Shown: positions 1 through 64,000 of the stretch, one piece after another
How the letters are laid out: the number at the start of each line of letters is the position of its first letter
Numbering within the stretch: the first letter of the stretch is position 1
Source of the DNA: Vibrio splendidus
GTDB lineage: Bacteria; Pseudomonadota; Gammaproteobacteria; Enterobacterales; Vibrionaceae
Assembly: GCF_024347615.1 (NCBI RefSeq)
Contig: NZ_AP025509.1
Coordinates: 1,240,001-1,304,000, forward strand
Reading direction: 5' to 3'
Length of the DNA: 64,000 nucleotides
Notes under the pieces: model-generated
Told to the model about the DNA's origin: nothing
What the model saw: only the letters and a program-made list of their open reading frames with translations
The model's database searches: none
Position numbers and translations under genes: made by a program

Positions 1-707
1 CTACACCTCATATTAATGCTCAAGCTGGTGATTTCGCAGAAACAGTACTTATGCCGGGCGACCCGCTTCGCGCAAAATACATTGCAGAAACATTCCTTGA
101 TGACGTGAAGCAAGTTTGTGACGTTCGCAACATGTTTGGTTACACAGGCACTTACAAAGGTAAGAAAGTTTCTGTAATGGGCCACGGTATGGGTATCCCA
201 TCATGCTGCATCTACGTACACGAGCTTATCGCTGAATACGGCGTGAAAAACGTTATTCGCGTAGGTAGCTGTGGTGCGGTACGTGACGACGTTAAACTGA
301 TGGACGTTGTTATCGGTATGGGTGCTTCTACAGACTCAAAAGTAAACCGTATTCGTTTCAACAATCACGACTTCGCTGCAATCGCTGATTTCGGTCTTCT
401 AGAAGAAGCAGTAAACCAAGCACGTGCACAAGAAGTTCCAGTTAAAGTTGGTAACGTATTCTCTGCAGACCTTTTCTACACTCCAGAAGCTGACCTTTTC
501 GAAAAAATGGAAAAGCTAGGCATCCTTGGTGTTGATATGGAAGCGGCAGGTATCTACGGTGTTGCTGCGGATCTTGGTGCTAAAGCACTAACCATCCTAA
601 CAGTGTCTGACCACATCATCCGTGGTGAGAAATTAAGCTCTGAAGATCGTCAAAAATCTTTCAACGACATGATGAAAGTTGCTCTAGAGACTGCAATCAA
701 CATCTAA
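1..707 (+). CDS. deoD: Purine nucleoside phosphorylase DeoD-type, 5' end cut by window
   Basis: Cytosolic enzyme that splits purine (deoxy)nucleosides with phosphate into base and (deoxy)ribose 1-phosphate, for purine salvage. The frame is open from the first bases, and its first full codons read [11 protein letters not shown], which matches the start of DeoD proteins. Only the initiator Met and about one further residue should be missing. Visible motifs are [15 protein letters not shown], the phosphate-binding RVGSCGA stretch and [12 protein letters not shown], which holds the nucleoside-binding Met-Glu pair. Length of about 236 residues fits the hexameric DeoD family. A hairpin follows the stop. 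Vibrios often carry a second deoD on chromosome II away from the deoCABD operon; this copy has no other deo gene downstream. Confidence 0.97.
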
Positions 708-742
708 CGACTTGAATAAGATACATTGAAAAGCGTTACCCC

Positions 743-764
743 GCAGCCAAGCTTACTTGGCTGC
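743..764 (+). terminator. Hairpin after deoD
   Basis: Perfect 9-bp stem GCAGCCAAG/CTTGGCTGC with loop CTTA, 35 bases after the deoD stop. The following bases (TCAAATAAT) are not a clean T run, so termination may be weak. The hairpin argues that the next gene starts at the GTG at 789 rather than the TTG at 726. Confidence 0.5.
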
Positions 765-788
765 TCAAATAATCCCGAGGGGGAGATC

Positions 789-2258
789 GTGTCTAACGAC
801 AAGCTGCCAAAAGATGCGGATGGTTTGCAACTCAACTTTTGTAAAACATTGGCGTGTGACAACTTTGGCTTGAGCGATGCAAAACGGTATGTTTTGCAAC
901 ACGCAAACCCTAAGCGTCCGGCGATGGTTTGTCGTGAATGTGGAGCTTTCCCCCCCTTACTTAACAATCGTGAAGTGTTAAGCGAACTTCATCGCCTAAG
1001 ACAACTTCACAGCGATGGGCTCCCTGCTTGTCGTAATGATGATTGCGATAACTTCGGCTTATCGGTTCATACCCACAAACATCTTTACCATGCCTTCGGC
1101 TACAGTGGCGACAGGCAGCGTTATCGATGTAAAGACTGCCAGTCAACCTTCGTTGACAAGTGGTCTGGATCCAATAAAAAACTTCAGTTTCAAGAAAACC
1201 TCATGGGCTTATTGTTCATGGGTTATTCCGTACGTGAAATCTGTAGAAAATTAGAGATCAATCCAAAGACTTTCTATGATCATGTTGACCATATCGCGAG
1301 CCGTTGTCGTCGTAAATTAGCGATGATCGATGCACGATGGGTTAACCATGCGAAAGATTACGAGTTCGCATCTCACTACCAGCGTCTACAGCCACAAAGT
1401 AACAACGGTGTGGTTTGGATAGCGACTGGCGAAGCGCATTCTGGCTACATCCTTTGCCAACACGTTAACTACTCTCAAAATGAAGAGCCTTCAGGGAATG
1501 TTGATCACAATCCTTACGATGACGTTGCGCGTTTTGTATCCAAAGATCACTCATCAGAAGCGAACCTCGAACAACCTCAGCCATCTGACAAGTTGAAAGA
1601 GCGTATTGAACAGCAGTACCAAGTGATTCTAGCGAGAGGTAACGTTGAGGATCCTATGGGTAACCTCACAACATTTAGCTACCCTTCAAAAGGCGCGCTG
1701 ATTCGACCGCCTTATACCTCTTATGCTCACTTCTTACATGTGCTTGATATGTGTAATGAAGACAAGCATGTCGCTATCTATATGCCACAAGATCCATTAC
1801 TAAGATCTGCCGCTTTAAGTGTATGTTTGCCGCGCATTCAGAGTCAAAATATTGACCTTATGTATGTAGAGGAAGATCCCGGCTGGCAAGACGATCAAAG
1901 TTTCGAAAAGATCGACATCGTTCACATGAGTTGGTGGCGCGATCGTTGGGCTATCGCAAATCAAGGTGATAACCAGAAAGGTATTTGCTACCTAACGGGT
2001 AACAATCCAGAACCAAAACAGTGGTTTAACACTGCCTCAATTCAGCAAACCAAGTTCTATCAACAACGCTTCCAGCTGTTATTTGATAGCTTCATCAATG
2101 AGCCCAGACGTAAGCTTCGTCCTGGGGGCATTCTTCCATTGCTCGACATATTTAGAGCTTGGCACAATCTGTGCTACCAAGATAAGCAAGGGCTCACGGC
2201 AGCGCAGCGCTTAGGTGTAGCAGAGCAGCCATTGACCCTAAAGCAACTACTTTCATAG
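789..2258 (+). CDS. Two-zinc-ribbon, HTH protein, probably a domesticated transposase
   Basis: Function unknown. The N-terminal half holds two copies of the same pattern: C-x4-C followed by NFGLS, then C-x2-C (CKTLACDNFGLS...CREC and CRNDDCDNFGLS...CKDC). An InsA-like helix-turn-helix follows (MGYSVREICRKLEINPKTFYDHV). The last third resembles a DDE-transposase tail: FRAWHNLCY, then AAQRLGVAEQPLTLKQLL. I see no terminal inverted repeats or target duplication, so it is probably a resident gene and not a live IS. I prefer the GTG at 789 because the sequence GAGGGGGAG lies just upstream and a deoD hairpin lies between 743 and 764. The alternative is TTG 726, which adds 21 residues. It could act as a DNA-binding regulator; this is not shown. 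Confidence 0.75.
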   Translation: MSNDKLPKDADGLQLNFCKTLACDNFGLSDAKRYVLQHANPKRPAMVCRECGAFPPLLNNREVLSELHRLRQLHSDGLPACRNDDCDNFGLSVHTHKHLYHAFGYSGDRQRYRCKDCQSTFVDKWSGSNKKLQFQENLMGLLFMGYSVREICRKLEINPKTFYDHVDHIASRCRRKLAMIDARWVNHAKDYEFASHYQRLQPQSNNGVVWIATGEAHSGYILCQHVNYSQNEEPSGNVDHNPYDDVARFVSKDHSSEANLEQPQPSDKLKERIEQQYQVILARGNVEDPMGNLTTFSYPSKGALIRPPYTSYAHFLHVLDMCNEDKHVAIYMPQDPLLRSAALSVCLPRIQSQNIDLMYVEEDPGWQDDQSFEKIDIVHMSWWRDRWAIANQGDNQKGICYLTGNNPEPKQWFNTASIQQTKFYQQRFQLLFDSFINEPRRKLRPGGILPLLDIFRAWHNLCYQDKQGLTAAQRLGVAEQPLTLKQLLS

Positions 2259-2443
2259 AAACAGACCTCTAGATAATTATTCGGGAACTCATTGATTTTA
2301 AAGCAACAACATGAGGTAACACCCATAATTGGAAAAGATACATGTTCCTTTAAGGCCCTAAGAAAGATAATTGGTGCTTATCTCAAATCACACTCTTATA
2401 ATGATTGTGTTATCAATATGTTCGATAATTATGGATCTAACTC

Positions 2444-3913
2444 TTGGACAAAAATCAGTACCTTCTTGAAACAGAACTAGAACAACTCAAAACTCGTGTC
2501 GACTCTGAGCCATCGGTGATCCTAGAGATTGCCCAACAGTGCCTAGTCCGATCGGAGCAAGTTCTGTTTGAAGAGGGTGCTATCCAGTCGTTAATGTTAA
2601 TGGCAAGGTGTAGCTGGAACCTGATGGATTACCAAAAAGGTTTGAAGTACATCAAGGAAACCTACAAGCGCCAGAACCGATTAGATACCGACCTTTTCCT
2701 CCCTGAAATCCTCCATTTACACGCGCTCCAGTACTGGGGACAAGCCAAGTACTATTCCGCCCAACAGTTCTGGATCAATGCCTTAGAGCAGTCTGCACTG
2801 GTTGATGAAGTCGAGATTCAAATTGAATGTCTCATTGGGCTTGGCAACATTTGGCGAATGACTCATGAATATAAGCTTGCACGTTCTACCCATCAACTTG
2901 CCGTTAAAGTGGCTAACAACAGCCGCATTGGTTGGCTAGAGGGCAAAGCAAGAATACTGCTCGCTTGGGATTACTACCTGCTTAACAACTATGTCGAAAT
3001 GCTGTCGGTACTCGACGGTGCAGAAGAAGCGTTAAAAGAGCATAAAGATAACACTTGGCATGCCGAAGTATGGGACTTTCGAGGCCTTGCTCTGCTTGGG
3101 CTTGAACGTCTAGATGATGCAGAGCGCGCGACAGCCAAAGCGCACAATCTAGCCGTAGAACACAACCTCGTTTGGATGAAAGCGCACTCTTACATCAGTC
3201 GAGCTCGATTGGAGCTCCTGAGAAAAAGACCAGAACATGCGGCAGAATTGCTGAAACTCGCTGAACACTCTGCAAATGAATTCGATAATGGTGAGTTGCT
3301 TAGCCAGATTTGTTACCAACAATCCTTGGTTGCAGAAGAAAACCAAGATTTCAAAGCTGCGTTGGTCGCCTTTAAAAAGTACCGTCAATATTCCATCGGT
3401 ATGCTTAAAGAGCAAACTAATCGTGTCGGTTTAGACAAAGCGCGCAGTTCCAAGCGTCAGCTTGAACAGAGAGCACGAAAACTGATTAACCGTATTCGTG
3501 GCCAGCATGAGTACGATCCTGAAAAGCACCTCTCTTATGTCGTCTCTGAAACCTTTTGGTGGGAGAAGCTGGTCCTATTTAAGACAGAACTTAAACGTTC
3601 GAACCACAGCATCATTATGTTCCATCATGTCGATACCGATTACTTAGATGTCTGTACCGAGATTGCTCATACCTTGTGTAATCAAAACGACTTCATCGCT
3701 AGGCTGAGTTCAGAGCGTGTTGCTATGATGCTTTCAGAGAAAGGCGAAGCCGCAGAACAAACCTTCCAAACTCTCAGCACCATGCTAGAAATATATCCAT
3801 GGCATAGAAAAGGATTAAAAGGTTCGAGACCTACCGTCAGCCTCAATGATATTTTGACGTTCCCGTTCACTCTTGAACAATTAGAAGAAGACGATGCTGA
3901 GGTAATAGAATAA
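2444..3913 (+). CDS. TPR protein with degenerate GGDEF-like C-terminus
   Basis: About 489 residues, cytoplasmic, with no signal peptide. Roughly residues 1-330 are helical TPR-like repeats. A basic linker follows, and then a segment that aligns by eye with the GGDEF domain of the next gene. SIIMFHHVDTDYL sits where that protein has ALMVVDIDHFK, RLSSERVAMML (about residues 418-428) sits where it has RFGGEEFLVIL, and PTVSLND sits where it has LTVSIGI. The signature has become SSERV, so cyclase activity is not expected. The stop overlaps the next start (TAATG), implying translational coupling. The TTG start is uncertain: no ATG is available in frame and the ribosome site is weak. It may be a regulatory partner of the downstream cyclase (inference). 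Confidence 0.8.
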   Translation: MDKNQYLLETELEQLKTRVDSEPSVILEIAQQCLVRSEQVLFEEGAIQSLMLMARCSWNLMDYQKGLKYIKETYKRQNRLDTDLFLPEILHLHALQYWGQAKYYSAQQFWINALEQSALVDEVEIQIECLIGLGNIWRMTHEYKLARSTHQLAVKVANNSRIGWLEGKARILLAWDYYLLNNYVEMLSVLDGAEEALKEHKDNTWHAEVWDFRGLALLGLERLDDAERATAKAHNLAVEHNLVWMKAHSYISRARLELLRKRPEHAAELLKLAEHSANEFDNGELLSQICYQQSLVAEENQDFKAALVAFKKYRQYSIGMLKEQTNRVGLDKARSSKRQLEQRARKLINRIRGQHEYDPEKHLSYVVSETFWWEKLVLFKTELKRSNHSIIMFHHVDTDYLDVCTEIAHTLCNQNDFIARLSSERVAMMLSEKGEAAEQTFQTLSTMLEIYPWHRKGLKGSRPTVSLNDILTFPFTLEQLEEDDAEVIE

Positions 3914-5493
3914 TGGAAACCCTACTACGCAAGATCACAGATGCTGGTTTAGACCCTTCATCGGTATCGGGTGAAGAAGCGATCATATTCTGGAACCACA
4001 TTCGCCAGCACGTTTCGACCACGCAAACTGAGCAAGCGCACTGCTATATCATCAGCTCTGAGTACCGTGCCGAGTTACAACAAAATCAAACCAGTATCGA
4101 AGAACTCAGGTTTGCACTCGACCTACTCCACCTTCCTGTAGATATCGAAGACATTCTCACAGTAAAGACCAGCCTAAGCGACCGCTTAGTTGAAATTGGT
4201 GATTACACATCGGCACTGAATGAATTCGTCAGCTCATCGACAATTGCGGTTGAACACGGCCATATCGATGAATATGTATTGGCTATCTTAGGCATGGGCA
4301 ACCTGTGTGATGCCTATGGTGATCACAACAGAGCTCTTCGCTATTACCAAAAAATCAGCAGTATAGACCACGCGATAAGCAGTCGCTCACTTCGCCTCAA
4401 ATTCAAGCTGCATATGGTAGCAAGCCTACTTCTGCTCAACCGCATTACCGCGGCCAGCGATTTACTGAATGAGTGCGAAGAATTAAGTATTCTAGTGAGT
4501 GACAAGTTGCTCACAGCTCAAATATTGCTCTACCAAGCGAAAGTGCTTCGTGCTAAGAAAAAATACCATGAAGCCTTACGTTGCCTTTCAAAAGTTCAAT
4601 ACCCAGCCAACAGCACTCAAGCAAGCTGGCTCGCAACCATGACTCGTCTCGAGTTAGCACATTGCCTAAGTGCAACCGGAAAGCAAGACTATGCGAGCAT
4701 GATTTTGTCGAACACAGACAAACGTGTAAAAGCCTACTCATCGCCAGTGCTTGCAAAGCGTTTCTATGACTCTTTGAGTGACGTATGTATGAATCAGGGC
4801 CGTTTTCAAGAAGCTCTGAGCTATGAGAAAAAAGGTTACCGAATTGAAACGGATCTGATGAAGCAGATCCCGATCAGCGAACTCGGTGCAAGCCAACTAC
4901 GCCGCCTATCGCGTTTTGAGTTACAACTAAAACTCATTCTCTCTGAACAAGAAAATAGAGAACTCAAAGAGACGACTGAACAGCACAAGAATACAGTTGC
5001 TCAACTACAACAAGATGTTTTCACCGACCCACTGACCGGGTTACACAACCGTCGATGGTTAGATGTAAAACTAAAAGACCTGTTGCTTCACGAAGCACCT
5101 TTCGCCTTGATGGTTGTTGATATCGACCACTTTAAGTCTATCAATGATGAACTAAGCCACTTAGTGGGTGATAAAGCGATTGTCAGCGTTTCTCAAGAGC
5201 TGCGCTCATACTTTAAGTTTAGAGGCGCGTCATGTGTCAGATTTGGTGGAGAAGAGTTCCTCGTCATCCTTGAAAACACTGACCTTGCGAAAGCAGAAAT
5301 GCACTCTGAAAATTATCGAGAGCGTATCTTCCAATTCGGATGGCATGAAATACTCGGAGAGCGCGGTTTAACCGTGAGTATCGGTATCACTTTACATCGC
5401 GACGGAGAAAATACTCAGCGTACCTTCTACCGTGCCGATAAAGCGCTATACCGAGCTAAAGCCAATGGCCGTAATCAAGTGTGTACAGAGTAG
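3913..5493 (+). CDS. TPR-GGDEF diguanylate cyclase
   Basis: 526 residues: about 330 residues of TPR-like helices, a coiled-coil stretch (about 335-370), then a complete GGDEF domain. Visible are DPLTGLHNRRWLD, the metal site DIDHFKSIND, the signature RFGGEEF (about residue 442) and YRADKALYRAKANGRN at the end. It should make cyclic di-GMP from two GTP. The inhibitory RxxD site expected five residues before GGEEF is absent (the four residues there read FRGA), so classical product inhibition is unlikely. No transmembrane segment is seen, so input probably comes through protein contacts of the TPR part. It is coupled to the preceding TPR gene by a TAATG overlap. Confidence 0.93.
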   Translation: METLLRKITDAGLDPSSVSGEEAIIFWNHIRQHVSTTQTEQAHCYIISSEYRAELQQNQTSIEELRFALDLLHLPVDIEDILTVKTSLSDRLVEIGDYTSALNEFVSSSTIAVEHGHIDEYVLAILGMGNLCDAYGDHNRALRYYQKISSIDHAISSRSLRLKFKLHMVASLLLLNRITAASDLLNECEELSILVSDKLLTAQILLYQAKVLRAKKKYHEALRCLSKVQYPANSTQASWLATMTRLELAHCLSATGKQDYASMILSNTDKRVKAYSSPVLAKRFYDSLSDVCMNQGRFQEALSYEKKGYRIETDLMKQIPISELGASQLRRLSRFELQLKLILSEQENRELKETTEQHKNTVAQLQQDVFTDPLTGLHNRRWLDVKLKDLLLHEAPFALMVVDIDHFKSINDELSHLVGDKAIVSVSQELRSYFKFRGASCVRFGGEEFLVILENTDLAKAEMHSENYRERIFQFGWHEILGERGLTVSIGITLHRDGENTQRTFYRADKALYRAKANGRNQVCTE

Positions 5494-5499
5494 TGGCAT

Positions 5500-5553
5500 G
5501 TAACTCTGTAACTTTGTAGCTCTGTAGCTCTGTAGCTCTGTAGCTCTGTAGCT
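5500..5553. repeat. 8-bp tandem repeat GTAGCTCT
   Basis: Nearly seven copies in a row: GTAACTCT, GTAACTTT, four GTAGCTCT, then a partial GTAGCT. It fills the gap between the convergent cyclase and EamA genes. No terminator hairpin was found here. Copy number is likely to vary between strains. Confidence 0.9.
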
Positions 5554-5565
5554 AAAGCCTGAACT

Positions 5566-6468
5566 TTATTGATAAAAGAACAGAGATATTCCAGCAAGGG
5601 CAGCAAGCGTCCCGATGACGCTTTGCTTTGACACCTTCTCCCCTTTAATCGCATAAATCACCAAAATAAAGACCGGACTGGTCGCTATCAATGTTTGTGC
5701 AATCGCAGGGTTCGCATTCTTCAATGCCACTTGCTGAAGCCACAAAGCCAAAAAGGTTCCGACAAAGATTGCCCCTAATAACCAAAGTTTATCGAGCTTG
5801 GTCATTTCCCATAAATCTCTTTTTATCGATGAATACGGCTTCTTTTCAACAAAAGGGATAATCAGCATTACTGCAAACACACCTATCGTGAGACGAATCA
5901 GTGCACCTAATAATGGTGGGATATCACCCGCCACTAACGCGTAATGAGAAATCACCACACCGGATGCCTGACAAACACTCGCCACAAGCCCATAACCAAT
6001 GCCACCCCACTGCGCTTTATCATTCGATTCACCGCTCGCCGATTTTGATGGCTGGAAGACAACGAAGGTCACCGCTAGTGTTGTAATCACGACACCGAGC
6101 CAACTTTGTACTGTCAATACAGCACCAAGAAACATGAGTGCCAGCACGCCAGAAAGAGGCGGTGCTAAAGATTCCAGTAACAGCGTCTTATTGGCACCGA
6201 TTCTTTTCAATGCCGCAAAATAGGCGCTATCTCCAATCGCAATGCCAATCACACCTGAAATTGCCAATATCAGAAAATGGTTGGTACTCAATTCAAATTC
6301 AGGCATCGGTATTAACGGCATGACTAACAGCATCATGCCAGAAGCGACTACACCCTTAACAATGTTCAATTGCATCGCAGAGAAGCGATGTCCAAATTGC
6401 CCATAAATCCATGTCGCACACGCCCACACAATCGCAGCACCAATAGCCGCCAATTCACCTATATACAT
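5566..6468 (-). CDS. EamA/DMT-family permease
   Basis: 300-residue inner-membrane protein with ten hydrophobic segments in two repeated halves, as in the drug/metabolite transporter superfamily. The N-terminal half contains GVIGIAIGDSAYFAALKRIGA and the C-terminal half contains QVALKNANPAIAQTLIATSPVFI, both typical EamA repeat ends. The substrate cannot be told from sequence; relatives move amino acids, nucleosides or other small metabolites. It ends with a stop 73 bases from the convergent cyclase gene and has its own promoter in 6469-6700. ATG start at 6468. Confidence 0.88.
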   Translation of the reverse strand: MYIGELAAIGAAIVWACATWIYGQFGHRFSAMQLNIVKGVVASGMMLLVMPLIPMPEFELSTNHFLILAISGVIGIAIGDSAYFAALKRIGANKTLLLESLAPPLSGVLALMFLGAVLTVQSWLGVVITTLAVTFVVFQPSKSASGESNDKAQWGGIGYGLVASVCQASGVVISHYALVAGDIPPLLGALIRLTIGVFAVMLIIPFVEKKPYSSIKRDLWEMTKLDKLWLLGAIFVGTFLALWLQQVALKNANPAIAQTLIATSPVFILVIYAIKGEKVSKQSVIGTLAALAGISLFFYQ

Positions 6469-6718
6469 CCGTGTTTATCCTTTGTGGTTGTGCACGTCAT
6501 TTAGAATCGTAGCTGTCATCATTTCAGCTAAAATACCAACCAGAAAGCCGAAATAGCCTCTTCAAACGCGATGAGATTTTATAAGATTCGTCAATGGTTT
6601 TGCTCACATTAGAAGCGAACACTCATTATTTCTAACTCAGTAAATCATTTTTATAACAATTACTTGGATGATAGCGTACTATATTTATAACTAACATCTA
6701 ACATTACAAGGATCTGTT

Positions 6719-7114
6719 ATGTTTTTAGACTACTTTGCACTCGGCTTACTCATTTTCGTTGCTCTAGTCATCTTTTACGGCATCATCGTTATTCACGATA
6801 TCCCTTATGAAATAGCCAAAGAACGTAATCATCCTCACCAAGACGCAATTCACGTCTCAGGCTGGGTTAGCCTATTCACTTTGCACACAATTTGGCCCTT
6901 TCTATGGATTTGGGCAACATTATGGCGCAAAGACCGAGGCTGGGGCTTCGAAAAACTCGAAGAAGAGCAGCACGATATTCATCACCGAGTGGATGTTTTA
7001 ATCGATCAAGTTAGCACCCTTCAAGAAGAGATCGCACAGCTCAAACAAGCAAATACTAAACAAAGCAGCACAGAAAAAGAGTCAAACAACGTTCAAGATC
7101 AGGAGGTTAAGTAA
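6719..7114 (+). CDS. yiaW: YiaW-like DUF3302 inner-membrane protein
   Basis: 131 residues with two membrane segments (about 5-27 and 48-67) and a charged, coiled C-terminus. The N-terminus MFLDYFALGLLIFVALVIFY and the motif HDIPYEIAKERNHPHQDAIH closely resemble Escherichia coli YiaW. The family is always small and is found next to an HlyD-type adaptor. Its role is not known. An AAGGA ribosome site precedes the ATG. The stop overlaps the start of the next gene (TAATG), so the two are co-translated. Confidence 0.9.
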   Translation: MFLDYFALGLLIFVALVIFYGIIVIHDIPYEIAKERNHPHQDAIHVSGWVSLFTLHTIWPFLWIWATLWRKDRGWGFEKLEEEQHDIHHRVDVLIDQVSTLQEEIAQLKQANTKQSSTEKESNNVQDQEVK

Positions 7115-8244
7115 TGGATTTACTACTGATAATGACCTACGCGGCACTTTGTATCACTATTTTCAAAGTATTTAATATCCCACTAAACAAATGGACAGTG
7201 CCTACCGCAGTGCTCGGTGGTGTGGTCATCGTAGGAACATTGATCCTATTAATGAACTACAACCATCCTTTCACACAACTTGGCAACCAAGTTTACTCAA
7301 CGACTCCAATTGTTTCAGGCGTTAGAGGTAAAGTCATTGAGGTTCCTGTTGAGGCGAATTCTCCTTTAAAGAAAGGAGACATCCTCTTTAAAATTGACCC
7401 TATCCCTTTTGAAGCAGAAGTCGCTAAGCTCGAAGCGAAAGTAAAAGAAGCAAGCCAAGGAGCACTTGGGCTTGAATCTCAAGTTGCTGAAGCTGAAGCT
7501 GCTAAAATCAAAGCGATTGCAGAAAGAGACAAAGCGCAACGCGAGTTTTCTCGTTATAAGCGTGGCTTTGAAAGTGGTGCGTTCACCGAACAACAATTGG
7601 ATACTCGTAGACAAGCTTACAAGGCATCGGAAGCTGCAGTAAAAGTAGCAGAAGCAAGTCAACAACAAGCTCAGATTGCTCTAAATTCTGAAATTGGTGG
7701 CGAGAACACCGCAGTGGCAGGATTACTTGCAGACTTACGTAAGGCTCAATTCAACCTTGACCAAACGGTCGTGAGAGCACCAACGGATGGATATGTTACA
7801 CAACTAGCACTGCGTCCAGGCGTAATGGCTGTACCGCTGCCTCTTGCTCCTGTCATGACATTTGTCCATACGGAAGAAAAATACTACATCGCAGCATTCA
7901 GACAAAACTCATTGCAACGACTGCATCCTGGTTTCGAAGCTGAATTTTTATTCAGAGCACTACCAGGCAAGATTTTCAAAGGACGCATTGATGAAATAAT
8001 CCCAGCTATTGGTGAGAGTCAAATTCAAGCGCGCGGGACACTTATTGGTACCAATGCACTTCGTACTAATGGACGTGTATTTGCTAAAATGACCATCACT
8101 GATGACCTGTCTGACTACCATTTACCTATGGGTACCGCGGTTGAAGTTGCCGTTTATTCTGACAGCTTCACTCACGTGTCTATCATGCGTAAGGTCCTTA
8201 TTCGCATGAAGAGCTGGCAAAACTATCTATATCTAGACCACTAA
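7114..8244 (+). CDS. yiaV: YiaV-like HlyD-family membrane fusion protein
   Basis: 376 residues: N-terminal membrane anchors (two hydrophobic segments within residues 1-50), a biotinyl-lipoyl-like half motif (VSGVRGKVIEVPVEAN), a long alpha-helical hairpin rich in Ala, Glu and Lys (about 100-215), the second lipoyl half (VRAPTDGYVTQLALRPG) and a beta-barrel domain. The C-terminal SIMRKVLIRMKSWQNYLYLD is shared with E. coli YiaV. HlyD proteins bridge inner-membrane pumps to outer-membrane channels, but no pump or TolC gene lies nearby. An AGGAGG site at 7101 precedes the overlapping ATG. A similar pair lies at 36894-38438. Confidence 0.92.
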   Translation: MDLLLIMTYAALCITIFKVFNIPLNKWTVPTAVLGGVVIVGTLILLMNYNHPFTQLGNQVYSTTPIVSGVRGKVIEVPVEANSPLKKGDILFKIDPIPFEAEVAKLEAKVKEASQGALGLESQVAEAEAAKIKAIAERDKAQREFSRYKRGFESGAFTEQQLDTRRQAYKASEAAVKVAEASQQQAQIALNSEIGGENTAVAGLLADLRKAQFNLDQTVVRAPTDGYVTQLALRPGVMAVPLPLAPVMTFVHTEEKYYIAAFRQNSLQRLHPGFEAEFLFRALPGKIFKGRIDEIIPAIGESQIQARGTLIGTNALRTNGRVFAKMTITDDLSDYHLPMGTAVEVAVYSDSFTHVSIMRKVLIRMKSWQNYLYLDH

Positions 8245-8312
8245 CTATACCTAGACCACTAAATGGTCGTAGATATACGACGAACCCACTTAACACATTG
8301 TTAAGACGAATG

Positions 8313-8341
8313 AAAAAGCCAGACCCGTTCTGGCTTTTTTG
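8313..8341 (+). terminator. Rho-independent terminator after yiaV
   Basis: Stem GCCAGA/TCTGGC (8318-8323 with 8329-8334) flanked by an A run and followed by seven Ts. It ends the yiaWV unit. Confidence 0.9.
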
Positions 8342-8399
8342 TTGCTTGATTAACCGTAAAATTGCGCTTTTTACACGATATTTAGGTGTTCAGATGGAA

Positions 8400-8564
8400 T
8401 TTTAGACATCTAGACACTTATCTTCCCTTATGGAAGGGTTCTACTGTATAATGCGCGCCTTATTTTTTATATTTGCCCAAAAAACGTTCTCATTGAGACG
8501 CATATTAATAATGGCGAATATTTGTTCTTTATTTTGCTTTATTTTTCAGTATTCGAGGTTATCT
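8400..8564 (+). promoter_or_regulatory. Promoter and leader of the ECF transporter operon
   Basis: A TATAAT box at 8447-8452 is followed by a GC-rich discriminator (GCGCGCC), a feature linked to stringent control in other promoters. The -35 region is poor. A small inverted repeat, CTTCC-cttat-GGAAG, lies just upstream at 8422-8436 and could be an operator. About 100 bases of leader follow before the ATG at 8565; I could not match them to a known riboswitch. Confidence 0.5.
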
Positions 8565-9113
8565 ATGAACTTTTCAGCTAAAACAGTGGTCGTTATCGCC
8601 ATTGGCGCGGCACTGTACGGCATTGGTGGTTTACCTATGTTTGGTGTCCCAGTGTTTGCGAACACGACATTGAAACCAGCGATGGCAGTCCTAGCACTAT
8701 TTTCTGTTTTGTTCGGCCCAATTGTTGGCTTCTTGGTTGGCTTTATCGGTCACTGGGTAACGGATCTGTTCGCAGGCTGGGGCGTTTGGTTAACTTGGGT
8801 ACTAGGCTCAGGTATCGTAGGTATGGTTATCGGCTTATTCCCTATGATGACTAAGAACCGTCTTCAACAAGGCGAACTGCCAATGAAAGATTTTGTATTG
8901 TTCGTGATACTGGCCCTTGCAGGTAACGTTGTAGGCTATGGCTGCTCTGCGTTCCTAGATACTATCTTATATGCAGAACCGTTTACTAAAGTCTTCACTC
9001 AACTGTCTATCATCGCAGCGGGTAACACCGTTCTGATCGCTGTTGTGGGCTTCCTGATCCTAAAATCAGTCGCTAAACGCAACAAACAAAGCCGCAACCT
9101 AACTGAGGCATAA
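8565..9113 (+). CDS. UPF0397 ECF transporter S component
   Basis: 182 residues, about five membrane segments, matching the UPF0397 family of substrate-binding (S) components of energy-coupling factor transporters. The chosen ATG has GAGG seven bases upstream and gives the usual start [21 protein letters not shown] longer frame back to 8430 would run through the promoter, so it was rejected. The gene is first in a three-gene set with the ATPase and the T component, a dedicated (group I) ECF layout. The transported vitamin or metal is not evident from the sequence. Confidence 0.92.
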
Positions 9114-9119
9114 GCGATA

Positions 9120-10814
9120 ATGACTATAACATTTTCGAACTTCTCTTTTAGATATGAGTCGCTGGATAAACCGACGCTAAAAAATATCAATCTAAGGATA
9201 GAGAAAGGAGAGAAAATCGTCATTATTGGACCAAGTGGCAGTGGTAAATCTACCCTAGGTCAATGTCTCAATGGCCTAATACCTCATGCAATTAAAGGTG
9301 AGGTAACTGGCTCTTTAGAGATCAACGGCAAGAATATCTCTGAATTTTCGATGCACGATTATACCGAACAAGTCGGCACAGTACTGCAAGATACTGACAG
9401 CCAGTTTGTGGGTTTGAGTATCGGTGAAGATATTGCTTTCGCACTCGAAAATCAGTTGATGTCGAACATTGACATGTACCCGTTAGTTAAGTCGACTGCA
9501 AAAATGGTTGACCTAGCGGACATGCTTGAGCGCTCTCCTCATGATCTATCTGGTGGTCAAAAACAGCGAGTATCGTTAGCGGGTATCTTAGTTGATGACG
9601 TTGATATCTTGCTGTTTGATGAGCCTCTGGCAAGCCTTGACCCTAAAACAGGTAAGGCAACGATTGAGATCATCGACCAACTGCATAAAGAAACCAACAA
9701 AACCATCGTTATTATCGAGCACCGCCTCGAGGATGTCCTACATCGTGATATCGATCGTGTGATCTTAATGGAGCGCGGTGAAATCGTCGCGGATATGACT
9801 CCCGATGAAATTTTAGCGTCTAAGTTACTTGATACACACGGTATTCGTGAGCCTCTTTACTTATCCGCGCTTAAAGCGGCGAAAGCCCCACTAACCTGCG
9901 AAGATAAGCTGTCAAACCTCAAAGCTTTGGATTACAAAAGGTTCCGCCCAGCAGTTCAAGCTTGGTTTGCTGACCGCCCTGACCCTGCTGCAGAAAAGCA
10001 GTATCAGCCTTTACTCGAAGTTCATGGTCTGACTTATTCTTACGATGGCGAGAAGAACGCACTCGAAGATGTGAGCTTCAAGATTGGCAAAGGCGAGTTT
10101 GTTTCGATTCTGGGCAAGAACGGCTCGGGTAAATCTACCATCACCAAACTCATCATGGGTGTGATCGATGCCGATTCAGGCTCTTCCTATCTAAATGGTG
10201 AAGACTTATCTGAGCTTTCTATCTTTGAAAGAAGCCAGAAAGTCGGTGTCGTGATGCAGAACCCAAATCATATGATCTCGCATCATATGATTTTTGACGA
10301 GATTGCTTTTGGTCTTCGTAACCGCAATATTGCAGAAGATCTGATCACAGAAAAAGTTGAGAACGTTCTTGAGCTGTGTGGGCTGAGTAAGTTCCGTCAC
10401 TGGCCTATCGAAGCTTTAAGCTACGGTCAGAAAAAACGTGTAACCATCGCTTCTATCTTAGTGCTGGAACCTGAGCTTCTTATCTTGGATGAGCCGACAG
10501 CAGGTCAAGACTACCGTAACTACACATCCATGCTGGCATTCATCCAAAAGCTTAACCGTGATTTGGGTATTACTGTGGTGATCATCTCACACGACATGCA
10601 TCTCGTTCTAGAGTACACCACACGTTCAATCGTAATCGCAGACAGCAAGCTTATTGCCAATGCCGCCATGACAGAAGTGTTTAGTCAGCCATCGCTTCTA
10701 GAACGTGCAAACCTCTGTACCACCAGTATTTATGAACTCGCGACTATGATGAAAATCGACGATACCAATGCGTTTATGCAGTACTTCATCGACTACGAGA
10801 GAAGTTCTCTATGA
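9120..10814 (+). CDS. ECF transporter ATPase with two fused ABC domains
   Basis: 564 residues carrying two complete ABC ATPase modules. Module 1 has Walker A GPSGSGKST, signature LSGGQKQRVSLAG and Walker B ILLFDEPLASLD. Module 2, from about residue 297, has GKNGSGKST, the altered signature LSYGQKKRVTIAS and LLILDEPTAGQD. It equals EcfA1 and EcfA2 joined head to tail and powers the transporter together with the S and T proteins on either side. The start lies six bases after the S-component gene and the end overlaps the next ATG (ATGA at 10811). Confidence 0.95.
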   Translation: MTITFSNFSFRYESLDKPTLKNINLRIEKGEKIVIIGPSGSGKSTLGQCLNGLIPHAIKGEVTGSLEINGKNISEFSMHDYTEQVGTVLQDTDSQFVGLSIGEDIAFALENQLMSNIDMYPLVKSTAKMVDLADMLERSPHDLSGGQKQRVSLAGILVDDVDILLFDEPLASLDPKTGKATIEIIDQLHKETNKTIVIIEHRLEDVLHRDIDRVILMERGEIVADMTPDEILASKLLDTHGIREPLYLSALKAAKAPLTCEDKLSNLKALDYKRFRPAVQAWFADRPDPAAEKQYQPLLEVHGLTYSYDGEKNALEDVSFKIGKGEFVSILGKNGSGKSTITKLIMGVIDADSGSSYLNGEDLSELSIFERSQKVGVVMQNPNHMISHHMIFDEIAFGLRNRNIAEDLITEKVENVLELCGLSKFRHWPIEALSYGQKKRVTIASILVLEPELLILDEPTAGQDYRNYTSMLAFIQKLNRDLGITVVIISHDMHLVLEYTTRSIVIADSKLIANAAMTEVFSQPSLLERANLCTTSIYELATMMKIDDTNAFMQYFIDYERSSL

Positions 10815-11650
10815 ACGCATCAAAAGTAAAATTCGGCATCAACTACATTGATACCAAATCCCCCCTGCACGCATTGAATGGCATCACGAAATTTGCACTC
10901 TTCTTAGCTTGGGTAACCGTGGTATTGACTACGTTTGACCTGAGATTGATTACGCTGCTTATTATGACTGGTTTATACCTATTAAAGCTCACCAATGTGC
11001 CTATACGCGTGTATAAGCCTTTGTTATTAGGTACGGCGAGTGTCTTAAGTCTAAATGCTTTATTCATGTTCCTGCTTGCTCCGCAGCAAGGCACTGAGCT
11101 CATCGGTAGCGAAACTTTATTACTGACATTGCCGGGTAACTACTCGTTGAGCCAAGAGACTCTGTTTTACTTAGTCACGGTCACGCTCAAGTACATGAGT
11201 ATGTTCCCGATAGCGTTAATATTCGTATTCACTACGCACCCGACTGAGTTTGCCGCGAGCCTCAACCGTATCGGCGTTCCGTACAAGATCGCCTATGCGG
11301 TAAGCTTAACGCTGCGTTACTTGCCAGAAGTTAAGAAGGACTTCATCAATATCATGCATGCTCAGCAAGCTCGTGGTGTAGAACTCTCGAAGAAAGCGCC
11401 CCTAATAACTCGAATCAAAAACGTGGCTAAGGTTCTAGGGCCGCTCATTTTCTCTAGCTTGGACCGCGCAGACGAGATTTCAAATGCAATGACGCTTCGA
11501 GGCTTTGGCCGACACAAGGCACGTACCTGGTATAGCTATGCGCCTTTGAAACGTATCGATTTTGTTTGTTTGAGTGTCATTGCTTTTATTGTGGTGTTGG
11601 CCATAGCGAAACGCATTCTTGAACCTGAATTGTTTTGGTATCCATTCTAA
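10811..11650 (+). CDS. ECF transporter T component (EcfT)
   Basis: 279-residue membrane protein with about five to six hydrophobic segments, the scaffold that couples the ATPases to the S component. The two short Ala-Arg-Gly signatures of EcfT coupling helices are visible as HAQQARGVELSKKAP and LRGFGRHKARTW. It overlaps the ATPase gene by four bases (ATGA), so translation is coupled. It is the last gene of the operon, followed by a terminator at 11690. Confidence 0.93.
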   Translation: MNASKVKFGINYIDTKSPLHALNGITKFALFLAWVTVVLTTFDLRLITLLIMTGLYLLKLTNVPIRVYKPLLLGTASVLSLNALFMFLLAPQQGTELIGSETLLLTLPGNYSLSQETLFYLVTVTLKYMSMFPIALIFVFTTHPTEFAASLNRIGVPYKIAYAVSLTLRYLPEVKKDFINIMHAQQARGVELSKKAPLITRIKNVAKVLGPLIFSSLDRADEISNAMTLRGFGRHKARTWYSYAPLKRIDFVCLSVIAFIVVLAIAKRILEPELFWYPF

Positions 11651-11689
11651 GTTTTCATTTACCACATACAAACAACGACTTAAAATAAC

Positions 11690-11716
11690 ACACCGCTCAA
11701 TAGGGCGGTGTTTTTA
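11690..11716 (+). terminator. Rho-independent terminator of the ECF operon
   Basis: Stem CACCGCTC/GGGCGGTG with one G-U pair, AATA loop, then TTTTT. Confidence 0.9.
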
Positions 11717-11872
11717 TGTGTGCCAAGATCTGATTAACAATTGAACCAATAACTCAATACTGACTATTTTTGACGATAAACTGACCGTTTACTTACGTCT
11801 TTGGTTTGAAATCTAATTTAGAAACTCTTAATATACACGTTTACAGAATGTTACACTCAATAGAGATTTGTA

Positions 11873-12343
11873 ATGGCTCGAATTACTCAAGTACAGAAAC
11901 TAGAAAATCAAAAGCACTACGATGAGATCGTACTAAACCTTTTTCTGGCTGAAGGACATGAAGCACTAACTTATGCAAGGATTGCTCAAGAAATTGGCAT
12001 TAGTTTGACGACGCTTCAGGGCTATTATCCATCGACCCGCGCTATCCGATCAGCGTTACACCAACACATGCTATCAATTGTTATAGAGAATCTAGAGTTC
12101 TCATCGGAAGAAGTATTCATTCAATCTTGGCAAAACGCTCTAGATAATGATCAATTTCGATTCGTGATCAAATTGATGTTTTTCCATGCCTCCCAGGTCA
12201 AGAGCCCTGAACAGTTTAACATCAGTTCAGATGGTCAATTCCGCGAGATAATGTTTAATAGCTTTGGGCTTGATTCCGTTCGAATCCTTGAGACTGTCGT
12301 AGGACGTTCAATGTTCTATCTCACGAACTTCAAGCAGCATTAA
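11873..12343 (+). CDS. TetR-like transcriptional regulator
   Basis: 156 residues. Residues about 18-62 form a TetR-type helix-turn-helix: AEGHEALTYARIAQEIGISLTTLQGYYPS, ending in the usual Tyr-Tyr-Pro turn. The ligand-binding half is shorter than in most TetR proteins (usual total about 190-220 residues). It stands alone, with a terminator upstream and a shared terminator with glgB downstream. The target is unknown; its place beside the glycogen and maltodextrin genes is suggestive only. Confidence 0.85.
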   Translation: MARITQVQKLENQKHYDEIVLNLFLAEGHEALTYARIAQEIGISLTTLQGYYPSTRAIRSALHQHMLSIVIENLEFSSEEVFIQSWQNALDNDQFRFVIKLMFFHASQVKSPEQFNISSDGQFREIMFNSFGLDSVRILETVVGRSMFYLTNFKQH

Positions 12344-12363
12344 ACCAAGCGTTATAAATACAA

Positions 12364-12395
12364 AAATGGGAGCCTTTCGGCTCCCATTTGCTTTT
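12364..12395. terminator. Bidirectional terminator between TetR gene and glgB
   Basis: Perfect 11-bp stem AAATGGGAGCC/GGCTCCCATTT, loop TTTC, with A and T tracts on either side, so it can serve both converging genes. Confidence 0.88.
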
Positions 12396-12423
12396 TAGTT
12401 ATTGCTTACTTCAACTTATAGAC

Positions 12424-14604
12424 CTAATTTAGCTTGTAAAAAACGGTCGATAACGGTGGTAAACGCAGCTCAATCGATGTGTCTAAGCCTTCGCTTTCTA
12501 CTGATTCAACCTTAGCAACTGGCTTCACTTCAAAGCCACTGCCTGCATAATCCGCAGAGTCTGTATTCAATAACAAAGAGTACTGACCTTGTGCTGGAAC
12601 ACCTAAGCGGAAGTGCTCATGAGGAACGGGGGTAAAGTTAGAAACCACCAATACACGCTCGCCTGATTCACTGATACGCTCATGAGCTAAGATGCTCGCT
12701 TCAGCTGAATCCTGTAGACGCCATTCAAAGCCTTTCGGGTCGAAATCAAGATCATGCATTGCAGCTTCAGAACGGTACAGATTGTTCAAATCTTTCGTTA
12801 AGCGCTGAACACCTTGATGACGTTCATAATCTAGCAAGAACCATTGCAGTTGATCATCGTGGTTCCATTCCGCCGTCTGACCAAATTCAGCACCCATGAA
12901 GTTCAGCTTCTTACCCGGCTGCGCGTACATGTAACCCATGTAAGCACGTAGATTTGCCGTTTGCTGCCACTCATCACCAGGCATTTTTTCGTGGATAGAT
13001 CCTTTACCATAAACCACCTCATCGTGAGATAGAGACAATACATAGTTCTCACTGTGTGCATAAACCAATGGGAAGGTAATTGTATCGTGGTGATATTTAC
13101 GATTGATTGGATCTTCTTGGATGTAAGACAAACTATCGTGCATCCAACCCATGTTCCACTTAAATCCGAAGCCTAAGCCACCCATAAAGGTTGGGGCTGA
13201 AACACCAGGGAAAGCCGTCGATTCTTCAGCAATCGTCATCGCATTAGGGAAGTGCTTGTAAACTTCTTCGTTCATCCACTTAAGAGTTGCGATGGCATCG
13301 TAGTTTTCGTTGCCGCCGTCTGCATTCGGAATCCATTGATCATGGCTACGCGAATAATCGAGGTACAACATCGAAGCAACCGCATCAACACGAATGCCGT
13401 CGATATGGAATTGTTCGAACCAGTACAGTGCGTTTGCAACCAAGAAGCGACGCACATGCTCTTTGCCTAAATCATAAATGTACGAATTCCAATCTTGATG
13501 CCAACCGCGACGTGGATCTGGATCATGGAACAAAGGTGTTCCATCAAAATTGGCTAAGCCGTGATCATCACTAGGGAAGTGCGCTGGAACCCAATCCAGA
13601 ACAACACCTAAACCAGCTTGGTGACATTGATCGACGAAGAATTTGAAGTCATCAGGAGAGCCAAAACGACTCGTTGGTGCGAACAAACCTATTGGCTGAT
13701 AGCCCCAAGAGCCGTAAAACGGATGCTCTGAAACCGGCATCAACTCTACATGCGTGTAACCCAAATCCGTTAAATATGGGATCAGTTCAGCAGCAAGTTC
13801 ACGGTAGTTTAAGAACTCACCTTCAGCGTTACGCTTCCAAGAACCGGCGTGCAGTTCATAGAACGAAAGCGCTTCTTTACGCTTTTGCGTTACAGGGCGA
13901 TTCTGCCATTGAGTATCTTGCCACTCGTAACGAGCGTGATCGTAAGTCACAGAAGAAAATGAAGGGTATTGCTCAGAGTAAAAACCCCATGGGTCAGCTT
14001 TGTGTGGTAAGCCTTCGCCATCAGGTCCTTTTAATTCAAACTTGTATTGAGCGCCTTCTTCCAGTTCAGGAATGAATAGGCCCCACATGCCATAATCTAA
14101 ACGTTGCATTGGATGACGACGACCATCCCAAGCGTTGAAGTTACCCACTAAGCTTGCCGCTGTTGCATGCGGTGCATACACCAAGAAACGCGTACCTGAA
14201 ATCGTCTGTCCATCACGCTCTAGCGTAATAAACTGAGCCCCCATGTGATGATACATATCTTTAGGTGTATGGAGATCTTCATAACTCGCGTACAGATCGT
14301 GGTACTGGTATGGATCATCGATGATCTGCTCGACTCCAGCCCAATCAACCGCGAGCTTGTAGTGAGTAAAACGTAAATCTCTCTCTTGCTTAAGAATGAA
14401 GCCACTTTCACCCTCTCGCGCTAACTCAATACGAGGTTCCTTTCCAATAATCAACTCGACTTTATTTGCCCCAGGAATCCACACACGTAATGCACCTTGC
14501 TCAGAAGGTAGGTATGGCCCTAAAAACGCAAATGGGTCAGTGAAACAAGCCTGTGATAGTTGGGTATATATTTGTTTTTGCTTTGAAATCGAACTTAGTT
14601 CCAA
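12424..14604 (-). CDS. glgB: 1,4-alpha-glucan branching enzyme
   Basis: Cytosolic GH13 enzyme that makes alpha-1,6 branches in glycogen. From the TTG at 14604 it has 726 residues, close to E. coli GlgB (728). An AGGGAG site lies six bases before that TTG. The frame stays open to 14670, but the extra residues cross the malQ terminator and look non-coding. An N-terminal CBM48-type domain ([20 protein letters not shown]) precedes the catalytic barrel, with [18 protein letters not shown] (nucleophile Asp), EESTAFP (acid Glu) and LSHDEV. It lies downstream of malQ with no glgA or glgC beside it, which suggests a link to maltodextrin storage. Confidence 0.96.
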
Positions 14605-14643
14605 AACGCTTCTCCCTAACCAAACATCCAAAAAATATAATAC

Positions 14644-14669
14644 AAAAATGCCCGCTATTAGTGCGGGCA
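14644..14669 (-). terminator. Terminator between malQ and glgB
   Basis: On the minus strand, stem TGCCCGC/GCGGGCA followed by TTTTT. It lies 40 bases before the glgB start, so glgB is expressed by read-through or from its own promoter. Confidence 0.82.
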
Positions 14670-14779
14670 ATATAACGACGGTTTATTCTACCAGATGAGC
14701 ATTCATTATTGAGTGACCGAGGTTGTAGTTTCGTACGGCGTAAGCAAAAAACCACCTATTTTCAAGCCACTCAACGTCA

Positions 14780-16960
14780 TTACTTAGCTGCTTTTTCTCG
14801 AACGTCAGTCAGCTTAGAAGCGATACGATTTACCCCTTCGTGAGCAAATATTTCGTCCAAGTTCATTGATAGTTTACGACGCCAGTTAGGATACTCATCG
14901 ACAGTGCCAGGGATGTTTACTGGCTTGTCCATCTCTAACCAATCTTCCAGTTGAACACTAAGAAGTGTCGAACCACCAGCCGCAACGTGCAGTTGAAGCG
15001 CTTCGGCAAGATAAGAGTCCATCGGTACTTGGCTTGCATCACGACCAACACCTTCAGGTAAGAAGCCATGCCATGCTACTGAATCTAAGATACCTTGTTT
15101 GCACTCCAGACGGTCGTCGAACAAGGTTTCTAGCTGTTCTGCATCTGGGTATAAACCAATCTCTTGACCCATTTTCAAGTCATCACAATGCCAGAAGCCG
15201 CGAAGCGTTGGCATATCATGAGTACAAAGTGCCGCCATCGATTGTGGTGCATAATGTTTCGGTGAGATAAAGCCACCGTCATCTTCTGATGTTTCGAAGA
15301 AGAATACTTTGTAAGAATGCACGCCCGCATCCGCTAGGATATCGACGATTTCATCCGGCACCGTACCTAAGTCTTCACCGATAACGCTACATTGGTAACG
15401 GTGAGATTCAAGCGCCAGAATTGACAGCATGTCTTGTACTGGGTAGTAGATGTACGCACCCTTGGTTGCGTTTTCACCTTTTGGAATCCACCACAAACGC
15501 AGTAGGCCTAATACGTGGTCAATACGAAGTGCACCACAGTGCTTCATATTGGCACGGAGTAGCTTGATGTATGCGTCGTAGCTTGTTTCTTGAAGCACTT
15601 CAGGATTAAGCGGTGGTAAACCCCAGTTTTGACCTAGAGGACCGAGCACATCCGGTGGAGCACCGATGCTCGCATCCATCACTAGGTTGCCTTCATCGGC
15701 CCATGTTTCGCTGCCTGAATCCGCAACACCAACGGCTAGGTCACGGTACAAACCAACGGCCATGCCTTTCTCTTCAGCAAGAGACTGTGCATCGTTGATT
15801 TGGCAATCCGCTAACCACTGCAGGTACATGTAAAGATGAACATTCTCTAGGTTCTCTTTAATGTATTTCTGTGTCGCTGGGCTTTCGAATGTACGGTACT
15901 TCTCTGGGAATACTGGCCAGCCCCACATACCTGAATCTTCAGCATGTAACTCACCGTGCAGAGCATCAAACGCCGCTTGATGCATCAGGCTTTCACCGCC
16001 CTCTTCTACAAACGCTAAGAACGCTTGTGCACGATCGCTGTTCTTGTCTAAATGACGAGTCTTAAATTCTGCGAATAACAGAGGCAAGATGCTCATCTTA
16101 AGCTCAGACACTTCGGTGTAGTTTACCCAGTGCGCTTCACGAGCTTTTTGTAGACGCTGTTGGAATTCAGCGCTGCCTACCGTTTGTTGTGCTTCTGCAC
16201 TTAATGCGAATTCAGGTACTGAGCTCACATCAATGTATAAGATGTTCAACCAACGACGTGACGACGGGCTGTATGGGCTCGCGCCTTCTGGGTTCGCTGG
16301 GAACAATGAGTGAATTGGGTTTAGGCCAACAAAATCACCACCACGAGAAGCGATATCAGCAACAAGCTGTTTAAGGTCACCAAAATCACCAATACCCCAG
16401 TTGTGCTGAGTTCTTAGTGTGTACAGTTGAACACTTGGTCCCCAAAGTTTTTTGCCTTGCTCGATTGGTGACTGCTTGAAACACGCTTTTGGCGTAATGA
16501 TCAATGTCATCTCGTAAGGCTTCTTACGGCGCTTACGACTCACAATCAGCTTGTGATAACCCCATGCCAAATCACTTGGCAATGCAAACACTAAAGGGCC
16601 ACCCTCGGCACGCTCGTCACGAACGACTTGAGATTGAAGATAGCCTTCAAGTACCTCTCCTTGCTCGGTTTCTAAGCGCCAGCTGAACTCACTTTCACGA
16701 GCACTAACACCTAGATTAAGCGCCACTTCTACTGGCTCACCGTCACGCAAGACAAGAACTGGGTCTAGTACATCTTTTTTGTGTTTTCTTTCTGCAGATT
16801 TAAGCAGTGCATCATCGCTGCTTGTATCGTAGCCCAATGAAGCCAATAGAGACGTAATCGTCTCTTCTGATACTTGTGCTTCATCGCCCCACGCACTAAC
16901 GTAACTGTCGGCAATGTTTGCCATTTCTGCGACTTGTTTTAATACGGTCTGTTCTTTCAT
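14780..16960 (-). CDS. malQ: 4-alpha-glucanotransferase (amylomaltase)
   Basis: 726-residue GH77 enzyme that joins and shuffles maltodextrin chains, releasing glucose. Diagnostic pieces are GPSVQLYTLRTQHNWGIGDF, RIDHVLGLLRLWWIP (catalytic Asp), GEDLGTVPDEIVD (acid/base Glu) and CTHDMPTLRGFW (third Asp). An N-terminal extension of about 160 residues is normal for the gammaproteobacterial MalQ. It follows malP on the same strand with a 188-base structured gap. Confidence 0.97.
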   Translation of the reverse strand: MKEQTVLKQVAEMANIADSYVSAWGDEAQVSEETITSLLASLGYDTSSDDALLKSAERKHKKDVLDPVLVLRDGEPVEVALNLGVSARESEFSWRLETEQGEVLEGYLQSQVVRDERAEGGPLVFALPSDLAWGYHKLIVSRKRRKKPYEMTLIITPKACFKQSPIEQGKKLWGPSVQLYTLRTQHNWGIGDFGDLKQLVADIASRGGDFVGLNPIHSLFPANPEGASPYSPSSRRWLNILYIDVSSVPEFALSAEAQQTVGSAEFQQRLQKAREAHWVNYTEVSELKMSILPLLFAEFKTRHLDKNSDRAQAFLAFVEEGGESLMHQAAFDALHGELHAEDSGMWGWPVFPEKYRTFESPATQKYIKENLENVHLYMYLQWLADCQINDAQSLAEEKGMAVGLYRDLAVGVADSGSETWADEGNLVMDASIGAPPDVLGPLGQNWGLPPLNPEVLQETSYDAYIKLLRANMKHCGALRIDHVLGLLRLWWIPKGENATKGAYIYYPVQDMLSILALESHRYQCSVIGEDLGTVPDEIVDILADAGVHSYKVFFFETSEDDGGFISPKHYAPQSMAALCTHDMPTLRGFWHCDDLKMGQEIGLYPDAEQLETLFDDRLECKQGILDSVAWHGFLPEGVGRDASQVPMDSYLAEALQLHVAAGGSTLLSVQLEDWLEMDKPVNIPGTVDEYPNWRRKLSMNLDEIFAHEGVNRIASKLTDVREKAAK

Positions 16961-17025
16961 CGCTCTCTCCGAAAACGTTCTGACGCTTTCTATTTTGTAG
17001 GGTTGTTAATTTAATTTTTTACTAA

Positions 17026-17112
17026 TCAATTAGCTTGTGACAATCGGTTTGTAAGCAGCTTGTTTATAAACGACAAACCTTTAAGCCTTTCGTTTGCTCA
17101 CAAGCTAATTGA
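17026..17112. repeat. Nested inverted repeats in the malP-malQ gap
   Basis: Perfect 15-bp arms, TCAATTAGCTTGTGA at 17026-17040 and its complement at 17098-17112, enclose 57 bases. That loop holds a second 7-bp inverted repeat (GGTTTGT at 17046-17052, ACAAACC at 17073-17079). The outer right arm abuts the next hairpin. It could be an mRNA stability or attenuation element, or the relic of a small mobile repeat. Confidence 0.75.
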
Positions 17113-17136
17113 GCCAAGGCAGAAACTGCCTTGGCT
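17112..17136 (-). terminator. Strong hairpin just after malP
   Basis: Perfect 11-bp stem AGCCAAGGCAG/CTGCCTTGGCT with an AAA loop (plus-strand reading), 12 bases beyond the malP stop. There is no T run after it on the minus strand, so it may protect the malP message or attenuate malQ rather than terminate fully. Confidence 0.5.
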
Positions 17137-17148
17137 ACTTTGGAAGTA

Positions 17149-19602
17149 TTAACGGTTAACCGCTTCAAGTTTCCAAATGTTGTTCACGTAATCGCGAATA
17201 GAGCGGTCTGATGTGAACTTACCAACCAATGCTGTGTTAAGAATTGCTTTCTTAGCCCAACCTGCTTGGTCTTTGTACTGCTTGCCCATGTCTTCATGTG
17301 CTTTCACATAAGATGCGAAGTCAGCAAGACATAGGTACGGGTCGCCACCGTCGAGTAGGCTATCAAACGTTGCACGTAGAAGGCCTGGTTGACCTGGAGA
17401 GAACTCATCGCCAGTCAGTAGGTCTAGAGATGCTTTCAGCAGTGGGTCTGCGTTGTAGTAATCGTATGGGTTGTAACCCTGAGCTTGCAATGCCACTACA
17501 CCATCAACGTCTAGGCCAAAGATGTAGATGTTTTCATCGCCAACTTCTTCACGAATCTCAACGTTTGCACCATCCATAGTACCGATAGTTAGCGCGCCGT
17601 TTAGCGCCATCTTCATGTTGCCCGTACCCGATGCTTCTTTACCAGCCAGTGAGATTTGCTGAGAAACGTCTGCCGCAGGAATAATGATTTCAGCCATGCT
17701 TACACGGTAATCAGGGATGAATACCACTTTCAGTTTGTTGCCAATGCGAGGGTCGTTATTGATCTTCTCTGCAATCTTGTTAACCGCGAAGATGATCTCT
17801 TTCGCTAGGTGGTAACCCGGTGCTGCTTTCGCTGCGAAGAAACATACGCGTGGTTCACACTCGAAACCAGGTTCGTTAAGAATACGGTGGTACAGAGATA
17901 GAATGTGTAGCAAATCTAGGTGCTGACGCTTGTATTCGTGAAGACGCTTGATTTGCACGTCGAAGATAGCGTTCGTATCTAGCTCGATACCCATGTTCTC
18001 TTGAACCCAATCAGCAAGACGCTGTTTGTTTTCTTTCTTAACAGCCATGAATTCTTTTTGGAATTTCGCGTCTGTTGCAAACTTAGCGATGCTTTCAAGC
18101 TGCTCTAGTTTTGCTGGCCACTCAGTGCCGATCTTGCCAGTAATTAGCGTAGATAGGCCTGGGTTACAGAACTTCAACCAACGACGTGGCGTGATGCCGT
18201 TCGTTACGTTAGTCAGTTTGCCAGGGAAGATTTCGTTGAACTCTGGGAACAAGTCTTTCTTAACCAGTTGAGAGTGAAGCGCAGCTACACCGTTTACTTT
18301 GTAAGAGCCAATCACACATAGGTTTGCCATGCGAACCATGCGGTGGAAACCTTCTTGGATGATAGAAAGCTTCGCTTGCTTCTCACCGTCACCAGGCCAC
18401 ATCTTGCGAACTTCTTGCATGAAGCGGTGGTTGATTTCAAAAATGATTTCCATGTGACGTGGAAGAAGGCGGTTGATCAAAGATTCAGACCAAGTCTCTA
18501 ATGCTTCTGGAAGTAGTGTGTGGTTCGTGTATGCGAACGTATGAGCACTGATTTCCCAAGCTTGGTCCCAAGTTAAACCTTTTTCATCGATCAGGATGCG
18601 CATCAATTCAGGGATAGCGATAGTTGGGTGCGTATCGTTCAGTTGAATCGTTTCTTGCTTAGGCAGATCTTCTAGAGAGAAACCTGCTGCTTCGTGACGA
18701 CGTAGAATATCGCGAACAGACGCTGCTGAGTGGAAGTACTGCTGCATTAGACGCAGTGTCTTACCTTTCTCGTGGTTGTCGTTCGGGTAAAGTACTTTAG
18801 TAATGTTACCCGCATCGATTAGCGAGTGTTGCGCTTCGAAGTAGTCACCGTTGTTAAAGCTTGCTAGTGAGAATGGTGCGATTGCCTGACATTCCCAAAG
18901 GCGCAGTGGGTAAACCGTGTTTGACTCGTAACCTACGATAGGTAGATCCCAAGGCATTGCTTTCACTTCCATACCCGGAACCCAAGTACGAACTTCTTTA
19001 CCGTCGATGTATTCAACTTCTACATGACCATAAAAACCAATGTGTTGTGCTAGTTCTGGACGAGCCACTTCCCATGGGTAACCTTCAACACCACGCCATG
19101 CGTCAGGTGCTTCTTGTTGACGACCGTCTTGGAAAGACTGTTTGAATAGACCGTATTCGTAGTGAAGACCGTAGCCCACTGTTGGATATTCTTGAGCGGC
19201 ACAAGAATCCATGAAACAAGCGGCTAGACGACCAAGACCACCATTACCTAGTGATGGGTCGCGTTCTTCTTCTAGAAGATCAGTTAGGTTTTGACCTAGC
19301 TCTTCCATTGCATGAGTGATCTGTTCATACAGACCCATGCTGATCAGGTTATTACCGGTTAAACGACCAATCAAAAACTCTAATGAAAGGTAGTTAACGC
19401 TCTTCGCGTTCTTAATTTTTTCGTCATTTTCAGTTTCTAACAGATCAAATGTTGTGAGTTCTGCTAGCGCACGCCCCATTGCTAGGTACCATGCGCGGCT
19501 ATCTGCGTTTTCAATCGTTGTTGCGTAGGTTGCAGATAAATGCTTTTTAACGCTTTCTTGGAACGACACTTTATCGAAAGTTTTTTGCTGAGTTGGTTTC
19601 AT
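17149..19602 (-). CDS. malP: Maltodextrin/glycogen phosphorylase
   Basis: 817 residues, GT35 family. It releases glucose 1-phosphate from the ends of maltodextrins. The pyridoxal-phosphate lysine motif EASGTGNMKMALNGALTIGT is intact, as are DPSLGNGGLGRLAACFMDS near the N-terminus and QLNDTHPTIAIPELMR. The length fits MalP/GlgP of gammaproteobacteria (about 800-815). First gene of malP-malQ, transcribed away from malT, with CRP-like and MalT-box-like sites in the shared upstream region. MalP is favoured over GlgP because of the neighbours. Confidence 0.96.
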   Translation of the reverse strand: MKPTQQKTFDKVSFQESVKKHLSATYATTIENADSRAWYLAMGRALAELTTFDLLETENDEKIKNAKSVNYLSLEFLIGRLTGNNLISMGLYEQITHAMEELGQNLTDLLEEERDPSLGNGGLGRLAACFMDSCAAQEYPTVGYGLHYEYGLFKQSFQDGRQQEAPDAWRGVEGYPWEVARPELAQHIGFYGHVEVEYIDGKEVRTWVPGMEVKAMPWDLPIVGYESNTVYPLRLWECQAIAPFSLASFNNGDYFEAQHSLIDAGNITKVLYPNDNHEKGKTLRLMQQYFHSAASVRDILRRHEAAGFSLEDLPKQETIQLNDTHPTIAIPELMRILIDEKGLTWDQAWEISAHTFAYTNHTLLPEALETWSESLINRLLPRHMEIIFEINHRFMQEVRKMWPGDGEKQAKLSIIQEGFHRMVRMANLCVIGSYKVNGVAALHSQLVKKDLFPEFNEIFPGKLTNVTNGITPRRWLKFCNPGLSTLITGKIGTEWPAKLEQLESIAKFATDAKFQKEFMAVKKENKQRLADWVQENMGIELDTNAIFDVQIKRLHEYKRQHLDLLHILSLYHRILNEPGFECEPRVCFFAAKAAPGYHLAKEIIFAVNKIAEKINNDPRIGNKLKVVFIPDYRVSMAEIIIPAADVSQQISLAGKEASGTGNMKMALNGALTIGTMDGANVEIREEVGDENIYIFGLDVDGVVALQAQGYNPYDYYNADPLLKASLDLLTGDEFSPGQPGLLRATFDSLLDGGDPYLCLADFASYVKAHEDMGKQYKDQAGWAKKAILNTALVGKFTSDRSIRDYVNNIWKLEAVNR

Positions 19603-19671
19603 TTCAGAAATCTCGCTTTTAATAGTTCTAATTCATCTGTGACATATCGTGCATGGTCACCATTAACTAAA

Positions 19672-19740
19672 CATCCTCCCGCTAACGCGACAAACTAGGA
19701 GTAGATGGGAGGGCGTAGGGGGCGTACCGACATAGGGTTA
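19672..19740. promoter_or_regulatory. Putative MalT boxes upstream of malP
   Basis: The known MalT box is GGGGA(T/G)GAGG. Here the minus strand carries GGGAGGATG (19672-19680), about 70 bases before malP. The plus strand carries TAGGAGTAGA (19696-19705) followed by G-rich GGGAGGGCG. GGAGTAGA also recurs upstream of lamB and pulA. Assigned by eye. Confidence 0.5.
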
Positions 19741-19781
19741 GTGATCTGACTCTCATGTTCTGACTTCGAACAAAAACTTGG

Positions 19782-19797
19782 AGTGACTAAGATCACA
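19782..19797. promoter_or_regulatory. Putative CRP site for malP
   Basis: AGTGA-ctaaga-TCACA, nine of ten core positions of TGTGA-N6-TCACA, in the malP-malT divergent region. Confidence 0.5.
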
Positions 19798-19964
19798 AGC
19801 TCCCGTTCGATAACTTACCTTCAACTGATGTGACTTTTATTTAACCGGATTAAAGTCATTATCAAATTTGATATTCAGATCACGAAAATAATTTCGTCCT
19901 CTCATCTTTTGCATAGATTCGCGTGTTGGAATGAAGGAAGTCACATTCACAAACCAACCCGCTA

Positions 19965-19980
19965 TGTGAGCAAAGTCTCA
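19965..19980. promoter_or_regulatory. Putative CRP site for malT
   Basis: TGTGA-gcaaag-TCTCA, nine of ten core positions, about 190 bases before the malT start. malT is CRP-activated in E. coli. The rest of the malP-malT gap (19603-20170) shows nothing else I can name. Confidence 0.55.
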
Positions 19981-20170
19981 AATAAAGGGCGTAGAAGCCT
20001 AAAAACATGCAGGAGTGCAAGGTTTCTGAGGAGGATCATAGTCGGTGCCGTTTTGCTTCACGTAATATGATTGAAGACTTAAGTAATTAGGCTGATGTCA
20101 TTCGATTACACTCAACGATAGATTGAGGTAATCCAGAACATAAGCCACGGAATAGGTGAAAAACTTCGAC

Positions 20171-22879
20171 ATGTGGATCCCTTCGAAACTGACTCGTCCC
20201 GGCCGCTTACATAATGCAATCCTACGACCTAGGGTTCTCGATCTGCTCCAACACGCAGATTGCTATAAGCTTGTATTATTCCGCTCTCCAGCGGGGTACG
20301 GCAAAACCACAATGGCAGCACAATGGCTGGTAGATAAACCCAATGTGGGTTGGTACAGCATTGATGACAGTGACAACGATGCTTTTCGCTTTATCAACTA
20401 CCTAATGCAATCACTCAATAAAGCAACTCAAAATGCCTGCCCTAATGCCCAAAAGCTGGCAGAAAAACGACAGTTTTCATCGTTGCATTCTTTGTTAAGT
20501 GAAGTGTTTGCTGAGATGTCTGAATTCCACCAAGAATGTTTCCTTGTGCTGGATGACTACCACTTAGTTAATAACGATGACATTCACGAGGCGATGCGCT
20601 TTTTCCTCAAGCACATGCCTGACAACCTGACGCTTGTTGTGACTAGCCGTGGCACTCCACCACTTGGCACGGCAAACCTTCGCGTTCGTGATTTGATGAT
20701 TGAGATTGGCAACGATTCGCTGGCTTTCGATACTGAAGAGACGACGCGCTTCTTCAACCAACGTGTCGCCGATGGCGTAGATGACACGACCGCTGGCAGT
20801 ATCTGTACTTATGTTGAGGGATGGCCTTCGGCGTTACAGCTTATTGCCCTTCAAGCTCAGCATCAAAAACGTACGCTTGCGCAATCGGCAGAGTCTTTCT
20901 CTCACTTTAACCATGCCCACCTTTGGGATTACTTGGTTGAAGAAGTATTCGATCTACTGGATAAAGAAACCCGACAGTTCTTGATGCAGTGTTCAGTACT
21001 TGATCATTTCAATGACGAATTAGTCTGCGCGCTTACACAGCGTGAAGACGCACTGGGTATGATCGAATCACTCAACCGTTTTGGTTTGTTCATCTACCCG
21101 CTTGAGGGTGAAAAGAACTGGTATCGCTTCCATAACTTGTTTGGTGAATTCCTCGCACATGAGCGCCAAGCTCGAATTCCGCAACAAGAAGCCGAGTTGC
21201 ACCGAAGTGCCGCGAAAGCGTGGATCAAACAGAAAACGCCTCATCAAGCACTGCGACACGCGCAGCGCGCTGAAGACCCAGAGCTGATCATCCAAATCCT
21301 GACTGAACACGGTTGGCCGATGTTCAACCAAGGTGAGCTTTCATCATTAGAGATGGCGATCAAGCAACTGACTACGGATCAACTATACAGTGAGCCGAAG
21401 CTATCAATGCTGCGCGCTTGGCTTGCACAAAGTCAGCACCGCTATGATCAAGTGGGGACTTTGTTGGAAGAGGCTGAGACTCAATATCAAGCTCGAAACA
21501 TTGAACTTGATACTCAGCAGCAAGGCCAATACAACGCCTTGCGCGCCCAAGTTGCCATCAACAGCAATGAGCCTGAGAAAGCATTGGAATTGGCTGAGCT
21601 GTCGTTAAGCCAGCTGAACACGACCGTTTATCGTAGCCGCATTGTGGCAACGTCAGTTGTAGGTGAAGTGAATCACGTGATGGGCAACCTGAGCCGTGCG
21701 CTACCGATGATGCAGCAAACAGAGAAGCTTGCTCGCCAGTATCAAGTTTACCATCAGGCGCTGTGGGCGATTCTGCAACAAAGCGAAATTTTGATTGCTC
21801 AAGGTTATGTTCAAGCTGCGTTTGAGCTACAAGACAGCGCATTCAAATTGATCGAAGAGCATCAGCTTCAATACGTGCCTCTACATGAATTTTTGCTGCG
21901 TGTTCGCGCTCAGATCTTCTGGTGCTGGAACCGATTAGATGAAGCGGAAGAGTGTTGCTACAAAGGCTTAGATATCCTTGGACACCACTCACCAAGTAAG
22001 CACCTGCACAGTTACTCAATGCTGGCTCGAATTTCATTGAGCCGCGGCGAGATTGATAAAGCGTCGAAATTTATCGACCAAATTCAACACCTGCTACGTC
22101 AATCAACTTACCACGTAGATTGGACCGCAAATGCTTCTCTTTCTTTGATTCTGTTCTGGCAAGTAAAAGGCAATAAAGAGGCAATCCGTGATTGGCTAAG
22201 CGTGGCGGTTCGACCTGAATCGGCGAGTAACCACTTCTGTCAGCTTCAATGGAGAAACATCGTACGTTCTCACATCATCCTTGAGCAGTATGAAGATGCG
22301 GAAGAAGCGCTGACTTTCCTTAAGAGTGAAGCGCAGCGTTCACATCTGATTACAGACACCAACCGAAACTTGATCGTTGAAGCGGTGTTGCGTACACAAA
22401 TTAACGATGAAGACAGCGCACGCGTGCTACTTGAAGAAGCGCTTCATATGACCAACCAAACCGGTATGGTTGGTAACTTCTTGGTCGACGGTGGGACTAT
22501 CGGGCATATCTTGGATAAATTGAGCAACAAGCCAGGCTTAGGTGACTTAGAACGCCATCGCGCTCAACAGATCATGAAAGATATCTCAACCACCCAACGC
22601 AGCCGCTCGGTTCACTTCGATGAAGACTTTGTTGAGAACTTGGTTAATCACCCGAATATTCCTGAGCTTGTGCGCACTAGCCCACTCACCCAGCGTGAAT
22701 GGCAAGTACTTGGTCTGATCTATTCTGGGTTCAGTAATGAGCAAATCGCTCAAGAGCTCGATGTAGCGGGGACCACGATCAAAACTCACATCCGTAACCT
22801 TTACCAAAAGCTCAACATTGCTAACCGCAAAGAAGCAATCAGCACGGCAGAGAACTTGCTGCAGTTGATGGGTTACTAA
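20171..22879 (+). CDS. malT: Maltose regulon activator MalT
   Basis: 902 residues from the ATG at 20171 (E. coli MalT has 901), starting [24 protein letters not shown] five codons upstream is the alternative start. It is a STAND-class ATPase regulator: Walker [16 protein letters not shown] (about residue 38), [10 protein letters not shown] as Walker B, winged-helix and TPR-like helical arms in the middle, and a LuxR-type HTH at the end ([20 protein letters not shown]). ATP and maltotriose binding make it activate mal promoters. It is divergent from malP. Confidence 0.97.
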
Positions 22880-22883
22880 AACG

Positions 22884-22946
22884 GATTCGAGATTGATTCG
22901 AGATTGATTCGAGATTGATTCGAGATTGATTCGAGATTGATTCGAG
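22884..22946. repeat. 11-bp tandem repeat GATTCGAGATT
   Basis: Five full copies plus a partial sixth (GATTCGAG) directly after the malT stop and before its terminator. The copies are identical, so the array is recent and likely to vary in number. Confidence 0.93.
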
Positions 22947-22955
22947 AAAAGCTTA

Positions 22956-22988
22956 AGCTAGTCACCAATGGTGGCTGGCTTTTTTTTC
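22956..22988 (+). terminator. Rho-independent terminator of malT
   Basis: 11-bp stem with two G-U pairs, AGCTAGTCACC/GGTGGCTGGCT, AAT loop, then eight Ts. Confidence 0.9.
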
Positions 22989-23054
22989 ATCTGAGGTTAG
23001 AGCTTAAAAATGTAGGAACTGGAAAAGAAAAAAGACAATCACCAAACGACAGGC

Positions 23055-23165
23055 AAAAAAATAGCCAACCGCAATAATCGCGATTGGCTCTATATATTTG
23101 TGAACAAATCATAAGTTCACTAACAACGTCAGTTGGCTAGGTGACCCTCGGCTTAAGAAGGGTCA
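23055..23165 (-). ncRNA. Candidate small RNA, minus strand
   Basis: A T-run terminator points to the minus strand (stem 23063-23072 with 23080-23089, one mismatch; seven Ts from 23061 to 23055), yet no minus-strand gene precedes it. Two more hairpins lie upstream: GTGAAC/GTTCAC (23100-23120) and GACCCT/AGGGTC (23143-23164). A minus-strand promoter-like pair, TTGGCA (23192-23187) and TACATT (23170-23165) with 16 bases between, would start a transcript of about 105 nt. The exact 5' end is unsure. I do not recognise the sequence as a named Vibrio sRNA. The rest of 23166-23491 shows no other gene. Confidence 0.4.
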
Positions 23166-23491
23166 ATGTATATAATGCAGTTAGCGTGCCAACTTTAATT
23201 CGGCGTTTTATAAGCCCTGCATCGCATAAAAACCATGAATTTGTCATGCGAATTGCAAAGTGCATTTGCATAATGCAACCAAGATGCAATATTGATAAGA
23301 GATCAGTTTCATCTTTGCTCTTAATGACAAATTACTAAGTGGTTGTATTTTAAATGTTAGGCAAATGTTCACTTCAACTTATTGCCTTACAATTAAGAGA
23401 GTAATAAAAGCCCCTCCCCAATGGCATATTCATACTTTTTTTACACTAAAGTTTGTATACTGCACAAAATCACCCTCAACTCTATGAAGCA

Positions 23492-24412
23492 ATGAACTAC
23501 TTAAGTACTTTTTTCAAAGGCATGGCAATGGGCGCAGCAGACGTTGTTCCTGGCGTGTCGGGCGGAACCATCGCATTCATCACTGGTATCTACGATACGC
23601 TGCTAGAAAGCATTCGCAGGATTAACCCTAGTGTACTTGGCTTATGGAAACGCGAAGGCTTCAAAGCCGCATTTAACCACATCAACGGTTTCTTCCTGAT
23701 TTCACTGTTCGCAGGCGTATTCACGAGCATTGCGACATTTGCAAAACTGATTTCTTGGTTATTAGTCACCCACCCCGTTCCACTGTGGTCTTTCTTCTTT
23801 GGCCTGATCTTGGTGTCGGTTTTCCATATTCTTAAGCAAGTAGAGAAGCGCGATATGATTCGATTCGTGTTTTTGCTGCTTGGCGTTGCTTTCGCTTATA
23901 GCATTACCGTGCTTAAGCCGCTGCAAATGGAGCCTACCAGTATCAATATCCTCATTGCGGGTGCGATTGCGATCTGTGCGATGATTTTGCCGGGTATCTC
24001 GGGTAGCTTCATTCTGCTATTGATTGGTATGTATGGTCCGGTTCTTGGTGCGGTTAAAGAGTTTCAAATCGATGTGCTTGCGCTATTCCTTAGTGGCTGT
24101 GTGATTGGCCTACTGACTTTCTCGCACGTACTTTCTTGGTTACTGCGCTCATTCCGCGATTTCACATTAGTGTTCTTAACTGGTTTGATGATCGGTACGC
24201 TGCCTAAGATTTGGCCGTGGAAAGAGACCATCAGCTGGCGTACAAATTCAAAGGGTGAGCAAGTTCCTCTACTTCAAGAAAATCTGTCACCGTTTGATTT
24301 TGAAGCCGTAACCTCTCAGCCTTCTCAGCTGGTAATGGCGATTGTGATGATGTTGGCTGCTATTGCCTTGGTTCTAGGACTAGAGAAATTTGCAGAGCGC
24401 AACGCTGACTAA
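23492..24412 (+). CDS. popT: PopT-type (DUF368) undecaprenyl-phosphate translocase
   Basis: 306 residues, about eight to nine membrane segments. MNYLSTFFKGMAMGAADVVP, then GVSGGTIAFITGIYD, is the DUF368 hallmark, and a second half carries ICAMILPGISGSFILLLIGM. DUF368 proteins, including one of Vibrio cholerae chromosome II, have been shown to return undecaprenyl phosphate across the inner membrane for peptidoglycan and other surface polymers. The start is the ATG at 23492; the frame extends 39 bases upstream to a TTG, which lacks support. A terminator follows. Confidence 0.9.
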   Translation: MNYLSTFFKGMAMGAADVVPGVSGGTIAFITGIYDTLLESIRRINPSVLGLWKREGFKAAFNHINGFFLISLFAGVFTSIATFAKLISWLLVTHPVPLWSFFFGLILVSVFHILKQVEKRDMIRFVFLLLGVAFAYSITVLKPLQMEPTSINILIAGAIAICAMILPGISGSFILLLIGMYGPVLGAVKEFQIDVLALFLSGCVIGLLTFSHVLSWLLRSFRDFTLVFLTGLMIGTLPKIWPWKETISWRTNSKGEQVPLLQENLSPFDFEAVTSQPSQLVMAIVMMLAAIALVLGLEKFAERNAD

Positions 24413-24490
24413 TCATTCAGCCAACTTCTGGAAAGCGTTTAGAACGGATAATGCTTAGAAATACTAAGCTCACTTCTCGATTGAACAGAC

Positions 24491-24519
24491 AAAAGCGAAG
24501 CCAATGGCTTCGCTTTTTT
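24491..24519 (+). terminator. Rho-independent terminator of popT
   Basis: 12-bp stem AAAAGCGAAGCC/GGCTTCGCTTTT, AAT loop, T run to 24519. Confidence 0.92.
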
Positions 24520-24615
24520 AGTTCTACTATACGCACAAAATTGCTTTTTGATACAAGCACGTATTGAGGGGTATGATAACATCGCCGCTCTTATAAAATT
24601 AGATGAGAACACGAC

Positions 24616-25056
24616 ATGCACCCAGCATTAAAGGTGGTGGCTATTGGCATTGCTCTCGTGGCAGGTTTTTATGGGCCGCAAGTATTTCAAAAATTTAAGT
24701 CGGTCATTGAGCACTCAACTGCCGAAGTCAACTTGGATGACTACTGCATGCTTTCAACCACATCGTGTGAGCAGGAATCCATTTCAATGTCGCTTGACCG
24801 AGAAACCGCGCAACCTCTTCTACCCACAAAGATAAAGGTCGTTTGGGAAGGTGCTGCATCTGAGACACTGATGTTATCCCTCACCGGTTTAGAAATGGAA
24901 ATGGGATCAGCGCGTTTTCAATTAAAGAGCATTGGCAACAATACCTATGAAGGTGATGTAATTTTACCTGTATGTACTTTAGATAAAATGACATGGATCG
25001 GTGAACTCACTGATGGTGTCGATACTGTAAACCCTGCAATAAGGATGGCAAGATGA
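24616..25056 (+). CDS. Membrane-anchored protein of unknown function in copper-delivery operon
   Basis: 146 residues. One N-terminal membrane segment (VVAIGIALVAGFYGPQVF) is followed by a periplasmic domain with three Cys: C44 and C50 in DDYCMLSTTSCEQ, and a later VCTLDKMTW. No named domain was recognised; the tail resembles a small immunoglobulin-like fold (VVWEGAASETLMLSLTGLEMEMG). It overlaps the SCO gene by four bases (ATGA), so a linked role in copper or cytochrome oxidase assembly is a reasonable guess. The paired Cys could bind metal or form a disulfide. Confidence 0.8.
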   Translation: MHPALKVVAIGIALVAGFYGPQVFQKFKSVIEHSTAEVNLDDYCMLSTTSCEQESISMSLDRETAQPLLPTKIKVVWEGAASETLMLSLTGLEMEMGSARFQLKSIGNNTYEGDVILPVCTLDKMTWIGELTDGVDTVNPAIRMAR

Positions 25057-25649
25057 GTAGAAATTGGTCGTTAGCATTGGTTGTCGCTTTTGTACTTGGC
25101 TTTGGTGTCAAAAGCTATCTTGATGGGCAAAACGAAGTTCAAGAACAACACGCTGCAAAACAAGAGTTCTCCGCAACGACTCTTTTCGGCAAAGACAACC
25201 AACCAACGGAAATCTTTGACCAAACCGATGACAGAATTCGTATCGTTTACTTCGGTTTCACACGTTGCCCGGATGTATGCCCCACTTCTTTGGCTATGTT
25301 GGCCGGAGCACTTAACCAAGTTTCTGATGAAGCAAAAGCCAAGATTCGCCCAATGTTTGTTTCTCTCGATCCTGAACGTGATGCCGCTGAAGCCTCGTAT
25401 GAATACGCGCAATACTTCCACCCGATGATGGAAGGACTAAGTGGTCCATTGGATGTCACAACGACTCTGGCTCATAACTACGGCGTTATTTTCAGAAAGA
25501 CCAAGCTTGAAGGTTCAGAGTTGGAATACACCCTAGACCACAGCTCATATTTTTATTTTTTAAAGCCCGACGGTACCTTGATTACCAAAGTACCGCACAC
25601 GTTGACGCCAGCGCCAATTGTTGAGGCTATCAACAAGCTGACGCAGTAA
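25053..25649 (+). CDS. SCO1/SenC/PrrC-family copper chaperone
   Basis: 198 residues with an N-terminal membrane anchor (SLALVVAFVLGFGVKSYL) and a periplasmic thioredoxin-like domain. The copper site is complete: CPDVCP (C-x3-C in FTRCPDVCPTSLAML) and the distal His in YTLDHSSYFYFL. SCO proteins deliver copper to the CuA centre of cytochrome oxidase or reduce its cysteines. It is coupled to the preceding gene and lies 83 bases before the PCu(A)C gene. Confidence 0.94.
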   Translation: MSRNWSLALVVAFVLGFGVKSYLDGQNEVQEQHAAKQEFSATTLFGKDNQPTEIFDQTDDRIRIVYFGFTRCPDVCPTSLAMLAGALNQVSDEAKAKIRPMFVSLDPERDAAEASYEYAQYFHPMMEGLSGPLDVTTTLAHNYGVIFRKTKLEGSELEYTLDHSSYFYFLKPDGTLITKVPHTLTPAPIVEAINKLTQ

Positions 25650-25732
25650 AACGTAAAAACAAAGAACTTACTCAATAAAGTTCTAAAAAAGTCAGGTCCC
25701 AGACCAAAAACATAAAAATTAAGGACAACAAC

Positions 25733-26191
25733 ATGAAGTTAAAAGCACTTGCTCTAGCAGGCTTATTGCTCACCCCTTTTGCTCAGGCTAGTAGCGATAT
25801 TATGGTTCATGACGCGTACGCTCGTGCAACACCGCCTTCAGCAGTGAACAGCGCGGTATTCACGACTCTGATGAATCACAGCGATAAAGATCGCGCTATT
25901 GTTTCTGCAACAACACCTGCAGCAGGTAAAGTAGAACTTCATGATGTAATCATGGATGGCGATGTTATGAAAATGCGCCAAGTTCAAGAGATCACCATCC
26001 CTGCAAACGGTGAAGCGGTACTTAAACCTGGTAGCCTACACATCATGTTGTTCGACCTAGCAAGCAGCCTAAAAGAAGGTGAGCAAATCGAGATGACACT
26101 GACTTTCGCCAATGGTGAAACGCAGACCTTCGATGCGCCGGTTAAGAAAGTGATGAGCGGCATGAAGAAGATGAATCACGATCATCATTAA
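25733..26191 (+). CDS. PCu(A)C-type periplasmic copper chaperone
   Basis: 152 residues with a Sec signal peptide ending near FAQASS. The mature part shows the DUF461/PCuAC ligand pattern H-x(n)-M...H-x-M: VELHDVIMDGDVMKMRQ and GSLHIMLF. The tail (GMKKMNHDHH) adds Met and His ligands. These proteins pass Cu(I) to oxidase assembly together with SCO proteins, which fits the gene upstream. AAGGA ribosome site. A hairpin terminator follows. Confidence 0.94.
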   Translation: MKLKALALAGLLLTPFAQASSDIMVHDAYARATPPSAVNSAVFTTLMNHSDKDRAIVSATTPAAGKVELHDVIMDGDVMKMRQVQEITIPANGEAVLKPGSLHIMLFDLASSLKEGEQIEMTLTFANGETQTFDAPVKKVMSGMKKMNHDHH

Positions 26192-26234
26192 TACAATACA
26201 GCACTAACAAACATTCTGTTATAGCTATAAAAGA

Positions 26235-26272
26235 AAACAGCCATGATGACGAAAGTTATCATGGCTGTTTTT
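26235..26272. terminator. Bidirectional terminator, copper chaperone/GST
   Basis: Stem AAACAGCCATGAT/ATCATGGCTGTTT extended by GAC/GTT (one G-U pair) around a GAAA tetraloop, with T tracts on both strands. It serves the two converging genes. Confidence 0.92.
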
Positions 26273-26290
26273 ACTTAATCAAAGTAAAGT

Positions 26291-26911
26291 TCAAAGCTCT
26301 CTCTGCTGAGCCATTTTAAATGCGGGACGAGATGTACAACGTTGCACATAACTCATCAAATTAGATTGTGGGATCTCTTGCTGAAAACTTAGCGCCCACG
26401 CTAAGGTGTGTGAAATTAAAATATCAGCAATAGAAAACACCTCACCCAATAGGTATTCGTTACTATCAAGTTGTTGGCTCAAAACTGATAAAGCGTTTTG
26501 GAACTCCTTTTGACAGACAGGTAAAATGCCATCCTGACGCATATCTTCGGGGTAAATAAAGCTGTGTTTAGCCATCGTCCACAAAGGTTGCTCAAGCTCA
26601 CAAACCGCAAAAGAGCACCATTTAGCACAAAGTGCCTTTTCTCGATTGTCACTCTTGTCGCTTGGTTTGATTTGCTCCTTACCGTACTCCTGCGCTAAAA
26701 ACTCTAAAATCGCTGTTGATTCAGACAAGACAAAATCTCCGTCGACGATCGCTGGCGTTTTACCTGCTGGGTTAATTGCCAAATACGCATCGGACTTATT
26801 TTCACCCGATGAGAAATCAACTTTTTTAAAGTTATATTCAATACCGAGCTCTTCTGCACACCAAAGTACGCGAGTAGAGCGGCTATTCGGGGTGCCATAA
26901 ATATCAATCAT
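26291..26911 (-). CDS. Glutathione S-transferase family protein
   Basis: 206 residues, two-domain GST. The thioredoxin-like N-terminal half begins MIDIYGTPNSRSTRVLWCAE, with Ser/Arg of the active-site region, and has NPAGKTPAIVDGDFVLSEST, the glutathione-binding loop with Glu-Ser. The C-terminal half is helical. The substrate is unknown. Convergent with the copper chaperone gene. The upstream gap 26912-27184 probably holds its promoter and that of the next gene (a TATAAT at about 27130 on the plus strand). Confidence 0.9.
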   Translation of the reverse strand: MIDIYGTPNSRSTRVLWCAEELGIEYNFKKVDFSSGENKSDAYLAINPAGKTPAIVDGDFVLSESTAILEFLAQEYGKEQIKPSDKSDNREKALCAKWCSFAVCELEQPLWTMAKHSFIYPEDMRQDGILPVCQKEFQNALSVLSQQLDSNEYLLGEVFSIADILISHTLAWALSFQQEIPQSNLMSYVQRCTSRPAFKMAQQREL

Positions 26912-27184
26912 GCATTATTTACCTATATAACTAAACACCAGTGACTGATGCAAAAAATACAACCAAGTGAAGCACAACAACCGTGCTAATCATTGAAGTC
27001 AATACTCCCTTTATCCAGTTCACTATAATTCCCCCTTGAGCAATAAAGCCAAAGTTCGGTTAATAACATCAATTTAGTCATCTGATTGATTGGATATATC
27101 GAACAGAAATCTTCGAATACCAGAAAAGTATAATCACCATAGAAAGAGAGATTCATTTCAAACCACCGTCATAGGACATAAAAC

Positions 27185-27718
27185 ATGCTTCGCTTAACAA
27201 CAATATTATTAACGCTTCCTCTAGCGGCCTGCTCTACAATAAATACTGACTTTGATAAGCAAACCGATTTCTCAATGTATAAAACCTATGATTTCGGCTC
27301 GCTTGAAACAGCGACAGAAACAATGAATAAAATGCCGATCAGCATCGATTCAATCAGGATTGAAAGTGCGATCATCAAAGAAATGGATCGTACTGAGGTA
27401 GAGTTTGTAGAAGACGGAGGCAGCCTATATGTTCGCTACCAACTTCAGCAAGAATCAGAACTTGTTTCTTCCGGCTCTTCCTTTGGTATTGGCTATGGTC
27501 GGAACAATTTCCGCGGGGTAATGTCCACCCCACAAAATTATCACGAACAGACGTATGGACAATTAGTTGTAGAGTTGGTCGATGACCGAACAAACATCGT
27601 TGTATGGACAGCGAATTCAAGCCGAAAATTAACTCGCTCAATGAGTTCTGAGGAACGTGGAGAACTGATTTCCGAGGAAGTCGCTGAAATGTTCCAACAG
27701 TACCCTTCGTATAAATGA
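27185..27718 (+). CDS. DUF4136 lipoprotein
   Basis: 177 residues. Lipobox LPLAAC at residues 11-16 marks a lipoprotein, then TDFDKQTDFSMYKTYDF, typical of the DUF4136 family. The usual C-terminal pattern is present (YGQLVVELVDDRTNIVVWTA). Ser at +2 predicts outer-membrane sorting. The function of the family is unknown. It is a single gene. Confidence 0.88.
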   Translation: MLRLTTILLTLPLAACSTINTDFDKQTDFSMYKTYDFGSLETATETMNKMPISIDSIRIESAIIKEMDRTEVEFVEDGGSLYVRYQLQQESELVSSGSSFGIGYGRNNFRGVMSTPQNYHEQTYGQLVVELVDDRTNIVVWTANSSRKLTRSMSSEERGELISEEVAEMFQQYPSYK

Positions 27719-27741
27719 ATGAAAACTTCTAGGCTATTACT

Positions 27742-27803
27742 TCTCTAAATTTTGGTCATTCAGTTTAGAGAGAGGAAAAGCCCAGGCCTTCAAGGAAGAA
27801 GGC
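27742..27803. terminator. Two hairpins between DUF4136 gene and Omp85-like gene
   Basis: TCTCTAAA/TTTAGAGA (27742-27771, 14-base loop) and GCCTTC/GAAGGC (27786-27803). Neither has a good T run, so function as a terminator is uncertain. Confidence 0.4.
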
Positions 27804-27872
27804 ACCTTAGTCACCAATGTAAGAGAAGCATCAGTAGACCAAAGCTTGATAAATAATACCTCGATTTCTCAA

Positions 27873-29225
27873 TCAAAAGGGTTGATTCACCATAAACCAG
27901 AGGTTGGCTCCTTCATTAGAAACAGCGAGGTCCGTACGCACAACTATACCTCCAGCAAATGCTCGTAAAGACACCCCAACGTCCATTTTCATATCTGATG
28001 TTAGCTCTTTCAGGTTATAGTCGCTTGCCACCTCTCCCACCTCAACGAACCCAACCAGTTGGAACCAATCGACATTTAAAAAGCTCAACCAATTAACGTT
28101 TGTTATCGGGTTATATTTAAGGGTATAACGATACTCACCAGACAAATATAGGCTCGCCTTGTCATGGAAACGATAGGAATCATAGCCACGCATTCGGTTC
28201 CAACCTCCTAACGTTGCTCCTTCGTTATAAGGGGGGGAATTCTCAACAAGCCGTCCGCTGTCGGAGTCATTATTTACACTCCAGCTCGGCGAATAACCAG
28301 TCCACAGGTTAAAAGCTAAGATTCGTTGCGATGCAAATTGGCTCTGTCCCATTGAAAAGTATTTGCTGACGTCTAACTGAATAAAATTCCAATCGCCATC
28401 AGAGTCAATCAAATTGCCATCGCCAGAAAAACTCAGATACTGTCGACTTCCCATACTAGGGTTTGGATAGAAGTCCGTATTATCGTACTGAACACCGAAT
28501 TCTATGGCATGAAGATCTCCACTGATTTGGTCTTCATTTTCGAAAGACTGATATCGATTGAACTGGTTCATGATGATGGTTGTTGATCCATACTCGAATG
28601 GATTCCATTGGTGCCTGACGGGAAGATCGACTAGCAAACCGTTGGATACTCGATAACTCTTGATAATCTCACTTTTACCGGTACCAATCGGTAATATGTA
28701 CTCTAGTTTAATGTCTAACCAATTAGAAAACCCGCTCGCTTGAATGTTTTGCTCACTGGAAGAGCTGGAGCTTCCTGGTATCGGAACCCCATTAGGATAT
28801 GGATAATATTCAGCCCCTGTATAAGCCGTATTTTCAGGGTAATACGCATACATTCCATATACAGAGATGAATAGCCTTTCTATACTCTCTACTTGGTAGT
28901 TCCAGACTCCTCCTCCCAATGCATAACTATCAGCGCCTCCCGAATACGCAGCTGCACCAACTTTCAGTTGTTCTTGTCCAATACCTTGAAAGACACCACC
29001 TACACCCATATTAAAACCCATGGACTCAGTATTAAATGCGAAAGGAATTATCAGATTGTTTTTATTTAATTTAATTTCATTGATACGCTCAAGAACATAC
29101 TTACTTGAAACTGGCGTAGCCGCCATAGAAGAGAAACTCACTAAGCTAATCACACACACCATAACAACACCTACTATGTTATTTTCAAAGGGGTTAATTA
29201 GGCCGCCAACTTTTAAAAAAATCAC
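27873..29225 (-). CDS. Omp85/BamA-type outer-membrane barrel without POTRA domains
   Basis: 450 residues. Signal peptide (VVMVCVISLVSFSSMAA) is followed directly by alternating beta-strand sequence to a terminal Phe (WFMVNQPF), as in outer-membrane barrels. Signature of the bacterial surface antigen family: GATLGGWNRMRGYDSYRFHD, i.e. the RGY loop motif, then LYLSGEYRYTL. There is no room for POTRA repeats (BamA is about 800 residues). The Ser-rich loop GSSSSSSEQN lies near residue 150. It is last in the minus-strand cluster with a 322-base gap upstream (29226-29547), AT-rich, no feature seen. Role unknown; possibly a channel or lipid-handling barrel. Confidence 0.8.
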   Translation of the reverse strand: MIFLKVGGLINPFENNIVGVVMVCVISLVSFSSMAATPVSSKYVLERINEIKLNKNNLIIPFAFNTESMGFNMGVGGVFQGIGQEQLKVGAAAYSGGADSYALGGGVWNYQVESIERLFISVYGMYAYYPENTAYTGAEYYPYPNGVPIPGSSSSSSEQNIQASGFSNWLDIKLEYILPIGTGKSEIIKSYRVSNGLLVDLPVRHQWNPFEYGSTTIIMNQFNRYQSFENEDQISGDLHAIEFGVQYDNTDFYPNPSMGSRQYLSFSGDGNLIDSDGDWNFIQLDVSKYFSMGQSQFASQRILAFNLWTGYSPSWSVNNDSDSGRLVENSPPYNEGATLGGWNRMRGYDSYRFHDKASLYLSGEYRYTLKYNPITNVNWLSFLNVDWFQLVGFVEVGEVASDYNLKELTSDMKMDVGVSLRAFAGGIVVRTDLAVSNEGANLWFMVNQPF

Positions 29226-29547
29226 TTATTATATTTCCATTAAAGCCTTAACATATAAATACACTTACAAGTCACGTGTCACCAAAAAGAGTTAGGAGCA
29301 GTGGACTGAGTTATATCGAACACGGTAGAGTGATATTTAGCACAATGTCAATTAGATGAAAAACACACCGTCACTATAAATAACAAGAAACACTGGGAAC
29401 GTTTCATTAAGTTTTATAGTAGTAGGTAAATATATAGCTAGTTTTATATTTTATTAAAAGCCTCTTCTGTATCATCCATAATGAAAAAGATTTATAAACG
29501 TCTTGCCTATCGGCTAAAAGAAATAAATTGTTGAAGCTTACACGTAC

Positions 29548-30297
29548 CTATCCCATCTCATTCTGCCAAACCAATAATTTTTGTGGAAATGCATCAAGGC
29601 CTAACGTTTGTGCTTGCTTCATGGCTTTACCTCCTGGCGATGGTGCACCATACATAATGAGATATGTTGGCGGTAACTTGACGTCATTTTGAGCTGCCAG
29701 TTTTTGATAATCGATCTCTTTAAAGATCGTTACGTCATCATTACGGCTAATAACCTCAAGTGCTTTTCTGATGGTTTCTTCTAAAGACAATTCACTTTCG
29801 ATGGTTATCACGTCGTTTTGCGCCATTTTATCACTAGTGAATGAATTCAAAGCGCTCTCGGGCACTCCATTCAAAACATCACTCATAGCCTCATCATATT
29901 GTTGCTTTTCCTCGACCGTGAAGCTAACGTTATAACGCTCCTCAAAATAACGAGTTTGATTCCAAATCACGTTGGAGTCTCCATTTTCGTCCATATATAC
30001 CAATATTTTCAAAGGCATATCTAACGCAATTAAACGTTCTTTTTCTATCAGACTCGACTCCAAAACTGGATCATGAAACATAATTACCTTCGAGGGTAAA
30101 AGCGGCTCTTCAGCTTGATTGGCAAGTCTAGAATGATCAATCGCGATAACATTTGACAGTTGAGGTAGGTCTTTAATATTGCTATCAATAATTTCGATAT
30201 AATCATCAACGAGTTGGTATTTTCCTTCAAATATCTTATTAAAGGAACAACCTACCAATAGAGTACAGCTTAACGCTAAAAAAATTAACTTTCGCAT
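29548..30297 (-). CDS. Lipoprotein with two DUF302 repeats
   Basis: 249 residues. Lipobox LLVGC at about residues 13-17. The mature protein has two copies of the DUF302 fold. Copy 1: VIAIDHSRLANQ, KVIMFHDPVLESSLI, MPLKILVYMDENG. Copy 2: IFKEIDYQKLAAQND, YLIMYGAPSPGGKAM, FPQKLLVWQNEMG. DUF302 proteins are small alpha-beta proteins of unclear function, usually with one domain, so the tandem form is unusual. It sits 101 bases after the muconolactone-isomerase-like gene on the same strand and may share its transcript. Confidence 0.82.
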   Translation of the reverse strand: MRKLIFLALSCTLLVGCSFNKIFEGKYQLVDDYIEIIDSNIKDLPQLSNVIAIDHSRLANQAEEPLLPSKVIMFHDPVLESSLIEKERLIALDMPLKILVYMDENGDSNVIWNQTRYFEERYNVSFTVEEKQQYDEAMSDVLNGVPESALNSFTSDKMAQNDVITIESELSLEETIRKALEVISRNDDVTIFKEIDYQKLAAQNDVKLPPTYLIMYGAPSPGGKAMKQAQTLGLDAFPQKLLVWQNEMG

Positions 30298-30398
30298 TTA
30301 CAATGCCCTGAATAATTTTTAAATAGGGGGATGGAGATAGTAATAAAAATGAATAATTAAATAGACCAAGTAAAATCATTCCCCTCAGTCTATAAATA

Positions 30399-30698
30399 TT
30401 ACTTTTTCCACCTGCGCTTTACATCTTCAGCAAACTCTTCATAGTCACGAACCGGGATAACCTCTTCTAGAACCATGATATTTCTCATTGGTATATCGCC
30501 ATGAACAATTTGCTCTATTTCATGGTGCTCCATATCAACAACCATTATCACGCCGCGTTGTCCTGTAATTTTATATAGAAACTTAATCTTACCTGCTGAC
30601 TTAGCTTTTAACGCCGCTTCGGCTTCTTTTTCCCAAAGGTCCCACAGCTCTTTCTCTGTTAACCCCGCATGTTCAACACGCACTTTTACAAAATACAT
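30399..30698 (-). CDS. Muconolactone isomerase-like small protein
   Basis: 99 residues, cytoplasmic. MYFVKVRVEHAGLTEKELWD and KIKFLYKITGQRGVIMVVDM match the ferredoxin-like fold of the muconolactone delta-isomerase family (PF02426), also used by small oligomeric proteins of unknown role. The enzyme acts in the beta-ketoadipate branch of aromatic breakdown, but no other gene of that branch is nearby, so the true substrate is open. It follows the porin gene by 79 bases on the same strand. Confidence 0.82.
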   Translation of the reverse strand: MYFVKVRVEHAGLTEKELWDLWEKEAEAALKAKSAGKIKFLYKITGQRGVIMVVDMEHHEIEQIVHGDIPMRNIMVLEEVIPVRDYEEFAEDVKRRWKK

Positions 30699-30777
30699 TG
30701 AAACCTCTCAAACTATAGTTCCGCTTCCCCATCACCCTGGAAGTAGGAAGTAGGAAGCTGAGTTTAAAAATTCATAT

Positions 30778-31863
30778 TTAGAACTTAAAACCTGTCCGGT
30801 CTAACCCATCAAGAATATCTGCCCAGTAATAGACCAAGTTGAAACTGAAGGTGCTCATTTGCGCTTCGCCAGCACCACCATCATTAATGGTCGTCTGATA
30901 ACCCAATGAGGCATTCAAATTACGCGTAAGATCCGTAGCAACCGTAAAGCCAACGCTTGAAAAGTCCTGACCCTCAAAGCTTCCATTGTTGGAAACTTGA
31001 ACATTACCGCTGTTGGTATAATCACCTGATTTCACGTAGGAGTAGTCCAAAGAAACCCACACATGTTGGCTTAAATCGTAAGTCAAATGAGCACCGAGGC
31101 TGTAACCTAAATCAGTGCTTTGAGAGCCGCCTCCATACATGTCGTCATTATCGCCATACCAAGTGACAGCAGGTAGGAGTTCTAGCGAAGCACGCTTACT
31201 TGGCGCCCACACATCTCCTAACTGATACATCATCGGGAAACCCACTCTTCCCCACAATCTGTTCGTGCCCATGTTAATCGCTTGATCCGAGTCATATTCA
31301 CCAAGCGGTACGCTTAAGTCGACCAATAAGTCCATTTGAAAGCCCGGTTGGTAACGAATCGCTTTAGGTAGCTCATCTAATGCTGGAGAACCGATTAGCC
31401 CAATCGTAAATTCAAAAAATGGGTCACCGATACCATTAGTTGAATAATACTGAATAGGCACATTGGATACTGTTTGCCCACCACTAGTTACTTGCCCCGT
31501 CGCTGTCACATTCATGTTGCCAACAGGTTGTAAGTAGGAAATACGAGCTGACCTGTCACTAATGGGGAAGCTAATCGAATAGCCCGCTAACGCCATTGTT
31601 CCTTCTAAATGAATGTCATCAATACCGGGTTGTGGTAAATGAGCATTACCGTTGTCACCTAATGTAGGGTCAAATGGGTTAATATTTCCGTCAAAGCTGA
31701 TCCCTAATATAGGTATCGCTTCTACTCCTAGTAACGTACGTTCATAAAACCTTGGAGGTAATGTCAAAGCACTAGCACTGGTAGAAACAATGAGCCCGGC
31801 ACCCACGAGGTATTTAGTCATTTGATTAACTGAATCTGAATTTATGCTGAATCCTTTCATCAT
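30778..31863 (-). CDS. MetA-type outer-membrane channel (phenol-degradation porin family)
   Basis: 361 residues. A signal peptide (LVGAGLIVSTSASA, possibly with the true start at the Met in MTKYLVGAG) is followed by a beta barrel. The pattern of PF13557, the 'MetA pathway of phenol degradation' channel family, is visible: GIGDPFFEFTIGLIGSP, DLLVDLSVPLGEYDSD, then VSLDYSYVKSGD. Such channels are thought to bring hydrophobic or aromatic compounds in. Its ATG overlaps the sulfatase stop (TAATG), with GGAGGAGG as ribosome site inside the sulfatase gene. Confidence 0.85.
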   Translation of the reverse strand: MMKGFSINSDSVNQMTKYLVGAGLIVSTSASALTLPPRFYERTLLGVEAIPILGISFDGNINPFDPTLGDNGNAHLPQPGIDDIHLEGTMALAGYSISFPISDRSARISYLQPVGNMNVTATGQVTSGGQTVSNVPIQYYSTNGIGDPFFEFTIGLIGSPALDELPKAIRYQPGFQMDLLVDLSVPLGEYDSDQAINMGTNRLWGRVGFPMMYQLGDVWAPSKRASLELLPAVTWYGDNDDMYGGGSQSTDLGYSLGAHLTYDLSQHVWVSLDYSYVKSGDYTNSGNVQVSNNGSFEGQDFSSVGFTVATDLTRNLNASLGYQTTINDGGAGEAQMSTFSFNLVYYWADILDGLDRTGFKF

Positions 31864-33665
31864 TATTCCTCCTCCACTTGCTTAGGTTCTGCCATCATAT
31901 CTTGAGGTGGCGTCCATCCTTTTTTGTACAAACCAGGCGGATACTCTGAGCCTTCATCATTGCCCTCTTCAAAACGAAGAGGCCCATCCCACCAATCACT
32001 TTCATGGAAATTTCGGCTGCCAAGAATGACATTGTTCTTTGGCACATATTCGTTTTCATAAATTGAGACGAGTTCATTCAATATCTCTGGATGCTTATCA
32101 GCTAGGTCGTAACGTTCAGAGAGATCTTTCTCAATGTTATACAGTTGCCACTGCTCATTACCCCAAGGCTTAATATTATTAGAGATTTTCCACTCGCCGC
32201 GACGTAATGCTCGTGAGTTACCACTCTCCCAACCAAACCAATCCTCTCCCGTTCGAACCGTTGCCTCAGGATCATTTAACATCTCAAGCCAAGATTTAGC
32301 CTGAGTGTATCCATTGGGGAAATCTTGATTGGTCATTTCAGCTAAGGTCAAGAAAATGTCTTGAACATGCATAAAATCATTACGAATACTTCCGGGCTTA
32401 TGCGGGCTATCTTTCGCCGGTTTAACAATCAGTGCATTACGAATTCCACCTTCCAAGGCAAAGTCTTTATGTCCAAAGAATGGTGCAGCCGAAACTTGCG
32501 CCCAACCGGGATCGAGCTCGGTATAGTTATTCTCTGTGCCTTGCAAACGAATATCACCTTGATCAGACCAGTTTCTTGCTTTGAAAATGTAATTTTTCGT
32601 TCCAAACGTCGTGATTCTGTCAAAAGTGCCGTTGCCCTCAGGGCCGTTGTCTCCAAAGAACAAAATCATGGTATTGTCATATTCGCCACTGTCCTTCAAG
32701 TACTGTATTACACGGTTAAGATGATGATCCATGTTGGTCATCAAGCCAGCATAAAGCTCCATTTCTCTTCCTAGTGCCGCTCTGACAATTGGTGCGAGCA
32801 TCTCACTATCCGGCACGAACCAATATCGCTCCGCAAGTTCAGTAAACTCAGGAATAATACCCAGCTCTTTTTGCTTGTTATAACGAGCTAATCGTACTGC
32901 AGACCAACCTTTGTCATACTGCCCTTGATACATGCTTCTCCACGGTTCATCGACATGCAAAGGATCATGAGGCGCTTGGTAAGAGAGGAAAGCAAAGAAA
33001 GGCTTGTCATCCTTTGCTTTATTATCTTTCATGAAAGACAGCATTTTATCGGTGTAAGTCTTACTCGAGTAATAGTTATCTGGCAGCTCTTTAAGGTACT
33101 TTCCGTCTTCAGTAAATTGTAGCTTTGGTGCCTCTTCCCACATCGCTAACATACTGTAGTGGCTACCATGATCATCCAGCATAACGAAATCACGATCAAA
33201 ACCTCTCGCTCTTGGAATCAAATTAGGAAAACGCCCCAGATCCCATTTGCCACTAACAAACGTCGTATAACCTGCTCCCTTCATAAGATCACCTAGGGTG
33301 ACAAATTCTTCTCGAAGGAAACCCTCATACCCAGGTTTGTCCTTTTGGTTTGGTGCAGTGAATAGACCCATAGTACCGGCGCCCGCACGGTGATGATCAA
33401 CGCCAGACATTAGCGAAGTTCGGGTTGGGGTACATAAAGGATTGGTGTAATAGTTGTTAAAACGTAGCCCTTCGTTCGCGATAGAATCGATTGTTGGCGT
33501 TTGAATTTCACTACCAAATGCACCAACATCTGAAAAGCCCATGTCATCAGCGGTGATGATTAAAACGTTCGGCTGTTTTTCTTGTGCCAACGAGGTATGA
33601 GCGTACATCAAAGTGAAACTCATCAGTAAGCTACTGAACACCCGATATTTTCTTTCTTTGTTCAT
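31863..33665 (-). CDS. Periplasmic arylsulfatase (S1 family)
   Basis: 600 residues. Sec signal peptide ending near THTSLAQ. The formylglycine site is C-T-P-T-R at residues 78-82 (PLCTPTRTSLMSG), so it needs Cys oxidation. Metal ligands include D40-D41 (TADDMGFSD) and the Asp-Asn of FFGDNGPEG; APHDPLHV and LEGGIRN are also present. The usual GKWHLG catalytic motif reads GKWDLG, an Asp for the His. Sulfatases cleave sulfate esters; the substrate here is unknown. It lies 55 bases after the hydrolase gene and is coupled to the porin gene, pointing to uptake and desulfation of one compound. No sulfatase-maturing enzyme is seen in the window. Confidence 0.93.
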   Translation of the reverse strand: MNKERKYRVFSSLLMSFTLMYAHTSLAQEKQPNVLIITADDMGFSDVGAFGSEIQTPTIDSIANEGLRFNNYYTNPLCTPTRTSLMSGVDHHRAGAGTMGLFTAPNQKDKPGYEGFLREEFVTLGDLMKGAGYTTFVSGKWDLGRFPNLIPRARGFDRDFVMLDDHGSHYSMLAMWEEAPKLQFTEDGKYLKELPDNYYSSKTYTDKMLSFMKDNKAKDDKPFFAFLSYQAPHDPLHVDEPWRSMYQGQYDKGWSAVRLARYNKQKELGIIPEFTELAERYWFVPDSEMLAPIVRAALGREMELYAGLMTNMDHHLNRVIQYLKDSGEYDNTMILFFGDNGPEGNGTFDRITTFGTKNYIFKARNWSDQGDIRLQGTENNYTELDPGWAQVSAAPFFGHKDFALEGGIRNALIVKPAKDSPHKPGSIRNDFMHVQDIFLTLAEMTNQDFPNGYTQAKSWLEMLNDPEATVRTGEDWFGWESGNSRALRRGEWKISNNIKPWGNEQWQLYNIEKDLSERYDLADKHPEILNELVSIYENEYVPKNNVILGSRNFHESDWWDGPLRFEEGNDEGSEYPPGLYKKGWTPPQDMMAEPKQVEEE

Positions 33666-33720
33666 ATCAAAATAACCTGAGCCTCTTATTCAATTTCTGT
33701 TTACCGGTCTCAATAACCAC

Positions 33721-34695
33721 TTATTTTTCCTCTTGCTTAGTAATCCAATCAATTACCATGTATTCGAATTCTTTATGACTGTCTTGATAACAAAAATGGC
33801 CACTGTCTTTAAACACTGTTAATTCAGCATTCGGCATGCGTTCAGCGAGACGTTCCCCATTCTCGACATAGAGAATGGCGTCGTTTTCTCCCCAAAATAT
33901 TTGAGTAGGTAACTCAATTCTCTCGAGAAGTGGATCAACCGTTGTTAAACTTTTTGGGTAATCTTTGAACCATTGCATTACGGCGGGCATTCGATTGCGA
34001 TACGATGCGATATAGTCCGAAACCTCTTCTTCATTAGGGCGATAGTTTGTATAACAAACCTTGATACAGCCTTGAATTAAAGACCCAGATCCTGTCACTT
34101 TAAAGACAGTGCGCCAGAATGATGAGTCGACCATTTTGCGAATGGCACTTGCATTTGACGAAGGGTCAATCGCTGGGCCATCACCTATCAATAGGCTTTT
34201 TACATCGTTGTCATAAGTGCCCGTGTAATAAACGATCGCCGGCATACCAACATCAGGCCCTAATAAGTGTGGTGATTGAATATCAAAATGATTCAAGAAA
34301 TCTTTTAAAAAGTCACCTTGGGCCTTGAAAGACATATATTCAAACCCGCCAGTACTGCCGCCGAATCCTGGCATATCGTAGGCATATAGGTTGTAGTTTT
34401 CAGCCAACCCTGTCCAAATAGGGGCATACGCAAGAATGCTTTGAGGAAAAGGGGAAAGCATCACAAGAGTCGGTTTACCAATCGCTTCAGAATGTGCGTA
34501 TCGAATATCGACACCATTTATCTTGGTTCGCTTTATTGGCATGGATGGTGTCGTTTCAAATGTTGGGAACATTGGATAGTCGTTTTTTCTTCGCAACTGC
34601 TCCAAGCTTTTATATTCAGAAGTCAATAACATCAGTGCCGATGCGTTAATACGATCAAACACGCTAATTTTTTCTATCTTAGGAGTATGTGTCAT
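33721..34695 (-). CDS. Alpha/beta hydrolase with Asp nucleophile
   Basis: 324 residues, no signal peptide. The nucleophile elbow reads LLGPDVGMPA, with D148 where esterases have Ser. This is the arrangement of epoxide hydrolases and haloalkane dehalogenases. The region YAYDMPGFGGSTGG and the late His in DSGHFCYQDS support the fold, and the acid is probably Asp in FWGENDAI. The usual HGFP oxyanion stretch is replaced by LSPFPQS. First gene of the minus-strand sulfatase cluster, divergent from the AraC gene. It probably hydrolyses an epoxide, halide or ester within the pathway. Confidence 0.87.
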   Translation of the reverse strand: MTHTPKIEKISVFDRINASALMLLTSEYKSLEQLRRKNDYPMFPTFETTPSMPIKRTKINGVDIRYAHSEAIGKPTLVMLSPFPQSILAYAPIWTGLAENYNLYAYDMPGFGGSTGGFEYMSFKAQGDFLKDFLNHFDIQSPHLLGPDVGMPAIVYYTGTYDNDVKSLLIGDGPAIDPSSNASAIRKMVDSSFWRTVFKVTGSGSLIQGCIKVCYTNYRPNEEEVSDYIASYRNRMPAVMQWFKDYPKSLTTVDPLLERIELPTQIFWGENDAILYVENGERLAERMPNAELTVFKDSGHFCYQDSHKEFEYMVIDWITKQEEK

Positions 34696-34737
34696 TAATT
34701 AATCTCTATTTAATTCTCTGAAGTTAAAAAACGCTGA

Positions 34738-34774
34738 AACCATAAATAAATTTCCATCCAATTTATTTATGGTT
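34738..34774. promoter_or_regulatory. Long inverted repeat in the hydrolase-araC divergent region
   Basis: Perfect 15-bp arms AACCATAAATAAATT/AATTTATTTATGGTT with a 7-base spacer, 43 bases upstream of the hydrolase gene. It is a possible operator, or an RNA hairpin in the hydrolase leader. The T run on the minus strand comes only several bases later, so a terminator is less likely. Confidence 0.5.
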
Positions 34775-34882
34775 CTCAAAAAATAGTATTGGGGTTTACT
34801 CAACTCAGTATTTACAGCTATCAACAATTGTAGTTGACACCATTATTACTAATATTATCGCCACTACTTTACCGATATATTT

Positions 34883-34898
34883 GATGTTAACTAACATC
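34883..34898. promoter_or_regulatory. 16-bp palindrome upstream of the AraC-type gene
   Basis: GATGTTA-ac-TAACATC, about 80 bases before the AraC start. A candidate regulator site in the divergent promoter region. Confidence 0.4.
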
Positions 34899-34978
34899 GT
34901 TGGGGTCTGTTAAAACTCGTTAAATTACGTCATTTATGCTATGTTTATGACCTAATTCACAGAGGTTTGGATGGATCA

Positions 34979-35986
34979 ATGACTATCAACACAACTTACT
35001 TTATAAGGGTAAATAGCCTGATGAATTTGTATTACAACGTATGTAATCAATATTATTCAGATCCAATCTCCCCACAGACAATTCCCCAATCCGCGTTTAA
35101 TCACACAATGAACCTGTTGCCCATTTCTGAGGTATTTCAGCTTTATGAAGAACTCGAATGCTATACAAAAAACCCAAACTTTATGCTCGAGGCTGTGCGC
35201 CATTTCCGGGTCGAAGACTTGGGCGGATTAGGCCAATGGATGTTCTCTGGTCATGACTTAATGTCGACGATAAGAAAGGTAAATTACGGCATGGGGTGTA
35301 TTCAATCCGGTGCTTTTTGGGTTGCTGCACCTGCGGGGTCTATCATCAAGTGGACTTACAACAATCAGTATGACGCAGAACACTTAGACGTTCATGACAG
35401 TATTAGAGTCGCTGTTTTGATGTTAAAGATATTGAAGAAATACCTTGGGGTAGATTTCGCTCCGATGCGCGTATTACTTTCTGGGGAGCGTGCGGATGAG
35501 AACCTATATCGAGACTATTTTGGCTGTGACGTAACATGGAATCATCATCAAACAGAGATCTGGTTTCATTCCAACTTACGCTTGGCAAATCTGGCTGAAA
35601 ATCAAGATACCAAACAAACCTTTTCTTTAAATTTTGAGGACTTGGATCGATGCTTAGATATGCCCGATCCAAGCGATGATACTAAATTGGTTTATGAGGC
35701 CATCAATTACTCATGTCACTTTGGATTACCGACGCTCGAAAGAGTATCGAAATTATTTGGTCTATCTACACAAACATTTCAACGCAGATTCCACAAGTAT
35801 GGCCATAACTTCACCGAAATGTGTGGTTTTGTCTTGAGTAATAAAGCCGTCAAGATGCTAAGCCAATCAATGCCTGTCGACGAAGTTGCCCACAAATTGG
35901 GATATAGCCACCTAGACAGTTTTACACATATGTTTAAGAAACATCGAGGCATGACACCAAAGCAATACCTCAAGTCATTAGAATAA
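34979..35986 (+). CDS. AraC-family transcriptional regulator
   Basis: 335 residues from the ATG at 34979; an in-frame TTG at 34967 sits too close to the AGAGG site. The N-terminal domain of about 190 residues resembles the ligand-sensing domain of OruR/ArgR-like AraC proteins (PF12625). Two HTH motifs close the protein: PTLERVSKLFGLSTQTFQRR and MPVDEVAHKLGYSHLDSFTH, then FKKHRGMTPKQYLKS. Divergent from the sulfatase cluster, so it probably activates that cluster in response to the compound or a product. Confidence 0.9.
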   Translation: MTINTTYFIRVNSLMNLYYNVCNQYYSDPISPQTIPQSAFNHTMNLLPISEVFQLYEELECYTKNPNFMLEAVRHFRVEDLGGLGQWMFSGHDLMSTIRKVNYGMGCIQSGAFWVAAPAGSIIKWTYNNQYDAEHLDVHDSIRVAVLMLKILKKYLGVDFAPMRVLLSGERADENLYRDYFGCDVTWNHHQTEIWFHSNLRLANLAENQDTKQTFSLNFEDLDRCLDMPDPSDDTKLVYEAINYSCHFGLPTLERVSKLFGLSTQTFQRRFHKYGHNFTEMCGFVLSNKAVKMLSQSMPVDEVAHKLGYSHLDSFTHMFKKHRGMTPKQYLKSLE

Positions 35987-35993
35987 AATAGAA

Positions 35994-36022
35994 CATCCGC
36001 AAAATGTCTCTACTTGCGGATG
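35994..36022. terminator. Hairpin between AraC-type gene and OmpA-like gene
   Basis: 8-bp arms CATCCGCA/TGCGGATG with a 13-base loop between converging genes. No T run, so termination is uncertain. Confidence 0.4.
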
Positions 36023-36042
36023 AGAAAGATTGCATCACCTCG

Positions 36043-36738
36043 CTAGATGGCTTGGATACTGATCTCGACACGGCGATTGCAGGCTCTTCCGTCTTCGGTT
36101 GCATTGTCACAAATAGGGTAACGTTCACCAAGGCCGCTGGTACTGATTCGTCCACCTTTCACTTTTTGATTCACTAAGTAAGCTTTTACTGAATCAGCAC
36201 GTTTCTCAGACAACTGCTGATTAGAAGCATCATTGCCAGTACTGTCGGTATAGCCTTTGATCTGCAAATACGAATCTGGGTACTCGACCAATATTCTCGC
36301 AACACCATTCAATGAATTGTATACCGTCGCTTCAAGTAGGTATTCACCAGAGCGAAAACCGATGCCGTTTTCCATCACCAACACTAACTCATTTTCACCA
36401 ACACGCTTTACTTGAACGCCTGAATCTAGCAACTCCTGACGCAAAGCTTCCTCTTGTTTATCCAGTGAGTAGCCGACTCCTCCACCGATGAGACCGCCAG
36501 CCGTTGCCCCAATTAACGCTCTCTTTTTCCGTTCTTTTGAATTATCTCCAGACAGGAGACCAATCGCAGCACCAGACAAAGAACCAATCGCAGCCCCTTT
36601 TGTAGTGGAATTCGTTTCCATCTCACCAGTCGTTGCGTCCTGACGTTGAGTCGCCTGACAGCCCACCAAGCTCGTTAATAGCAACAGAGAGATAATAGGT
36701 TTAATGCATCTTTTTATTTCAGAAGATATGAATAGCAT
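36043..36738 (-). CDS. OmpA-family lipoprotein, YiaD-like
   Basis: 231 residues. Lipobox LTSLVGC near residue 27, a glycine-zipper stretch (GAAIGSLSGAAIGLLSG and ALIGATAGGLIGGGVGY), then a C-terminal OmpA domain with the peptidoglycan-binding pattern IKGYTDSTGNDASNQQLSEK, RADSVKAYL and NRRVEISI. It links the outer membrane to the cell wall. It resembles E. coli YiaD in domain order. Upstream gap 36739-36893 has no feature. Confidence 0.9.
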   Translation of the reverse strand: MLFISSEIKRCIKPIISLLLLTSLVGCQATQRQDATTGEMETNSTTKGAAIGSLSGAAIGLLSGDNSKERKKRALIGATAGGLIGGGVGYSLDKQEEALRQELLDSGVQVKRVGENELVLVMENGIGFRSGEYLLEATVYNSLNGVARILVEYPDSYLQIKGYTDSTGNDASNQQLSEKRADSVKAYLVNQKVKGGRISTSGLGERYPICDNATEDGRACNRRVEISIQAI

Positions 36739-36893
36739 AAATATATTCCAGTTAAATTTAGACTTTCGATTAAATATTCACTGAATAGCAAACATATTAA
36801 AATTACAGACCACGACTGTGGCCCGTAATTTCATTAATAATCTTATTTTGAATAATTCGGAATTAAATAACCGAATTAACTCTGGTTCTAGAT

Positions 36894-38117
36894 CTAGAAA
36901 GAGTAGAAGTAGTAAAGCTGCGACTTCATACGTAAAATGATTCCACGTATTACATCAAGAAACGCCATAAGCTCTGTTGGCTTTTCTCCGCTAATCCAAG
37001 CTAAACCAACCGAGCCGACTGGTACGCTATAGCCTTCAGGTTCAAAGACTTTCAACCTAACAAAGTGATGTTTGTTTTGTAGGTTCTTGCCTGTCGTAGA
37101 GCGAACATTCTGGTCAAAGCCAAGCAAGTTACTTTGCGCTTCGCCGGTTGCTTCAATAATACCTTCAACCTCTGCCGTGAATACTTTCCCTGGATAAACT
37201 GGCGTTGTAAATTCAGCCAATTGACCCGGTTTAACATTTCTAATCGCTTGATGATTCACTCTCATCAATACGTATTTCTCGTTGGTGTACATCTGCAATC
37301 GTGGAACTCTAGAAACAAGCTGACCTTCACGAAGAATAAAGTTAGTCACAAAGCCATCAGCGGGTGCATAAATCTTGGTGCTATCAAGATCCCATTTCGC
37401 TTTATTCACCTTCTGAATTGTTTCGTTAAAGTCTGACTGACGGGATTCAACCGAGAGTTCCGCTTTGGTTATTTGTAGCTTGGCTTTCTCTACATCAGAT
37501 TTCTTTTTGCTCAGCTGTGACTCAAGCTTGGCCACAGTGTACACAGCAGAATCGGCGACCGTTTGCTGGTTATCAATCATGCTTTCAGTGATCGTATTAC
37601 GCACGACTCGGTTTTGTTCAAGATAACGCTTCAACGTTCTTTTCTGTAAGTCTCTATTTGACTGAGCAGCTGAAAGCTCACTTTGTGTCATTTCAAAATC
37701 ATGTAACGCTGCCTGATAGCTGGATTCAGCGATTTTTACTTCTTCAGCCGCAGTGCTAACCGCTACGTTTGCCGAGTCGCGCGAAATCTTCGCTTGTTCA
37801 TAAGCAATTTGATAAGGCTCGTTTTCAATCTCATAGATTAACTGCCCTTTCTCAATGCGTTGGTTCGGGGTGATATAAATCTGGTCGACCTTGCCCGAGA
37901 CATTGGTTGAGGTTGGGCGAAGTTGAATGTGAGGAGACTGCACCACAGAGCCTCCCGACAAATCCATTGGTGTATAGTTAATTAATCCTACCCACACAAA
38001 TAACAACCAACCACTGCCTCCTAGATAAGCGAATGCTTTAGTCCCTGTGTTCCAAGGCATGCCAACAAGTCTTAATAAATAGATGAACAAACACCAAACC
38101 GCTAAACCTTCTAACAT
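36894..38117 (-). CDS. HlyD-family membrane fusion protein, second copy
   Basis: 407 residues. Two N-terminal membrane segments (LAVWCLFIYLLRLVGMPW and AYLGGSGWLLFVWVGLINY), a lipoyl half (TNVSGKVDQIYITPNQRIEK), a long coiled-coil hairpin (about 115-245), the second lipoyl half (IYAPADGFVTNFILREGQLV) and a barrel domain. The C-terminal LRMKSQLYYFY echoes the end of the YiaV protein at 7114, so the two are paralogues (YibH/EmrA-like group). Its ATG directly abuts the stop of the upstream small membrane gene. No pump is nearby. Confidence 0.9.
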   Translation of the reverse strand: MLEGLAVWCLFIYLLRLVGMPWNTGTKAFAYLGGSGWLLFVWVGLINYTPMDLSGGSVVQSPHIQLRPTSTNVSGKVDQIYITPNQRIEKGQLIYEIENEPYQIAYEQAKISRDSANVAVSTAAEEVKIAESSYQAALHDFEMTQSELSAAQSNRDLQKRTLKRYLEQNRVVRNTITESMIDNQQTVADSAVYTVAKLESQLSKKKSDVEKAKLQITKAELSVESRQSDFNETIQKVNKAKWDLDSTKIYAPADGFVTNFILREGQLVSRVPRLQMYTNEKYVLMRVNHQAIRNVKPGQLAEFTTPVYPGKVFTAEVEGIIEATGEAQSNLLGFDQNVRSTTGKNLQNKHHFVRLKVFEPEGYSVPVGSVGLAWISGEKPTELMAFLDVIRGIILRMKSQLYYFYSF

Positions 38118-38438
38118 TTAGACATCCTCTGATTGATTAACTTGAGCCGGAGAATTCCATAAATCACGCAGTCGGATAATGGCTTTTTCAAAATCTACAA
38201 AAGCAATGATAATGGCGAGCACCCACACCCAGTGCCAAATGAAGCCAATCCAAGTGAGCGCGGTAATCAACCCTATCTGATGGTGGTCAGTCTTATGAGC
38301 CTTTTGAATAGGGATCTCGTGAAGCTTCCAAAAACCGAACAGGCCAGCCGCTATGGTGCTGATCAGCACGATAGCGGCTGCTATATGTAAAACGGTATCT
38401 GCAGAGGTCTCTACATAAGGGATACTGATTAAACTCAT
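38118..38438 (-). CDS. Small DUF3302-like membrane protein, second copy
   Basis: 106 residues, two membrane segments. The core LHEIPIQKAHKTDHHQIGLI followed by W-x-GFIWHWVWVLA follows the same pattern as the YiaW protein at 6719 (HDIP...H.HQ...W...H..W..WA). Upstream partner of the HlyD gene with no gap, the same order as yiaW-yiaV and E. coli yibI-yibH. Function unknown. Confidence 0.85.
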   Translation of the reverse strand: MSLISIPYVETSADTVLHIAAAIVLISTIAAGLFGFWKLHEIPIQKAHKTDHHQIGLITALTWIGFIWHWVWVLAIIIAFVDFEKAIIRLRDLWNSPAQVNQSEDV

Positions 38439-39065
38439 TGCTCATACTCTTGTAAATTAAGACCAACACAGGATATATGCCACCCACTTACAACGGCAAT
38501 TTTAGATAAATTACGTCATATAAAATAACATGTTGATATAAATCATCAGATAATGTGTGCGGTATATCAAAGTAGCAAGGTATTAAGTTCAGTAGCCTGA
38601 CGCTATTAAGGAGAGCTGATGAGATTCACAGCTAACGCTGCTTAAGTAGGTGGGAATGCCGATAGAAAGATTAGATGACGACAAAACATGGCAAGTCATG
38701 CACCAACGTAGATTAAGCAAAGCAGGTGATGTCTGTTGAAGTGGCTTTTTTACCTATACAAGTTTAGGCAGCTATTTCCGAACACAATGTTTTTATCAGT
38801 AATGGTTTACACACCATAAATACTAGAACATTAAGCCAATGGAACATTATTCAGCAGGCTTATACCTCAACAAAAGCACAAAGATTTAACATTTAGCTCC
38901 AAAAGCACCACATGGCGCAAACAATCACCCTAAAAGTAAACTATTCCTAGACACCCTCTTAGATCCCGCTAATATGACCGCCCATTCCACTAGTGTATAG
39001 TTGGATTTGGTACAACTTTATAAAAAAATACATCACTATAATAAATTAACAATTGCAGGTATTTT
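38439..39065. other. 627-bp gap between DUF3302-like gene and sstT
   Basis: No convincing gene. A 27-codon open frame starts at 38656 behind GGTGG (MPIERLDDDKTWQVMHQRRL...) and ends at 38739. It has no recognised relative and may be chance or a gene remnant. Promoters of both flanking units should lie here. Confidence 0.5.
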
Positions 39066-40280
39066 ATGCAAAATCACAACATGCTCGCCCGCATCGCTCG
39101 TGGAAATCTCGTTCTACAGATCCTTGCTGGTATTGTTTTCGGTGTCGTTCTCGCCATGGTTTCTCCTTCAGCAGCTCAAGATGCAGGCCTATTAGGTAGT
39201 CTGTTTGTTGGTGCTCTGAAAGCTGTTGCCCCAATTTTAGTATTCATTCTTGTTGCAGCTTCTATCGCAAACCAAAAGAAAGGTCAGCATACTCATATGC
39301 GTCCAATCATTGTGCTTTACCTGATTGGTACGTTCTCTGCAGCACTGACTGCTGTAGTACTGAGCTTCATGTTCCCAACCACTTTGACACTGGTTGCTGG
39401 CGCTGAAGGTGCTAACCCTCCTCAAGGTATTGCAGAAGTTCTTCATACGCTTCTATTCAAGCTTGTAGATAACCCAGTTAGCGCACTAATGAACGCGAAC
39501 TACATCGGTATTCTTGCTTGGGCAATCGGTCTTGGTCTTGCACTGCACCACGCATCTGCAACAACCAAAGCGGTTTTCGAAGACCTTAGCCACAGTGTTT
39601 CACACATTGTTCGCTTCATTATTCGTCTTGCGCCATTCGGTATCTTCGGTCTTGTTTCGGCTACATTCGCAACAACGGGCTTCGATGCACTAGCAAGCTA
39701 CGGTCAACTGCTAGCGGTTCTACTAAGCTCAATGCTTATCATTGCTCTTGTCGTTAACCCACTGCTTGTCTTTGTAAAGACAAAACAGAACCCATACCCA
39801 CTTGTACTGCAATGTATTCGTGAGTCTGGTGTAACGGCATTCTTCACTCGTTCAAGCGCTGCAAACATCCCAGTGAACATGAACCTTTGTAAGAAGCTAG
39901 AGCTAGATGAAGACACTTACTCTGTATCAATCCCTCTAGGCGCAACCATCAACATGGCAGGTGCTGCAATCACCATCACTGTGTTAACGCTTGCAGCTGT
40001 ACACACAATGGGTATTGAGATTGATATCTTCACTGCGATTCTACTAAGCCTTGTTGCTGCAATTTCAGCATGTGGCGCATCAGGCGTTGCCGGTGGCTCA
40101 CTGCTACTGATTCCTCTAGCTTGTGGCCTATTCGGTATCTCAAACGATGTAGCGATGCAGGTTGTAGCGGTTGGTTTCATCATTGGTGTGATTCAAGATT
40201 CGGCTGAAACAGCGCTTAACAGCTCAACTGACGTCGTGTTCACTGCGGCTGTATGTAAAGCTGAGCAAAACAAAGCTTAA
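39066..40280 (+). CDS. sstT: Sodium/serine-threonine symporter SstT
   Basis: 404 residues, about eight membrane segments plus re-entrant loops, of the DAACS family. Begins [20 protein letters not shown] and contains the family motifs [40 protein letters not shown] and [20 protein letters not shown]. Takes up serine and threonine with Na+. Length is close to E. coli SstT (414). Single gene with its own terminator. Confidence 0.96.
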
Positions 40281-40336
40281 CAGCTCTTGGTATTAGGCTT
40301 TAACTCTAAGCTCTAAAAGCAAATAGCACACAAATA

Positions 40337-40364
40337 AAAAGGGAAGCATTCGCTTCCCTTTTTT
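40337..40364 (+). terminator. Rho-independent terminator of sstT
   Basis: Stem GGGAAGC/GCTTCCC, ATTC loop, A tract before and T run after. Confidence 0.92.
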
Positions 40365-40389
40365 GTTGTCTTGGTTTTCTAGATTACGG

Positions 40390-40432
40390 CTAGAAGCTAT
40401 ATAGCTATATAGATTTATAGATTTATAGCTTC
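40390..40432. repeat. Short A/T-rich repeats downstream of sstT
   Basis: GCTATATA twice then GATTTATA twice, bounded by GAAGC and GCTTC so that the whole can fold back. It lies between converging genes. Confidence 0.6.
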
Positions 40433-40472
40433 AGTCATTTTTGTCTAACTCATCAAAGCTAACCAACACGTT

Positions 40473-41726
40473 TTAGTGGTTGCTTTTCCAGCTTGGATCC
40501 ACTGCTGCCTGACTGAAGTCTAGAGAGTTAGGGCTTGCTTCTTTGTTATGCGTTGCTTGATCGCTGGATGACCCTTGATTCGCAGCACCGCTATCATGGT
40601 TTGGCGTCGCCTGCTGGTTGTAATCGACGTTAGAACCTTGCTCACTCGAAGCTTTGGTCTCTATATGACTACCATCGACATTTAGCTCCTCACCTTCTTC
40701 ATCGGACGCTTCTTTAACCTTCTTAGGGACAGGGACATTGCGTTTGTAGAGCTTGTTGAGCGCCTTAATGATTGAGTGCTTAGTGATTGCTTCTTGGGTC
40801 AGCTTGGTCATTATCGGTTTAGTCAGAGCTTGTAAGCCCACGACGGCATCCACACCGAGTTCACCGCCTACTTTATCCCTCAAATGCTTGGCTTCTGAGT
40901 AACCAAAATGAGCCGATAGAAATAGCCAGATATAAGCGATAGCGTTGCCGTGTTCACCATGGTCAATCCAAGCTTCACCTGCTCTAAACATGGCTTCTGC
41001 ACTGTTCTTTTCTGCGGCCGTCTCAAACCAGTAAACAGCCTCACCATGGTTAGGCTCAACACCAACACCGTTCAAATAACTCATACCGAGTTTGATCTTG
41101 CCGTCTAAGCTATTCTTTTCCGCAGCTTTTTGGTACCACTCGACAGAGCTTTCGGCAGAGTAGTCTGGGTTTTCTTTATCTAGACACCAGTCACCGATAA
41201 ACAGCATTGCTTCAGTATTACCACCAGCCGCAGACTCTTCAATATAGGTATAACCTTTAGGGATGTTTTTATCAGTTCCACGACCAAAGACGAGCGCTTT
41301 GCCCATCTCAAATTTCGCAGACACGTCATTGTCCAATGCGGATATCGCAAGCTGCCAAAAGTTGGCTTTTTCTCTTAAAATCAGGTCTTCTTTACGCTTC
41401 ATGCTTAGGCGCACAATGCCGTACATGCCATTGATATTATCGAGTTGCGCCGCTTTGTCGTACCAATACAGAGCTTCCTTAATATTGTTACGTTCAGCTT
41501 CTTTTGCCAAATACAGTATCGACGGTACATGCCCGGTTTCGGCTTTGAAGTGACGCTCTTTTTGCTCTTGTATGCGCGCTTTTTCAATCGCTTTTCGATA
41601 AGCGACAGCACGAGCCTTACGTTCTTGTTCCAAGCGCTGCTTTCTTAGCGATAAAGAGATCAGCCACACGGCGACAAGTATTAACGAAAGAGCCGTCGCA
41701 CCAATTGCGATTCCCATTGTACTCAT
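40473..41726 (-). CDS. Sel1-repeat protein with N-terminal membrane anchor
   Basis: 417 residues. One membrane segment at the start (IAIGATALSLILVAVWLISL), a basic/acidic helical linker, then about five Sel1-like repeats (about 70-270) with the A-x-x-x-Y/W and G-x-x-x-x-A spacing: ALYWYDKAAQLDNINGMYGI, AEKNSLDGKIKLGMSYLNG, GEAVYWFETAAEKNSAEAMF. The C-terminus (about 330-417) is low-complexity, rich in Ser, Gln and Asn. Sel1 proteins are scaffolds for protein contacts; partner unknown. The gap 41727-42039 holds no gene. Confidence 0.88.
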   Translation of the reverse strand: MSTMGIAIGATALSLILVAVWLISLSLRKQRLEQERKARAVAYRKAIEKARIQEQKERHFKAETGHVPSILYLAKEAERNNIKEALYWYDKAAQLDNINGMYGIVRLSMKRKEDLILREKANFWQLAISALDNDVSAKFEMGKALVFGRGTDKNIPKGYTYIEESAAGGNTEAMLFIGDWCLDKENPDYSAESSVEWYQKAAEKNSLDGKIKLGMSYLNGVGVEPNHGEAVYWFETAAEKNSAEAMFRAGEAWIDHGEHGNAIAYIWLFLSAHFGYSEAKHLRDKVGGELGVDAVVGLQALTKPIMTKLTQEAITKHSIIKALNKLYKRNVPVPKKVKEASDEEGEELNVDGSHIETKASSEQGSNVDYNQQATPNHDSGAANQGSSSDQATHNKEASPNSLDFSQAAVDPSWKSNH

Positions 41727-42039
41727 AAAATATTTTAACCTAACTCGGCTGATACTAGCCCCGATACCGGGAAAGTGATCAACCCATAGTGAATGGTATG
41801 TTTCTAGTTACAGGGAAAAGCGCCGTTATTAAAACGTTCCGCCCTAAAATGAACTTAGTTCAGTATCTCAGGAATACATAGCGATAAAAAGTCTACTAAG
41901 ACCTATCCTTATGCACTCCATAAATGGTGTGATCTTGCTTCAATAGAGTTCGATAATGAAGACCACCTTTAAGCAAAATAATCTTAAAAAACGACAACGA
42001 AATTGATGAATACCTATTAGCAATCCCATGTCGCTGTAG

Positions 42040-42642
42040 TTAGTTCAGTTGGCCGTATATGTAAGCCAGTTCAGCAACCGTTTTAGCAGAAAATTTCTTC
42101 ATTAAACTCGCTCGGTGTACTTCTACCGTTCTCATCGCGATACATAACTCATCAGCGATTTTTTGGTTACGTTTTCCGTCAATGATCTGCTTAAGAATAT
42201 CGATTTCTCGGTCAGTCAACGATGCATACGCTTGGCGGTAAACATTCATGTGTAAATGCTTTTCAGAAGCGTCCAAACCTTGTTTGATCGCCTCAGCTAA
42301 CTCACCGCCTTTAACTGGCTTTTGGAAGAAGTTCACCGCGCCGGCTTGTAAGGCTTCAACCGCCATTGGCACATCACCGTGACCCGTCAGGTAAATCACC
42401 GACAGTGGGCTCTGCGCCTTCACCATCAACTCATGAACTTGTTGCCCTCTCATTTCAGGCATTCGGCTGTCTAACACCACGCAACCTGGCGCACTCAAAT
42501 CCACTGAGTCCAGAAAGCTCGGGCCATCTTCATAGGCTGACACCGTAAAATCATGCTCTTCCAATAAGAACACCAATGAGTCACGCATCGACTCATCGTC
42601 ATCAACCACATAGACCGGCAACGTTTGATGAAGTTCAGACAT
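42040..42642 (-). CDS. ttrR: Response regulator TtrR
   Basis: 200 residues: receiver domain (DDDE near residue 15, phospho-Asp in VVLDSRMPEM, Thr in YLTGHGD, Lys in FFQKPVK) and a LuxR/FixJ-type HTH (LTDREIDILKQIIDGKRNQK). It forms a two-component pair with the sensor kinase 11 bases upstream and should activate the tetrathionate genes. A candidate operator is at 44701-44714 and 50325-50338. Confidence 0.94.
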   Translation of the reverse strand: MSELHQTLPVYVVDDDESMRDSLVFLLEEHDFTVSAYEDGPSFLDSVDLSAPGCVVLDSRMPEMRGQQVHELMVKAQSPLSVIYLTGHGDVPMAVEALQAGAVNFFQKPVKGGELAEAIKQGLDASEKHLHMNVYRQAYASLTDREIDILKQIIDGKRNQKIADELCIAMRTVEVHRASLMKKFSAKTVAELAYIYGQLN

Positions 42643-42653
42643 AACAAGATTCC

Positions 42654-44543
42654 TTATGAATCATTTGAAATAGAGGAAGGTAGTGTCACCGCGACATGAC
42701 AACCATGAGGAGTCAGTGAAGTAATGCTCATTTTGCCACTGTGGTCTTCAATCACATCTTGGCAAATCGCAAGCCCTAATCCCAAGCCGTTTTCTTTGCT
42801 GCTCACAAAGGCTTGAGTGACTTGTTGCTCGGTAAAATCTAAGCCCGTGCCGTTATCGATAACCGACAGCATCATTTTATCCGGTTGATACTCGGTAATC
42901 ACTTTAATTGTCGATGGTTCGTTATTTTTGTTACCAATATCAGACGTAGCGCTTTGTTCGCGATGCATCTGAGCATTACACGCATCAGTCGCATTGTTGA
43001 TCAAATTTACAACTACCTGCTGCAATCCGACAGGGTCAACATATAGCGTGATAGGTTTACCCACAACATAACGTTCAATGGTTATCTTGTGTTTCTCTAA
43101 TCTAAACTGCAGTAGCTCGATGGTATCTGTAAGAAGCACTTCTATATCAATTTGAGATTTATCTGATGAGCGTTTTTTGATCATGTTTCTTAGGCGCTGG
43201 ATGATCGCATCAGCACGGTCCACTTGAGACTGTATCTTCTCAAATACAGGCTCTATGTCAGTCAGCGGTTTGTTCTTCGAAATCCGCAGTAAACCACCTT
43301 CGCTATAATTCCGAATAGCTGCCAAAGGCTGATTAATCTCGTGTGCCAAGCTACTTCCCAGTTCACCAACTACCGCGATTCGTTGTGAGTGCTCTAGCTG
43401 TTCACTCTTACTTTTCAGCTTATACAGCGTCGCTTCTAGTTGCTTTTTGCTGCGACTGAATTTGTATTCTAGCCAGAAGTGGTAAGCATTCAGAGACACG
43501 ACAAGAATAAAGAACGCCCATGCCCACTGTTGATTGTACTTGAGCCAGATTAACGCTTCTTTCCACCAAGGTTGTTGCAGTGGATGCATGTCGAGTTGTT
43601 GATATAGCTTATCGATCGACAGCAGGCTTGTCGGTGACGTCCAGCCCGATGCATTCGCTGCAATGGCGGGCGCACTGCTTTTTGGCATAGCAAATAACAC
43701 CTGACTCATTTGTTTCGCCAGTGCCGAAGACGCTCGCTCTGTTTTGGCAAACGACCAGTTAGGATACAACGGTGTAGACACCTGACATCGGAACCCTTCT
43801 GGTGCTTGATTCTCGATAACACGATATTGACCCGCCACCAGCAAACCTTCGCTGATCATGCTCTCGACCAAACACGCAGGCACCACCGCAGCTTCAATGT
43901 GCCCTTCACGCAGTTGATACAAGCTAGCATCAATAGGGAAACCTAAGAACTGAGTATTAGAGAAAAAGTGATTGGGGTTGAGCCCTTGTTGCATCACTTG
44001 GTAACGCATAGTGAGGTAACCACCAAAAGCATTTTCAGATACTGCCGCAATCGGCTTACCGCTAAGTTGTTCGAGAGAGATATAAGGCGACATTCTTCTC
44101 ACCACCAAGGCAGAACCAATGCTACGTGTATTACTGGTGCCTTGAGCTTCAAAGTTATGACTGGTCATGGTTGCCATCCAAGAAAGCGCATACTGGCGTC
44201 CTAATCGAACCGCCTGACCGGGGTTGGTGATGACAAAATCAACAGTGACATCTTTTACCGCTTCGGCCATCTCTTCCAAGTTGAAAGGCTTGAGAACAAA
44301 GTATTTTCCGGGAATGCGCTCCGACAGCCAATCCATTGTCGGCTGCCAACGCTGCTGAGCGGAAAGCTTACCTCGAGTCGCCAACACGCCAACCTCTATG
44401 ATTTGCTCAGACTCAACAGTGCTTGTCGTTGCAATCTCTTGCTCCGATTGAGCGGCTAAACAGATTCCTGCGGTTAAGCTCAACCAACAAAGGCCAACGA
44501 TTGATATTAGGTTTCTGACTGTCACTGAAATCTCTTTCTCCAA
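42654..44543 (-). CDS. ttrS: Tetrathionate sensor histidine kinase TtrS
   Basis: 629 residues. Signal-like N-terminus, a periplasmic PhnD-type solute-binding domain (about 48-315; VGVLATRGKLSAQQRWQPTM), one membrane segment (WAWAFFILVVSLNAYHFWL), then a kinase core with phospho-His in SSLAHEINQPLAAIRNYSEG, N box NLINNATDAC and G boxes DNGTGLDF and GLGLGLAI. It detects tetrathionate in the periplasm. Operon ttrSR, divergent from ttrBCA. Confidence 0.94.
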   Translation of the reverse strand: MEKEISVTVRNLISIVGLCWLSLTAGICLAAQSEQEIATTSTVESEQIIEVGVLATRGKLSAQQRWQPTMDWLSERIPGKYFVLKPFNLEEMAEAVKDVTVDFVITNPGQAVRLGRQYALSWMATMTSHNFEAQGTSNTRSIGSALVVRRMSPYISLEQLSGKPIAAVSENAFGGYLTMRYQVMQQGLNPNHFFSNTQFLGFPIDASLYQLREGHIEAAVVPACLVESMISEGLLVAGQYRVIENQAPEGFRCQVSTPLYPNWSFAKTERASSALAKQMSQVLFAMPKSSAPAIAANASGWTSPTSLLSIDKLYQQLDMHPLQQPWWKEALIWLKYNQQWAWAFFILVVSLNAYHFWLEYKFSRSKKQLEATLYKLKSKSEQLEHSQRIAVVGELGSSLAHEINQPLAAIRNYSEGGLLRISKNKPLTDIEPVFEKIQSQVDRADAIIQRLRNMIKKRSSDKSQIDIEVLLTDTIELLQFRLEKHKITIERYVVGKPITLYVDPVGLQQVVVNLINNATDACNAQMHREQSATSDIGNKNNEPSTIKVITEYQPDKMMLSVIDNGTGLDFTEQQVTQAFVSSKENGLGLGLAICQDVIEDHSGKMSITSLTPHGCHVAVTLPSSISNDS

Positions 44544-44672
44544 ATGGACTGTTTATTCAATTTATTCTCGATTCATTTTATGTCAGCGGCGTGTTTCGCG
44601 CTTAGCTCATGCTTGAGCGCCTTAAATAAGCCTCTAAAACAAAGCATAACAGCTAGATTGGTAAAACCACAT

Positions 44673-44686
44673 TTGTTCTAGATCAA
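44673..44686. promoter_or_regulatory. Putative FNR site of the ttr promoter region
   Basis: TTGTT-ctag-ATCAA, nine of ten core positions of the FNR site TTGAT-N4-ATCAA. A second, overlapping inverted repeat, GATCAA-ct-TTGATC, follows at 44681-44694. Oxygen control through FNR is known for Salmonella ttr. Confidence 0.55.
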
Positions 44687-44700
44687 CTTTGATCTGGGTA

Positions 44701-44714
44701 TGTGGAAATCCACA
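44701..44714. promoter_or_regulatory. Palindrome upstream of ttrB, candidate TtrR site
   Basis: TGTGGA-AA-TCCACA, 68 bases before the ttrB ATG. The same word, with ATA continuing to its right, occurs upstream of tsdB at 50325. Confidence 0.65.
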
Positions 44715-44782
44715 ATACCCCGTGAACGGTCAAAAACTGACAATGAGCCTAACAGATCGAATACCCATTTATAGGTACCTCT

Positions 44783-45619
44783 ATGGACTCATTGAAAAGA
44801 CGGTTTCTTAGCCAATTCGGCAAGGTTTCCGCTGGTGCTGCGCTCATTCCCATTGCCGGAATCAACACCGCAGTCGCAAGCACAGCCATTCGTAATAACA
44901 ACCAACCTGACCGCAAAGGCGAAATAGGCAAACGCTACGCCATGGCGATTGATTTACGTAAGTGCGTTGGCTGTCAGGCGTGCACTGTTGGCTGTAGCGT
45001 TGAAAACCAAGCACCAATTGGCCAGTTCAGAACCACCGTAAAACAGTATGAAGTCTCCCTTGATGATGGTTCGACGGCTCAACAAGACGTGAAATCATTC
45101 ATGTTACCTCGCCTATGTAATCACTGTGACAACGCCCCCTGCATCAAGGTTTGTCCTGTTCAAGCGACCTTCCAGCGTGAAGATGGGATAGTGATGGTCG
45201 ACAACGAACGCTGCGTAGCCTGTGCTTACTGCGTTCAAGCTTGTCCTTACGATGCTCGTTTCATTAATAACGACACCCTTACCGCAGACAAATGTACCTT
45301 CTGCGCACACCGCCTCGAAGACGGCTTACTGCCTGCTTGTGTAGAAACCTGTGTCGGTGGCGCGCGTGTCATTGGCGACCTTAAAGATCCAAACAGCGAG
45401 ATCAACCGTCTGCTCAATGAAAACCAATACGACATCAAGGTGCTTAAGCCAGAGCAGAATACCAACCCCCATGTTTTCTATATCGGCATGAACGAGCGAT
45501 TCGTTAGCCACATTGAAGGCCAACCTGCGATTTATGATCCAGCCGCCATCGATAACTCATCCTCTAGCAAACAAGAATTGGCAATCGCGACACAAGGCAA
45601 ACAAGGAGAGACAGCATGA
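44783..45619 (+). CDS. ttrB: Tetrathionate reductase iron-sulfur subunit TtrB
   Basis: 278 residues with a twin-arginine signal (KRRFLSQFGKVSAGAALIP). Four ferredoxin-like Cys groups: CVGCQACTVGCS, CNHCDNAPCIKVCP, CVACAYCVQACP and CTFCAHR...CVETC, giving four [4Fe-4S] clusters. It carries electrons from TtrC to TtrA in the periplasm. Its end overlaps the ttrC start (ATGA). Confidence 0.96.
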   Translation: MDSLKRRFLSQFGKVSAGAALIPIAGINTAVASTAIRNNNQPDRKGEIGKRYAMAIDLRKCVGCQACTVGCSVENQAPIGQFRTTVKQYEVSLDDGSTAQQDVKSFMLPRLCNHCDNAPCIKVCPVQATFQREDGIVMVDNERCVACAYCVQACPYDARFINNDTLTADKCTFCAHRLEDGLLPACVETCVGGARVIGDLKDPNSEINRLLNENQYDIKVLKPEQNTNPHVFYIGMNERFVSHIEGQPAIYDPAAIDNSSSSKQELAIATQGKQGETA

Positions 45620-46764
45620 ATATCACTGAGGTGTTAGTTCCCGCTCAAGAGATCGCTTGGCTACCGTGGGCGGTTCAGTATTTCTTCTACATAGGTTCGG
45701 CTTACGCGGCGGCGATTCTGTTTTTGATTGCCCTGATATTTAAAAATTCAACCAGTCATCAATTTCGTGCAGCCCTTGTGCTTGTGATGGCAATCGGCGC
45801 GATTGTTGGGCCATTAGCGCTTACTGGTGACTTGCATCAACCCGGACGTGCGTGGCATTTCTATGCTCACATCACGCCTTGGTCATGGATGTCATTAGGC
45901 TCTTTGTTTCTACCTCTATTCTCTGGTCTGGCTGTCGCGACGGCTTGGGTTTACCTGCGTGACGACATCGCACAGCTTAAACAAAGTGAAAACCCATTTC
46001 TAAAACGTTTGTCTTGGCTGACGCTAGGTAAATGGCAAATATCATCAAAGCTGATGATTGCACTCGCTGCTGTGACGGCTATTTCGGGCCTAAGCATCGC
46101 GCTTTATACAGGTGCCGAGATTGCGATTTTGGCGAGCCGACCGCTTTGGCATCAACCGGCTTCTCCACTACTTTGGTTCACGACCGCATTCTTTGCTGCT
46201 ACGGGTTTAACGCTGTTGATTTGGGCTCTGCTGCCTTCAAGCAAACCAAGCTTAAAACCAACAGACCTAGCTCTGATACAAAGAACCATTACCTTAACGG
46301 GTGGCCTTGCCATCATTCTCACGTCGATTTGGGCATCTAACCATGGTCACTTCAGCCTGTATGAGAACGACGCTTGGGGCATCAATTTAGGCATCATGAC
46401 CACCAGCATTTTGCTGTGCATGATCTTGGTTCTACCACTGCAACGCCTATCGCAAAGTAAGCTAGGAATTATCTGTGTTGCGCTTGCGACCATAGTTTCT
46501 GCATGGGCGGTACGTTGGGTCACCATGATGGAAGTTCAAACCATTCCCCGTTTTGATGTGGGTGCATTCCCTTATGAACTGCCGATGGGTAGCGCAGGAT
46601 TACTCGGCATTGTTGGTATGTGTGGCCTTTGGCTAGCACTTGCGTTGTTCGCCTCTGAGATCGTGTCTGCTGGATCGTCAAGATCAACTGGCTCTGCGAC
46701 AAAGACAGCATCTAAGCCAAACCAAAACACATCATCACCACTTAACCGCTCACATAGCTTGTAG
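45616..46764 (+). CDS. ttrC: Tetrathionate reductase membrane subunit TtrC
   Basis: 382 residues, about nine membrane segments, NrfD/PsrC family. It oxidises membrane quinol and anchors TtrA and TtrB. Characteristic stretch: LTGDLHQPGRAWHFYAHITP, then SWMSLGSLFLPLFSGLAV. The C-terminal 30 residues are polar and Ser/Thr-rich. Overlaps ttrB by four bases and precedes ttrA by 14. Confidence 0.95.
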   Translation: MNITEVLVPAQEIAWLPWAVQYFFYIGSAYAAAILFLIALIFKNSTSHQFRAALVLVMAIGAIVGPLALTGDLHQPGRAWHFYAHITPWSWMSLGSLFLPLFSGLAVATAWVYLRDDIAQLKQSENPFLKRLSWLTLGKWQISSKLMIALAAVTAISGLSIALYTGAEIAILASRPLWHQPASPLLWFTTAFFAATGLTLLIWALLPSSKPSLKPTDLALIQRTITLTGGLAIILTSIWASNHGHFSLYENDAWGINLGIMTTSILLCMILVLPLQRLSQSKLGIICVALATIVSAWAVRWVTMMEVQTIPRFDVGAFPYELPMGSAGLLGIVGMCGLWLALALFASEIVSAGSSRSTGSATKTASKPNQNTSSPLNRSHSL

Positions 46765-46778
46765 TCTGAGGAATCATC

Positions 46779-49700
46779 ATGGATAACAAACGTCGTCAAT
46801 TTTTGAAAACAGGCCTTGCTGCCGGTGGTGTTGGAGCTTTTGCTGCAGGTTATGCGACAACCACAAAACACATGGTTCACGGTGCTATCGATGGCACTGC
46901 CGGTAAGAAAACCAATCACATCCACCACGGTAATTCGTTAGAGACGGAATACAGTGTCGATGAGCAAGGTAAGATCTCGCCAAATCCAAACCAACGTGTT
47001 GCACCCTCTATGTGTTTTGGTTGCTGGACACTGTGTGGATTGCGTGTACGTATCGATAATCGCAATGACGAGATCTTACGTATCTCAGGTAACCCGTACC
47101 ACCCGCTATCAAGTGATCAGCAGATCCCGTTCAAAACACCGGTAAAAGATGCCTACATTGGCTTGTCTGGTGAATCAGGCATCAATAATCGCTCGACAGC
47201 CTGCGCCCGTGGTAATGGCATGTTGGAGATTCAAAACAGCCCATACCGAATCACTCAACCGCTCAAACGCGTTGGTAAGCGTGGTGAAGGCAAGTGGGAA
47301 CCAATCAGCTACGAACAACTTATCTCTGAGATCACCGAGGGTGGTGACTTATTCGGTGAAGGTGAAGTTGAGGGCTTACGATCGATTCGTGACATCGAAA
47401 CACCACTCGATCCAAACAACCCTGAATACGGACCAAAAGCCAACCAACTGCTTGTGACCAATGCCGGTAATGAAGGCCGTGACGACATCTTGAAGCGCTT
47501 TGCATTTAACAGCTACGGCACACGCAACTTTGGTCACCACGGCTCTTACTGTGGTTACGCGTTCCGTGCGGGTTCAGGTGCGATCATGAACGATCTAGAC
47601 AAGTTCTCGCACTTAAAACCAGATTTCAACAACGCAGAGTTCATTCTTTTCATCGGTATGTCTCCGGCTCAAGCGGGTAACCCGTTTAAGCGTCAAGCAA
47701 GACAGCTGGCTGAGGCTCGTACCAACGGAAAACTCAGCTACACCATAGTGACACCGAGCCTTCCAGCAGGATCGTCAAGCCTTGCGGCGGGCGATCGCAA
47801 TAACTGGCTACCGATCAAACCGGGCACCGATTCAGCATTAGTTCTGGGTATGATCCAATGGATCATCGAGAACCAACGATACAATCACGACTTCTTGTCT
47901 CGCCCAAGCGCACAAGCGATGCAAAAAGCAGGCACCACACACTGGTGTAATGCATCTCACCTTGTGATCAGTGACGAGTCGCACCCACAAAATGGGCGTA
48001 TGCTTCGTGCATCGGATATAGGGTTGCTAGAAACAGGCGAACCGATGTCTGACGATGACGGATTTATCGCACTTAATGTGACAACGTCACTGTTATCATC
48101 ACATATTCAGGTGAATGAAGCGGCTCTGTTCGTCGATCAAGACGTAGAAATCGATGGTCAGACTGTTCGTGTTAAGTCTTCTCTACAAAGATTGAAGGAA
48201 GAAGCCTTCAAATATGACCTTGCATACTACAGTGAGCAGTGTGAAATCCCACAAGACCAGATTATTGCGTTGGCAAAACGCTTCACCAGCTACGGTACAA
48301 AAGCAGTCGTGGATACTCACGGTGGCAACATGCACACCAACGGCTTCTATAACTCGTTCTCTATTCTGATGCTGAATGCTCTGATCGGTAACATCAACGC
48401 AAAAGGCGGCGCGATGGCGAAAGCGGGCGGCTACCCAACTTCCGTTGCTGGCCCACGTTACGACTTTACCAAGTTCAAGGGTAAGACTAAGCCTCAAGGT
48501 GTGTTCTTGTCCCGCAGCAAGTTCCCGTATCACAAGACCAGCGAATACAAACGTCGCGTTGCCGCAGGCGAGTCACCTTACCCGACTCGCGCGCCGTGGT
48601 ACCCAATCTCAGCGCCGCTTTTAACCGAGCACTTATCAGCTGCGATTGATGGCTATCCTTACCGCGCAAAGGCATGGATCAACCACATGGCGAACCCACT
48701 TTATGGTGTTCCGGGTTTAGACAACTTGCTGGGTGAAAAGCTTAAGGATCCAAAACAGCTTGGCTTGATCGTGTCTATCGATGCCTTCATCAATGAAACG
48801 ACTGCCTTATCGGATTACCTAGTGCCAGACACGGTGACCTACGAAAGCTGGGGCATGGCAACCCCGTGGCATGGCGTCGCGACCAAAGCGATCACCGCTC
48901 GTTGGCCGATTGTTGAGCCTAAAACCTCACGCACTCAAGACGGGCGCGCCATCAACCTAGAGAACTTCTTTATTGATCTGGCGAAAACACTGGGCTTAGG
49001 TGGCTTTGGCGATAACGTAATCAAAGACAACCAAGGTAACTGGCACGGTATTCATAGCGCTGAAGACTTCTACCTGCGCTCAGCGGCTAACTTAGCATTT
49101 GCAAAAGGCGGTGTGCCGAATGTAGACGCGGAAGATATTGTTTGGTCTGGTCTAGAGCGCCTTATACCTGTAATGAACAAAACGCTTAAACCAGAAGAGA
49201 TGCTCAAAGTGGCGTATATCTTTGCGCGTGGCGGTCGTTTCGAAGACGCAACCAATGCCTACACCAATGAAACTATGAAGTACAAATGGACCAAACCTTT
49301 GGCTATCTGGAATGAAAAGCTGGGTACCTCTCGCAACACCATCAGTGGCGAACAGTACATGGGTTGCCCGACATGGTATCCACAAAAACTGGCAGACGGC
49401 ACGCCTTTGGCTAAACAGTTCCCAGTAACAGAGTGGCCATTTACGCTAACTAACTTCAAGTCCAATATTCACAGTGCGGTGTCTAACTTGTCACCACGTT
49501 TAGAGTCGATCAAAGGCGTGAACCCAGTTTACATTCACCCGCAAGACGCCTCTTCTGCTGGCATCAAAACTGGTGACGTATTTGCCATTGAAACACCGAG
49601 TTCAACCACACACGCGTTGGCGATGGTGATTGATGGCATCAAACAAGGCACATTAGGCTTTGAACACGGCTTTGGACACAAAGAGCTCGGTGAGCGTGCA

Positions 49701-49871
49701 CACTGGATTGGTGACACACAACAACCAGTGAAGATGAAGTCGAACGATGGCGTTAACATCAATGATATAGGCTTGATTGACCCGACGAGAGAAGGCAAAG
49801 GCGTCATGTTGGATTGGGTTGTGGGGGCAGCAGCAAGGCAAGCGCTTCCGGCTAAGATCTACAAGGTCTAG
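46779..49871 (+). CDS. ttrA: Tetrathionate reductase catalytic subunit TtrA
   Basis: 1030 residues, molybdopterin oxidoreductase family. Twin-arginine signal NKRRQFLKTGLAAGG. The [4Fe-4S] site is C-x2-C-x3-C (MCFGCWTLCGLRVR) and a fourth Cys in STACARGNGML. It binds two molybdopterin guanine dinucleotides and reduces tetrathionate to two thiosulfate in the periplasm. The length is similar to Salmonella TtrA (about 1020). Third gene of ttrBCA, closed by a terminator at 49946. Confidence 0.96.
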   Translation: MDNKRRQFLKTGLAAGGVGAFAAGYATTTKHMVHGAIDGTAGKKTNHIHHGNSLETEYSVDEQGKISPNPNQRVAPSMCFGCWTLCGLRVRIDNRNDEILRISGNPYHPLSSDQQIPFKTPVKDAYIGLSGESGINNRSTACARGNGMLEIQNSPYRITQPLKRVGKRGEGKWEPISYEQLISEITEGGDLFGEGEVEGLRSIRDIETPLDPNNPEYGPKANQLLVTNAGNEGRDDILKRFAFNSYGTRNFGHHGSYCGYAFRAGSGAIMNDLDKFSHLKPDFNNAEFILFIGMSPAQAGNPFKRQARQLAEARTNGKLSYTIVTPSLPAGSSSLAAGDRNNWLPIKPGTDSALVLGMIQWIIENQRYNHDFLSRPSAQAMQKAGTTHWCNASHLVISDESHPQNGRMLRASDIGLLETGEPMSDDDGFIALNVTTSLLSSHIQVNEAALFVDQDVEIDGQTVRVKSSLQRLKEEAFKYDLAYYSEQCEIPQDQIIALAKRFTSYGTKAVVDTHGGNMHTNGFYNSFSILMLNALIGNINAKGGAMAKAGGYPTSVAGPRYDFTKFKGKTKPQGVFLSRSKFPYHKTSEYKRRVAAGESPYPTRAPWYPISAPLLTEHLSAAIDGYPYRAKAWINHMANPLYGVPGLDNLLGEKLKDPKQLGLIVSIDAFINETTALSDYLVPDTVTYESWGMATPWHGVATKAITARWPIVEPKTSRTQDGRAINLENFFIDLAKTLGLGGFGDNVIKDNQGNWHGIHSAEDFYLRSAANLAFAKGGVPNVDAEDIVWSGLERLIPVMNKTLKPEEMLKVAYIFARGGRFEDATNAYTNETMKYKWTKPLAIWNEKLGTSRNTISGEQYMGCPTWYPQKLADGTPLAKQFPVTEWPFTLTNFKSNIHSAVSNLSPRLESIKGVNPVYIHPQDASSAGIKTGDVFAIETPSSTTHALAMVIDGIKQGTLGFEHGFGHKELGERAHWIGDTQQPVKMKSNDGVNINDIGLIDPTREGKGVMLDWVVGAAARQALPAKIYKV

Positions 49872-49945
49872 CTTAAACTCAGCAAGCTATAACTTAATCA
49901 CTGATTCAAAACACTTCCTTATCTGATTTGCAGATGAGAACACAA

Positions 49946-49983
49946 CAGGGCAACTTCGTCATTCGAGGTTGCTCTGCTTTTTC
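49946..49983 (+). terminator. Rho-independent terminator of ttrBCA
   Basis: 13-bp stem with two G-U pairs (49946-49958 with 49964-49976), then CTTTTTC. Confidence 0.88.
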
Positions 49984-50014
49984 GTCCCCTTGATCTAGAA
50001 AAGCACCCTATTTG

Positions 50015-50085
50015 GATAAACGTCCAATCTACATAAAGTACCCAATCTAGATAAAGCATCCGCTCTAGATAGAGTAATCAACCCA
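50015..50085. repeat. Degenerate 17-18-bp tandem repeat
   Basis: Four imperfect copies of GATAAAG-tacccaatcta type (starts 50015, 50032, 50050, 50068), each ending in or near TCTA. The surrounding 49984-50324 has no gene; a small TGAGGT/ACCTCA inverted repeat lies near 50278-50306. Confidence 0.6.
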
Positions 50086-50324
50086 AAGCCATTAGGTAAT
50101 CTTCATTTCACCACAACTTTTTTAGCCCGCCTCCATAAAGCAGCTATGCTTATACAATCGGTGCCATAAAAGAGCCTTAACAAGCAGTTATACCGAGGCG
50201 AACATGGCAGTTCCCTTGCATTTCATAAACGGCAGTTGGATCAACCTATCGAAGTTCACATCAATACCATTATGGTAACTGAGGTTATTAATGTGAGACT
50301 CACCTCAAGTTCCAAGTGAATTAA

Positions 50325-50338
50325 TGTGGAAATCCACA
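50325..50338. promoter_or_regulatory. Palindrome upstream of tsdB, candidate TtrR site
   Basis: TGTGGA-AA-TCCACA, 59 bases before the tsdB ATG. The 18 bases ATGTGGAAATCCACAATA are identical to those upstream of ttrB, at nearly the same distance from the start codon. Confidence 0.65.
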
Positions 50339-50397
50339 ATAGCGCGAACAACCAATTATGTCGAAAATGCGTGCATTACAACCAATAGCGACGCCTC

Positions 50398-51039
50398 ATG
50401 ACTAAGCTGACAATTAAAACTCAAACTCTAACGCTTTGCATCGCTGCTCTAGGAAGCCTTTCTTTATCCGCTTTTGCACAAGCAGCACCCAATCCAATGC
50501 CAGAAGCCGCAGAAACTTGTAGTGGCTGCCATCAAGCCGACGGTAAAGGCATGCCCAACATTGCCCCTATGCTTGCAGGGCTCAATGCTGACTATCTAGA
50601 GCATCAACTGGTTCTGTTCTCAAGTGGTGAGCGTCAAAGCGCGATCATGAAGGGAATGGCTGACGGTGTATCTGATCCCGCTGTTCGTCGTGAGGTCGCA
50701 GAATACTTTGCATCACTGCCTTCATACGAATTTACCGATTTAGAGCAGCGCGGCTCACAGGCTGATATCGATAACCCCTATCGTAAACTTGTATTCCAAG
50801 GCGATTGGGATAGAAACATTCCAGCCTGTGCAACCTGTCATGGGCCAAGCGGTATGGGCGTAGACAAATTCCCGCGCCTAGCAAGCCAGCATGCCGACTA
50901 CATTCAAACTCAGCTCAACGCCTGGAAAAATGGCACTCGTAAGGGTGATGATTTGAACATGATGGGCAACATCGCAGGCAAGTTGACCGACGATGAGATC
51001 AAAAACCTGTCTTACTACTTCGCCTCTTTCCGATACTAA
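50398..51039 (+). CDS. tsdB: Diheme cytochrome c4-like TsdB
   Basis: 213 residues. Signal peptide ending near SAFAQA, then two c-type haem sites: CSGCH (TCSGCHQADGKGMPNIAP) and CATCH (ACATCHGPSGMG), in the two-lobed cytochrome c4 layout. It is predicted to exchange electrons with TsdA, nine bases downstream. TsdB-TsdA pairs are known in other proteobacteria. The promoter palindrome matches that of ttrB. Confidence 0.82.
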   Translation: MTKLTIKTQTLTLCIAALGSLSLSAFAQAAPNPMPEAAETCSGCHQADGKGMPNIAPMLAGLNADYLEHQLVLFSSGERQSAIMKGMADGVSDPAVRREVAEYFASLPSYEFTDLEQRGSQADIDNPYRKLVFQGDWDRNIPACATCHGPSGMGVDKFPRLASQHADYIQTQLNAWKNGTRKGDDLNMMGNIAGKLTDDEIKNLSYYFASFRY

Positions 51040-51048
51040 AGGGCTCGC

Positions 51049-52110
51049 ATGAAAACATTACTTTTAATTACCGCAACCCTTGCCTCTGGAATCGCTTATG
51101 CCGAAGCTGAGTTGCCCGATCGCCAAACCGAACTGCCAGCCGTTGAGAAGCCTCAAGACAACAAATATCTGGTGCCACGAGACTTGGTTGATATCCCTGC
51201 TGGGGAATTTGGCGACAAAGTAAAATTGGGGTACTCGCTGTTTGTCGATTCACAACAGATGCGTGGTACGTTCGTAGGCAATGAACAAAACTGTGTAAAC
51301 TGTCACATGCAAGCGGGCATGAAGCCTAACGCAGCACCTCTTTGGGGTGCGTACATGGCCTACCCTGCGTATCGTTCCAAGAACGACAAGGTAAACAGCT
51401 ACGCAGAACGTATCCAAGGTTGCTTCACCTACTCAATGAATGGCCTACCACCGGCTGAGGGTTCAAAAGAAATGGTCGCACTAACGGCTTATTCATACTG
51501 GCTGGCGATGGGTGGAATCCTAGATAAGAACGGCATGCAAGACACGCCTGTCCCTGAGATCAGCGATGCTGATTTACAAGTTGGTGGTAAAGCTGAAAGC
51601 TTCCCTCTTCCTGAAGAGCTGTTAAGCAAATACCCAATCGATGAACGCAGTAAGCTTGCCGGTCGTGGCTACCCTAAGATTGCAAACCCTGAACAAGAGC
51701 CGTCAATCGCTCGTGGTGAAAAGGTTTACCAAACCAGCTGCCAAACCTGTCATGGTCAAAATGGCGAAGGCATTAAAGGGGCGGATGGTCGCTCATACCT
51801 ACCACCTCTTTGGGGCGAGAACTCGTTCAACTGGGGCGCAGGTATGCACCGTGTAAATACAGCAGCCTACTTCATCTACGAAAACATGCCGCTTGGAAAG
51901 AGCCAGCAACTTTCGATTCAAGATGCATGGGATGTGGCTGCGTTTGTGAATAGTCATGAACGCCCACAAGACCCACGATACAAGGGTGATGTTGCAGGTA
52001 ATGCTAAGCGTTACCACAACCACCAAGGTTATTATGGCAAAGAAGTCGACGGTAATGTACTGGGTTCAAAAGCCTACCCAAGTGGTAAAAAAGTGATTCA
52101 TGAGCATTGA
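51049..52110 (+). CDS. tsdA: Thiosulfate dehydrogenase/tetrathionate reductase TsdA
   Basis: 353 residues. Signal peptide MKTLLLITATLASGIAYAEA. Two haem sites: NCVNCHMQAG and CQTCHGQNGEG. The region typical of TsdA is present: APLWGAYMAYPAYRSK, then RIQGCFTYSMNG. Its Cys corresponds to the unusual Cys ligand of the catalytic haem, with an Arg four residues before, as in Allochromatium TsdA. The enzyme interconverts thiosulfate and tetrathionate; direction varies by species. Next to ttr, reduction is likely here, which is an inference. Confidence 0.86.
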   Translation: MKTLLLITATLASGIAYAEAELPDRQTELPAVEKPQDNKYLVPRDLVDIPAGEFGDKVKLGYSLFVDSQQMRGTFVGNEQNCVNCHMQAGMKPNAAPLWGAYMAYPAYRSKNDKVNSYAERIQGCFTYSMNGLPPAEGSKEMVALTAYSYWLAMGGILDKNGMQDTPVPEISDADLQVGGKAESFPLPEELLSKYPIDERSKLAGRGYPKIANPEQEPSIARGEKVYQTSCQTCHGQNGEGIKGADGRSYLPPLWGENSFNWGAGMHRVNTAAYFIYENMPLGKSQQLSIQDAWDVAAFVNSHERPQDPRYKGDVAGNAKRYHNHQGYYGKEVDGNVLGSKAYPSGKKVIHEH

Positions 52111-52188
52111 TAGACATTAGTGCACAAGAGCCTTTCACGTCAGCTATAGCTAAGCTTTACATTGTAAATCAGCTATAGCCAGAGGAAT

Positions 52189-52228
52189 AAAAAGGAGCCA
52201 GATCGTTCGACGTTCTGGCTCCTTTTTT
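52189..52228. terminator. Bidirectional terminator, tsdA/LysR gene
   Basis: Long stem AAAAAGGAGCCAGA/TCTGGCTCCTTTTTT with a small inner hairpin, between converging genes. Just before it, CAGCTATAGC occurs twice (52141 and 52170). Confidence 0.92.
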
Positions 52229-52252
52229 ATGTTTGAACGATTAGAGATCCAG

Positions 52253-53182
52253 CTAATCTTGCTGCATCTTCTCCCAAATCGTCGGAGAGCCGATATAGTC
52301 TTGAACCGTAGTGATGAACTCTTTGACCAGTTTGGTCTGTTTACGGTGCGGATACACAGCGTAGATTGCAGTATCAATCGTAGAGATCGGATAATCCGGA
52401 AGCAAAGTCACCAAGCCAAGCTCTTTCATTGAGGCATACAGGTTTGATTGATCAAGGAAGCCATATCCTAGGCCATCTTTCACACAAGACACCATAGTAC
52501 GAACATCACTGACCTTGTAGTTGCCACGAATCGTTAAGCTCTGGAAGGTATTACCTCCCGGCTCTTCACTAATGCGCAGATGGTCGACCGTCATATCACC
52601 ATTGGTATAAATCACGGCAGGTAGCGCGAGCAGATCTTGTGGCGTCTTAGGCTCACCATGCTCCTTAACAAAATCGTTTGACGCGACCAACATAAAATTA
52701 CTGTCGGCAATCTTCTTGGCAATCAAGTTCGATTCAACAAGCTTACTGAAGCGAAACGCGATATCAAACTGCCCGGCAATGATATTGGCGATCTTATCGT
52801 CTAAGGAAAGTACGATCTGAACATCAGGGTACTTTCTCATGAACTGAGTGATGATAGGTTGCAGATATTGCTGCCCAAAATAGATCGGTGAGGTAATTCG
52901 CAGAACGCCTTTAGGCTCTGACTGGTATGAATCTGCAATGCCTTGGATCTGATTGATGGTGTCTTTCAGCACATAGGTTTGTGCGAGAATATCTTCCCCG
53001 GCCGACGTCAACGAAAACGAGCGTGTAGAGCGGTTCAGCAGCTGAACACCTAAATCTTGCTCAAGCTTTTTGATCTGTTTAGAGAGCGATGAGTTGTCCA
53101 TGTCATGCAAAGTTGCCGCTTTGGTAAACGACCCTTGTTGAACCACATCTAAGAACAATAACAACTGATTGGTATTTGGCAC
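52253..53182 (-). CDS. LysR-family transcriptional regulator
   Basis: 309 residues. N-terminal winged HTH: LLLFLDVVQQGSFTKAATLH, NSSLSKQIKKLEQDLGVQLL, then RSTRSFSLTSAG. The C-terminal ligand domain is of the periplasmic-binding type, in the CrgA-like group (GVLRITSPIYFGQQYLQPII). Target unknown; it is convergent to tsdA and 27 bases from the Lrp-type gene. Confidence 0.92.
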   Translation of the reverse strand: MPNTNQLLLFLDVVQQGSFTKAATLHDMDNSSLSKQIKKLEQDLGVQLLNRSTRSFSLTSAGEDILAQTYVLKDTINQIQGIADSYQSEPKGVLRITSPIYFGQQYLQPIITQFMRKYPDVQIVLSLDDKIANIIAGQFDIAFRFSKLVESNLIAKKIADSNFMLVASNDFVKEHGEPKTPQDLLALPAVIYTNGDMTVDHLRISEEPGGNTFQSLTIRGNYKVSDVRTMVSCVKDGLGYGFLDQSNLYASMKELGLVTLLPDYPISTIDTAIYAVYPHRKQTKLVKEFITTVQDYIGSPTIWEKMQQD

Positions 53183-53209
53183 TGCGCCTCTCCTGAAATA
53201 AAAACTCGA

Positions 53210-53650
53210 CTAGCGTTCGTCTTTGGGTGTATCCATCACAACCATAGTCGTAATCGATTGCACCTGAGCACATTCCCCAAGCACATCGGCATGAAACTTC
53301 TTATAGCCCGGTAGATCTTTGGTTTCTACCCTTAGCAAGTATTCGTTGGCACCGGTAATGTTGTGACACTCCACTACCTCTTTTTCCATACTGACGTGCT
53401 GTTCAAACTCCAGCTGAGCCGCTTTGCTGTGGCTCGATAAACCAATCGAAACATAAGCAATAAAACCGACCCCCATCAGCCCATTATCCAGAACCGCTCG
53501 GTAACCTTGAATGACCCCTTTACGCTCAAGATCCTGGACGCGTCTTAAGGTCGCAGAAGCCGACAAGCCAATCCGCTCTGACAGCTCAATGTTGGAGATT
53601 CTGCCGTCCAATTTAAGCTCTTGCAATATCCTTTCGTCAAATCTATCCAT
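53210..53650 (-). CDS. Lrp/AsnC-family regulator
   Basis: 146 residues. HTH (LDGRISNIELSERIGLSASA, then TLRRVQDLERKGVIQGYRAV) followed by a RAM/AsnC effector domain (GFIAYVSIGL, EVVECHNITGANEYLLRVET). These sense amino acids. Divergent from a LysE-type exporter, a common pairing in which the Lrp protein controls the exporter. Confidence 0.93.
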   Translation of the reverse strand: MDRFDERILQELKLDGRISNIELSERIGLSASATLRRVQDLERKGVIQGYRAVLDNGLMGVGFIAYVSIGLSSHSKAAQLEFEQHVSMEKEVVECHNITGANEYLLRVETKDLPGYKKFHADVLGECAQVQSITTMVVMDTPKDER

Positions 53651-53791
53651 AAGTACTTATTATTGTGCATTTAGTGATAATAGAGGAAATAAAAGCACAT
53701 AATTGCCTCACTTTCCACCTACTATGTTTCTCAACACGTGAAAGTCATGACCGGTCAGTCACTTCGTTCATTTTACTGCTGGAGAACCATA

Positions 53792-54376
53792 ATGCCTTTA
53801 GAACAACTTAGCGCACTTGCCTTGTTTGCGTTTGTCTCGACCTTCACACCAGGTCCAAATAACATCATGCTCATGACATCAGGAGCAAATGTTGGCTTTG
53901 CCCGTACTATTCCGCACATGCTTGGGATTGCTCTAGGGTTCGCAGCCATGTTGCTGTTAGTTGGCTTCGGTTTAATGGGCATTTTCAACGCTTATCCGGT
54001 TACTCACCAAATTTTGAAATACCTAAGCCTTGCTTACCTCGTGTACCTTGCAATCAAGATAGCACTGAGCGGCAAAGCGAAAAGTACTGAAGCTTTTAAA
54101 CCAATGACCTTCATCGGCGCGGCAAGTTTTCAGTGGGTGAACCCTAAAGGTTGGTCGATGGCGCTGACGGCGATTTCAGTCTATAGCAGCGGCAGTTCAT
54201 GGTGGGAGCTTGCGATCATCGCAGGTATCTTCACGCTAGCCAACTTGCCATCCGTGACCTTCTGGACAGCGGCAGGCAAGCAACTGCAACACTGGTTAAC
54301 AACACCCATCCGCATCAAAAGCTTCAACTACGGTATGGCAGGCTTGCTGCTCGCATCGACAATTCCGATGCTCTAA
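53792..54376 (+). CDS. LysE/RhtB-family amino-acid exporter
   Basis: 194 residues, about six membrane segments. The ATG at 53792 has GGAG eight bases before it and gives MPLEQLSALALFAFVSTFTP, followed by GPNNIMLMTSGANVGF, the LysE hallmark. WVNPKGWSMAL is also typical. An in-frame start at 53738 lies in the promoter area and was not used. The exported substrate is unknown, likely an amino acid sensed by the neighbouring Lrp protein. Confidence 0.93.
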   Translation: MPLEQLSALALFAFVSTFTPGPNNIMLMTSGANVGFARTIPHMLGIALGFAAMLLLVGFGLMGIFNAYPVTHQILKYLSLAYLVYLAIKIALSGKAKSTEAFKPMTFIGAASFQWVNPKGWSMALTAISVYSSGSSWWELAIIAGIFTLANLPSVTFWTAAGKQLQHWLTTPIRIKSFNYGMAGLLLASTIPML

Positions 54377-54397
54377 TCAAATAACGTCCTATATTGA

Positions 54398-54425
54398 GAT
54401 GGTTAGTGCACGACTACTAGCCATC
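54398..54425. terminator. Hairpin between LysE-type and DUF1294 genes
   Basis: 10-bp stem GATGGTTAGT/ACTAGCCATC (one G-U) with an 8-base loop between converging genes. T run weak. Confidence 0.5.
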
Positions 54426-54432
54426 ATTCTCG

Positions 54433-54825
54433 TTAAAGATACCCAATAATCTCGCTAAGCCAACGACCAAAAATTGCCTGCCCGCTTGGGGTTAGCGTCC
54501 ACACAAACGCCGCTACATTCATTGCCACTGTCAGCCAATAGATAGATCTGAACGGCTGCTTTTGCGTTTTATGACGCAGCTTATCTTGAGCGATCAACGC
54601 CCCTAACCAACCACCAGCAACAGAAAAAGTATGCAGGGTTTTCTCTGGCACACGCCAATTGCCATTGATCGCTGCTCGCTTGTCCTTCGCATACACAAAA
54701 AACGTCACCACACCGATAACCAAATACCACACCAACAGCGCTTTAGAACTTTCCGCAAACAACACAGATACCGCTACCAGAACAAGATAAGTGATAACGA
54801 TTTGAATAGATGAAGACAACATCAA
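54433..54825 (-). CDS. DUF1294 membrane protein
   Basis: 130 residues, four membrane segments. The DUF1294 core is clear: YAKDKRAAINGNWRVPEKTL, then HTFSVAGGWLGALIAQ and RHKTQKQPFRSIYW. Often the second half of cold-shock fusion proteins, here without the cold-shock domain. Function unknown. Confidence 0.92.
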   Translation of the reverse strand: MMLSSSIQIVITYLVLVAVSVLFAESSKALLVWYLVIGVVTFFVYAKDKRAAINGNWRVPEKTLHTFSVAGGWLGALIAQDKLRHKTQKQPFRSIYWLTVAMNVAAFVWTLTPSGQAIFGRWLSEIIGYL

Positions 54826-54880
54826 CTCCTTTTGGGTAACAGCTCACATACTGTAGCAATTACGCCCTGTAGATTTTGAT

Positions 54881-54944
54881 AAGGATGAGTAAGGCATATT
54901 GTAATTCGGTTAGCCTGCAAAGAATAAACAAGCCCATTCATCCC
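54881..54944. promoter_or_regulatory. Putative MalT boxes upstream of the amylase gene
   Basis: AAGGATGAG on the plus strand at 54881-54889 and GGGATGAA on the minus strand at 54937-54944. The first word also lies in the pulA upstream palindrome. Confidence 0.5.
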
Positions 54945-54979
54945 TACATAACATGATGGAAGTTAAAGGAATTATAAAT

Positions 54980-56752
54980 ATGTACAACCAAAAGTACGCC
55001 ATCTACCAAGTTTTTACGCGTTTATTTGGTAATAAGAACACCCAACATGTTCCATGGGGCACAATCGAACAAAATGGCGTCGGTAAGTTCAGTGATTTTA
55101 CCGATAAAGCGCTGTCTGAAATTCAAAAGCTCGGAATGACTCATATTTGGTATACAGGAGTGCCGCATCACGCCGTCATCAATGATTACAAACACATAGG
55201 TATTTCAGACGATCACCCAAGCGTGGTAAAAGGCCGAGCAGGCTCCCCTTATGCAATTAAAGATTACTACTCCGTCAATCCGGACCTCGCCAATAATCCT
55301 GACCATCGGTTAGAAGAGTTTGAGGCATTGATAAAAAGAAGCCACGACAACGGTTTAAAAGTGATCATCGATATCGTACCGAATCACGTTGCGCGTCATT
55401 ATCAAGGCTTAAACAACCCACAAGGCGTCAGTGACTTCGGCGCTCAAGATGACACAACGCTGGAATACCACAGAAACAATAACTTTTACTACATCCCCAA
55501 CAGCACTTTTGAACTGCCAGATATCGAGCCCGCCTTTACGCCGCTTGGTGGTGAACAGCACCCTAACCTAAGCTCCCCGTTTATAGAGACGCCCGCCAAA
55601 TGGACGGGTAACGGCTCACGTTTAGCCAAGCCTAGTTTCGATGATTGGTATGAAACGGCGAAAATCAATTATGGCGTGCGACCAGACGGTTCAAAAGACT
55701 TCCCTGAACTACCGAGTGACTATGCCCAGCGAGATTACCGAGAGCATCATCATTTCTGGGAATCGGCTGCTGTGCCTAGCTCTTGGGTGAAATTTCGAGA
55801 TATAACATTGTTTTGGTTAGAAAAAGGTGTTGATGGGTTCCGCTACGACATGGCTGAGATGGTGCCTGTTGAGTTCTGGAGTTACCTTAATTCATCTATA
55901 AAGATGAAAAACCAAGATGCCTTTTTAATGGCTGAGGTGTACCAACCGGACTTATATCGCGACTATATCCACTTAGGAAAAATGGACTACCTCTATGACA
56001 AGGTTGATCTATACGATGGCCTCAAAGACATCATGCAAGGCAAGGCTTCAACGGCTATCATCCCCGAAATCCAACATCAGATGATGGATATTGAACACCA
56101 CATGCTGCACTTCTTGGACAATCACGATGAGCAACGCGTCGCTTCTCCCGAGTTTGTTGGCAATCCAAATATCGCGAAACCTGCAATGCTAGTCAGTGCG
56201 TTATTGAGCAGTTCACCAACCATGATCTATTTTGGACAAGAAGTTGGTGAACCTGGAGCGGAAAACGCAGGGTTTGGACAGCCCTCTCGTACCTCTATAT
56301 TCGATTACGTCGGAGTCCCACAACACCAAAAATGGATGAATCACGGTGCATTCGATGCCGGATTATTAAACGACAACGAAAAGCAACTACGTCACTTCTA
56401 TCAGAAGGTAATGAACTTTTCGCTTGAGCACTCTTCAATGACTGGTGAATATCGAGACTTACATAAAAGCAATAATCAGAGTGATTCGGTTTACACATTT
56501 CTGCGCTATGACGACCAAGAGGTGACAATAGTTGCTGCGAATTTCAGCCAACATGTCACAGAGAATATTCACTTAACGGTTCCAAATGATCTTATACAAA
56601 CGCTCACAATCGCTGATGGCAATTACTTGCTAGATGAACATATTGAAGGCATTCAACAACAGGTATTAAACGTTGAGAAAAGTATTGGCAGTTTTAGTCT
56701 TGAACTAAAGCCACTGGCTTCGTTGGTTTGGGTATTTCCCTTATCTGAATAG
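54980..56752 (+). CDS. Cytoplasmic alpha-amylase family (GH13) enzyme
   Basis: 590 residues from the ATG at 54980, which has AAAGGA nine bases upstream; an earlier in-frame ATG at 54953 adds nine residues. No signal peptide. All four GH13 regions are present: VIIDIVPNH, DGFRYDMAEM (nucleophile Asp), FLMAEVYQ (acid Glu) and FLDNHDEQR. A beta-sandwich C-domain ends the protein. It probably cuts maltodextrins that entered through LamB. The family resembles proteins annotated as alpha-amylase or cyclomaltodextrinase; exact specificity is open. Confidence 0.92.
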   Translation: MYNQKYAIYQVFTRLFGNKNTQHVPWGTIEQNGVGKFSDFTDKALSEIQKLGMTHIWYTGVPHHAVINDYKHIGISDDHPSVVKGRAGSPYAIKDYYSVNPDLANNPDHRLEEFEALIKRSHDNGLKVIIDIVPNHVARHYQGLNNPQGVSDFGAQDDTTLEYHRNNNFYYIPNSTFELPDIEPAFTPLGGEQHPNLSSPFIETPAKWTGNGSRLAKPSFDDWYETAKINYGVRPDGSKDFPELPSDYAQRDYREHHHFWESAAVPSSWVKFRDITLFWLEKGVDGFRYDMAEMVPVEFWSYLNSSIKMKNQDAFLMAEVYQPDLYRDYIHLGKMDYLYDKVDLYDGLKDIMQGKASTAIIPEIQHQMMDIEHHMLHFLDNHDEQRVASPEFVGNPNIAKPAMLVSALLSSSPTMIYFGQEVGEPGAENAGFGQPSRTSIFDYVGVPQHQKWMNHGAFDAGLLNDNEKQLRHFYQKVMNFSLEHSSMTGEYRDLHKSNNQSDSVYTFLRYDDQEVTIVAANFSQHVTENIHLTVPNDLIQTLTIADGNYLLDEHIEGIQQQVLNVEKSIGSFSLELKPLASLVWVFPLSE

Positions 56753-56860
56753 GATATTTATCATTATTAATTTCCAAATAATCTGAGTTTCAATCAATTG
56801 ATAAATAACTTAATTCCCGCATTAAATTAACTTCACCTCAATTCGATATCTTCCTCACAT

Positions 56861-56896
56861 TAATAAGGATGAGATCTCATCCTTATTATCTACTCC
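56861..56896. promoter_or_regulatory. 28-bp palindrome with MalT-box-like halves upstream of pulA
   Basis: A perfect palindrome from 56861 to 56888 with no spacer. Each half reads TAATAAGGATGAGA, containing GGATGA of the MalT box. Directly to its right the minus strand has GGAGTAGA (56889-56896), also found upstream of lamB and malP. It lies about 220 bases before the pulA start. The rest of 56753-57105 is AT-rich with nothing else seen. Confidence 0.55.
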
Positions 56897-57105
56897 TAGC
56901 TTCTACGCCTTGGGTTATTAATATCGAACATATGAGCTATTGATCCAATTAATTTCACTTAAACCAAATACAAAGCGTGATACTGACACTAGGTTTCCTA
57001 TTTTTACGTATTAAAAATAACTTTACATATAGCCATCACAAATAGTTGGCCATCATTCGGACTAGGATATTCATCTTCATAAAAAGTGAAATATGGATAT
57101 CAAAC

Positions 57106-60100
57106 GTGAACAACATAAATATTAATAAGAACATCACTCTACAACGCACCTTCAACATTACAAAAAAGAGAAGCTTCAAACGATCAACGCTAGCCAAAGC
57201 GATTCTACCTCTCTTCACCGCCACCCTTATCACAGGCTGTGGTAGTGATAACGACAGCGACACGGATGCTGGCAACAGTGGTTTATACAAAGCTGGCGAA
57301 AACGAAGTCGTTGTTTACTACAAACGTGATGTCGCGGCTGCTAGCACGTCTAGCTCGACCTATGATGGCTGGGGATTGCACCTTTGGAATGGCGAAGGCT
57401 GTACCAGCACAGACTTAGTAGCCATGGGGTTAAGTGAAACGGGTACTAACTGGGAAGCACCTTACGAATTTGATGGTATCAGCGATACCTACGGTGCCTA
57501 CTATGTGTTGAAAGTCGATCCTGATGCTTCTGACCCGCATAAATGCATGAACTTCATCTTACACAATGGCGACGAAAAAGCGTTTGGTAGTGCCAATTCG
57601 AAAGTCGAGTTAACCAAGCTTGGTGATTCGCAAGGTGTATTCGGATTTCATGGCAGCAGCGAGTTGTACTACGACCCAATCTCAGAAAGACCAGTCAATA
57701 TTGATGGCCAAAAAGCACATTGGTTAGATGCAACCACCATCGCTTGGGAAGCAGCTAGTAATGCCGATTCTGTAAAACTCTTCTATGCGTTAGATAACAG
57801 CATCACGATGAACGACGACAAAGAAATTGTCGGCGGCACTGCAATTGAACTAAGCAAAGACGGGGAGCTGTCCTCTGAATTGAAAGAGCGTTTCCGCCAC
57901 CTTGCAAGCTTACCAGCCCTGGCTATCGATGTTGACGACAGCACACTTCGCACTATTTTAAAATCTCAGATAATTTTTGTTGCCTACAATGCCAGTGGCG
58001 ATGTTATCTCTTCAACTGAGGTTCAAAAACCTGGTGTGCTTGATGCGGTATTTGCTAGCGAAGATGCTGGTAATGCAATGGCTGAAGAATTAGGCGCGAT
58101 TGTTGAAGGCAGTGCGGCTACCTTCAAGCTTTGGGCACCAACAGCGCAAGATGTAGAGCTCGTTCTTTACAGCGAAGACCTGAAAAGCTCACAAGTTTTT
58201 CCAATGAAAGAAAGCACTGAGACGGGTATTTGGGCGACTGACGCGGTACCTAACGCTGTCAACAGTTACTATCGCTACCAAGTGAAGGTTTACCACCCAA
58301 CCACAGGCAACATTGAGACTCGCTTAGTAACCGACCCTTACTCACTCAGCTTATCGAAAAACTCTGCATACTCTCAAGTCATCGATCTTGATGATTCAGC
58401 ATTAATGCCTGAAGGTTGGGTTGGATATAAACGCCCAACCGTAGAGAAAGACGAAGACCACGTACTCTACGAGTCACATCTTCGTGATTTTAGCTTCAGC
58501 GATAAGCTCGGCACAAAGAGCCTAAACGGCAAGTACCTCGCTCTCACAGAAGCAGATCGTGAGTCGGTTAAACACCTTCAAGAATTGAAAGATGCGGGCT
58601 TAACGACACTACATATCTTACCGGCATTCGATATCGCTACCGTCGATGAAGATGAAGCGAGCCGTGTCGATATTACTGACACCGTTGGTAAGCTATGTGA
58701 TGTAAAACCGACTGCCGCCTTATGTGGAAACGAAGACGAAAACAAAGTCATCGAAGAAGTACTCGATGGTTATGATCCTTCAACAGGCGATGCACAAGCG
58801 CTAATGAACGACCTGCGTATGCTCGACAGCTTCAACTGGGGCTACGACCCATTCCATTACACGGTTCCAGAGGGCAGCTACGCGACAGATCCTAATGGTT
58901 CTAAGCGTATTCTAGAGTTCCGTCAAATGGTGAAAGCAACGCACGACATGGATCTTAAGCTGATCATGGACGTTGTATACAACCATACCAATGCGTCTGG
59001 CGTGAACGATAAGTCAGTGCTGGATAAGATTGTCCCTGGGTACTATCACCGCCTTAACGTCAACACCGGTGGCGTCGAAAACTCAACCTGTTGTGACAAC
59101 ACTGCAACTGAAAACCTAATGATGGGTAAATTGATGGTCGATTCACTTAAGGTATGGGCTGACGACTATAAAGTGGATGGTTTCCGATTTGACTTAATGG
59201 GCCACCAGCCAAAAGACGTGATGGTAGAAGCTCTTGCTGAAGTTCGTAAAATCGACGAGAACACACTGTTCTACGGTGAAGGTTGGGATTTCGGTGAAGT
59301 AGCGGATAACGCACGCTTCGATCAAGCGAACCAAATCAACATGGCAGGCACTGAGATCGGTACCTTCTCGGACCGTCTGCGTGACGCCGTACGTGGCGGT
59401 AGCCCGTTTGATGGTGGCGTCGATTCAGAAGGCAACCACCCACTTCGCTTTAACCAAGGCTTTGGTAACGCAGCGATTGCCAACGAAGAGACCAAAGTTG
59501 ATCAAGATTCAATCAACGGTCGCTTACACAACCAAGATCTTGTTCGTTTAGGCATGGCAGGTAACCTCGCAGAATACGTGTTGATTGATTACAAAGGCGA
59601 CACCAAACTGGGTAAAAACGTCGATTACAACGGTGCGCCCGCTGGCTACACCAAAATGCCTTCAGAGAACATCTCTTACGTTTCAAAACACGATAACCAA
59701 ACGCTTTGGGACAACAACGCTTACAAGATCGCTGCAGGTACTAGTTCTGCAGAGCGTGCTCGCATGCAGTCGGTATCGCTTTCTACCGTGATGTTAGGCC
59801 AAGGCATACCATTCATCCATATGGGTTCTGAACTACTTCGTTCTAAGTCTATGCAGCGCGATTCTTACGACTCTGGTGATTGGTACAACCGCGTCATGTT
59901 TGACGGTACTAACAATAACTGGAATGTTGGCTTACCACGTGAAGACAAAGATGGTGCTAACTGGGATTTGATCAAAACTATCATAGCTGACAGCACGGCT
60001 AAACCAGACGCAGACGACATTGAGCTGACTAAGCAGCAATTCCTAGAGCTATTAAAAATCCGTAGCTCAAGCGAACTGTTCCGCTTAGACACAGCAGACG

Positions 60101-60798
60101 AAGTCATGAAGCGTGTCGACTTCCGCAATGTTGGTGAGGATCAAGTCGAAGGCCTAATCGTGATGTCTATCGATGATGGTGCATCCGCAGGTACAGACCT
60201 CGATCCAGCGAACGATGCGATTGTCGCGGTTGTAAACTCTACCGATGAATCTCAATCATTCAAAATCACAGGAGCGACGGGGTTTACTCTTCATACCGTT
60301 CAACAGAGCTCAGCTGATGACACAGTCAAAGGCGCAAGCTTTGCCGCTGAAACGTTCACTGTACCTGCATTAACCACAGCAGTATTTGTACAGGCTCAAG
60401 GCGATGCGCAAGGTGTCGGTCTGCCAGTCGATAACTCAGATAAAGATGTATCTAGCATTCCGCCATACGGGCAAACAACGGTTTACGTTAGAGGTAACAT
60501 GAATGAATGGGGCGCAACTGATGATTGGGCGATGAGCTTTGTTAGTAACGGAGTTTATTCTTTAACAGCAACTTTAGATCCTAATAGTTATGAATTCAAA
60601 TTTGGGAGTTCTACCTGGGAAACCATTGATATCGGTTGTAAGTCCGCTGAACTTGCAGATGGCTCTATCAATCTTGGAACTGATGGTAACTGCCAATTGA
60701 GCGTAACAGAAGCTGGCAACTACACATTCATTCTGAATGCGATTTATGAGTTAGATGACAATGTAGAAAAAGCGGTCGTTTCAGTAACCAAGAATTAA
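57106..60798 (+). CDS. pulA: Lipoprotein pullulanase, alpha-1,6-glucosidase
   Basis: About 1230 residues from the GTG at 57106; a TTG at 57046 is possible and the start is uncertain. Basic N-terminus, hydrophobic stretch and lipobox LITGC: a lipoprotein, probably surface exposed. Domains: CBM41-like (NEVVVYYKRDVAAASTSS, then WGLHLWNGEGC), CBM48-like (AATFKLWAPTAQDVELVLYS), the pullulanase motif FNWGYDPFHYTVPEGSY, and GH13 regions DVVYNHTNASG, GFRFDLMGH, FYGEGWDFGE and VSKHDNQT. A pullulanase C-domain and a final starch-binding-like domain (VYVRGNMNEWG) follow. It debranches starch and pullulan into dextrins for LamB. Confidence 0.94.
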   Translation: MNNININKNITLQRTFNITKKRSFKRSTLAKAILPLFTATLITGCGSDNDSDTDAGNSGLYKAGENEVVVYYKRDVAAASTSSSTYDGWGLHLWNGEGCTSTDLVAMGLSETGTNWEAPYEFDGISDTYGAYYVLKVDPDASDPHKCMNFILHNGDEKAFGSANSKVELTKLGDSQGVFGFHGSSELYYDPISERPVNIDGQKAHWLDATTIAWEAASNADSVKLFYALDNSITMNDDKEIVGGTAIELSKDGELSSELKERFRHLASLPALAIDVDDSTLRTILKSQIIFVAYNASGDVISSTEVQKPGVLDAVFASEDAGNAMAEELGAIVEGSAATFKLWAPTAQDVELVLYSEDLKSSQVFPMKESTETGIWATDAVPNAVNSYYRYQVKVYHPTTGNIETRLVTDPYSLSLSKNSAYSQVIDLDDSALMPEGWVGYKRPTVEKDEDHVLYESHLRDFSFSDKLGTKSLNGKYLALTEADRESVKHLQELKDAGLTTLHILPAFDIATVDEDEASRVDITDTVGKLCDVKPTAALCGNEDENKVIEEVLDGYDPSTGDAQALMNDLRMLDSFNWGYDPFHYTVPEGSYATDPNGSKRILEFRQMVKATHDMDLKLIMDVVYNHTNASGVNDKSVLDKIVPGYYHRLNVNTGGVENSTCCDNTATENLMMGKLMVDSLKVWADDYKVDGFRFDLMGHQPKDVMVEALAEVRKIDENTLFYGEGWDFGEVADNARFDQANQINMAGTEIGTFSDRLRDAVRGGSPFDGGVDSEGNHPLRFNQGFGNAAIANEETKVDQDSINGRLHNQDLVRLGMAGNLAEYVLIDYKGDTKLGKNVDYNGAPAGYTKMPSENISYVSKHDNQTLWDNNAYKIAAGTSSAERARMQSVSLSTVMLGQGIPFIHMGSELLRSKSMQRDSYDSGDWYNRVMFDGTNNNWNVGLPREDKDGANWDLIKTIIADSTAKPDADDIELTKQQFLELLKIRSSSELFRLDTADEVMKRVDFRNVGEDQVEGLIVMSIDDGASAGTDLDPANDAIVAVVNSTDESQSFKITGATGFTLHTVQQSSADDTVKGASFAAETFTVPALTTAVFVQAQGDAQGVGLPVDNSDKDVSSIPPYGQTTVYVRGNMNEWGATDDWAMSFVSNGVYSLTATLDPNSYEFKFGSSTWETIDIGCKSAELADGSINLGTDGNCQLSVTEAGNYTFILNAIYELDDNVEKAVVSVTKN

Positions 60799-60856
60799 GC
60801 CTTAAAGCTTATGATTCTAATAAACAGATAATAAAACCAGCGCAAGCTAGCCTTTT

Positions 60857-60881
60857 GGGAGACGTCAGTCTCCCTTTTTTT
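60857..60881 (+). terminator. Rho-independent terminator of pulA
   Basis: Stem GGGAGAC/GTCTCCC, GTCA loop, seven Ts. The following 60882-61278 shows no gene. Confidence 0.92.
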
Positions 60882-61278
60882 ATCCTCAATAAACTCCAAT
60901 CCCAATGCACCACACCATTGCTTTGCTTCTCATCGGTAAATACTCAGTGTTAAGTGATAGACGAGCCACCTTAGTTCTTAGTAGAAAGCATAACGACTCA
61001 GTGTGAGCGTCTAGTTTAAGTGTATGTGAAATTTAGGAATCCGAGTTTAGATTTAGGTTGATAAATGAAATGGCGATTCGACAATAGAGCTCGTATTCAG
61101 TTGTGTGAGAAGAGTAAAATAGACGAAAGTGTTTTAGTTGGCAATTAGTAATATCAAAACCATAAACGACCATTAACGTCCATTTATATTAGCCATTAAT
61201 TATTAGGTGTAAGTCAGTGGTTATTTAAGACCCAGTGTTGAGTGAATATAAATATTCCTTTTCACTTATCACAAACAA

Positions 61279-61308
61279 TAAAAAGGCCCCTAACTAGGAG
61301 CCCTTCTT
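61279..61308 (-). terminator. Terminator of malM
   Basis: Imperfect stem with G-U pairs on the minus strand (AAGGGCTCCTA with TAGGGGCCTTT) followed by TTTTTATT. Confidence 0.75.
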
Positions 61309-61340
61309 TTCATATCATTCAGTATATACAAACCGTTTGA

Positions 61341-62168
61341 TTATTTTTTATTGACGGCTTTTACAAATACTTCTTGTGCGCCTTCAATACCGAGTGCTTT
61401 TGCTTCATCTAATAAGCTCAGAGCTTTCGGAATATTATCTTCACTTACTGCCGTTTGAATTGCATTATGGTAGTAAGTTTGCGTCTCTGGTTGAATGGTA
61501 TCAAGCTTCGCTGCCGCCGCTGGCTTAGCGTTAGAATCACTGCTAGAACCAAACGAGAAGAAACTTACTCTATCAAGAGTCACTTCAATCTTACCTACGT
61601 TTGCGTTCGGAACTGGGATATCTTCCATTTCTGGCAAGTAGTTACCGCGGCCTTCTGCATCTAAACGAGCAGGATGAATGACATCAGTAAAACCATCCAG
61701 ATCTTGCTGCTCGGTATAGATAACTAAATAAACCGATTCAGACGTCGTCGGTGGGTAAAAATCGTTGTCAGCAACTAAGCGATTTCCCAAGTGCAATCTT
61801 GGTTTCGCGTATTCGAAACTCTCTTTACCATAACGCTCTAGCTCACGACCATTTTTATCGTAAATGACGGCATTTGGTACAAATGCTGTATCGCCGATCA
61901 TGCTCGTGATCTTAATAGAATACTCACCACGGTCTGCAGGGAGCTCTATCGCGACCACAGGGCTGTTGATGCCTTGGTAATTTAATATTTGACTATCTGG
62001 TGTTACATCAAAAATTGCTGAGCTTGGCAGCTTCATTGAAGCAAATTGAAGACCAGCAATAGAGTTAACTTGTTCAGCTTGCGCAACTTGCACTTGCTCG
62101 ACTACTTGCGCAGATTGACAACCGGCTAACGCAACACAGCCACTTAGCATAAGAGCTTTAAAATACAT
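61341..62168 (-). CDS. malM: Maltose operon protein MalM
   Basis: 275 residues. Lipobox ALAGC (residues 13-17), then a periplasmic beta-rich domain of the MalM family (VVAIELPADRGEYSIKITSM) and a helical tail. E. coli MalM is periplasmic and follows lamB; here it also follows lamB on the same strand, but here it has a lipobox. Function in dextrin uptake is not well defined. 163 bases and a terminator separate it from lamB. Confidence 0.93.
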   Translation of the reverse strand: MYFKALMLSGCVALAGCQSAQVVEQVQVAQAEQVNSIAGLQFASMKLPSSAIFDVTPDSQILNYQGINSPVVAIELPADRGEYSIKITSMIGDTAFVPNAVIYDKNGRELERYGKESFEYAKPRLHLGNRLVADNDFYPPTTSESVYLVIYTEQQDLDGFTDVIHPARLDAEGRGNYLPEMEDIPVPNANVGKIEVTLDRVSFFSFGSSSDSNAKPAAAAKLDTIQPETQTYYHNAIQTAVSEDNIPKALSLLDEAKALGIEGAQEVFVKAVNKK

Positions 62169-62269
62169 AACCCTTCCTTTTTGTTATTTTTTTAAGAAAT
62201 TTACTAACTTTAATTACCACAAAGAGAACTATTCACCTAGGGAACGATCAACTTAATCGTACATTCCTT

Positions 62270-62297
62270 AAAAAAATAGCCGACGCAAGCCGGCTAT
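62270..62297 (-). terminator. Terminator of lamB
   Basis: Stem ATAGCCG/CGGCTAT followed by seven Ts on the minus strand. It should reduce malM expression from the lamB promoter. Confidence 0.88.
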
Positions 62298-62331
62298 GAA
62301 TTAGGACAGTTTAGGATTTAAGCTAAGTGGC

Positions 62332-63555
62332 TTACCACCAAGCTTCAGCTTGGATACCGAACACGTATTCAGTATCGTCACCGTTGAATGCTTCTTTATT
62401 TTCAGTATCTAGGATGTAAGAACCGTAAACACGGATTTCAGGACGAGCCCAGAAGCTGTCACCCATAGCCCAAGCTTGAGCTACTGTGAATTTAGCGTTA
62501 CCGAAGTCTTCTGTTGCTAGACCGCCGTCAGCAATACGCTCACCAGCGTTGTAACCAGCTTCAAATACTGTACGCATAGTGTCGTTCCACTTGTACATTG
62601 GACGAACTACAGCAGAATACTGGTCGATATCGAAAGTTTTGTTTGTGTAGTTACCATCTTTGTCAGCACCACCGATATCGCTACCCGCTAGGTAAGCTAG
62701 TTGGTGACCCATTTCCCAAGATTCGCCAAGGTTCATTACACCCCAGTTAATTAGACGGAAACCAGATGCTTCGTTGAATGCTTCAGTACCACGAGAGTAG
62801 TAAGAACCTGAACCCCAGAAGTTTGCAGCTTGTACGCCGTAACCATTAGTACCGTATTGAAGTACAGTTTGGTGGAAGCCGTTGCTCGTTCCTTGGTGTA
62901 AAATCGCAGATGCTAGTAGACCATCATCAGCAGACTCACTTGCGTCATCTGAATCAGTTGCGAAGTTGTATGCTAGTGCAAATTCTAGAGAAGCATCTTG
63001 CCATAGGCCAATGTTCGCTAGACGAGCATCAAAGATGTAACCCGTTGAATCGTCAGTGTCACCATCTTGAATAAGCGCTACAGAAAGTTTTTGGTCACCA
63101 ATAGAGATGTTTTCAACACCACCACCAGTACCTGATGTATTTAGGTAGTAGAAGTCAGTGATGTGGATGTCTTTACGTTGGTAGTATGTTTTACCAGCCC
63201 AAAGAGTCGCTTCTTGGTCAAAAGATAGAACGCCTTTCGCTTTAACAGCAAACTGAGCAACGTTAAAGTCAGAATCTTCCCAACCATTTGCGCCAGGAGC
63301 ACCAGAAGCAATCATTGACTCAACGCGCCACGTTTGCTCACCAGTTTTCAGCTCTTCAGCTAAACCAAACTCAGAATAGTTATCGTTTTCGTTACCTAGA
63401 CGACCAATACCGTTTTTATTTACTGATACATCACCGTTACCGTTACCGCTAATACCAGTACCAGCACGCATGTAACCATTAAAATCTACAGCGAACGCAG
63501 AGCCAGCAGCTAATGTAGTTGCCACTGCAGCAGCAATCAAACTTACTTTTTTCAT
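62332..63555 (-). CDS. lamB: Maltoporin LamB
   Basis: 407 residues from the ATG at 63555, with GGAG five bases before; an in-frame ATG at 63567 lies upstream of that site. Signal peptide MKKVSLIAAAVATTLAAGSA (cleavage after FA). The mature protein is an 18-strand trimeric porin: starts VDFNGYMRAGTGISGNG, has WAGKTYYQRKDIHITDFYYL and a C-terminal aromatic end (AEAWW). Lets maltose and maltodextrins cross the outer membrane. Preceded by MalT-box-like sites. Confidence 0.97.
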   Translation of the reverse strand: MKKVSLIAAAVATTLAAGSAFAVDFNGYMRAGTGISGNGNGDVSVNKNGIGRLGNENDNYSEFGLAEELKTGEQTWRVESMIASGAPGANGWEDSDFNVAQFAVKAKGVLSFDQEATLWAGKTYYQRKDIHITDFYYLNTSGTGGGVENISIGDQKLSVALIQDGDTDDSTGYIFDARLANIGLWQDASLEFALAYNFATDSDDASESADDGLLASAILHQGTSNGFHQTVLQYGTNGYGVQAANFWGSGSYYSRGTEAFNEASGFRLINWGVMNLGESWEMGHQLAYLAGSDIGGADKDGNYTNKTFDIDQYSAVVRPMYKWNDTMRTVFEAGYNAGERIADGGLATEDFGNAKFTVAQAWAMGDSFWARPEIRVYGSYILDTENKEAFNGDDTEYVFGIQAEAWW

Positions 63556-63694
63556 TCTTAACTCCATTAAGGACGATTTATTTTAGGTTTTTATATTTTT
63601 GCTCTCTTGCGACAACCAAAGGCAGTAATGGCGGACGTAAGATAGAGAGGTTTAGGGTTGCCCCTGATTCGTTTCAACGGAGTCAATATTAAGA

Positions 63695-63812
63695 GGGGAT
63701 GACAAGTTTGACTTCCTCCACCCCTAAGTTAATTAAGGGGGACTAGAGGGGAGTAGAAAATATACAGAACGGTGTTTTAAAGAGGTAGATCACTTAATCT
63801 AGGAGGAGTAGA
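63695..63812. promoter_or_regulatory. Putative MalT box cluster upstream of lamB
   Basis: Plus strand: GGGGATGA (63695-63702), GGGGAGTAGA (63748-63757) and GGAGTAGA (63805-63812). Minus strand: GGGGTGGAGG within 63712-63725. Several boxes in a row fit MalT, which binds cooperatively. The remaining 63813-64000 has no clear gene; an ATG at 63990 has too little sequence to judge. Confidence 0.6.
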
Positions 63813-64000
63813 CAGCACACAGATCTAATTATTCGATATAAGTGCGATCTAGTTCAAATATATAATTTGAACTTCATCGATGAATTATTTTTTTAACCGT
63901 AATTAATCTGTGAAGTTGCTTGACCTTATTGTGACAAAGCTTTTTACTTATAGTTCACTGATGTCGATAAACGAACAAGAAATCAAGCAATGACTAGAAC

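Follow-up and report, generated by a model that had tools for sequence, protein, structure and literature searches.

A probable TtrR operator shared by the tetrathionate reductase and thiosulfate dehydrogenase promoters of Vibrio splendidus

The window (the whole 64-kb stretch of Vibrio splendidus DNA analysed here) carries, side by side, genes for a two-component system, a tetrathionate reductase and two cytochromes c:

42040..42642, minus strand: ttrR, response regulator with a receiver domain and a LuxR/FixJ-type helix-turn-helix (HTH) (best NCBIfam match tetrathio_RR, 203.6 bits against a curated cut-off of 290; Pfam Response_reg and GerE)
42654..44543, minus strand: ttrS, sensor kinase whose periplasmic domain is of the phosphonate-binding type, start codon uncertain (best NCBIfam match tetrathio_HK, 420.4 bits, cut-off 750; Pfam Phosphonate-bd, HisKA and HATPase_c)
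44783..45619, plus strand: ttrB, iron-sulfur subunit of tetrathionate reductase (best NCBIfam match TtrB, 385.7 bits, cut-off 416)
45616..46764, plus strand: ttrC, membrane subunit (best NCBIfam match TtrC, 227 bits, cut-off 314)
46779..49871, plus strand: ttrA, molybdopterin catalytic subunit (best NCBIfam match TtrA, 1385.5 bits, cut-off 1750)
50398..51039, plus strand: tsdB, cytochrome c in which two stretches match a haem domain (Pfam Cytochrom_C twice, NCBIfam cytochrome matches weak; named by position and PMC11293645)
51049..52110, plus strand: tsdA, thiosulfate dehydrogenase-type cytochrome c (Pfam SoxA-TsdA_cyt-c and Cytochrom_C)

An identical 18-mer, ATGTGGAAATCCACAATA, lies in the same orientation in front of ttrB and of tsdB:

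44700..44717, plus strand: predicted TtrR operator of ttrB, polar form ATGTGG-AAAT-CCACAATA (from sequence, conservation and the demonstrated role of this core in V. parahaemolyticus, PMC11293645)
50324..50341, plus strand: predicted TtrR operator of tsdB, 18-mer identical to that of ttrB (from sequence and conservation)

The 12-bp core GTGGAAATCCAC, an inverted repeat GTGG-N4-CCAC, spans 44702-44713 on the ttrB side and 50326-50337 on the tsdB side, leaving 69 bases to the ttrB start (ATG 44783) and 60 to that of tsdB (ATG 50398). The sequence-only reading that drew attention to this pair had placed it correctly, some 60-70 bases before the two starts. Its perfect 14-bp palindrome holds in part: in TGTGGA-AA-TCCACA the 6-bp arms are perfectly inverted, but the central AA is not palindromic.

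That reading had noticed no third copy, and we found no further exact one in the window or in the genome of 5,879,117 bases. In the window, two places with 2 mismatches bring the total to 4 matches, against 2.69 expected by chance. Genome-wide, TGTGGANNTCCACA has exactly two exact places, at ttrB and tsdB; allowing 1 mismatch raises the count to 12 per strand, this pair included, against 11 for a reversed control, which is no excess. For TATGTGGNNNNCCACAATA, only the ttrB/tsdB pair appears with 0-1 mismatch, and 2 mismatches add 8 places (control 6). Unrelated copies, which would have spoken against a dedicated site, are therefore not in surplus over the control. The 18-mer is the sole one in the window repeated more than 100 bases apart, and its half-site is the only recurring one among the window's 20 inverted repeats of the form six-N2-six. 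Since 5 of 40 Markov-simulated sequences also held some repeated 18-mer, the repeat by itself is not decisive; conservation decides.

We counted ttrB and tsdB loci in two sets, A and B, which partly share genomes, set B being the loci with organism names. TtrR matches other than that of the window numbered 102 (G291 and the second match of G131 left out), and TtrA places outside the family 45 (5 left out). The closest TtrA loci with organism names (98-99%) include V. crassostreae, V. splendidus and V. lentus. Where a TtrR-like gene is present, the box precedes ttrB in 104/104 loci of set A, among which the window's own is counted, and 60/63 of set B (164/167 together); without such a gene it was found in 1/5 and 0/15 (1/20 together), and the contig of the lone boxed locus, L131, ends just after ttrS. 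GCGG replaces GTGG in Shewanella hanedai (L252, TtrR 58%), and two loci with a TtrR-like gene at 35% (L280 and L294) have no strict box. The box also precedes tsdB beside a TtrR-like gene in 50 of 51 loci of set A and all 19 of set B, so the lack of conservation upstream of tsdB that would have told against a shared regulator was not seen. By comparison, 19 tsdBA or tsdA loci away from ttr had no box (0/19) in the 350 bases that precede the first gene. The boxed upstream sequences comprise 126 distinct ones for ttrB and 52 for tsdB; many rows are closely related, giving effective numbers of about 44-49 (ttrB) and 17-18 (tsdB).

These patterns agree with published work on V. parahaemolyticus, where gel shifts, box deletion, lux fusions and qRT-PCR showed that TtrR acts directly on ttrBCA and tsdBA, binding GTGG-N4-CCAC and activating both operons (PMC11293645). 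There too the box is promoter-adjacent before both ttrB and tsdB, and ttrRS, ttrBCA and tsdBA are adjacent (PMC11293645). We therefore read both 18-mers as TtrR operators, with a probability of about 0.92; binding and activation are shown in V. parahaemolyticus and would extend to V. splendidus by analogy. The earlier proposal that TtrR switches on both the tetrathionate reductase and TsdBA thus gains support from the V. parahaemolyticus data (PMC11293645) and from the co-occurrence of box and TtrR. The TtrR box and its regulation of both operons are already published (PMC11293645), so neither is new; what the sequence confirms is that vibrios beyond V. parahaemolyticus very likely have thiosulfate/tetrathionate interconversion under a single regulator in either direction. 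In the mechanism we envisage, tetrathionate would activate TtrS, which would phosphorylate TtrR, and a TtrR dimer on GTGG-N4-CCAC beside the -35 region would recruit RNA polymerase at ttrBCA and tsdBA.

The operator is polar, TATGTGG-N4-CCAC-AATA, with TAT on the side away from the promoter and AATA on the promoter side. A -10-like hexamer follows at the same distance at both promoters:

44739..44744, plus strand: -10-like hexamer GACAAT of ttrB, at offset +37 counted from the first core base
50363..50368, plus strand: -10-like hexamer GAAAAT of tsdB, likewise at offset +37

Over 105 ttrB promoters, offset +37 was the best of 66 for a -10-like hexamer (z 4.7), with at least 4/6 TATAAT positions in 96 of them. 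It was also the best of 66 over 50 tsdB promoters (z 2.9; the runner-up, +14, lies inside the conserved flank, z 2.6), 40 of which have at least 4/6 positions there and 10 fewer. This spacing would centre the operator near -43.5 from the putative transcription start at both predicted promoters, a class II position, with the starts predicted near 44751 and 50375. The class I and class II activator positions are those defined in E. coli work, and the FNR consensus is TTGAT-N4-ATCAA. By consensus and position class, we take one more element, at ttrB, to be an FNR-like site at an activating position:

44673..44686, plus strand: FNR-like site TTGTTCTAGATCAA (9/10 consensus positions by eye), lying 15 bp before the ttrB core and near -71.5

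At least 8/10 FNR positions are matched within 150 bases upstream of ttrB in 105/105 rows, compared with 0.11 for shuffled sequences (simple letter shuffles, 20 per row). The best such place is at offset -29 in 101 rows and 1-2 bases off in the other four (L150, L152, L153 and L155). In set B, 8/10 positions occur at one fixed offset in 60/60 boxed ttrB loci, including those of Vibrio, Aliivibrio, Photobacterium, Moritella, Shewanella, Aeromonas and Serratia. At tsdB, by contrast, there is no FNR-like site at the ttrB offset in any row (0/50 in set A, 0/19 in set B), and a match anywhere within 150 bases in 4/50 rows (weighted 0.13 vs 0.10 shuffled). Since the site is at ttrB and not at tsdB, the tetrathionate switch would be common to both operons and only the reductase appears to be gated by anoxia. 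The reductase would then need tetrathionate and low oxygen and the thiosulfate-oxidising cytochromes tetrathionate only, a split that could limit a futile cycle.

Such gating is at odds with a view put forward in the 2024 paper on V. parahaemolyticus: ttrBCA was induced both in air and micro-aerobically, and its authors suggest that induction is FNR-free (PMC11293645). The TtrR operator might accordingly be just as described and the FNR-like site inactive in Vibrio, with ttrB and tsdB switched identically, an alternative that touches the FNR part only and that we hold to be possible but rather unlikely. The fixed offset in all boxed ttrB loci of set B and the absence of the site from tsdB rows speak against it, as do the requirement for FNR in Salmonella and the lower output of the S. 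baltica promoter when truncated into the site (PMC5408782). Induction in air is, furthermore, compatible with extra induction in anoxia. The FNR-like site more likely than not works in Vibrio, and given its presence at ttrB the two promoters may be switched non-identically. The oxygen logic of ttrB versus tsdB becomes testable with few reporters. A CRP-like site with 8/10 positions was also seen at tsdB in 26/50 rows, 21 of them at offset -34 (weighted 0.19 vs 0.07 shuffled); the weighting suggests a single close clade, and we do not claim it.

A different regulator of the FixJ type, such as the TtrR-like paralogue of V. parahaemolyticus (05905-05910), could in principle be the main protein at the box. 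Paralogue loci have the same GTGG-N4-CCAC core and the recognition helices are near-identical: R171, T172, E174 and R177 are invariant in 100 TtrR and 30 paralogues (comparison over residues 134-196). The V. parahaemolyticus paralogue causes a modest rise in ttrBCA (3.0-fold) and tsdBA (1.4-fold) expression, and its own promoter is bound by TtrR (PMC11293645). However, TtrRS is "absolutely required" there (PMC11293645), and the only TtrR match in the V. splendidus genome at E up to 1e-40 is TtrR itself. The operators differ as well: that of the paralogous system reads TATTGTGG-N4-CCAC-AATA, its sites having TTGTGG in 29/30 cases and ATGTGG in 0/30, whereas ATGTGG is found at 101/105 ttrB and 50/50 tsdB sites, and the two kinds differ accordingly in 5/5 genomes fetched with both kinds of locus. 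We consider another main regulator very improbable. The flank, TATGTGG versus TATTGTGG, may separate TtrR targets from those of the paralogue, and such a rule may serve to tell the two regulators apart. The symmetric flanks of the paralogue operator (TATTGTGG...CCACAATA) could be read as two divergent promoters, which we rejected: a -10-like hexamer peaks at +37 towards the target operon (z 4.4), but towards the kinase gene it peaks at 65 (z 3.4), and +37 is outside the four highest offsets there. A functionless repeat due to chance, for which the simulated windows leave some room, is refuted by its conservation in so many distinct ttrB and tsdB upstream sequences and by the published function of the core (PMC11293645), and its probability is negligible.

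Taking both 18-mers as TtrR operators, we compared them with known systems. Relative to the V. parahaemolyticus ttrR box, what is added here are the polar flanks and the FNR-like site at ttrB, which did not appear in the passages of the paper's text consulted (PMC11293645). The 18-bp ThsR operator of Shewanella halifaxensis phsA, TATGTGGTTTACCACAAT, has the same core and the same TAT/AAT flanks, and mutating either half abolishes activation by thiosulfate; it differs in responding to thiosulfate via ThsSR and in carrying two direct copies that flank a CRP site, where V. splendidus has one copy per promoter (PMC5408782). Shewanella baltica PttrB seems to share the order and spacing of FNR-like site and box, judging from published coordinates and L270/L136; its authors could not locate the operator, TCCAC-N9-GTGGA being one of three candidates, and tsdBA lay outside that promoter study (PMC5408782). 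For S. baltica TtrR, whose operator was reported as inconclusive by those who engineered the sensor (PMC5408782), a candidate is the box, predicted at PttrB 221-232. The LuxR/FixJ HTH, an activator by -35 and a second site at about -71.5 also recall FixJ-family regulators and FNR-type class I/II promoters, the architecture here being deduced from sequence. Altogether, we judge it a little better than an even bet that these elements form one conserved module of FNR-like site (-71.5), polar TtrR operator (-43.5) and fixed -10, present whole at ttrBCA and as its TtrR half at tsdBA; one tetrathionate sensor would then serve opposite reactions, with oxygen deciding the reductive one and a one-base flank shift separating TtrR from paralogue targets.

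Further regulon members were considered and dropped, as the exact polar 18-mer outside ttr/tsd loci occurs at 25 places in 296 family genomes (counted by reading the list, the ttr remnant of G014 excluded) versus 43 for the reversed control, which is no excess. Finally, the V. parahaemolyticus study mentions boxes at three promoter regions (PMC11293645). A separate ttrS box was rejected here, exactly one strict box lying within 400 bases upstream of ttrB in 105/105 boxed rows of set A; any autoregulation of ttrSR would also have to use this single box between ttrS and ttrB. In 11 loci the gap between the two genes at first appeared boxless; the extrapolated ttrS start had overrun the box, which is present in all 11.

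The 18-mer ATGTGGAAATCCACAATA occurs twice in the window, on one strand and in equal orientation to the next gene, and its core GTGGAAATCCAC ends 69 bases before the ttrB ATG and 60 bases before the tsdB ATG. The positions, with an FNR-like site discussed below, are:

44673-44686, FNR-like site of ttrB, TTGTTCTAGATCAA, a match to the consensus
44700-44717, 18-mer before ttrB
44783, ttrB ATG
50324-50341, 18-mer before tsdB
50398, tsdB ATG

The sequence-only reading had placed an 18-base word before both genes, which is confirmed; it had also described a perfect 14-bp palindrome within that word, of which the 6-bp inverted repeat around AA stands while the 14-mer is not strictly perfect. ATGTGGAAATCCACAATA is the sole window 18-mer recurring more than 100 bases apart, but repetition alone would be weak evidence, as a repeated 18-mer of some kind also turned up in 5 of 40 simulated windows. 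In the genome scan which that reading had proposed, TGTGGANNTCCACA has two exact matches, both the ttrB/tsdB sites, in line with its remark that no third copy was noticed; allowing up to one mismatch gives 12 places per strand, compared with 11 for a reversed control pattern, and a longer polar pattern at 0–1 mismatch finds no place in the whole genome beyond the two sites. GTGG-N4-CCAC was named the ttrR box in V. parahaemolyticus (PLoS Pathogens 2024, PMC11293645), a phrase found in the open-licence literature in that paper alone; in its accessible portion, TtrR gel shifts, binding lost when the box is deleted, and reduced lux activity and qRT-PCR signal are described for ttrBCA and tsdBA. 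The ThsR operator of Shewanella halifaxensis (accessible part of PMC5408782, 2017), TATGTGGTTTACCACAAT, is the same element. The earlier proposal that one regulator, TtrR, serves both ttrB and tsdB was therefore right and had already been tested in a relative; the two sites are very likely genuine TtrR operators, a pair of a kind described before. The polar consensus, fixed promoter geometry, one-promoter FNR-like site, flank rule and S. baltica prediction presented here were not found in the accessible portions of PMC11293645 and PMC5408782, the open-licence literature on the subject being otherwise sparse.

To follow the box across genomes, two samples were used. TtrR-like matches (E up to 1e-40) were present in 97 of 296 family genomes and TtrA matches (E up to 1e-150) in 58 of 394 order genomes, and the genome set consists of 100 of the 102 TtrR places other than the window's own and 40 of the 45 TtrA places outside the family; the second sample comprises the best 80 of 140 loci, and its genomes overlap in part with the first. 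Where a TtrR-like gene is present, a strict box precedes ttrB in 104/104 genome-set rows (window included) and in 60/63 rows of the best 80 of 140 loci. Where it is absent, the box is found in 1/5 genome-set rows, a locus whose contig ends directly after ttrS (L131), and in 0/15 rows of the best 80 of 140 loci, which we take from record titles to be Burkholderiales. Two of the three boxless rows with TtrR (L280 and L294) carry TtrR-like proteins at 35% identity; the third, Shewanella hanedai L252, is the sole ttrB row without a strict core despite a TtrR above 50% identity. At its box position stands GCGG-N4-CCAC, with one half altered.

The box also precedes tsdB in 50/51 genome-set rows and in 19/19 rows among the best 80 of 140 loci, so the conservation in relatives on which the earlier proposal had been staked is present. 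In the one miss (L076) the tsdB match begins at residue 83, and a box persists ~1.3 kb upstream of the extrapolated start. At 19 TsdA places away from ttr, the 350 bases preceding the first gene contain no box; one of these places (L201), with a 68% identical TsdA, belongs to a genome that has no TtrR match. Strict cores at L207, L212, L213 and L218 are flankless and lie inside tsdB, farther upstream or downstream. Across the 296 family genomes, exact matches to the polar 18-mer lie at the ttr/tsd loci and at 25 other places, against 43 control matches. Several loci show decay: L049 (G216) retains both boxes and tsdBA with most of ttrBCA gone, L220 (G014) has partial ttr genes and a box with no TtrR match in the stretch, no tsdBA was found in L027, and L039 keeps only a tsdA remnant.

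Read toward the gene, the similarity-weighted consensus is TAT-GTGG-AAAW-CCAC-AATA, with ATGTGG in 101/105 ttrB and 50/50 tsdB rows. The flanks are thus conserved and polar, which is why the 18-base word exceeds the inverted repeat. A -10-like hexamer peaks at both promoters at +37 from the first core base, the best of 66 offsets (z 4.7 for ttrB, 2.9 for tsdB, where the runner-up is +14, within the flank, at z 2.6). At least 4/6 TATAAT positions are matched there in 96/105 ttrB and 40/50 tsdB rows, rising to 105/105 and 45/50 when +/-1 base is allowed. Judged from this spacing, the core would be centred near -43.5 and AATA would lie at the -35 region. Toward ttrS the highest peak comes at offset 33 (z 2.6), with +37 outside the top four, consistent with the weak effect of ttrR deletion on ttrS in V. 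parahaemolyticus (2.5-fold versus 293-fold at the tsdBA promoter; accessible part of PMC11293645). A divergent TsdA-like cytochrome at L074:8310 (ORF 7223-8239, minus strand; 35% identity) comes with a ATGTGGATTTCCACAATAG and a +37 TAAAAT of its own, and is apparently a separately recruited TsdA-type target.

In all 105 ttrB rows an FNR-like site matching at least 8/10 consensus positions lies in the 150 bases before the core; shuffled upstream sequences attain this score in a fraction of 0.11. The best place starts at -29 in 101/105 rows (15 bp to the core, centre ~ -71.5) and is displaced by 1–2 bases in L150, L152, L153 and L155; 60/60 boxed ttrB rows of the best 80 of 140 loci attain 8/10 at -29. 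At -29 of tsdB no such site occurs in 50 genome-set rows or in 19 rows of the best 80 of 140 loci. The V. parahaemolyticus ttr promoter was suggested to be FNR-free on grounds of induction in air (accessible part of PMC11293645), and V. diabolicus (L257) scores 9/10 in the best 80 of 140 loci, a set from which V. parahaemolyticus is absent. Because induction in air is compatible with an extra anoxic gain, this conflict is testable. Tetrathionate would switch on both ttrBCA and tsdBA, with the reductase favoured at low oxygen; oxidation and reduction of one pair would thereby not both run at full rate. In the window, AGATCAA-CT-TTGATCT (44680-44695), a 7-bp inverted repeat, overlaps the FNR-like site and ends 6 bases before the TtrR core; it is present in several close relatives and absent from the more distant ttrB promoters inspected.

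Thirty-one loci were taken as a second, paralogous TtrSR-like pair, and 30 of them (all but L120; between L082 and L119, for example L104:5468) have a box between the kinase and a divergent target operon. Unlike the polar ttr operator, this one is symmetric, TATTGTGG...CCACAATA, with TTGTGG in 29/30 and CCACAATA on the opposite side. On the target side the -10 peak is again at +37 (z 4.4; 4/6 positions in 28/30), with an FNR-like site at -29 in 29/30. The two site types differ in this way in 5/5 genomes with both loci fetched; in a sixth with two TtrR-type matches (G131), outside this comparison, the second match was not fetched. The recognition helix is mostly common, R171, T172, E174 and R177 being invariant across 100 TtrR and 30 paralogues, which fits the common core and the finding in V. 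parahaemolyticus that TtrR binds the promoter of the paralogue (accessible part of PMC11293645). By Pfam, the target operon of one locus (L104) encodes a rhodanese, an Fe-S flavoprotein, a CCG protein, a VTT protein, ABC transporter parts and a CDP-alcohol transferase.

Finally, TtrR operator mapping in S. baltica was called inconclusive by its authors, and the ttrB promoter repeats given in the accessible part of their paper are 187-207, 207-225 (TCCAC-N9-GTGGA) and 254-272 (PMC5408782). The ttrS-ttrB intergenic regions of L270 (S. oncorhynchi) and L136 contain repeats two and three, separated by the published distance, and a near match of the first. Since GTGGA is there the left half of GTGGAAAACCAC, transfer of this arrangement predicts an S. 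baltica operator at 221-232, an FNR-like site at 192-205 and a -10 at 258-263, all covered by the 85-bp minimal promoter (185-269).
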